Below are positions 1-37,797 of a DNA stretch of 37,797 nucleotides, piece after piece. The notes below the pieces were generated by a model that was not told the origin of the DNA, ran no database searches, and was given only the letters and a program-made list of their open reading frames with translations. Position 1 is the first letter of the stretch; each line of letters starts with the position of its first letter. The stretch is from contig JACPVQ010000079.1 in assembly GCA_016191645.1 (NCBI GenBank), positions 1 through 37,797 on the forward strand, written 5' to 3'. Position numbers and translations under genes: made by a program. The DNA comes from Candidatus Solibacter usitatus. GTDB lineage: Bacteria; Acidobacteriota; Terriglobia; Bryobacterales; Bryobacteraceae.

Positions 1-575
1 AATGCGGCGTGGCAGCCGATTTCCTATATGAGGAAACACGTCTTTTGCGGAAATTGCACGGAAAGCGCAACGATCAGATCGTCCGCGACTTGTTCGGCCA
101 GAATCTGTCAGCCGAAGAAGTGTATGCGCACGGGGCGGCGAAGGAAGCACTGTACCGCAAGCTGATGCGTCCGCATGTGGAGGAATACTTGGTGCCCGGA
201 GTGGTTCCATTTCTAGAGCGCCATAACGACCGTCCGCTCGCAGTTGCCTCCAACGCGGAGCCGGCCAACGTGAATTTCCTTCTCGACGAAGCGAAGCTGC
301 GCAGGTTTTTCCGCGCCGTGGTCAATGGACATGAGGTGACTCATCCCAAACCGCATCCGGAAATCTATCGCAAGGTGGCGGAATTGCTGTGTGTCTCCCC
401 CGGCGAATGTATTGTTTTTGAGGATTCAGCGGCGGGGATGGAAGCCGCGCGCCAGGCGGGCGCAAGGGTAGTAGCCGTTCAAACCACGGATGCGCCGCTG
501 CCGCCGGGTGATTTTGCGATTCGGGATTTCAATGACACAGGGCTGGAGACTTGGCTGCGGAGGCAGGATTCCTAA
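1..575 (+). CDS. HAD-superfamily hydrolase (beta-phosphoglucomutase/phosphatase-like), 5' end truncated by window edge
   Basis: Frame is open upstream of the first listed start. Motifs AVASNAEPANV, HPKPHPEIYRKVAELL and CIVFEDSAAGMEAARQAGARVVAV are typical of HAD motifs II-IV. The N-terminal DxDx motif is absent, so the start lies outside the window. Confidence 0.85.
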   Translation, partial: CGVAADFLYEETRLLRKLHGKRNDQIVRDLFGQNLSAEEVYAHGAAKEALYRKLMRPHVEEYLVPGVVPFLERHNDRPLAVASNAEPANVNFLLDEAKLRRFFRAVVNGHEVTHPKPHPEIYRKVAELLCVSPGECIVFEDSAAGMEAARQAGARVVAVQTTDAPLPPGDFAIRDFNDTGLETWLRRQDS

Positions 576-577
576 CC

Positions 578-2281
578 GTGTTCTCCAATCCCTTAATAGA
601 TTCCGGTGAATGGCTTCTGGCGCGGCCTTACCTCTTAACCGCGCTGGTCGTGGCCGGAATCTATTTTGCCGTACGGATGTTCGATCACTATCGCGCCGGC
701 AAGACCAGGGAGCGTGTTCGCGGTGTCTACCGTTTTGCCGAGGAGTTACTCGGTGCATCCGGGTGGGAGGACGCGGTTCGCAAGCTGCGCTCTTCGGCCG
801 GACGCGCGGTGGGCGCCAGCCACGTGGAGGTCTACGCGCTGGAACGCGGACCCTCCGGCGTTTGCAGACCGTTGTTAGGCCGCCGCCTGGAATCCATTCC
901 CACCAATTTGCAGGGCGCCGCCAGCCGGCCGATCAACGCCATCGCTTTGTGCCTGCGCAACCGGGCGACGCTACACGTGCCTGACACCCACAACAGCCCG
1001 CTATTCTGGGGCAATCACCGCGACTACCTTCCGCGCGGGGTGCTGCTGATTCCCATGTTCGCGGGTTCGGAATTGGGCGGCGTTCTGGAGGTTTCTCACT
1101 TTCATGAACCGCGCAAGTATGACCCGGCGGAATTAGCTGCGCTGCAACATTTGGCGAATCAAGTGGCCAGCCTGTTGCGGCTGCACGAACAGCAGGCGCG
1201 GAAAGAACACGTCTGGCGCAGTGAGCGTCTGGCGGCTACAGGAGAAGTGCTCAGCGGCGTTGCAACGGAATTGCGGGGGCCTCTGGAGGCCATTGTGGCT
1301 TTGGCGAATACCCTGCAGGGAACGGACAGGCCAAACGCGCGGGCCATTGCCAGCGAGTCTTTGAAAGCCGCCGCCATTCTCACGCGATACAACAGATTCT
1401 CCAGTCCCGGTGAAGCTGCGCCGTTGGAGGTGAACTCCGTACTGGCGCGGGCCGGAGAATCGGCGCGCGAGGATTTGGCGGCCGGCGTCTCTCTGGAAAT
1501 TCACGCCACACAGGAACCAATCTGGATTCTGGCGCCGCTGGCGCAATTTCATAACGTAACTCGCAATCTGATTCTGCTGGCCGCCGCCTCCGCGCGCGCT
1601 TCTTTGCAGCCCGGCGTGTCTGTCGAGACTTCGTGCACCCTGCGCCGCGCCTCCATCGCCATCCGCTACGGTGCTCTCTTGTGCGAAGAGAACTTTCCGG
1701 CCGACGATTCCCGCGCCCAGGAAGATCAGCCGCTCGGCTATAGCGTATGCAAGGGGATCATACACGCATTGGGCGGCGATATTCGCGTCGTCAGCGCGGG
1801 GGAATCCGCTTGCCGCATTGAGATCGATTTTCCCGCCGCCTTTCCCGCAGACTCCGTTTCCAGAGAGGCGTTGCCAAACCTATCCGCCGCTTCTCTCACC
1901 GCTATCGTTCTGGAACCCGACTCCTCTTCGCAAAAACGGCTGGTTTCCTACGTGTCCAGCCGCCGCCATCGCGCCATTCCCGTTCACAACGCGACGGAGG
2001 CCCTGGAACTCCTCACTCGATTCCGCGTCGATATCGTTTTCAGCGCCATGAAAGTGGGCTCGTCCACGTGGACGGATTTCTACGACCAGGTGGCAGGCAA
2101 AGTGGGAACGTTCGTTCTCATGACGGACTCGTTTGAAGCTGAGGCCCGAAAGGTTTTCCCCCAAGGCGGAGGATACATTCTTCGCAAGCCGCTGGATGTC
2201 GGTGACATCGAAGACCTGCTCCGTACGATTGCCGAATCTGTCACCCTTCCCCGGGAAGAAGAGCCTTTGCCGGTCGCTTGA
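578..2281 (+). CDS. Membrane-anchored GAF domain protein with degenerate histidine kinase and degenerate receiver domains
   Basis: N-terminal TM segment (LLTALVVAGIYFAV), GAF-like region (PLFWGNHRDYLPRGVLLIPMFAGSELGGVLEVSHF), HisKA-like ERLAATGEVLSGVATELRGPL, HATPase-like tail (LGYSVCKGIIHALGGDIRVVSAGESACRIEIDFP), C-terminal receiver-like fold ending YILRKPLDVGDIEDLL. Start is either TTG 551 or GTG 578. Confidence 0.75.
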   Translation: MFSNPLIDSGEWLLARPYLLTALVVAGIYFAVRMFDHYRAGKTRERVRGVYRFAEELLGASGWEDAVRKLRSSAGRAVGASHVEVYALERGPSGVCRPLLGRRLESIPTNLQGAASRPINAIALCLRNRATLHVPDTHNSPLFWGNHRDYLPRGVLLIPMFAGSELGGVLEVSHFHEPRKYDPAELAALQHLANQVASLLRLHEQQARKEHVWRSERLAATGEVLSGVATELRGPLEAIVALANTLQGTDRPNARAIASESLKAAAILTRYNRFSSPGEAAPLEVNSVLARAGESAREDLAAGVSLEIHATQEPIWILAPLAQFHNVTRNLILLAAASARASLQPGVSVETSCTLRRASIAIRYGALLCEENFPADDSRAQEDQPLGYSVCKGIIHALGGDIRVVSAGESACRIEIDFPAAFPADSVSREALPNLSAASLTAIVLEPDSSSQKRLVSYVSSRRHRAIPVHNATEALELLTRFRVDIVFSAMKVGSSTWTDFYDQVAGKVGTFVLMTDSFEAEARKVFPQGGGYILRKPLDVGDIEDLLRTIAESVTLPREEEPLPVA

Positions 2282-2325
2282 AACCACTGCCCCGCGAAGT
2301 ACGTAGAATAGGCTTAGGGAAAAAC

Positions 2326-2787
2326 ATGACTCGTCTTCTGCTTGCCATCGGCTTCGCTACCTTACTCCTCGCGCAAAAGTACACGGGTCCCAGACCTCCG
2401 AAGCAGGACGTGTTGTATCTGCTGCATGCCACAAACCTGGTTGCCACGGACGTGAGCGAAGCGAAGGAAGAAAAGCGCAAGAACGATACCGTCTATGCCG
2501 TGGACGGCGCGAGTTCCAACGCCAAGACTCCCCTGGCGGAACCCATCTTCCTGCTCGATTCCAAGACTCTGCGTCCGGAGCGGTTGAACCTGTATCGCCT
2601 GGATGTGCGAAACGGACGACGCGAAGTGGTGATGTCGAACAAGCGGAGTCAGAAGCAGCTGCACCTGACCATGAAACGTTTGGACAACGGCCTGTACCGC
2701 ATTGAGGCCAGCGAGTATTTGCAGAACGGTGAATACGGCATTTCGCCGGAAGGGTCCAATCAGGTTTTCCTGTTCCAGGTTTACTAG
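2326..2787 (+). CDS. Putative exported protein of unknown function
   Basis: Start MTRLLLAIGFATLLLAQKYTG resembles a signal peptide; coherent 153-aa ORF; ends in a CTAG stop shared with the opposing gene. Confidence 0.6.
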   Translation: MTRLLLAIGFATLLLAQKYTGPRPPKQDVLYLLHATNLVATDVSEAKEEKRKNDTVYAVDGASSNAKTPLAEPIFLLDSKTLRPERLNLYRLDVRNGRREVVMSNKRSQKQLHLTMKRLDNGLYRIEASEYLQNGEYGISPEGSNQVFLFQVY

Positions 2788-3308
2788 GGCTTTGTTTTTC
2801 CCAGAAAACGCGGCGTACTTTCCCGGTACGCGCGATAGGCATCGCCGAACCGTGCTTCCAATCCGCGTTCTTCGCGCCTCATCACAAGCGGTCCTACGAC
2901 CAGTGCCAGCGCTACAAAAACGCCAACAACGGTAACGTTTCCGTAGAACATCATCCAACCCAACCAGATGACTAATTCAGCCAGGTAGATGGGATTGCGG
3001 CTGTATTTGTACGGCCCTTCCACTAACAAGTACTCTGGCGTCGGGTAATGCGGAGTGCGTTCCAGACGCCAACCTTGCGGCGCGGCCGTGAAGTGAACGC
3101 GGATACAAAGAAAGGCAACGTAGAACCCAGCTGCAACCGGAATCAGACCAATCAAGTTCCACAGGCCCGGAGCTCCGTCCATCCACCCGTGGCGCGTTGC
3201 AAGCAGAGACAGAGCCCACGGAGCAAGGGCATGCGCCGCCGGAAATCCTAACAGGTGCAAGATCAACCCAAGGGCGCGCGGCAGCCTGCGGCCAATCAGC
3301 CAGCTCAT
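2784..3308 (-). CDS. Isoprenylcysteine carboxyl methyltransferase / PEMT-like integral membrane methyltransferase
   Basis: Multi-TM protein with TPEYLLVEGPYKYSRNPIYLAELVIWLGW and RREERGLEARFGDAYRAYRESTPRFL, typical of the ICMT/PEMT family. Confidence 0.85.
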   Translation of the reverse strand: MSWLIGRRLPRALGLILHLLGFPAAHALAPWALSLLATRHGWMDGAPGLWNLIGLIPVAAGFYVAFLCIRVHFTAAPQGWRLERTPHYPTPEYLLVEGPYKYSRNPIYLAELVIWLGWMMFYGNVTVVGVFVALALVVGPLVMRREERGLEARFGDAYRAYRESTPRFLGKTKP

Positions 3309-3334
3309 GCGGCACCTCCAATGACACCATTAGA

Positions 3335-4330
3335 CTAAAGCGGCAGGACGCGCGCCGGCTTTGCTTCGCCACCTTCCATGCGCACCGTGTTCCGCAGCGG
3401 ACGCCCGTAATGATCAAAGGCGATTTCCATCACGTCGCCATCCTGCAACCTGATTTGCGCGCCGAAACTGAACGCGCTTGCGCCGAAGAAATGAACATGC
3501 GCGTCGCCGGGACGGCGATGCAGGGGGAACTTGAAATGGTGATGCTCAATGTTTTCCAAGGAGTGGCACATGTTGTCTTCACCCGCCCGGATTTCCTTTT
3601 CCCAAAGCACGGCGTCCTGCCGGAGAATGCGCACCTTTCCGGAAACGGCGCGGAAATCGGGATCGAGCACCAGTTCCGGTCCCAGAGAACAGGTGCGTAA
3701 TTTCGAACTTGCCAGGTAAAGATAGTTTTTCTTTTCGAAAATGTGATCGGAGAATTCATTGCCCTGCGCCATGCCAATGCGCCGCGGGTTTCCATGGTTG
3801 TCGATGAAATAGACGCCGGCAATCTCCGGCTCTTCGCCGCCGTCTTCGGCGAAGGCGGGAATTTCCAGAGCGTCGCCATGCCCGCGCAGCATGGAACCGT
3901 TGCCTTTGTAGAACCATTCGGGCGATGCCCCAATCACGCCGGCGTGGGGGCGGCCTCCTTCGACACCCCATTGATACATGCGCATACTGTCGGTAATCTG
4001 TTGCGTCGCCGCATGCATGGCGGCTCGATTCTCGGCGCTTGCCAGCAGCGTCAATCCCGTGCCCGTGACGTGGCAACGGGCCGGTTCGACAGGATGGTCC
4101 AGTGGCGGAAGCAATCGCCACTCGGAAACTCCGTTCCAAACATCGTCGTAGGAGATGGACTCCGCGCAGGCTGCTTCCGCGATCAGCTCTTTCAAGGAAC
4201 GCTTGATCGCAGCGGCATGCTCTGCCCACTCTAAGCTGGTGGCAGGACCGGACAGAATTTCCAGAGCGTTTTTGTTGACGCGGGCCACGGCGCGGCCGCG
4301 GCGTTCACTTTGCAATTGGACAAGGTTCAT
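3335..4330 (-). CDS. AraD1/GguC-like family protein (fumarylacetoacetate hydrolase-like fold)
   Basis: MNLVQLQSERRGRAVARV..., GGRPHAGVIGASPEWFYKGNGSML, VYFIDNHGNPRRIGMAQGNEFSDHIFEKKNYLYLASSKLRTCSLGPELVL resemble the AraD1/GguC family. Confidence 0.75.
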   Translation of the reverse strand: MNLVQLQSERRGRAVARVNKNALEILSGPATSLEWAEHAAAIKRSLKELIAEAACAESISYDDVWNGVSEWRLLPPLDHPVEPARCHVTGTGLTLLASAENRAAMHAATQQITDSMRMYQWGVEGGRPHAGVIGASPEWFYKGNGSMLRGHGDALEIPAFAEDGGEEPEIAGVYFIDNHGNPRRIGMAQGNEFSDHIFEKKNYLYLASSKLRTCSLGPELVLDPDFRAVSGKVRILRQDAVLWEKEIRAGEDNMCHSLENIEHHHFKFPLHRRPGDAHVHFFGASAFSFGAQIRLQDGDVMEIAFDHYGRPLRNTVRMEGGEAKPARVLPL

Positions 4331-4369
4331 GGTGCGTGGAAAACGCTCAATGATATCATGCATACCACG

Positions 4370-6019
4370 ATGCAAAGACGAGTCTTCCTCAGTGCGATGG
4401 CGGCACCCGCTCTACCAGCCGCGCCCATCCAGGGAAAAGGAATTACGGCGAAACGCGGTGTTGTGTCGGCGAACCCGGCTCGAGCCGCGGACATTGGCGC
4501 GCGGATGCTGGAGGCCGGCGGAAACGCGATGGATGCCGCCGCGGCCGCATGTCTAGCAGGATGTGTGCTGCAGCCATATTCCACCGATATCGGCGGATAC
4601 GTCGCGTCAGGGGTCGTGTTGGAAGCGCGCACGGGAAAGATCTGGTCCATCGATTCGAACAGTGTTGCTACGGCCGCGGCGCGCCCCGGCATGTTCGAAG
4701 TGCTCGCCATGCGCAGTGGAGCCAAGGACACCAACGAGAATGAATATGGCTGCTCGGTTCGCGGCGACGCGAATGTGTATGGGCCGCTCGCCGTTGGCGT
4801 ACCCGGGTGTCTGGCGGGAATCGGAATCCTTTCGGAGCGTTGGGGCAAGCTCAAATGGGCGCGCCTGCTGGAACCGTTGCAAACCGCCGTGAGCGATGGA
4901 TTTCCTTTTGGAACCATTGCCGCGGCGGTGGCATCGCGCGCGAAACAGATTGAGCGGTTTCCCGCCAGCAAGCAACATCTCATGCCCGCGGGAAGGCTTC
5001 CCGATGCCGCGGAAATCTGGCGCCGGCCGGGAATGGAAAAGACGCTCGCAAGGCTTTCCAGCGCGGGTTGGCGTGATCTCTACGAAGGGGAGCTTGGCCG
5101 ACAGATCGCCGATCATATCCAATCGATGGGCGGCATTTTGAGCCGCAAGGACATGGCGAGTTTTCAACCGCGTGTAGGCGAACCGCACTCTCTCCGGTTG
5201 GGTTCCGCGGCCATTCATACGGCCATTGTGCCGAATGGCGGCGTGAGCAGCTTAAGTGCGATGGCAATGCTCGACAAGTTGCCGCGGCGCGAGCCCGGCG
5301 ACCCCATGTATTGGCACGGCATGATGGAAGTGCTGAAACTGGTGTGGCGCGATAGGATTCAATTCCTTGCCGATGGCGTAGCCGCGGAGCGTTTCCTGAG
5401 CGAGGCCTACATTGCGGAGAAAGTGCGCACGCTTCTGGCCAAGCCGGGCTTTGTGGATAGTACACCGGGACCAACTCCGAACCCGACGTCCGGAACCATT
5501 CATATCTCCACGGCCGATTCCGAAGGGAATCTCGTGTCCATCACCATCTCTCATGGCGGAGCATTCGGTTCGTGCGTCACGGTCCCCGGAACGGGCATTA
5601 CCTTGGGGCATGGCATGTGCCGGTTCGATCCGCACCCTGGTTTGCCCAATTCGCCGGGGCCTGGCAAGCGTCCACTCAATAATGTCTGCCCTTCCATCAT
5701 GCGATTGCCGGAGCGCGATATTGCCGTGGGACTGAGCGGCGGCCGGCGCATCGTGTCCGTGCAAACCACCACGTGCTCGCATCTTCTGCGAGGCATGACA
5801 GCCCAACAGGCTGTGGACGCCGGCCGCATACACACGGAGGGCTACCAGCCTGTGGAAATGTCGAAGGCGATGCCGGACGCCATTGTGCGCGAGCTTGAGC
5901 GCATGGGACACAAGCTGAAAACCGCGGCGAACATTGGATCATCCGTCAACATCGCGGAGAGATTGAAGAATGGAACGCTGCGCGGCGGATGCACCGGCGT
6001 GTGTTCCGGAGTAGGGTAA
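4370..6019 (+). CDS. Gamma-glutamyltransferase family protein
   Basis: KRGVVSANPARAADIGARMLEAGGNAMDAAAAA, nucleophile region TSGTIHISTADSEGNLVSITISHGGAFGSCVTVPGTGITLGHGM, and KRPLNNVCPSIM. Signal-like N-terminus MQRRVFLSAMAAPALPAA. Confidence 0.85.
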   Translation: MQRRVFLSAMAAPALPAAPIQGKGITAKRGVVSANPARAADIGARMLEAGGNAMDAAAAACLAGCVLQPYSTDIGGYVASGVVLEARTGKIWSIDSNSVATAAARPGMFEVLAMRSGAKDTNENEYGCSVRGDANVYGPLAVGVPGCLAGIGILSERWGKLKWARLLEPLQTAVSDGFPFGTIAAAVASRAKQIERFPASKQHLMPAGRLPDAAEIWRRPGMEKTLARLSSAGWRDLYEGELGRQIADHIQSMGGILSRKDMASFQPRVGEPHSLRLGSAAIHTAIVPNGGVSSLSAMAMLDKLPRREPGDPMYWHGMMEVLKLVWRDRIQFLADGVAAERFLSEAYIAEKVRTLLAKPGFVDSTPGPTPNPTSGTIHISTADSEGNLVSITISHGGAFGSCVTVPGTGITLGHGMCRFDPHPGLPNSPGPGKRPLNNVCPSIMRLPERDIAVGLSGGRRIVSVQTTTCSHLLRGMTAQQAVDAGRIHTEGYQPVEMSKAMPDAIVRELERMGHKLKTAANIGSSVNIAERLKNGTLRGGCTGVCSGVG

Positions 6020-6030
6020 GCGGCCGCGGA

Positions 6031-7257
6031 TCAACGGGACACCTTTCGCAACAACCTCCGCTCACGGTGACGCAATTCAGGAGTGTCCGTCACGGCAATC
6101 GCTTGCCTGGTGAATTCCAATGCCATCGCGTGGTTGCGTTCCTTATGTTCGTAAAACTTTGCGAGCTCTTCGAAGGCGGCAACGCGGTGAGGATTCGGCG
6201 ACTGTGCGAGTTCCGTATACACGGCCAACGCATCGGGTTCACGGCCCAGCTTTCTCTCCAATTGCGCAATGTCCCACAGAGTGCGAAAAAGCACATCGTC
6301 GCGAAGCTTTCGCGTCAGGGCCTGACGCATCCAACCGAGCGCTTCCTCAAACCGTTCGCCTTTACGCAGCCACCGCGCCACGCCCACCATCTCGGCGCCA
6401 TGCGCGAAGCGCGCTTCGGACGGGTCTTTGAACGCATAAGGAACAATCCCCGTGAGGCAGGCGAGCGTTAGAATATCGATCGCGTTGTGATGGAAAACGG
6501 GGACGAGCCTCTCGATCTCACCCTTCCGCAAATAGTCGAAGTAGATATACGGAATCAATTCGCCCGGCACATCGCCTTCGCGCAGGACGCCGAGAATCTG
6601 ATATTCCAACTCCACCAGACGGCAGCTATCGACGCGCAGCTTCCACAACCTGCGCGCGCCATAGAGCAGATCCAGGTGAGCCATCCGCTCGAAGGGAGGC
6701 TTCATCCGCGACATGCGGAATCGCGTTTCCAGTAACGGCTGATCGAATGCCTTTCCGTTGTATGTCACCAGAACGTCGAATTGGCTCAGATCTTCGCAAA
6801 GCGCTTCCAGAGCACTCGACTCTTCTCCCGGCTCGCGCAGAAAATATTGCTTCACGCGGAAGCCTTGCGCCGTCGCATATCCGATGCCGATGAGAAATGC
6901 GTAAGTTCCCGTGCCTCCCGCAAGGCCCGTAGTCTCGGTGTCCAGATAGACCCAACGCGCCGGATCGGCGTTGGGCACAGTGCCCTCGGAAACGGCGTCC
7001 AGCAAATCCGCGGGCAGTTCGGCAAGCGTGGAAATATCCATGCTGCCGTGACGCCGGTGCCGTTCCCAAAAACGCGTCGTCTGATAGTGCTTGCCCGATT
7101 TCGTTGCGACTTCTTCCCCGCTGAGCCATTCTTCGACGTGAACGGTTTCCCGCGCCGGCCGCGGCGCAACCGTGCGCGGAGCGGCATCGGCGTACTTGCG
7201 GTCGATGCGCGCAATTCTCTGCCGGAGAAGATCGAGCTGTTGTTGCTGGCTATCCAC
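6031..7257 (-). CDS. YprB-like RNase H-fold 3'-5' exonuclease domain protein with C-terminal TPR-like region
   Basis: WVYLDTETTGLAGGTGTYAFLIGIGY, FDVLVTYNGKAFDQPLLETRF, VFHHNAIDILTLACL; C-terminal helical repeats. Confidence 0.8.
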   Translation of the reverse strand: MDSQQQQLDLLRQRIARIDRKYADAAPRTVAPRPARETVHVEEWLSGEEVATKSGKHYQTTRFWERHRRHGSMDISTLAELPADLLDAVSEGTVPNADPARWVYLDTETTGLAGGTGTYAFLIGIGYATAQGFRVKQYFLREPGEESSALEALCEDLSQFDVLVTYNGKAFDQPLLETRFRMSRMKPPFERMAHLDLLYGARRLWKLRVDSCRLVELEYQILGVLREGDVPGELIPYIYFDYLRKGEIERLVPVFHHNAIDILTLACLTGIVPYAFKDPSEARFAHGAEMVGVARWLRKGERFEEALGWMRQALTRKLRDDVLFRTLWDIAQLERKLGREPDALAVYTELAQSPNPHRVAAFEELAKFYEHKERNHAMALEFTRQAIAVTDTPELRHRERRLLRKVSR

Positions 7258-7273
7258 TTCGCTGTTTCTTCGC

Positions 7274-9013
7274 CTACTCTAACATGCCTGCGGGCCTGAC
7301 GTCCTTTAGCTGTACACTCCACGGCGAATAGCCGCGGGCCGCGGAATACTGATCTTCTTCGAAGGTCACGGCAACATCCACGCGAGCCCCGGGACGAAAC
7401 TCCTGCACGCGCTCTGCGAACCGCCACGCGGTTACGGACAATACGCGCCCGGCGCTGCGCAAGCGGATGCGCACATGCGGCTCTTTGAAAACGTTTGGCT
7501 CACCAACAACTTCCGCGTTGCGAATCAAAAAGACGGGATGTGGATTCCCGTTTCCGAAGGGGGCGAGCGAAAGAATCTCCGCTACGCTTTGGTCGTTCGC
7601 TTCGCTGAAGTCGGTTTCGGCATCTATCTCGAGGTGAGGCCGGAAATCTTCCGGGGTCAGACGCTGCGACGCGTAGAGTTTGAACTTCTCGCGAAACTCA
7701 TCGACGCGTTCCTTGTCCATGGAAAGACCCGCGGCCATGCGGTGTCCGCCGAAGCGGCGGAACAAAGCGGACATCGATTCGAGCGCGTCCAACAAGTGAA
7801 ATGGCGCGATGGTGCGTCCCGAACCTTGCGCCTGGCCCTCCTCCTGGCCCAACACAAAGACGGGCCGGCAGAATCGCTCCACCAGCCTGCTGGCCACAAT
7901 CCCGAGCACGCCGCGGTGCCAACCCTCGCCGCAAAACACGAGCGCGGCTTGATCGTCGGTAACCGGCGCGTCTTCGCACTCCTTGAGGATTTTCGCGACA
8001 ATGTCCGCTTCCGTTTGTTGCCGTTCCTGATTGAGATCGTTCAAGCGTTCGGCAATCTCCTTCGCCTCCGTATCCTCTGCCGTCAGAAACATGCGAATCA
8101 CATCTTCGGCGTGAGCCATGCGGCCCGCGGCGTTGATGCGCGGCGCGACGCGAAACGCCACGGAGCCCGCGCTGGGGACAGTACCCTCTTCAAATCCGGA
8201 GACCTTCATGATGGCGCGCAACCCCGGATTGTTGAGTTTCCGCAGCCCTTCCAAACCGTGTCTGACGATGATGCGATTCTCGCCTTGCAGCGGCACGACA
8301 TCGGCGACGGTGGCGAGTGCCGCGATCTTCATAAACGATTCTTCCACGCGGCGAGTCTTCTCCAGCGGCCATTCGAGCTCGCGCATCATCGCCTGCATCA
8401 GCTTGAAGGCAACTCCCGCGCCGCAGAGATTCTTGTCGGGATAAGGACAATCCCCACGATTGGGATTGAGTACGGCCAGCGCCGGAGGCAATTCTTCCTC
8501 GGGCAAATGATGATCTGTGATGATCACGTCCAGACCCAGTTTCGACGCCAGGCGAACCACCTCACCGGCCCGAATGCCGGTATCGACGCTGATGACAAGG
8601 GTGACTCCTTGGCGCGCCGCCTCTTCAATCACTTCGGGCCGCATTCCGTAACCGTCGCGCAGACGGTGGGGAACGTGAAATCGCGACTTGCCGCCCGCAA
8701 GTTCAATCGCCTTGGTGAGAATGACGATGGAGCAGGTGCCGTCCACGTCGTAGTCGCCGTAGAGAAGAATATTCTCCCCGCCGAGGATCGCCTTCTTCAG
8801 CCGCGCGGCGGCGGGCTTCATATCCGCAAGCCGGTAGGGGTCGAGTAAATCGCTCACTTCCGGGCGGAGAAAACGCCTTGCGGCTTCGGGATCGCCGTAG
8901 CCTCTGTGCACAAGGACGCGGGCGGCGGGCGGTTGAATGGATAGCGCGGCGCAGACCGCGGAGGCCGAGACGGCATCAGGCTCGGGAACCAGCCAGCGGG
9001 CGCGCTTGCGCAT
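7274..9013 (-). CDS. recJ: Single-stranded-DNA-specific exonuclease RecJ
   Basis: LLYGDYDVDGTCSIVILTKAI, VIITDHHLPEEELPPALAVLNP, GAGVAFKLMQAM, APRINAAGRMAHAEDVIRMFL, GEGWHRGVLGIVASRL, FGGHRMAAGLSM (DHH/DHHA1 motifs). Confidence 0.95.
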   Translation of the reverse strand: MRKRARWLVPEPDAVSASAVCAALSIQPPAARVLVHRGYGDPEAARRFLRPEVSDLLDPYRLADMKPAAARLKKAILGGENILLYGDYDVDGTCSIVILTKAIELAGGKSRFHVPHRLRDGYGMRPEVIEEAARQGVTLVISVDTGIRAGEVVRLASKLGLDVIITDHHLPEEELPPALAVLNPNRGDCPYPDKNLCGAGVAFKLMQAMMRELEWPLEKTRRVEESFMKIAALATVADVVPLQGENRIIVRHGLEGLRKLNNPGLRAIMKVSGFEEGTVPSAGSVAFRVAPRINAAGRMAHAEDVIRMFLTAEDTEAKEIAERLNDLNQERQQTEADIVAKILKECEDAPVTDDQAALVFCGEGWHRGVLGIVASRLVERFCRPVFVLGQEEGQAQGSGRTIAPFHLLDALESMSALFRRFGGHRMAAGLSMDKERVDEFREKFKLYASQRLTPEDFRPHLEIDAETDFSEANDQSVAEILSLAPFGNGNPHPVFLIRNAEVVGEPNVFKEPHVRIRLRSAGRVLSVTAWRFAERVQEFRPGARVDVAVTFEEDQYSAARGYSPWSVQLKDVRPAGMLE

Positions 9014-9018
9014 GGGAA

Positions 9019-9516
9019 TCAGTTGCGCGAGTAATAGCCGCCCATCGGCTCCGCGCCTTCTTCACCATCGCCCGAGAACGGATCCGGCATGTCGATGGTG
9101 TCCATGAGGTCCAATAATTCTTCGTACCACTTGGTTCGTAGATCGTAAACGTAGAAACGGTTGCCTACTTCAAACACGAGTTCCACGGCGCACGTAAATC
9201 CGTCGTAGGCGAAAAGCTCCTTGATCCGCCTGCCGACACTGCGCTGCTCGTCGAGCGGCATGTCGGATTCCTCCATGCTTTCCAGCGCATCTTCCGCCAT
9301 CGCCCGCTTGAATTCCTTGTGGTTGAAGATCATCAACTTCACGCCTGCCTGCACGGCGCAGTCGGCGAATTCTTTATAATCCGAATGCGAATCCACGTCC
9401 CAGAAGACCAGCCGTTGTTCGTGCAGTTCATTGACCAGTCCGCGAAAGACCGCCAGACCTTTTGCGCGCAAGTATTCGGGAATCTCCCGCGCTAATGCTT
9501 CCAGGTTTTTTGTCAT
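9019..9516 (-). CDS. Conserved-looking protein of unknown function (165 aa)
   Basis: Coherent ORF; its ATG overlaps the upstream aldehyde dehydrogenase stop by 4 nt, and it ends 5 nt before recJ. Family not recognised. Confidence 0.65.
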   Translation of the reverse strand: MTKNLEALAREIPEYLRAKGLAVFRGLVNELHEQRLVFWDVDSHSDYKEFADCAVQAGVKLMIFNHKEFKRAMAEDALESMEESDMPLDEQRSVGRRIKELFAYDGFTCAVELVFEVGNRFYVYDLRTKWYEELLDLMDTIDMPDPFSGDGEEGAEPMGGYYSRN

Positions 9517-11285
9517 GTGCGTTTGGCCAACACAAGAATGTCATGCGTGCCCGCAAGTTCGCGCGCGGACGGCGTGACAATACTCTTGGGTCCGATGAAA
9601 ATCTTTTTCGATTCGCGCAACGCGACGCGGACGTCGTGTTCGCAAACAAAATCGGCGATCGCCACGGGCGGGGCGGGCGGGGTTGGCTGTGGAGCCGCAA
9701 GAGTTGGCGCGGCCGCCGGCAGCGGCAGAGAACATCCGCAACTCGCATCGGCAGCGCCCGCGGTCTTGCGCGAATCCAAAAAGCGGTCCACAACATTGGT
9801 CGCCACCGAGTGAGAGTTTGGCCCAACCACGCCCTTCTTTTGGAGGAACTTCTCCACCGCGGCGGAGATGGCTTCCTTCCCCGGCGCCGCCACCGATTCT
9901 AACGCCGCGGGCGCGGATTCAAACGCGTCCTCCGCTTTGCGCACGACGTAGGCGATGCGTTTCGTGTTGAACAGATGCTGCGGGCCAACATTGTCCGATG
10001 TAATGTTGCCGGCAATCGCACCGCAGCCCAATGTCATGGATGGCTGCACGTCCGTTGTGATTCCCGTCGACCCCTGCGGCGCCGGCGTGCTGACCAACAC
10101 GCGGAAGGCCGGCATGCGCTTCCCGTATTCCAGAATGCGGTGATCGTCCTTGGCGTGGATCACGCAAGTGTGGCCTAGTCCGCCGAAGCGCAAAATCCCT
10201 TCACAGGCATCCATCGCCGCGGCGAAGTCTTTCACAAAATAGAGTGCCAGTACGGGCGACAGTTTCTCCGCCGACAGCGGATGCTGCCTTCCCACGCCGT
10301 GAATCTCCACGGCAAGAATGGAAGCGTCGGCGGGCACTTCGAATCCGGCTTTCTTCGCCACCGTTTGCGGCGATTGCCCGACGCAATCGGCGTTGACAAT
10401 CAGTTTGTCGTTCAGCAACACGCGGGCCAGCGCCGCGCCTTGTTCCTCCGTGCATAGATACGCCTTGCGGGCTTTCAGCTCCGCAAGGATTCTCTCGCGC
10501 AGAGAACTGGCGGCGACAATCGTTTGCTCGCTGGAACACACCGTTCCGAAATCGAACGACTTGCCTTCCACAACTTTGCCGACGGCCTCCGCCAAGTCGG
10601 CGGATTCGTCGATCAGTACGGGTACATTCCCCGGCCCGACGCCGTAGGCGGGCTTGCCGCTGGAATAGGCGGCCCTGACCATGGCGCTGCCGCCGGTGGC
10701 GAGAATGACGCTCACCTTGGGATGGCGCATCAGAGCGTTTGTGCCTTCCAGCGTCGCATTGTTGATGCATTGAATCAGATCGGGCGGCGCGCCCGCCGCA
10801 ATGGAGGCGCGATGCATCAGGTCGATGGTCGCGCATGTGCAGCCCTTTGCGCGCGGGTGCGGACTGTGCACGACGGCATTGCCTGACTTCAGCGAAACGA
10901 TAGTCTTGTAAATTGCCGTTGAGGTTGGATTGGTGGTCGGGAGCACTGCGGCGACCACGCCAACAGGCTCGGCGATCTCGATGATCTTTCGTTCTTTGTC
11001 TTCGCGCAGGACGCCGATGGTTCTCATCCCACGGATGCGGCGCGGCAATATATCGGAACAGAGCAGATTCTTCGCGGTCTTGCCTTCGACGGTGCCGTAT
11101 CCCGTCTCGCGCACGGCCATTTCCGCCAAAGCCTTCGCCTGCGATCGCGCGGCCGCCGCCATCGCTTCGACAATCGCGTCCACTTGCTCCTGCGAATATT
11201 TGCGGTACTCCTGGAACGCCGCATGGGCCTTTTCGACCTTCGTGCGGACCTCTTGTACCGATACCAGGTCCGAATCCTGCAACAT
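9513..11285 (-). CDS. BMC-associated CoA-acylating aldehyde dehydrogenase (EutE/PduP/AdhE-N type) with C-terminal EutQ/EutT-like appendage
   Basis: EPVGVVAAVLPTTNPTSTAIYKTIVSLKSGNAVVHSPHPRAK; catalytic Cys context SFDFGTVCSSEQTIVA; GSTGITTDVQPSMTLGCGA; then a helix (KEAISAAVEKFLQKKGVVG), a Pro/Ala linker and DFVCEHDVRVALRESKKIFIGPKSIVTPSARELAGTHDI. A BMC-H gene lies directly upstream. Confidence 0.9.
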   Translation of the reverse strand: MLQDSDLVSVQEVRTKVEKAHAAFQEYRKYSQEQVDAIVEAMAAAARSQAKALAEMAVRETGYGTVEGKTAKNLLCSDILPRRIRGMRTIGVLREDKERKIIEIAEPVGVVAAVLPTTNPTSTAIYKTIVSLKSGNAVVHSPHPRAKGCTCATIDLMHRASIAAGAPPDLIQCINNATLEGTNALMRHPKVSVILATGGSAMVRAAYSSGKPAYGVGPGNVPVLIDESADLAEAVGKVVEGKSFDFGTVCSSEQTIVAASSLRERILAELKARKAYLCTEEQGAALARVLLNDKLIVNADCVGQSPQTVAKKAGFEVPADASILAVEIHGVGRQHPLSAEKLSPVLALYFVKDFAAAMDACEGILRFGGLGHTCVIHAKDDHRILEYGKRMPAFRVLVSTPAPQGSTGITTDVQPSMTLGCGAIAGNITSDNVGPQHLFNTKRIAYVVRKAEDAFESAPAALESVAAPGKEAISAAVEKFLQKKGVVGPNSHSVATNVVDRFLDSRKTAGAADASCGCSLPLPAAAPTLAAPQPTPPAPPVAIADFVCEHDVRVALRESKKIFIGPKSIVTPSARELAGTHDILVLAKRT

Positions 11286-11303
11286 GTGTGCTATTGAGTG
11301 CGG

Positions 11304-11600
11304 CTACGAAATCGACTTGTCGTTGCTCTTCTTTGCGCCGGGAAGAATTTTCTCGACCTCTTCATGAGGATTGGGAATCACGTGCACGGAAACCAATTCA
11401 CCAACGCGCCGTGCGGCGGCGGCGCCGGCGTCCGTGGCCGCTTTTACCGCGCCCACATCACCCCTCACCGTGACCGTGACATAGCCCGCGCCGATGAATT
11501 CCTTACCGGTGAGGACTACGTTTGCCGTCTTGACCATCGCATCGGAGGCTTCAATCGCTCCAATGAGACCTTTGGTCTCCACCATTCCAAGGGCTTCCAT
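11304..11600 (-). CDS. Bacterial microcompartment shell protein, single BMC domain (BMC-H)
   Basis: [87 protein letters not shown] is a canonical BMC-H sequence. Purine-rich RBS upstream (GGAAGAGG). Confidence 0.96.
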
Positions 11601-11675
11601 TTCCGTTACCTCTTCCGAGCGCAAGTATGCGAATTTTCACGGTACCACAAACAAAGTAACGCGGACCGGAGAGGA

Positions 11676-13058
11676 TTAGGCTTTCTTGCCCATCTTGTTG
11701 ATTTCGTCGAAGAAGACGCGGCGGCCTTCGTCCATGGCGAGATTCGCCAGGATGACGGCGGTGGAATCCGCCAAGCCGACTTCCAAATCCGCCAGCGGCC
11801 GCTTCCCGGTGCGAACGGAATTCAGGAATGCATCGAGTTGAATATCGACGGGGTTGCGCGTTTCTTCCGGCGTCATCACCCCTTTCGAATAAAGCCAGCG
11901 CCGCGCGAACTTCATCTCCTTCGATAGGAAGCCGTCCTGATCGCTGACCTGATCCTTGGCCAGCAGGATGGGCAGAGCCCGGCCGCCCCTGCCGGTGCTG
12001 AGCAGGGTTGCCGACGACGCGGCGGCCTTCTCTTTGGTCTTGCCCGCCGTTTCCACTTTCGGGCCCGGTTCATAGAACCACAAGCCGAGTGCCGGCTCAT
12101 TGTCCGTACCCACGGTGATTTCGATGGTGCCCTGCGTGCCCATGATTACTTCGCCAAATTCTGTGCGCGTACCCCCAAACATGCAGAGATGCTTGTTGGT
12201 GCTGATGGAGCTGTACATCATCTTCTGCCCCTTCGGATAGCGGAAGATGAGTTGGATGTTGTCGTAAACGGTGCGGCCGTCTTTGTGATAATCGATGCCG
12301 CCCACGCCGACGACGAATTCGGGGTGGTGGCCGAACATCCAATCGGCAACGTCCACCTGGTGCGAGGCAAGCTCCGCGGTAAGTCCGCCGGACTTGGTTT
12401 TGTCGAGCCGCCAGTTATTCTTGCGATACACCCAACCCGGGTTGCGATTCCATTGGGCGTAGACATGCGTGACATCGCCGATCATGCCCTTTTCGACCAT
12501 TTGTTTCGCCGTCTGGTAGAACTCGCTATACCGGCGCTGCAAGCCCACTTGCATCACCTGCTTCGGCCTGTCGTTGGACAACTGGCGGAGAGCATGCACT
12601 TCGTCGGCCTTGAACACCAGGCTCTTTTCGCAAAACGTGTGCTTGCCGGCGAGCAGGGCGTCGCGTGTAATGGGAAAGTGCGTGTAGAGCGGCGTGGCGA
12701 TGACAACGGCATCAATGTCTTTGCGGCCCAGCAACTCACGGTAGTCCTTGACGGCGGCGGGATTGTCCGGAGCTTCGCCGAGACCCTTCTTGAGGTTGGC
12801 GTCGTCGATGTCGCAGATGGCGACGCACTTTCCGCCATCGACGGACTTGAAATGCTTCAAGTGGTACTGCCCGCGTCCTCCGGTGCCAATCACGCCGTAT
12901 TGCACGGTGCTGTTGGCGGCGCGGACTTTCTGAATGCGCGGAAAGCCGGCGGCCATGGCAACGGCGGCTGTAGTGACGCCGGCAACCTTGACGGCTTCAC
13001 GACGGGTGATGTCGGCCTTGCGGCGCGAGGAGGCGGGAGGGTTGGTCTTCTTAGGCAT
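11676..13058 (-). CDS. Gfo/Idh/MocA family oxidoreductase with twin-arginine signal
   Basis: TRREAVKVAGVTTAAVAMAAGF (Tat-like); VQYGVIGTGGRGQYHLKHFKSV; DIDAVVIATPLYTHFPITRDALLAGKHTFCEKSLVF. Confidence 0.9.
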   Translation of the reverse strand: MPKKTNPPASSRRKADITRREAVKVAGVTTAAVAMAAGFPRIQKVRAANSTVQYGVIGTGGRGQYHLKHFKSVDGGKCVAICDIDDANLKKGLGEAPDNPAAVKDYRELLGRKDIDAVVIATPLYTHFPITRDALLAGKHTFCEKSLVFKADEVHALRQLSNDRPKQVMQVGLQRRYSEFYQTAKQMVEKGMIGDVTHVYAQWNRNPGWVYRKNNWRLDKTKSGGLTAELASHQVDVADWMFGHHPEFVVGVGGIDYHKDGRTVYDNIQLIFRYPKGQKMMYSSISTNKHLCMFGGTRTEFGEVIMGTQGTIEITVGTDNEPALGLWFYEPGPKVETAGKTKEKAAASSATLLSTGRGGRALPILLAKDQVSDQDGFLSKEMKFARRWLYSKGVMTPEETRNPVDIQLDAFLNSVRTGKRPLADLEVGLADSTAVILANLAMDEGRRVFFDEINKMGKKA

Positions 13059-13143
13059 GGTGGAAGTACTTTCCATAGCAGTTTATCGAAGTGAAACGGG
13101 ATCTAGCAAACGGACGACCCGGCGTTTAGTAGACTGGGAAACT

Positions 13144-14211
13144 ATGCGCAGTTTGATTCTCACATCCGCATTTCTCACTTTCGCCGGTTGCCTTCACGCT
13201 CAGGAACCGACCATCGCCATCATCGGCCTGCGCCATTCGCACGTCTGGGGGCACATTGGAAAGATGATCGAAGGCAAGCCCGCGCGCCTTGTTGGCATCG
13301 CGGAGACGCTGCCCGTACAAATTGAAGAAGCGAAAAAGCGCGGCGCGGCAGCCAATCTTTTCTATACGGACTACAAGAAGATGCTGGATGAAACGAAGCC
13401 AACCATGGTGTGGGCGTTCGTGGAGAACAACCGGCATTTGGAAATCATCGAAGCGTGCGCGCCGCGCAAGATTCACGTCATCTTCGAAAAGCCCTTGGCT
13501 GCGACGCACAGGGATGCGATGCGAATCCGCCAGCTTGCGCTGGGCAGCGGTATCCACGTGATGACCAACTATCAGATGGCGTGGTGGGGCGCGAATTACA
13601 CGGCGAAGAAAACGGCCGATTCCGGCGCGCTGGGAATGGTATGGCGGCTGCGCGGAATCGTGGGGCACGGCGGCCCGGGCGCGGCCAGCGGCTTGAACAA
13701 GGTATTTGTCGATTGGCTGGCGGACCCCGAAAAGAACGGCGCTGGAGCGTTGATGGATTTTGGCTGTTACAACGCCTTGTGGAGCCTTTGGTATTTGGGA
13801 AAACCCGAAAGCGTGTTCGCCCACGTCAATCAACTGCGGCCCGATGAGTTCCCGAAAGTGGAAGACAATTCGACATTCATTCTCACCTACAAGAACGGAG
13901 TGGGCCTGTTCGAAGGAAGCTGGGATTTGCCGCGCAGCTTCCAGGATCTGGAGGTCTTCGGACGCTCCGGCAGTCTGCATATGGTGAATGGCAAGGTGGA
14001 GTTGCGGAAGGGCCGCGGCGCGGCCACCGAGGTTCCCATTGAGCCGCTGCCTCCGGAGCGCGCCGAACCCATCGCCTACATGGTGGATTGCATCCGGAAG
14101 AATCGCGCGCCGGAGGGCATGCTCGCCATCGACATCAATGTGGATGTCGTGGAGATCATCGATGCCTTGAAGCTGTCGCTGAAAGAAAAGAAAGCGGTGC
14201 GGCTCAACTAG
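13144..14211 (+). CDS. Gfo/Idh/MocA family oxidoreductase with signal peptide
   Basis: MRSLILTSAFLTFAGCLHAQEPTIAIIGLRHSHVWGHI; HVIFEKPLAATHRDAMRI; divergent from the preceding gene. Confidence 0.85.
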   Translation: MRSLILTSAFLTFAGCLHAQEPTIAIIGLRHSHVWGHIGKMIEGKPARLVGIAETLPVQIEEAKKRGAAANLFYTDYKKMLDETKPTMVWAFVENNRHLEIIEACAPRKIHVIFEKPLAATHRDAMRIRQLALGSGIHVMTNYQMAWWGANYTAKKTADSGALGMVWRLRGIVGHGGPGAASGLNKVFVDWLADPEKNGAGALMDFGCYNALWSLWYLGKPESVFAHVNQLRPDEFPKVEDNSTFILTYKNGVGLFEGSWDLPRSFQDLEVFGRSGSLHMVNGKVELRKGRGAATEVPIEPLPPERAEPIAYMVDCIRKNRAPEGMLAIDINVDVVEIIDALKLSLKEKKAVRLN

Positions 14212-14991
14212 CTATGTAGCCGCGCGCTGAGATTTCCGAAGCAACCAGAATCCAACCAGGAAGAGACCGGCCGACGCCCACTGCGCCAGCGACAATGGCC
14301 ATCCAAACGGATTGGGCTGATCGTGCGAGCGCACGAATTCGACGAAGAATCTGGCCGCTGGATAAAGCATCAGATAGAGCCCGATCATAGTTCCGGCGGG
14401 GCGCTGTTCCCGTGATCGCAAATAAAGAAACGCGAAGATGGCGAATTCCGCCGCTGCTTCGTAGAGCTGCGTTGGATGCAGCGGAACGCCGAGCGGAACG
14501 CCCACAAGACGGCCTGCTTCGGGATCTGTGAATCGCACCGCCCAAGGGCGTTCGCAGAAATCGCCCCAACAACAGCCGGCGGCGAAACATCCAAGGCGGC
14601 CGATGGCGTGGCCCAAAGCGATTCCCGGCGCGAACACATCGGCCACCGGAAGAAACGGCAGCTTGCGTGAACGTAAATACCAAACGGCCACCAGAAGCGC
14701 GGCGATGAGTCCGCCGTGAAAAACCCCGCCTGCCTGCAGCGTCGCCAGCGAGAAGATCTCCGAGGGTTTTTTCAAGTACGTGTCGAAGTCGTATAGGATC
14801 ATCAGCAGCTTTGCGCCGGCTAGTCCCGCCAGCGCCACGTAGATGCCGAGGTCCATGACCAACTGCGCGTCCATTCCACGACGCTTGGCCAGTTTTCCCA
14901 CAACCGAGAGGCCAGCAAGGAAACCCAGCGTGACCAGCACGCCGTAGGTGGGGAGAAAGAAACTTCCGATCGAAAAAACTTTGGGAAACAT
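14212..14991 (-). CDS. lgt: Prolipoprotein diacylglyceryl transferase
   Basis: GGVFHGGLIAALLV, ALGHAIGRLGCFAAGCCWG, PLHPTQLYEA, RFFVEFVRSHDQPNPFGWPLSLAQWAS. Confidence 0.95.
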   Translation of the reverse strand: MFPKVFSIGSFFLPTYGVLVTLGFLAGLSVVGKLAKRRGMDAQLVMDLGIYVALAGLAGAKLLMILYDFDTYLKKPSEIFSLATLQAGGVFHGGLIAALLVAVWYLRSRKLPFLPVADVFAPGIALGHAIGRLGCFAAGCCWGDFCERPWAVRFTDPEAGRLVGVPLGVPLHPTQLYEAAAEFAIFAFLYLRSREQRPAGTMIGLYLMLYPAARFFVEFVRSHDQPNPFGWPLSLAQWASAGLFLVGFWLLRKSQRAAT

Positions 14992-15486
14992 CTATGCCAC
15001 CACCGGTTTCTGCTGCCACGCGGCAACCAGGAGCAAACCCGCGCCGACGCAGATGGCGCTATCGGCGACGTTGAAACTTGGCCACTCGTAGGAGCCGATG
15101 AACACCTGCAGGAAATCGGTCACTGTGCCGCGCATGATCCGGTCCATCAGGTTCCCAAGCGCGCCTCCCATCATCAGGGAAAGTCCGAACGCGGCGCTAT
15201 TCTTTTCCGGCCATCCGCCTTTCGGAAAGCGCCACAACTGCACGGCGACGAAAATGGACACCAGCGAACTGATGCCGATCAGAATTGCCATGCGCCACCA
15301 GCCGTCCGATTGATTGAGAAAGCCGAATGCCGCGCCGCGGTTCTGCGTATGGACAATGTTGAACACCCCGGGAATCACCACGCGGATGTCCCAGACCGAA
15401 AAGGTCTGCTCGATCCAGGCCTTCGTGAGACGATCCAGGATCAGGATGGCGGCGGCGATACCAACCCGCGCCCGGCGCGAAATCAT
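14992..15486 (-). CDS. lspA: Lipoprotein signal peptidase II
   Basis: [60 protein letters not shown]. Confidence 0.95.
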
Positions 15487-18287
15487 GCCGGTATTTCCTT
15501 CAGCGCCCCGGCGCAGTTGTCACACACAGTGGGGAATTTCGGATCGAATCCAATGGCGGTGGAGTACTTCCAGCACCGCTCACATTTCTCGCCGGTGGCG
15601 CGTTCCACGTGAACCGATAACTCAGCTTCGGTGTGATCCTCGAGAATTACCTGGGAAACGATGAACAGGGCCGGCAGTTCCTTTTGAAACTCTTCCAGAA
15701 GCGGGTACAGATCGTTTCCGGCGCGCAAGCGTACACACGCCTCCAGCGGAGCGCCTATGAACTTTTCCTGGCGCGCCACTTCCAGCGATTTCAGCACCTG
15801 ATCGCGCACGGGCATCAACTGTTCCCATTTCGGCAAACGTTCGCGCATTGCCGCGGTCATGCCGGCAGTGGCGAACGAAGGCTCGGGAAAAACGGTGAGA
15901 TGCACGCTATCGGGGTCGCCGTCCAGCTTTTGCAGATGCGCCCACACTTCGTCCGTGGTGAAGGTAAGCAGCGGAGCAAGCAATCGGGACAGGGCGTGAG
16001 CCAGCCGGAACAGCGACGATTGCGCACTCCGGCGGGCATGCGATTTCGGCGCCGATGTATAGAGGCGGTCTTTGATGACGTCGAAGTAGATGGCGCTGAG
16101 ATCGGTGGATGCGAAGTTGTACACCGCCTGATAGACCTTGTGAAAATCGAAGTCCTCGTAATGTTTCCGGCAGCGCTCGATCAGGCTTTCCAGGCGCGCC
16201 AGAATCCACTGATCGAATTCCAGCTGTTGTTCCACCGCGAGAAGATCTGTCGCCGGAAGAAAGCCATCGAGATTACCCAGCGCATAGCGGAACGTATTGC
16301 GAAGCTTGCGATACGCTTCCGTGAGGCGCGTGAGGATGGTTTCGGAGATGCGAACATCTTCACTGAATTGAACGGATGAGGTCCACAGCCGGAGCAGTTC
16401 CGCTCCATGCTGTTTGATGATCTCCTCCGGCGCAATGACATTGCCCACCGATTTCGACATGGCGCGGCCTTCGCCGTCCAGAACCCACCCGTGCGTGGCG
16501 CATTCGCGATACGGCGCGGATCCTTTCAAGCCAACCCCAACCAGAAGCGAACTGTGGAACCATCCGCGGTATTGATCGCCGCCTTCGAGATACAAATCGG
16601 CGGGCCATTCCAATCCGTAGCGGCTGTTCAGAACGGCTAGATGGCTGCAGCCCGAATCCAACCACACGTCGAGAATATCTTTTTCCTTGCGGAAGGAACC
16701 GCCGCCGCATTTTTTGCACGACGACTCGCCGCCCATCAACTCTTCGGCGGTCTTCTCATACCACACGTCGGCGCTGTGCTCGCGGAAGAGTCCGACGACG
16801 TGATCAAGCACCTTGCGGTCCGTGAAGGGTTCGTTGCAGGCCTCGCAATAAAAGACGACAATCGGCACGCCCCACGTACGCTGCCGCGAGATGCACCAAT
16901 CGGGGCGCGTTGCGATCATGTTCGAGATGCGCTCTTCGCCCCACGCGGGCATCCACTTTACGTTGCCGATCGCCGCGAGCACATTCTGCCGCAGGCCGTT
17001 GCGTTCCATGCTGATGAACCATTGCTCGGTGGCGCGGAAGATGGTCGGCTTGTGGCAGCGCCAGCAATGCGGGTAGCTGTGATCGATACGCTTTTCGGCG
17101 AGTAACGCGCCGCGCTCGCGAAGGATTCCGATCACAACAGGGTTGGCATCCCAGACTGTGAGCCCTAACAACTCCGCGGGGATGACGCCCGGTGCGCCTT
17201 CCGCCTGGAAAAACGAACCCGTGGCATCGACAGGACAATACGTCGCGATGCCGTACTGCTGGCCGCTCACGTAATCTTCCTGGCCGTGACCGGGAGCCGT
17301 GTGAACGGCGCCGGTGCCCTGCTCCAGCGTGACATGATCGGCGAGGATTCCCAAGGAGTCACGTTCTAAGAACGGATGCCGGAAGACCTGTTTTTCCATC
17401 CGCTCGCCTTTGAACGTGGCCAGCGGTACCGGGTCCGCCCAACCGCATTTTTCGGCGGTTTCTTTGAGCAAACCGGAAGCGGCGATGTAGACATCGCCGT
17501 GAACCTGCACGGCAACGTATTCAAAGCGCGGATTGTAGGCGATGGCCATGTTCGCCGGAATGGTCCACGGAGTGGTGGTCCAGATGAGACCGTAAACTTT
17601 TTTCCCGGCCAGTGCCGGATCGATGGACGCCGGGTCCGTGGTCAACGCGAATCGAATCCACACCGACGGGCTCGCGTGCGGTTCGTATTCCACTTCCGCT
17701 TCCGCCAGCGCAGTCCGGCACCGGATGCACCAGTTCACCGGCTTGAGTCCTTTGTACACGTAGCCTTTTTCCAGAAAATCGACGAAGGCTCCGGCGATCT
17801 GCGCCTGATACGGCGCGCTCATCGTGAGATACGGATCGTCCCACTTGCCCAATACCCCGAGGCGCTGAAACTCGTCCACGTGCAGGCGGATGAATTTTTC
17901 CGCGTACTTGCGGCAGGCACGGCGAATCTCCACGGCGGACATCTCCGCCTTCTTCTTCCCCAATTCACCATCTACCTTGATTTCGATGGGCAGGCCATGA
18001 CAATCCCATCCCGGAACGTAGGGCGAGTCGAATCCGGCCATCGTCTTGGACTTTACGATGAAGTCTTTCAGGATCTTGTTGAAAGCCGTCCCCAGGTGGA
18101 TCCGCCCGTTCGCATAGGGAGGTCCATCGTGAAGCACATACCGCGGACGTCCGGCGCTGGCCGTGCGGATTCGCCCGTAGAGGTCGCTTTCCTTCCAATG
18201 CGCAAGCAGTTTCGGCTCGGCTTGCGGAAGGTTGGCCTTCATCGCGAAAGCAGTTTTCGGTAGGTTGACTGTTTTTTTCAGATCCAT
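15483..18287 (-). CDS. ileS: Isoleucyl-tRNA synthetase
   Basis: [50 protein letters not shown]-terminal zinc motif [12 protein letters not shown]...[12 protein letters not shown] overlap with lspA. Confidence 0.95.
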
Positions 18288-18364
18288 CTGGGTTGGCTGG
18301 GGTTTCCGGGGGCTATCTTTATCGTACACGAGCCCCGCCAACCTGGACTGAAGTTTTGCGAATT

Positions 18365-18730
18365 CTACTTGGCGGCGGGAGCGCCCTGAAATTGAATGGC
18401 GCGAAGAATTTTGCCGTGAATTCTCGACGAAGCATTACGCGTGGACGGCGGTTGGCTCTCCGCAGCCCAGAGTGAAACTGGGCTGGCCGCTAACCTGCTC
18501 AGTGGCGACGAAGACGCGACGCGTTCGGGTACCAGAGAGATGACCGGTTGAGACCGGAACTTGGGGGCTTGGGACACATTGGGCCTACCGACGCGCAAGA
18601 CCTCGGCGGACAAAGGACTGACGAGGCTGACAGGCGCTGCGAGGTGGTCCAGGCGCAAGATTTGCTGCGGAGCACTCGGAGTGGAATGGGACGCGCCCAT
18701 TGCAAGCAGGACGACGGTAAACGGATGCAT
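18365..18730 (-). CDS. Possible small exported protein of unknown function
   Basis: 121-aa ORF with hydrophobic N-terminus [16 protein letters not shown], located between rplQ and ileS; Ser/Pro/Ala-rich with no recognised domain. Confidence 0.35.
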
Positions 18731-18793
18731 GCGTTTCCATCGGGAGGTACCCGCAAACTCTTTAGGGAATAGTACTGCTTGAGAGCGAAATGG

Positions 18794-19246
18794 TTATTTC
18801 TGCTCTTCGCCGCCGCCTTCGGCACCTTCGCGGATGGCTTTCAACTTTTCTTCCTTGCGTTTGGCGCGATCGGCGGCCCGCTTCACAAGCTCGGAACCGA
18901 CCAGTTCCAACATCACCTGCTCCGCGCCGTCGCCTTTGCGAGGCCCGAGGTGTGTGATGCGGGTGTAGCCGCCATTGCGCTGGCCGAACCGGCTGCCGAC
19001 CTTGTCGAACAGCTTCTTCACGGCGTCCCGCGTCATTAGGAAAGACGCGGCTTGACGGCGCGTATGGAGCGTATCCGCCTTGGCAAGCGTAACCATCTTT
19101 TCTACCAGAGGGCGCGCGGCTTTCGCCTTGGCCACGGTGGTGATAATGCGCTCATGCTCGATCACGCTGGTGACCAGATTGCGAAGTACGGCTTTGCGGG
19201 CGCTGGGATCCCGCCGGAGTTTGAATCCAGCAACACGATGTCTCAT
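18794..19246 (-). CDS. rplQ: 50S ribosomal protein L17
   Basis: MRHRVAGFKLRRDPSARKAVLRNLVTSVIEHERIITTVAKAKAARP. Confidence 0.95.
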   Translation of the reverse strand: MRHRVAGFKLRRDPSARKAVLRNLVTSVIEHERIITTVAKAKAARPLVEKMVTLAKADTLHTRRQAASFLMTRDAVKKLFDKVGSRFGQRNGGYTRITHLGPRKGDGAEQVMLELVGSELVKRAADRAKRKEEKLKAIREGAEGGGEEQK

Positions 19247-19270
19247 CTTTTCGAAAAACCTCCGGGGGGA

Positions 19271-20287
19271 CTAACCTTCTTCGCCCGCGCCCATACTGAC
19301 GGGCTGTCCGCTGGCGCTAATCAATCTGCCTTGCGAGTCGAATTTCATTCCGAAGCCGAGTCCGAGACTCTGCAGAATTTCTTTGATCTCGTTCAGCGAC
19401 TTGCGTCCGAAATTCTTGGTGCGCAGCATTTCCGCTTCGCTCCTCTGCACCAAATCGCCAATGGTGCCGATGTTGGCGTTCTTCAGACAATTGTAGGAAC
19501 GCACGCTCAATTCGAGTTCTTCCACCGACCGGCTGAGCACTTCGTTCATCTGGCTCAGTGCGCGCTCGGCCGGCTCCTCGGCAACTTCGGATACTTCTTC
19601 GAAGTTGATGAAGATGGCCATGTGGTCTTTCAACAGCTTGGCGGCCATGCCGACGGCGTCGGCGGGCGAGACGGCGCCGTTGGTCCACACGTCGATTGTC
19701 AACTTGTCGTAATCGGTCATCTGGCCAAGTCGCGCCGCTTCCACGCTGTAGTTTACCTTGCGCACGGGCGAATGAACTGAATCGATGGGAATATAGCCGA
19801 GGGGAAGATCCTCGTCGAAGTTACGGTCGGCCGAAACATAGCCGCGGCCCATTTTGAGCCGCATCTCGATGCTCAGCTTGCCGCCTTCACTGACGGTGGC
19901 GACGTGCATATTGCGATCGAGCACTTCGACATCGGCGTCGGTTTCGATCTGGCCGGACAAAACTTCACCCGCGCCGCTCACCTTCAGCGTCACCGTCTTC
20001 ACTTCATCGGTGAGCATCTTGAAGGGGATCTGCTTCAAGTTCAGAATAATATCCGTGGCGTCTTCGACCACGCCTGGAATGGGACTGAACTCGTGCGCCA
20101 CGCCTTCAATGCGCACCGCGGTGATGGCCGCGCCTTCAATGGAACTGAGCAACACGCGGCGCAAGCTGCTGCCGATGGTGGTGCCGAAACCGCGCTCGAA
20201 AGGCTGCGCGGTGAACATGCCGTAACGGTCCGTGAGCGTCTCGGTGTTGGCCACCAGCCGCTTCGGTTTTTGAAAGCCTTTGAACAT
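19271..20287 (-). CDS. rpoA: DNA-directed RNA polymerase subunit alpha
   Basis: [42 protein letters not shown]; alpha-[27 protein letters not shown]. Confidence 0.98.
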
Positions 20288-20300
20288 CGATCCGCCTTTC

Positions 20301-20933
20301 TTACTTGGAGTACAACTCGACGATGAGTTGCTCGTTGATCTGAATCTGCACCAGTTCCTGCCGCTTGAACTGTCCGGTTACCCGTCCGCGCAACTGATCC
20401 CGTTCAAATTCCAGCCACGTGGGCGCGGGCCTGCTTGCCGTGGCGTCGCAGGCAGCCAGAATACCCGTATTCTGCTTGCTCCGCTGCCGCACTTCGACAA
20501 CATCTCCTTGTTTCGTGAGGAAGGATGGGATGTTGACTTTCCGGCCGTTCACTTGGATATGCCCGTGACGCACCACCTGTCTTGCCATGGCGCGGCTGGT
20601 GGCGATGCCCAACCGGTAGACCACGTTGTCCAACCGGTGCTCCATCAGGCCGAGAAGATTCTCGCCCGTGATGCCTTTTATCTTGCTGGCTTTTTCGAAC
20701 GCGTTGCGGAATTGACGCTCCAGCACGCCATAGTATCGCTTGGTGCGCTGCTTCTCGCGCAACTGAATGCCGTAGCCAAGCACCTTCGCTCTCCGCGCGC
20801 GGCCGTGCTGGCCAGGCTGGAAGTTGCGCTTTTCAATGGCGCACTTTTCGGAATAGCAGCGGTCGCCTTTCAAGAACAGCTTCATGCCCTCTCGCCGGCA
20901 CAACCGGCAAACGGGCCCAGTATATCGAGCCAA
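20301..20933 (-). CDS. rpsD: 30S ribosomal protein S4
   Basis: [73 protein letters not shown]. Confidence 0.97.
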
Positions 20934-20954
20934 ATGGAACCTCCCTAAGTTCGT

Positions 20955-20971
20955 CCCGCGTTCTTCGCGGG
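20955..20971. promoter_or_regulatory. Hairpin in the rpsK-rpsD intergenic gap (possible S4 or attenuation element)
   Basis: CCCGCG-TTCTT-CGCGGG perfect 6-bp stem in an otherwise long (131 nt) gap of the alpha operon. Confidence 0.3.
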
Positions 20972-21064
20972 CTGGTCATCAAAGCACGCTTTTCACGGCG
21001 TGCCAGGAAAGGTGCAGTTTACGGCAATGCCTTCTTCCTGCTTTACCCTCCGGAAAATCTCTAC

Positions 21065-21472
21065 TTACACGCGGCGCTTTTTGGGCGCGCGGCAACCGTT
21101 ATGCGGAATCGGCGTCAGGTCCCTGATGTTGCGGACCTCAATACCTGCCGTCGCCAACGCGCGAACGGCGGACTCGCGGCCGGAGCCGGGCCCCGACACC
21201 CGAACTTCGCAAGTCCGCATGCCGGAATCTTTCGCCTTCTGCGACGCGGTCAACGATGCCTGTTGCGCGGCGAATGGCGTTCCCTTGCGCGAACCGCGGA
21301 AACCCAGCGAGCCGGCGCTGGACCACGACAACACATTGCCCAACTGATCGGTAATGGTCACGATGGTGTTGTTGAACGATGCTTGAATGTGCACCAGACC
21401 GTGCGGAACAATCCGCTTTTCTTTTTTCTTGAAGGACTTTTTCTTCGTCGCCTTCACTTGCTGTTTGGCCAT
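21065..21472 (-). CDS. rpsK: 30S ribosomal protein S11
   Basis: [59 protein letters not shown]. Confidence 0.97.
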
Positions 21473-21487
21473 GAATCCTGCTCTCCG

Positions 21488-21874
21488 TTATGTCTTTGCC
21501 GAGGCCTTCTTCTTGTTTGCCACCGTGCCGCGCCGCGGACCTTTGCGTGTGCGCGCGTTGGTGTGCGACCTCTGGCCGCGAACCGGCAGGCTGCGCCGGT
21601 GCCGCAGACCACGGTACGACCCCATGTCGATCAGTCGCTTGATGTTCATCGAAATCTCCTTGCGGAGATCTCCTTCGATGGAACCTTCACTCTCAATCAG
21701 CAGACGGAGCCGGTTCACTTCCTCTTCGGTAAGGTCCATCACCTTTTTGTCCGCATCCACTTTGGCGCGGTACAAAATCGACTTCGATCTGGTTCTTCCG
21801 ATTCCGTAAATATAGGTAAGGCCGATTTCGGCTCTCTTTTTGGCGGGCAAATCCACGCCGGCAATACGTGCCAT
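21488..21874 (-). CDS. rpsM: 30S ribosomal protein S13
   Basis: [54 protein letters not shown]. Confidence 0.97.
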
Positions 21875-21883
21875 AAATTCTCC

Positions 21884-21997
21884 TTAACCCTGCCGCTGCT
21901 TGTGCTTGGGGTTCGTACAGATCACCCGCACGACGCCGTGGCGATGGATAATCTTGCATTTGTCGCAAACCGGTTTTACCGAGGCTCTGACTTTCAT
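21884..21997 (-). CDS. rpmJ: 50S ribosomal protein L36
   Basis: Manual reverse translation gives [37 protein letters not shown]; absent from the ORF track because of its size. Confidence 0.97.
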
Positions 21998-22015
21998 ACG
22001 TCTACATTCAACTTT

Positions 22016-22249
22016 CTACGCTGGAAGCAGTTTCACGATTCGTCCCCGTGTGGGGTCATGCGGTGAAAGCTCCACCAAAACTTTATCGTTCGGACGAAGG
22101 CGGCTAAAATTCACCTTGCCCGCGCCTGCCGCGTGCGCCTTCACTTGCGCCCGCGAACTCAATTCCAACAAGTAACCCGACTGCGGCAGCAATTCGACAA
22201 CAACGGCTTCCACCGCTCGCCGCCCTTCGCCGCGATCCTTTTCGGTCAC
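22016..22249 (-). CDS. infA: Translation initiation factor IF-1, divergent
   Basis: C-terminal NDKVLVELSPHDPTRGRIVKL matches IF-1; location between map and rpmJ is canonical. GTG start overlaps the map TGA stop (GTGA). Confidence 0.85.
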   Translation of the reverse strand: MTEKDRGEGRRAVEAVVVELLPQSGYLLELSSRAQVKAHAAGAGKVNFSRLRPNDKVLVELSPHDPTRGRIVKLLPA

Positions 22250-23016
22250 GGCCGGGTCAACACCCACGGTCCGTCCGCCGTGATGGCTACCATATGCTCA
22301 AAATGCGCCGAACACTTTCCGTCCGTCGTCACCGCGGTCCATTTGTCCTTCAACACCTTGGACCCCGGCTTCCCTTCGTTCACCATCGGCTCAATCGCCA
22401 AAACCATTCCCTCTTTCAAACGAGGGTTTTCATGCTGGCGGTCCACATAGTTGGGAACTTGCGGCTCCTCATGGAGCTTAGTCCCAATCCCGTGTCCCAC
22501 AAACTCGCGAACCACCGAGAAACCGTTGCTGACAACGTGTTTCTCCACCGTGCCGCTAATATCTGCCAGCCGGTTGCCTGCCCTCGCCTGCGCGATGGCC
22601 ATTTCCAGCGACTCCTGCGTTACTCGAAGCAACTTGCGAAGTGAATCACCGATCTCGCCCACGGGCACGGTCACCGCCGAATCGCCAAAATATCCGTTCA
22701 ATTCGACGCCCGTGTCGATCTTCACGATGTCGCCCTTCTTCAAGGCCCGTCTTGCGGACGGCATGCCGTGAATAATCTCGTTATTCACGGAAGTACAAAG
22801 CACGTACGGAAACTTCGTTCCAGCGGCCGGAACATAGTAGCCTTTGAAGGCCGCCCTCGCCCCGGCGTCGCGGATCATCTTCTCCGCGGCAACTTCCAAA
22901 TCCTGCGTCGTCACGCCCTCCCCAACCATCCCGGAAAGCGTTTTCAAAACCTCGTACACCAACAGCCCGCTCTTGCGCAATTTCTCCAACTCCGACGGGC
23001 TTCTTCTGTTGATCAT
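22246..23016 (-). CDS. map: Methionine aminopeptidase, type I
   Basis: CTSVNNEIIHGMPSARRALKKGDIVKIDTGVELNGYFGDSAVTVPVG; VGHGIGTKLHEEPQVPNY; VLAIEPMV. Confidence 0.97.
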   Translation of the reverse strand: MINRRSPSELEKLRKSGLLVYEVLKTLSGMVGEGVTTQDLEVAAEKMIRDAGARAAFKGYYVPAAGTKFPYVLCTSVNNEIIHGMPSARRALKKGDIVKIDTGVELNGYFGDSAVTVPVGEIGDSLRKLLRVTQESLEMAIAQARAGNRLADISGTVEKHVVSNGFSVVREFVGHGIGTKLHEEPQVPNYVDRQHENPRLKEGMVLAIEPMVNEGKPGSKVLKDKWTAVTTDGKCSAHFEHMVAITADGPWVLTRP

Positions 23017-23022
23017 CTTCTT

Positions 23023-23706
23023 TTATGCGAACTTTGCGCCAGCCACAATCCGCTGCGCGATCTCTTCCGGCGACTGCCCCGCTCCATCCACTTCACGGAA
23101 CGGAACGCCTTGCGCTGTCATCCAATCCAAAACTGGCTTCGTGGATTCGTCGTATGCGGCTAAACGATGCCGTATCACGCCTTCGCGATCATCTTCCCTC
23201 ACTATCAGGGAAGTTCCACACTTGCCACACAACTCCCCGCCGCTCCCGTAAACCGGCGGCTGGTTGGCCTGGTGAAAAACGGGTCCACAACGCACACACG
23301 TACGGCGGCCCGCAAGACGGCGGATAATCTCATTGTAATCCACTTTCAAGTGAATCACTACCCACCCCATCCCGCGACCGGCTAAACACTGGAAAATCCA
23401 CTCCGCCTGCGCCACGGTTCGTGGATAGCCATCTAATAGAAAACCGCGCGAACAATCGGCCTCGGCGGTACGTTCCGCCAGCATTTCCGTGATCAGGTCA
23501 TCGGTGACCAGATTCCCCGCTTCCAACAAACCGCGTATCCGCTCTCCCTGCTCATCCGCTCGCCGCATCCTCTCCCGAAGCATATCTCCGGTCGCGATGT
23601 GCGGCAGTTGCAACTTCTCCTGAAGCAACCTGGCCTGAGTCCCTTTACCGGAACCTGGCGCTCCAAACAGGATCAGAACCAAGCCGCCCTTAACGGATTC
23701 CGGCAT
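23023..23706 (-). CDS. adk: Adenylate kinase
   Basis: LILFGAPGSGKGTQARLLQEKLQLPHIATGDMLRE; GFLLDGYPRTVAQAEWI; zinc LID domain CVRCGPVFH...CGKCGTSL. Confidence 0.97.
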   Translation of the reverse strand: MPESVKGGLVLILFGAPGSGKGTQARLLQEKLQLPHIATGDMLRERMRRADEQGERIRGLLEAGNLVTDDLITEMLAERTAEADCSRGFLLDGYPRTVAQAEWIFQCLAGRGMGWVVIHLKVDYNEIIRRLAGRRTCVRCGPVFHQANQPPVYGSGGELCGKCGTSLIVREDDREGVIRHRLAAYDESTKPVLDWMTAQGVPFREVDGAGQSPEEIAQRIVAGAKFA

Positions 23707-23728
23707 AATTCCAGGACGTAATCAACTC

Positions 23729-25123
23729 TTACGTACGGCGTCCTCGAATCCGGCCGGCACGCGGCGTAAATCCTTCGTAGTGCCGCATGATCAACTGCGC
23801 TTCCACCTGATTCACCGTATCCATGGCGACACCAACCACAATCAGCAAAGAAGTTCCGCCAAAGTAGAACGTCACTCCCAAACCGTCCAACAGGAACCGC
23901 GGAAAATAATTATCAATCCAGTTTCCGATCAGCGGAAGATGCTGCAACTTGATGCCGGAAATCATGATCTGCGGTATCAGCGACAGAATCGCCAGATACA
24001 AACCGCCTACCACAGTGATCTTGGTCAGGATCTTGTTCAGGTATTCCGCCGTGTTCTTGCCGGGACGGATACCGGGAATGAACCCGCCGTACTTCTGCAT
24101 GTTATGAGCGGCTTCATTGGGATTGAAAATGATGGAAACGTAAAAGAAGCAGAAGAAGACAATGCCCGCCGTGAACAGCACGGCATAAAGCGGTTCGGCG
24201 AATCCGATGGCGCGCAGAGTGTCCTGCACCCATTGCACATCCTTCAACCTGGGAACCTGCATCAATGTTTGCGGAAACGCCAGCAGAGACGACGCGAAGA
24301 TCACCGGGATGACGCCGCCCGCATTCACTTTCAGCGGCATGTGCGTCGACTGGCCGCCCAACATCTTGCGTCCCACCACGCGCTTGGCGTACTGCACGGG
24401 AATGCGCCGCTCGCCGCGCTCTACCAGGACGATGAACGCGATCACGAACACCATGACGATCAGAATCACGAGCATCTGAATCACATTCCACTGCCGCGTC
24501 ACGAAAACATTCGTGTAGATATTCTGCATCGCGCTGGGAAGGCCCACGACGATGCCGGCGAAAATGATCAGCGACATTCCATTTCCAATGCCGCGCTCAC
24601 TGATCTGCTCACCCAGCCACATGATGAAGGCGGTGCCCGTGGTCAGGCTGAGCATCGTCATGAAAACAAATCCAACGCCGGGGTTGGTGACAAAGTTGCC
24701 GTCGGAAGACTGCAGCGCGGTGGCGATTCCAAAGCTTTGCATGAGCGCCAAACCGACCGTCAGATAACGCGTCCATTGGGTGATCTTGCGCCGCCCGATT
24801 TCGCCCTCTTTTTGCAACTTCTCAAGCGTGGGAACCACGACCGTGAGCAACTGCAAAATAATGGATGCCGTGATGTATGGCATAATGCCGAGCGCAAAGA
24901 CCGTCAACCGGCGGAACATTCCGCCGCTGAACAGATCGATGAACCCGAACAGCGAACCCTGGTTCTGGCGGAAGAATTCCTCCAGCCGGTTGGCGTCGAT
25001 ACCCGGCGTTGGAATGTGTCCGCCCAGGCGGTAGATGGCCAACAGGCCGAGGGTGAAAAAAATGCGCTTCCGCAGATCCGGAATGCGGAAAACGTTGGCA
25101 ACGGCTTCGAAGAATTTGTTCAT
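23729..25123 (-). CDS. secY: Preprotein translocase subunit SecY
   Basis: IYRLGGHIPTPGID, LGIMPYITASIILQLLTVV, MWLGEQISERGIGNGMSLIIFAGI, multi-TM. Confidence 0.97.
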   Translation of the reverse strand: MNKFFEAVANVFRIPDLRKRIFFTLGLLAIYRLGGHIPTPGIDANRLEEFFRQNQGSLFGFIDLFSGGMFRRLTVFALGIMPYITASIILQLLTVVVPTLEKLQKEGEIGRRKITQWTRYLTVGLALMQSFGIATALQSSDGNFVTNPGVGFVFMTMLSLTTGTAFIMWLGEQISERGIGNGMSLIIFAGIVVGLPSAMQNIYTNVFVTRQWNVIQMLVILIVMVFVIAFIVLVERGERRIPVQYAKRVVGRKMLGGQSTHMPLKVNAGGVIPVIFASSLLAFPQTLMQVPRLKDVQWVQDTLRAIGFAEPLYAVLFTAGIVFFCFFYVSIIFNPNEAAHNMQKYGGFIPGIRPGKNTAEYLNKILTKITVVGGLYLAILSLIPQIMISGIKLQHLPLIGNWIDNYFPRFLLDGLGVTFYFGGTSLLIVVGVAMDTVNQVEAQLIMRHYEGFTPRAGRIRGRRT

Positions 25124-25146
25124 GTAGAACAGCTCCGCCGGCGCGG

Positions 25147-25596
25147 CTACTCGCCCGCGCCGATCAACTCCACGCTTCCACCCGCGGCTTCAATTTTCTG
25201 TTTCGCCGAGGCGGAAAACAAATGTGCTTTCACAACAATCTTTTTAGTCAACTCGCCGGAACCCAGAATTTTCAACCCGTCTTCCAGCTTGTGGATAACA
25301 CCCAACTCCAGAAGAACACCCGGATCGAACGACGTGGCCTCCAGCTTTTCCAGTTTTCCCACGTTCACAATGGCGAAATGCTTCTTGAAGATATTAGTGA
25401 ATCCGCGCTTCGGCAAACGGCGATGCAACGGCATCTGTCCGCCTTCAAAACCGCGCATCATGCTATAGCCCGATACGGAGCGCGCGCCCTTGTGTCCGCG
25501 TCCGGATGTCTTTTGCCGGCCGGTTCCCATCCCGCGACCCACGCGGCGCTTGGCCTTCTGCTGGCCCGCCGGAGGTTTCAGTTGACTTAAGTTCAT
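25147..25596 (-). CDS. rplO: 50S ribosomal protein L15
   Basis: [51 protein letters not shown]. Confidence 0.97.
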
Positions 25597-25617
25597 GGCG
25601 ATGTTTCTCCGTCCGGT

Positions 25618-25800
25618 CTATTTTACGATCTGCAGCAGGTGCGGGACTTTTTTCACCATGCCGCGGAAGCCCGCGTTATCGGGCCGTTCCACAATCTGAT
25701 TCATTTTGCGCAGCCCCAGCGAACGCACAATCGACTTGTGCGTCTCCGGCGTGCAAATGGGACTTCTTACGAGTTTGATTTTGATCTTGGCTTCTGACAT
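25618..25800 (-). CDS. rpmD: 50S ribosomal protein L30
   Basis: KIKLVRSPICTPETHKSIVRSLGLRKMNQIVERPDNAGFRGMVKKVPHLLQI. Confidence 0.95.
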   Translation of the reverse strand: MSEAKIKIKLVRSPICTPETHKSIVRSLGLRKMNQIVERPDNAGFRGMVKKVPHLLQIVK

Positions 25801-25821
25801 GGTCTCATCTCCCGCCATTCG

Positions 25822-26334
25822 CTAAAGTCTGTCCAATGCCAGCCCGCGAATGTCCGCTACTTCGTTGCGGTCGCGGAGCTGTTCCAACGCGTTAATGGTC
25901 GCCTTCACGGCGTTGTGCGGGTTGCGCGAACCCAGCGACTTCGTCAACACATTGGGAATGCCCACAGCCTCAATGACCGCTCGCACCGGTCCGCCGGCAA
26001 TGACGCCGGTTCCGGGCGATGCGGGCTTCAGCAGCACGAGTCCCGCTCCGAACCTGCCGGTCACCTGATGCGCAATGGTGGTTTCGAGCAGGTGCACTTT
26101 GCGCAAATTCTTCTTCGCCGATTCGATCCCCTTCTTGATGGCGGCCGGTACTTCCTTCGCTTTGCCGGTTCCGAAACCGACTACTTTCGCCGCCGGATCT
26201 CCCACCACGACGAGCGCCGAGAAGCTGAGGTTCTTACCGCCTTTGACGACCTTCGTTACGCGGTTGATGGAGACGACTGTCTCTTTCAAATTCAACGCGC
26301 CGGATTCGATTCGCTTGGATGCCAATAATGCCAT
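25822..26334 (-). CDS. rpsE: 30S ribosomal protein S5
   Basis: [70 protein letters not shown]. Confidence 0.97.
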
Positions 26335-26358
26335 TCGCTTGTCCTTAATTGATCGCGC

Positions 26359-26721
26359 CTAAAATTTCAGTCCCGCTTCACGCGCGGCGTCGGCCAGCGC
26401 CTTGACACGGCCGTGATACAAAAAACCGCCGCGGTCGAACACAACATTCTGAATGCCCTTGGCCAGTGCGCGTTCCGCCACCAGTTTGCCGATGGTCTTC
26501 GCTCCGGCCAGATTGCCGCCGCTCTTCGCCGCCACTTCATCCTGCGCGCTCGATGCGGCCACCAGCGTAGTGCCGGCGCGGTCGTCAATCACCTGCGCGT
26601 AAATATGCTGCAAACTGCGGAATACGGCCAGCCGCGGACGCTCCAACGTGCCATTCATTTTTTTCCGGATCCGGACGTGAATCCGCCGCCGGACTTCCTC
26701 GCGTTTAATCTGCCGTTTCAT
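26359..26721 (-). CDS. rplR: 50S ribosomal protein L18
   Basis: [64 protein letters not shown]. Confidence 0.97.
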
Positions 26722-26725
26722 ATCC

Positions 26726-27157
26726 TCAACCCGCCACCTGTCCCAATGCTTCCTTATCGATGCCGCTCAATGTGAGCGCCGTCTGTTTTTCAATCTTGCA
26801 ATCGACGCCGGCGGGCAGCACGAATTCGATGGGATGCGAATAGCCCAGCGTGAACGACACGATGTTGCTCTTCACGTCGGCGCGATAGCCGACGCCGGTG
26901 ATTTCCAACTCGCGTACGAAGCCGGTGGATACGCCCGTCACCGCATTCGCCGCCAGAGCGCGGGTGAGACCATGGAGCGCGGCGTAAGAATCGCTTTCGC
27001 GCTTGATCTCCAGGTTGCCGGCCGCCTGTTCAACACTGATTCCGTTGGGAATGGGAACCACGAGCTTGCCTTTCGGCCCTTGCACTTCCAATTGCGCGCC
27101 AATAGAAACCTTCACGCCCGTAGGCATCGGAATCGGCTTTCTTCCAACTCTCGACAT
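26726..27157 (-). CDS. rplF: 50S ribosomal protein L6, C-terminally short (143 aa)
   Basis: [40 protein letters not shown]...; ends [12 protein letters not shown] without the usual PEPYKGKGI tail. Confidence 0.95.
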
Positions 27158-27169
27158 GATATGCTCCCG

Positions 27170-27568
27170 TTACCAAACCTGGCACAGCAGTTCGCCGCCC
27201 AGGCCTTCCTTGCGCGCCGTTCTGCCGGTCATGACGCCCCGCGGCGTCGTCAAAATGTTAATGCCCAGCCCGCCCAATACCTTAGGTATTTCGCGCGAGC
27301 CGACGTATACGCGGCAGCCCGGCCGCGAAACACGTTCCATCTTGCTGATCACGGGCTCATTGGCCGTGGTGTACTTCAAATAAATCTTGATGGTCTTGCG
27401 CGTGCCCTCTTCGGCGATTTTGAAGTTGAGGATGTAGCCTTCTTCCTTCAGAATCCGCGCAATGTCGGCCTTCAAACGAGAGGCCGGCACATCCACCTTG
27501 CTGTGGCGCGCGCCAATGGCGTTGCGCAACCTGGTCAGCATGTCCGCGATGGGATCCGATGTCGTCAC
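27170..27568 (-). CDS. rpsH: 30S ribosomal protein S8
   Basis: [66 protein letters not shown] start preceded by AGGAGAGG. Confidence 0.96.
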
Positions 27569-27579
27569 AGTTCCTCTCC

Positions 27580-27804
27580 TTACCAGCTCGCCTTCACTAC
27601 GCCGGGAATCTCCCCCGCCAGTGCCAGTTGCCGGAAACAAATCCGGCACAACTCAAATTTGCCAATGAACCCGCGCGGACGTCCGCAGCGGAAGCACCGA
27701 TTACGGTGACGGCAAGCGAATTTCGCCGTTTTGCCTTCCCCTTTTGCACGGAGGATGGCCTCTTTCAGCTTGCGGTCTTTTGCTCTCTTAGCGGTGGTTG
27801 CCAT
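27580..27804 (-). CDS. rpsN: 30S ribosomal protein S14 (zinc-binding type)
   Basis: [39 protein letters not shown], CxxC-CxxC. Confidence 0.95.
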
Positions 27805-27816
27805 CGATTTCCTTCC

Positions 27817-28377
27817 TTACGAGCCCGGCTGCCGGAACGGCATGCCCATCAGCTTCAACAGCGACATAGCTTCACTATCCGTCCTCGCCGTCGTCGTAAT
27901 GCAAATATTCATACCCTTGGTTTTCTCGACCTTGTTGTAGTCGATCTCGGGAAAAATCAATTGTTCTTTCAAGCCCAGCGTGTAATTCCCGCGGCCGTCA
28001 AACGCCTTGCCGGATACGCCGCGGAAGTCGCGCACGCGGGGCAGGGACACGTTGAACAGCCGGTCCAGGAATTCGTACATGCGGCTGCCGCGCAGCGTCA
28101 CCATGCATCCAATCGGCATGCCTTCGCGCAGCTTAAACGCGGCAATCGATTTCGTGGCCTTTGTGATCACCGGACGCTGGCCGGAGATCTGCGTCAGTTC
28201 GTTCACGGCCCCGTCCATCAACTTGGCGTTCTGCGTCGCTTCCCCCAAGCCGATGTTCAACGTGACTTTTTCCACCTTCGGCACGGCCATCGGGTTCTTG
28301 TAGCTGAACTCCTTACGCAAGGCGGGAACCACTTTGCTGATGTAGAGTTCGTGTAATCTCGGTTTCGCTGCTGCCAT
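27817..28377 (-). CDS. rplE: 50S ribosomal protein L5
   Basis: [66 protein letters not shown]. Confidence 0.97.
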
Positions 28378-28386
28378 GGATATCTC

Positions 28387-28749
28387 CTACTTCTTCTCCA
28401 GCGTCTCCCCGGTTTTCCGAGCAATCCGGGTACGGCGGATCTTGCCGCCTACGCTGTCCACCTTGAATCCGATGCGCGTGGGAATTCCACCCGAGGTCAG
28501 AATCATCACGTTGGAGACGTGGATGGTGCTTTCGCGCTCGGCGATACCGCCCTTGATTTGGCGGGAAGGGTTCGCCTTCGTATGGCGCTTTACAAGATTG
28601 ACGCCTTCGACAATCAAACGGCCCGTCTCGCGATTCACTTCAATCACGCGCCCGGTCTTCCCCTTATCGCGGCCGGTGATCACCTTCACAACATCGTTCT
28701 TGCGGATATGAATCCGCTTGGGGGGTTCTGGTCTTTTCGCCCTGGGCAT
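28387..28749 (-). CDS. rplX: 50S ribosomal protein L24
   Basis: HIRKNDVVKVITGRDKGKTGRVIEVNRETGRLIVEGVNLVKRHTKAN. Confidence 0.96.
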   Translation of the reverse strand: MPRAKRPEPPKRIHIRKNDVVKVITGRDKGKTGRVIEVNRETGRLIVEGVNLVKRHTKANPSRQIKGGIAERESTIHVSNVMILTSGGIPTRIGFKVDSVGGKIRRTRIARKTGETLEKK

Positions 28750-29117
28750 TAGATGACCTCCGGAGCAAGGGAAACGATTTTCATGAAGCGCTTGTCTCGC
28801 AGTTCGCGCGCCACCGGTCCAAACACGCGGGTTCCCACCGGTTCGTTCAATTCGTTGACCAGCACCGCGGCGTTGGAATCGAAGCGGATGTAAGTGCCGT
28901 CCTTGCGGCGGGTCCCCTTACGCATTCTTACAATCACGCAACGAACGACCTTTCCTTTTTTCACGGCGGATTCGGGCGCGGCTTCTTTCACCGCCGCCGT
29001 CACGATGTCGCCCAAGCCGGCCCATAGGCCCTTGTCGCCGCCGCGCGGCAGAATACAACTCAGTTTCCGAGCGCCGCTGTTATCGGCAACCTGGAGAATG
29101 GTTCTCATTCCAACCAT
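28749..29117 (-). CDS. rplN: 50S ribosomal protein L14
   Basis: [71 protein letters not shown]. Confidence 0.97.
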
Positions 29118-29129
29118 GGCAATTCTCCT

Positions 29130-29414
29130 TTAGTCCGCAATGTCGGCGAGCTGTTCGCCCTTGCGGATCACTTCCTTCAAATCCCAACGCTTCAGTTTGC
29201 TGATCGGCCGGCATTCGATGATGCGCACCACGTCGCCGACATTCGCCTGGCTTTTCTCGTCGTGCGCGTAAAACTTCTTGCGCTTGGTGACAATGCGCTT
29301 GTAGAGCGGGTGGGCGACGCGCCTGGTGACTTCCACCACGATGGTCTTGGTCATCTTGGCCGAAACCACCTTGCCGATCTTCTCTACCTTGTTGGCTTTC
29401 TTTTCTTCCGCCAT
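29130..29414 (-). CDS. rpsQ: 30S ribosomal protein S17
   Basis: GKVVSAKMTKTIVVEVTRRVAHPLYKRIVTKRKKFYAHDEKSQANVGDVVRIIECRPISKLKRW. Confidence 0.96.
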   Translation of the reverse strand: MAEEKKANKVEKIGKVVSAKMTKTIVVEVTRRVAHPLYKRIVTKRKKFYAHDEKSQANVGDVVRIIECRPISKLKRWDLKEVIRKGEQLADIAD

Positions 29415-29418
29415 CGTT

Positions 29419-29628
29419 TTAACCATTCTTGCCCGCCTCGGCCGTTTCCCGCTCGCGCAGAATGGTCAGCATGCGCGCGCGATCTTTCCTCAGCTCGCGA
29501 TACTTCTTCAGACCTTCGGTTTGCCCCATCGTCATCTGGAACCGCAGGCGGAACAACTGCTCCTGCATGTCGCGCAACTGCACTTCAATCTCTTTGTTAT
29601 CCACCTGGCGAATTTTTTCAGCTTTCAT
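29419..29628 (-). CDS. rpmC: 50S ribosomal protein L29
   Basis: MKAEKIRQVDNKEIEVQLRDMQEQLFRLRFQMTMGQTEGLKKYRELRKDRARMLTILRER. Confidence 0.95.
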   Translation of the reverse strand: MKAEKIRQVDNKEIEVQLRDMQEQLFRLRFQMTMGQTEGLKKYRELRKDRARMLTILRERETAEAGKNG

Positions 29629-29639
29629 CGCTTTGTTCC

Positions 29640-30047
29640 TTATGCAATCTCTCGCGCCACCAGCTTGCACGGGATAGGCAGTTTTTGCGCCGCCAACCGC
29701 ATCGCTTCCTTGGCCGTTTCCAGCGGCACGCCTTCCATCTCAAACAAAATCTTGCCCGGTCTCACCACGGCCACCCACTGCTCCGGCGCGCCCTTTCCCT
29801 TACCCATGCGGGTTTCGGCGGGCTTCTTCGTAATCGGCTTATCCGGAAATACGCGGATCCAAACCTTGCCGCCGCGCTTAATATGGCGCGTCATGGCGAC
29901 ACGAGCCGCCTCAATCTGACGATCGGTAACCCACGCTACGCGCATCGCCTTCAATCCAAAGTCGCCGAATGAAACCGTGGACCCACGCCAGGCCTTCCCC
30001 TTCCGGCGTCCGCGCTGTTGTTTGCGGTACTTGACCTTTTTTGGCAT
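29640..30047 (-). CDS. rplP: 50S ribosomal protein L16
   Basis: [61 protein letters not shown]. Confidence 0.97.
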
Positions 30048-30076
30048 CAACATGGCGTTTGACCTTTCCTACTTTC

Positions 30077-30937
30077 CTACTTGTTCTCTCCGCCTTCGCC
30101 GCCTTCCTGTTTCCAGGAGGGAGGCGCGGGGTTGGCGATGGGCGGCGCCAGTGGCGCACCCTTGGAATCGGCCGCCGCTACAGTTGGCTCCACCACGGGA
30201 GCGACCGCGATGGGTGCCACAGGCTGCTGCGCGGGACGGTCGCCACGCAGCGGACGGCGCTGCTGACGGCGCGGTTCCGGATCGTTTCGCAATCCGCCGC
30301 GGCGCAATTGGCCTTCGATAATCTCTCCGTTATACACCCACGTCTTGATTCCAATGACGCCGTAGGTTGTATACGCTTGCGCAAAACCGTAATCGATGTC
30401 CGCGCGCAACGTATGCAGCGGAAGCTGTCCTTGCAAATACCATTCGCTGCGAGCGATTTCCGCGCCGTTCAATCGGCCGGAAACGCGAACTTTGATGCCC
30501 AATGCGCGCATACGCAAGGCGTTTTCCACGGCCTTGCGCATGGCGCGGCGGAACGCCACGCGCTTTTCCAACTGCAGTGCGATCGATTCGGCGATCAACT
30601 GCGCGTCCGCGTCGGGCTTATGCACTTCCTGGATGTCGATAAAAACTTCGCGCTTGGTCGATTTCGCCAGCTCCTGCTTGAGCTTTTCGATCTCCGCGCC
30701 TTTGCGGCCAATGATGATGCCCGGGCGCGACGTGCGGATGGTGATGCGCAGCTTGTTGCCGGGGCGGTCCACTTCAATGCTGGAAACTCCCGCCGCTTTC
30801 AACCGGTGGCGAAGGTCGCTCTTCAGTTCAAGATCTTCCTGCAGCAGCTTCGCGTAATCCTGTTTGGCGAACCAGCGCGAACGCCAGGTTTTCGTTACGC
30901 CGACGCGAAATCCATAGGGATGTACTTTCTGGCCCAT
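30077..30937 (-). CDS. rpsC: 30S ribosomal protein S3 with Pro/Ala-rich C-terminal extension
   Basis: [56 protein letters not shown]; tail of about 70 aa after [13 protein letters not shown]. Confidence 0.97.
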
Positions 30938-30939
30938 GC

Positions 30940-31296
30940 TTAAGCTCTTTCTCCAACCTTCACGACGATGTGCGAAATGCGGCGCTGATAGCGGTAGGCG
31001 CGTCCCATGGGAGCGGGCCGGATGCGCTTCATGCGCGGCCCTTCATTCACGTACGCTTCGGTCACATACAAACTATCGACGTCGATTGTGGTGGAGCGAT
31101 TTTCCGCGTTGGCAATCGCCGAACGCAGAACTTTTTCCACTGTGGGCGCAATGCGCTTATTCGTAGCGCGCAGAATGTGCACGGCATCGCCGGCTTTTTT
31201 GCCGCGGATGAGGTCCACCACCAACCGGGCTTTCTGCGCCGACATGCGCACGTAGCGCGCTTCCGCTTTGTATTTTGTTTTCGTAGCTTCTGCCAT
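30940..31296 (-). CDS. rplV: 50S ribosomal protein L22
   Basis: [62 protein letters not shown]. Confidence 0.96.
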
Positions 31297-31321
31297 TTGC
31301 AAATGCTCCTCGGCTTCCCGC

Positions 31322-31606
31322 TCAGGCCGGCTTGGCGGCCTTATCCGCCTTCGCCGCATGCCCCTTAAAGGTCCGCGTCGGCGAGAATTCGCCGAACTTG
31401 TGACCCACCATGTTTTCCGTTACGTACACCGGAATGAATTTCTTGCCGTTATGGACGGCGACTGTTTGACCAATGAACTCCGGGAGAATCGTCGAGCGGC
31501 GCGACCACGTGCGCGTCACTTTGCGCTCGCCTCCGGCGGCTGCCGCCGTGAGTTTGACCAGCAGATGCTGATCCACGAAGGGTCCTTTCTTGAGAGAACG
31601 TCCCAT
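31322..31606 (-). CDS. rpsS: 30S ribosomal protein S19
   Basis: [70 protein letters not shown]. Confidence 0.97.
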
Positions 31607-32447
31607 GCGGCTGCCGAGTCCTTGCCTCCAATTGTCGCCGAACAATCATCGAGTCTGTGCGCTTGTTATTACGGGTCTTGAAGCCGCGGGTTGGCTGGCC
31701 CCACGGAGTTACCGGGTGTCGTCCACCCGAGGTACGGCCTTCGCCGCCGCCGTGCGGGTGATCCACGGGATTCATGGACACGCCGCGGTTGTGCGGCTTT
31801 TTACCCATATGGCGTTTACGGCCGGCCTTGCCCAGAGAAACGTTTTCATGCTCCACGTTGCCCACTTGGCCAATAGTGGCGCGGCAATCGATGTGCACTT
31901 TGCGGATTTCGCCGGAAGGTAATTTCAACAGCGCGTATTCGGTCTCCCTGGAAATCAACTGCACGGAAGAGCCGGCGGAGCGAGCCATCTGGCCGCCCTT
32001 TCCCGGCCGCAGCTCCACGTTGTGAACCGTGGTTCCGGCGGGGATATTCTTCAGCGGCAGCGAATTGCCAACCAGAATATCGGCCGTGGATCCGGAAAGC
32101 ACCTGGCGTCCCACTTCCAAACCGACCGGCGCGAGAATATAACGTTTTTCGCCATCCGTATAGTGCAGCAATGCGATGCGCGCGGACCGGTTGGGATCGT
32201 ATTCAATGGAGGCAACCTTGCCCACCACGCCATCCTTGTCACGCTTAAAATCGATAATGCGGTAGGATTTTTTCGCCCCACCGCCCCGGAAGCGGCTGGA
32301 AAGCTGGCCCAGATTATTGCGGCCGCCGGAACGAACCTTACCGCTGGTCAGCTTCTTTTCGGGCTCTTTTGTGGCCAGACCTTCGCGCGACACTACCGTC
32401 ATAAAACGGCGCGCCGGCGTGGTCGGACGGAATGTCTTCATCGCCAT
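31449..32447 (-). CDS. rplB: 50S ribosomal protein L2 with 61-aa C-terminal extension overlapping rpsS
   Basis: [87 protein letters not shown], then no stop until 31449. Confidence 0.95.
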
Positions 32448-32450
32448 AAA

Positions 32451-32738
32451 TTAGATCTCCGCGTACTCGGGCACTTTTTGCCCGGCTTTCAGCTTTACGT
32501 ACGCCTTCTTCCAATCGGAACGGTAGCCGGAGAAGCGTCCGCGGCGGCGCAGCTTCCCTTCCACGATTGAAGTCCGTACTTCCGCTACCTTCACTTTGAA
32601 CAGTTTTTCGACAGCGGCTTTGATTTGCGTCTTGTTTGCCTCGGGTTTGACTTCGAAGCAAAGCGTCAACTCAGCCTCTTTTTTCCCAACGGCCTTTTCC
32701 GTCACGATGGGCCGGCGAATTAAATCGTAGTTTGTCAT
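32451..32738 (-). CDS. rplW: 50S ribosomal protein L23
   Basis: MTNYDLIRRPIVTEKAVGKKEAELTLCFEVKPEANKTQIKAAVEKLFKVKVAEVRT; TAATG coupling to rplD. Confidence 0.95.
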   Translation of the reverse strand: MTNYDLIRRPIVTEKAVGKKEAELTLCFEVKPEANKTQIKAAVEKLFKVKVAEVRTSIVEGKLRRRGRFSGYRSDWKKAYVKLKAGQKVPEYAEI

Positions 32739-33361
32739 TACGCCAATCCCTCCGACAGCTTCATGGCAGCGGCCTGGGTCAACACAACCTTCTGGTGCCG
32801 CAGCAGATCGTACGTAGTCACTTCTTTGGAAGAAGACAGCGTGACGCCGGGAATGTTGCGCGAGCCCTTCATGAGGTTGGGATTTTCGCCCGCTTCCACA
32901 AGCAGAACCGTACGCGTCGCCTCCAACTGTTTGAGCGCCGACGCCACTAGCCGGGTCTTGCCTTCCGCAATGGAAAAAGCATCGACCACTTTCAATTCGC
33001 CGTCGCGCAATTTCGCGGTAAGCGCGGAGCGCAACGCTCCGAGCAACATTTTCTTTGGAAGGTGATAGCTGTAATCGCGCGGAATAGGGCCGTGAACGGT
33101 TGCGCCGTGACGCCACAGCGGCGAACGAATGGAGCCGATACGCGCGCGTCCGGTTCCCTTCTGCCGCCACAGTTTCTTACCGGAACCCGATACTTCCCAA
33201 CGGCGCTTGGTCTTGACCGTTCCCGAGCGGACGCCGGCCATGTAGTGCCGGACGGATTCCCACAGAAGCGCTTCGTTTACCGTTGTGCCAAACACGCTCT
33301 CGGCCAGCGTGATTTCGCCGACCTTCTGGTTGCTGAGATTAACGACGTCTACTGTTGGCAT
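32738..33361 (-). CDS. rplD: 50S ribosomal protein L4
   Basis: TKRRWEVSGSGKKLWRQKGTGRARIGSIRSPLWRHGATVHGPIPRDYSYHLPKKM. Confidence 0.96.
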   Translation of the reverse strand: MPTVDVVNLSNQKVGEITLAESVFGTTVNEALLWESVRHYMAGVRSGTVKTKRRWEVSGSGKKLWRQKGTGRARIGSIRSPLWRHGATVHGPIPRDYSYHLPKKMLLGALRSALTAKLRDGELKVVDAFSIAEGKTRLVASALKQLEATRTVLLVEAGENPNLMKGSRNIPGVTLSSSKEVTTYDLLRHQKVVLTQAAAMKLSEGLA

Positions 33362-33362
33362 T

Positions 33363-34019
33363 TCAGCTTCCCTTCTTGGCGGGTTTGACGATGACGTAGC
33401 CGCCATTCGGTCCGGGCACTGCGCCCTTCACCATCAGAACGTTGTCGTCGGAATCGATGTTGATTACTTCCAGATTGCGCACCGTGACGTCCTGCACGCC
33501 CATGTGACCGGCCATTTTCATGCCCGGGAAAACGCGCGAAGGAAAACTGGATGCGCCAATGGAGCCGGGCGAACGGTGGAACATGGAACCGTGAGATCCC
33601 GGGCCGCCGCGAAAATGATGCCGCTTGATGATACTGGCAAAACCGCGACCCTTGCTGATCCCGGTCACATCCACTTTTTCCATGACCTTAAACTGGTCAA
33701 CCAGCACTTTGTCGCCGGGCTTCGGATCGCCCGCGCCCGGCCGCAGCCGGATCTCTTTGAGGAAGCGCACGCCTTCAGCGCCGCCTTTCTTGAGATGGCC
33801 TGTCTCGGGTTTGTTGATCCGTGACGATTTCACGAATTCGACAAAACCAAGCTGAACGGCGTCATATCCGTCCGTAACCGGAGTCTTGCGTTGCACAACA
33901 ACGCACGGACCAGCCTTCAGGAGCGTCACGGGAACAACGTCCCCGTTCGCCTGGAAGACTTGCGTCATGCCAATTTTTTTACCTAGGATTCCTGGGCCCA
34001 TAATACCCCCAAGGGTCAT
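33363..34019 (-). CDS. rplC: 50S ribosomal protein L3
   Basis: GILGKKIGMTQVFQANGDVVPVTLLKAGPCVVVQRKT; GFASIIKRHHFRGGPGSHGSMFHRSPGSIGASSFPSRVFPGMKMAGHMG. Start may instead be 34001. Confidence 0.96.
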   Translation of the reverse strand: MTLGGIMGPGILGKKIGMTQVFQANGDVVPVTLLKAGPCVVVQRKTPVTDGYDAVQLGFVEFVKSSRINKPETGHLKKGGAEGVRFLKEIRLRPGAGDPKPGDKVLVDQFKVMEKVDVTGISKGRGFASIIKRHHFRGGPGSHGSMFHRSPGSIGASSFPSRVFPGMKMAGHMGVQDVTVRNLEVINIDSDDNVLMVKGAVPGPNGGYVIVKPAKKGS

Positions 34020-34073
34020 CGGATCCGGCCGCATTCACGTTGTTTCCAGCGTGCGCCGCCGCCTTCCGCTACC

Positions 34074-34400
34074 CTACTTTTTGTCCTTCCCAAACGCTTT
34101 GATCTCGACATCCACACCGGCTGGAAGATCCAGCTTCATCAGCGCGTCCACCGTATCCTGCGTCGGCTCCAAAATGTCCAACAACCGCTTGTGAGTCCGG
34201 ATCTCAAACTGCTCACGCGACTTCTTATCGACGTGCGGCGAGCGGTTGACCGTGTAACGGTTAATCGATGTGGGCAGAGGAATCGGGCCGGCGATTTGCG
34301 CTCCGGTCCGCCGTGCCGTTTGCACGATCTCTCCCGTCGATTGATCCAGAACCCGGTGATCATACGCCTTCAACCGGATGCGAATTCGTTCTCTCAGCAT
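34074..34400 (-). CDS. rpsJ: 30S ribosomal protein S10
   Basis: [73 protein letters not shown]. Confidence 0.97.
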
Positions 34401-34428
34401 TGTATTCCTGCTTTTTTCTCAGTCACGG

Positions 34429-35556
<1,128 letters not shown>

Positions 35557-35584
35557 GAAAAGCGAGTCTCCTCAAATGGTCTAA

Positions 35585-37678
35585 CTACTTCGTAACTTTT
35601 CCCTGCACACGGCTGACAATCTCTTCCGAGATGGCCGCCGGCACTTCATCGTACCTGCCGAAATGCATGGTGAAACTACCGCGCCCCTGCGTGCGGGAGC
35701 GGATATCGGTGGCGTAGCCGAACATTTCGGCCAGCGGCACCGACGACTTAATGATCTGCGAGGTTCCGCGCAACTCCATGCCTTCAATGCGCCCTCTTCG
35801 TGAATTCAAATCGCCGATGACGTCGCCCATGTATTCTTCCGGGACAACCACCTCGACGGCCATAATCGGCTCCAGCAAAACCGGCTTGGCGCGATCCGCG
35901 GCGGCTTTGATCGCCATGGAACCCGCGATCTTGAACGCCATCTCCGACGAATCCACATCATGGTAGCTTCCGTCGTAAACGGAAGCGCGCAGATCGGACA
36001 TGGGATAGCCTGCCAAAATGCCTGCTTCCAGCGCTTCTACCATGCCCTTTTCCGCGGGTCCGATAAATTCCTTCGGTATCGAGCCGCCCACGATATCGTT
36101 GACAAACTCAAATCCTGAGCCGCGCGGAAGCGGTTCCACGCGAATTTTGACGTGACCATACTGACCCTTGCCGCCGGTCTGACGCACAAAGCGTCCTTCG
36201 GCTTGCGCGGGTTTGCGAATCGTTTCGCGGTAGGCTACTTGCGGCTTGCCGACATTCGCGCCAACGCCAAACTCGCGCTGCATACGGTCGACAATAATCT
36301 CCAGGTGCAATTCGCCCATACCGGCGAGAATGGTCTGGCCTGTTTCGTGATCGACGGAAACTCGCAGCGTGGGATCTTCCTGCACCAGTTTCCCAATCGC
36401 CATACCGAGCTTTTCCTGGTCGGCCTTCGTTTTGGGTTCCACGGCAAGCTGGATCACCGGCTCCGGGAAGTCGATCGATTCCAGCAGAATGGGCGCCTTT
36501 TCATCGCAGATGGTATCGCCCGTGATGACCTGCTTCAATCCAACCGCGGCGGCGATGTCGCCTGCCAGAACTTCCTGCACTTCTTCGCGCTTGTTGGCAT
36601 GCATGCGGACAATACGTCCAATGCGCTCGCGCTTGCCCTTGCTGGAAATGTGAACCGTGTCGCCGCTGTTGACCTTTCCGGAATAGACACGGAAGAAGGC
36701 CAGTTGCCCGACGAACGGATCCGTCATGATCTTGAAGACCAGGGCCGAGAAGGATGCCCCATCCTCGGTCTTGCGTTCCAGGATGACGTCCGGCTTGCCG
36801 ATCTCAGTGCCCTGTACGGGAGGAACTTCGACGGGAGAGGGCAGAAAATCGACAACCGCGTCCAGAAGGTTCTGGACACCTTTATTCTTGAATGCCGAGC
36901 CGCACACAACCGGGAAGATTTTCTGCGCCAGAGTCGCTTTGCGGATTCCGCGAATCAACTCCTCGTTGGTCACCGCCTGGCCTTCGACGAATTTCGTGAA
37001 CAACTCATCGTCGACCTCGGAAACGGCCTCGATCAACTTCTCGCGATACTCCTTGGCCTTGTCCAGCATATCGGCGGGAATTTCGACATCGTCGTATTTC
37101 GCGCCCAGCGTTTCATCCTGCCAGATGCGAGCCGTCATGGTGATGAGATCCACGACACCGGCAAACTTGTCTTCCGCGCCCACGGGAAGTTGGACCGCAA
37201 TCGGCCGCGCCTTCAAACGATCCACAATGGTGTCCATGGCGTGATAGAAATCAGCGCCGATGCGATCCATTTTGTTGATGAAGCAGATTCGCGGAACCTG
37301 ATACTTGTCGGCCTGCCGCCACACCGTTTCCGACTGCGGCTGAACACCGGCCACCGCATCGAACACGGCGACCGCTCCATCCAGGACGCGTAAGCTGCGC
37401 TCGACTTCAGCGGTAAAGTCCACGTGCCCGGGCGTATCGATAATATTGATCTGAATGTCGCGCCAGGACGCCGTGGTCGCGGCGGAAGTAATGGTGATTC
37501 CGCGCTCCTGCTCCTGCGCCATCCAGTCCATGACGGCGGTTCCTTCATGAACTTCGCCGATCTTGTAAGTCTTACCAGTGTAGTAGAGAACACGCTCCGT
37601 AGTCGTAGTCTTCCCGGCATCGATGTGGGCCATGATGCCGATATTTCGCATCTTCTCTAATGGTATGGTGCGTGGCAT
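35585..37678 (-). CDS. fusA: Elongation factor G
   Basis: [88 protein letters not shown]; 697 aa. Confidence 0.98.
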
Positions 37679-37716
37679 GAAGTCGCGCGTTTACCACCGG
37701 TAATGATAAATGTAAT

Positions 37717-37744
37717 ATTTTAATTCAACTTTCTAGTTTGGCAA
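37717..37744 (-). promoter_or_regulatory. Putative sigma70-type promoter upstream of fusA
   Basis: On the minus strand: TTGCCA (37744-37739), 16-nt spacer, TAAAAT (37722-37717); each box matches 5/6 consensus positions, within AT-rich sequence 39 nt upstream of the fusA ATG. Confidence 0.5.
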
Positions 37745-37797
37745 TTTTCTTATTTATACAAATTACGCCATATATTATTAACCTTATTGACTCGTAT

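Follow-up and report, generated by a model that had tools for sequence, protein, structure and literature searches.

A BMC-H shell gene and an aldehyde dehydrogenase gene near recJ as a probable satellite locus of an aldolase-type Acidobacteriota microcompartment

The window analysed here, a stretch of 37,797 nucleotides from an assembly of Candidatus Solibacter usitatus, carries an apparently orphan microcompartment (BMC) shell gene followed by genes for an aldehyde dehydrogenase, a protein of 165 amino acids that we call U165, and RecJ. Our comparison of sequences across related genomes indicates, with a probability of about 0.85, that the BMC-H gene and the dehydrogenase gene belong as a satellite locus to a catabolic, aldolase-type microcompartment found in Acidobacteriota, and that U165 is separate from this compartment and linked to recJ through an old gene neighbourhood. 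The compartment probably breaks down a sugar phosphate. The shell gene would thus belong to a catalogued microcompartment of abundant soil bacteria, to which the literature that we found assigns no function.

The gene run and its tailed dehydrogenase

Five genes lie head to tail on the minus strand in the order BMC-H, dehydrogenase, U165, recJ and RNase_H_2 gene, with the following features.

11304-11600, minus strand: BMC-H shell protein, satellite copy; 98 aa from the ATG, PF00936 (E 5.9e-27), EutM-like
9513-11285, minus strand: CoA-acylating aldehyde dehydrogenase, putative cargo enzyme; 590 aa, PF00171 (E 5.4e-31), TIGR02518 (549 bits)
9831-9878, minus strand: dehydrogenase tail, candidate encapsulation-peptide-like helix 1 (KEAISAAVEKFLQKKG), residues about 470-485; suggested by position and a repeated [AV]V[DE]xFL-like pattern in relatives
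9765-9809, minus strand: dehydrogenase tail, candidate encapsulation-peptide-like helix 2 (SVATNVVDRFLDSRK), residues about 493-507; suggested by a conserved VVDRFL
9516-9650, minus strand: conserved C-terminal module of the dehydrogenase (FVCExDVRxA...KIxIGPKxIVTPSAR); nine invariant positions in 19 sequences
9019-9516, minus strand: U165, recJ-linked protein of 165 aa; alpha/beta domain, acidic linker and conserved C-terminal end (GGYFSRN-like)
7274-9013, minus strand: recJ, single-strand-specific DNA exonuclease; TIGR00644 (521 bits, above the cut-off)
6031-7257, minus strand: RNase_H_2 (YprB-like) exonuclease-domain protein with a TPR-like C-terminus, last gene of the run; PF13482 (E 6e-37)

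The order and the gaps given in the sequence-only reading (18 nt between BMC-H and the dehydrogenase, a 4-nt ATGA overlap between the dehydrogenase and U165, and 5 nt between U165 and recJ) were borne out by gene calls and profiles. The RNase_H_2 gene is also found 3' of recJ in G001, a relative without BMC genes, and on reading, the neighbouring genes are ordinary chromosomal ones (ribosomal proteins, ileS, lspA and lgt). A profile search of the whole assembly placed no second PF00936 gene, and no PF03319 or PduL (PF06130) gene, in the window.

The best NCBIfam model for the shell protein is EutM, at 126 bits slightly below the cut-off of 133 bits. The gene is 96% identical to those at the equivalent position in G007 and G002, and the satellite BMC-H is a paralog distinct from the BMC-H of the main locus described below, with about 65-76% identity between the two.

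The dehydrogenase has the catalytic cysteine and the full-length EutE/AdhE-type domain expected of a CoA-acylating aldehyde dehydrogenase. Cys250, in the motif TVCSSEQ, is invariant in 19 relatives, and the best model, TIGR02518 for CoA-acylating acetaldehyde dehydrogenase, covers 466 of 488 positions with a score under its cut-off of 620 bits. The closest solved structure is an acetylating acetaldehyde dehydrogenase (PDB 5j78), and the nearest named relatives come from Acidobacteria MAGs, several of them labelled Bryobacterales and one Candidatus Sulfopaludibacter (Solibacteraceae, Terriglobia). Compared with EutE-type enzymes, the catalytic domain (residues 1-458) is the same, but the protein adds a tail of about 130 residues that contains the two helix motifs and the conserved C-terminal module. 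The VVDRFL of helix 2 is kept in most of the 19 relatives, with F502 invariant. The module is common to all Acidobacteria satellite dehydrogenases aligned (F546, V547, E549, D551, A555, T571, P572, A574 and R575 are invariant in 19 sequences); it gave no Pfam match and only chance matches in the PDB. Judged by pattern and position, the tail is consistent with cargo targeting. For the putative targeting helices, hydrophobic moments came out low, as they did for a PduP reference helix, and this measure is uninformative.

The main locus in relatives and the type of compartment

We examined the window's own assembly (G000) and 60 relatives. PF00936 was present in 53 of these 61 genomes and PF03319 in 47, nearly always in three copies. 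The relatives have a stable main locus that consists of a class II aldolase (PF00596, E 5.5e-49), a BMC-H and three consecutive BMC-P genes, read in G002-G004, G007, G008, G010, G011, G013, G015, G040, G057, G059, G076, G099 and others, and a separate tandem BMC-T is frequent. Past a linker, the C-terminus of the aldolase is a conserved, helix-like segment, VTREELIALVDEALRxRG, that by its pattern and position resembles an encapsulation peptide. A class II aldolase in G019, a genome without BMC genes, stops right before this supposed helix (L246, 7061-7753).

In those relatives whose loci we read, the BMC-H/dehydrogenase pair and the main locus stand apart; the distance from the dehydrogenase to the nearest main-locus gene is about 3 kb in G015 and about 12 kb in G013. 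With only PF00936 in the window and a main locus of both shell-protein kinds in relatives, the arrangement fits a satellite locus as defined by Axen et al. (2014) and Sutter et al. (2021), with shell genes of a single kind (PF00936 or PF03319) at a distance from a main locus carrying both. The satellite interpretation offered in the sequence-only reading therefore holds, since in relatives the aldolase lies elsewhere, together with another BMC-H and three BMC-P genes. The other interpretation offered there, a reduced assembly, is not supported for the class in general, in which 106 of 112 BMC-bearing genomes have BMC-H and BMC-P together; for the window's own species, it keeps a minor probability.

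The pairing itself is highly conserved. A BMC-H gene lies immediately upstream of the dehydrogenase gene in every Acidobacteria locus read that reaches far enough. The full order BMC-H/dehydrogenase/U165/recJ was found in 33 of 33 BMC-bearing genomes examined from the window's family (f1), far beyond chance, and also in four BMC-bearing genomes of f11, another family of the class (G130, G195, G270 and G312), and the conservation across Acidobacteria that the first reading had proposed to test is present. In G026, the satellite BMC-H appears frame-broken (L124, 10440-10674); this genome additionally holds another BMC gene set that differs from the first (L125, L126).

Natural deletions separate the genes of the run. 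G001 is 98% complete and has no BMC genes, and its aldolase still lies beside the divergent rhomboid gene found at the edge of the main locus in G003, G008, G010 and G011. The shell genes after this aldolase are gone and its C-terminal helix has diverged. At the satellite site, the BMC-H and dehydrogenase genes are gone while U165, recJ and the RNase_H_2 gene are retained. This genome thus shows which genes go with the compartment and which stay: the BMC-H/dehydrogenase pair was lost together with the main shell, and U165 was not.

Fucose-rhamnose microcompartments of the PVM/GRM5 type have a phosphotransacylase and compact loci. They resemble the system proposed here in pairing, within a shell, a class II aldolase with a CoA-acylating aldehyde dehydrogenase that takes up its aldehyde product, but here the dehydrogenase is on a satellite, and PduL (PF06130), which belongs to the PVM core, was found in 0 of 41 genomes by a profile search in which positive controls were detected. 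PduL is thereby rejected as the recycler of CoA, and its absence means that CoA is recycled by another route or that the acyl-CoA is exported.

According to Sutter et al. (2021, PMC8217296), the main locus of the ACI type of Acidobacteria comprises a class II aldolase with a C-terminal targeting helix, a BMC-P triplet and a BMC-H, and its aldehyde dehydrogenase is encoded on a satellite. The description of this type draws for the most part on subdivisions 4 and 6 rather than on Bryobacterales, and its gene list includes a hydroxyacid dehydrogenase (PF00389/PF02826). Our system has the same PF00596 aldolase with a C-terminal encapsulation-like tail and the same BMC-P triplet, both known from relatives only, as well as at least one BMC-H and a dehydrogenase on the satellite. 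A possible difference is the hydroxyacid dehydrogenase, which was not noticed by eye beside the main loci of G007, G013, G015, G040 and G059, and the window's own main locus is missing from its assembly. Loci of Candidatus Solibacter usitatus, of the same order (Bryobacterales), with a class II aldolase and, in one case, a PVM-like ratio of BMC-P to BMC-H have been called PVM-like (Axen et al. 2014, PMC4207490); this is an earlier and broader class. The system is therefore already catalogued, since the ACI type has the same division of labour and the S. usitatus loci are listed as PVM-like. We did not find the recJ neighbourhood or the absence of PduL in the literature describing ACI or PVM-like loci.

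In a working scheme for the compartment, the C-terminal helix would direct the aldolase into the shell, where the enzyme would cleave a sugar 1-phosphate to dihydroxyacetone phosphate and an aldehyde, for which lactaldehyde, acetaldehyde or a similar compound are candidates. The dehydrogenase, targeted by its tail helices, would oxidise the aldehyde with NAD and CoA to the acyl-CoA, and the satellite BMC-H may add extra or differently gated facets to the shell.

The main locus and the window's own assembly

The window's assembly (G000) spans 4.47 Mb and is 79% complete. A search of it for the remaining shell genes and a signature enzyme, as proposed in the sequence-only reading, was only partly successful: a tandem BMC-T on contig C161 is the sole other PF00936 gene, and no BMC-P (PF03319), aldolase or main BMC-H was found in the whole assembly. 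For this reason, we infer the partner locus of the window's species from its relatives.

A simple assembly gap at the ancestral place is excluded. In G002, a methyltransferase gene comes immediately after the BMC-P triplet; its counterpart in G000, 76% identical, lies in mid-contig (G000:C51:4906-5514) with its usual next neighbour present, and an unrelated ORF of 209 aa occupies the site where the triplet would be expected (L268, 4906-6153). The rhomboid flank gene stands alone on contig C198. The ancestral site thus does not hold the main locus, which has been either deleted or moved to the fifth of the genome that the assembly lacks.

If it was deleted, the BMC-H, BMC-T and dehydrogenase would persist as a pentamer-less assembly for aldehyde handling, in the form of a sheet, a tube or an open shell. 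Both the lack of BMC-P and aldolase in G000 and the methyltransferase flank without its triplet are in line with such a loss, as is the congener G006, which is 99% complete and has the same set, with satellite and BMC-T kept and BMC-P and aldolase undetected. The BMC-H and dehydrogenase of the window also evolve no faster than the copies of congeners, so their rate is not relaxed, which speaks for the main reading as well. However, G000 is only 79% complete, and it is rare for BMC genes to occur without BMC-P: of the 112 BMC-bearing genomes in the class sample, 6 show this, 5 of them below 90% completeness. The surroundings of the main locus also differ among congeners (beside mreB in G007, without the rhomboid gene in G002), so it may simply have moved. 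We therefore regard incompleteness or relocation as more likely and a real loss in the window's species as rather unlikely. That the remnant of BMC-H, tandem BMC-T and tailed dehydrogenase still works as an open, pentamer-less assembly in this species, and possibly in G006, is a shade less probable again. Should the loss be real, this lineage would offer a natural experiment on whether BMC-H, BMC-T and cargo still serve a purpose when pentamers are absent.

U165 and the recJ neighbourhood

The first reading had put U165 forward as a candidate new BMC-associated factor. Its position speaks for such a role: in all BMC-bearing genomes examined from the family, its gene is placed between those for the dehydrogenase and RecJ, and in the window it overlaps the dehydrogenase gene. 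However, its distribution contradicts the proposal. U165 was found in 61 of 67 genomes sampled from the window's family, whether BMC genes were present or not, and in 299 genomes of the class we counted 46 with both, 92 with U165 only, 66 with BMC genes only and 95 with neither. There is no positive association (odds ratio 0.72, Fisher P 0.19, where P is only a guide because the genomes are related). U165 was not found in family f3 even though this family has microcompartment genes. In BMC-less loci, it lies directly before recJ in 8 of 8 cases in f1 and 10 of 10 in f11. Homologs next to recJ where BMC genes are missing are what the first reading had named as grounds for dropping the BMC link. 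U165 is also kept beside recJ after loss of the compartment, and we consider a microcompartment accessory role very improbable. The false lead gives way to a class-wide recJ neighbour of no known family.

Our leading guess, drawn from the gene neighbourhood, is instead a dedicated role for U165 with RecJ or in the processing of single-stranded DNA, as either a partner or a regulator; its acidic linker and conserved end could dock a partner. We give this somewhat less than an even chance. U165 is directly upstream of recJ in the BMC-less loci counted above and in the satellite loci that we read in BMC-bearing genomes of f1 and f11, and its linker is accompanied by residues S163 and N165 that are invariant in 30 sequences. 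On the other hand, neighbourhood is what ties it to RecJ, and this varies: among the loci read, those of f6, f7 and f12 have no recJ next to U165, and in the f3 genomes G044 and G047, recJ is at the equivalent place without U165. The GGYFSRN-like end is conserved in f1, f4 and f12 but missing in f11. Structure prediction, also suggested in the first reading, gave an alpha/beta domain of good confidence (AlphaFold, pLDDT 86.8, pTM 0.75), but this model had no PDB or viral match below E 0.001. At the sequence level, there was no Pfam or NCBIfam match (for several homologs, no Pfam match even at E 1), and the best PDB match had an E of 1.2.

The run could also be read as a purposeful coupling of aldehyde metabolism to DNA repair, with RecJ repairing aldehyde damage. 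Families f1, f3 (G044, G047), f4 and f11 do have the BMC-H/dehydrogenase pair beside recJ, whether or not U165 is there. However, G040, G041, G058 and G059 keep the pair at a site away from recJ and U165, recJ and U165 persist without the pair, and a conserved neighbourhood can simply be inherited, all of which makes a purposeful coupling hardly credible. We favour an old neighbourhood from which the BMC genes were probably lost repeatedly, since BMC-bearing f11 genomes show the full order and BMC-less f1 and f11 loci keep U165 with recJ. In G261, a U165 homolog that is not beside recJ carries a fused C-terminal region weakly resembling a helix-turn-helix (sigma-70 region 4, E 0.008; L229, 4589-5359).
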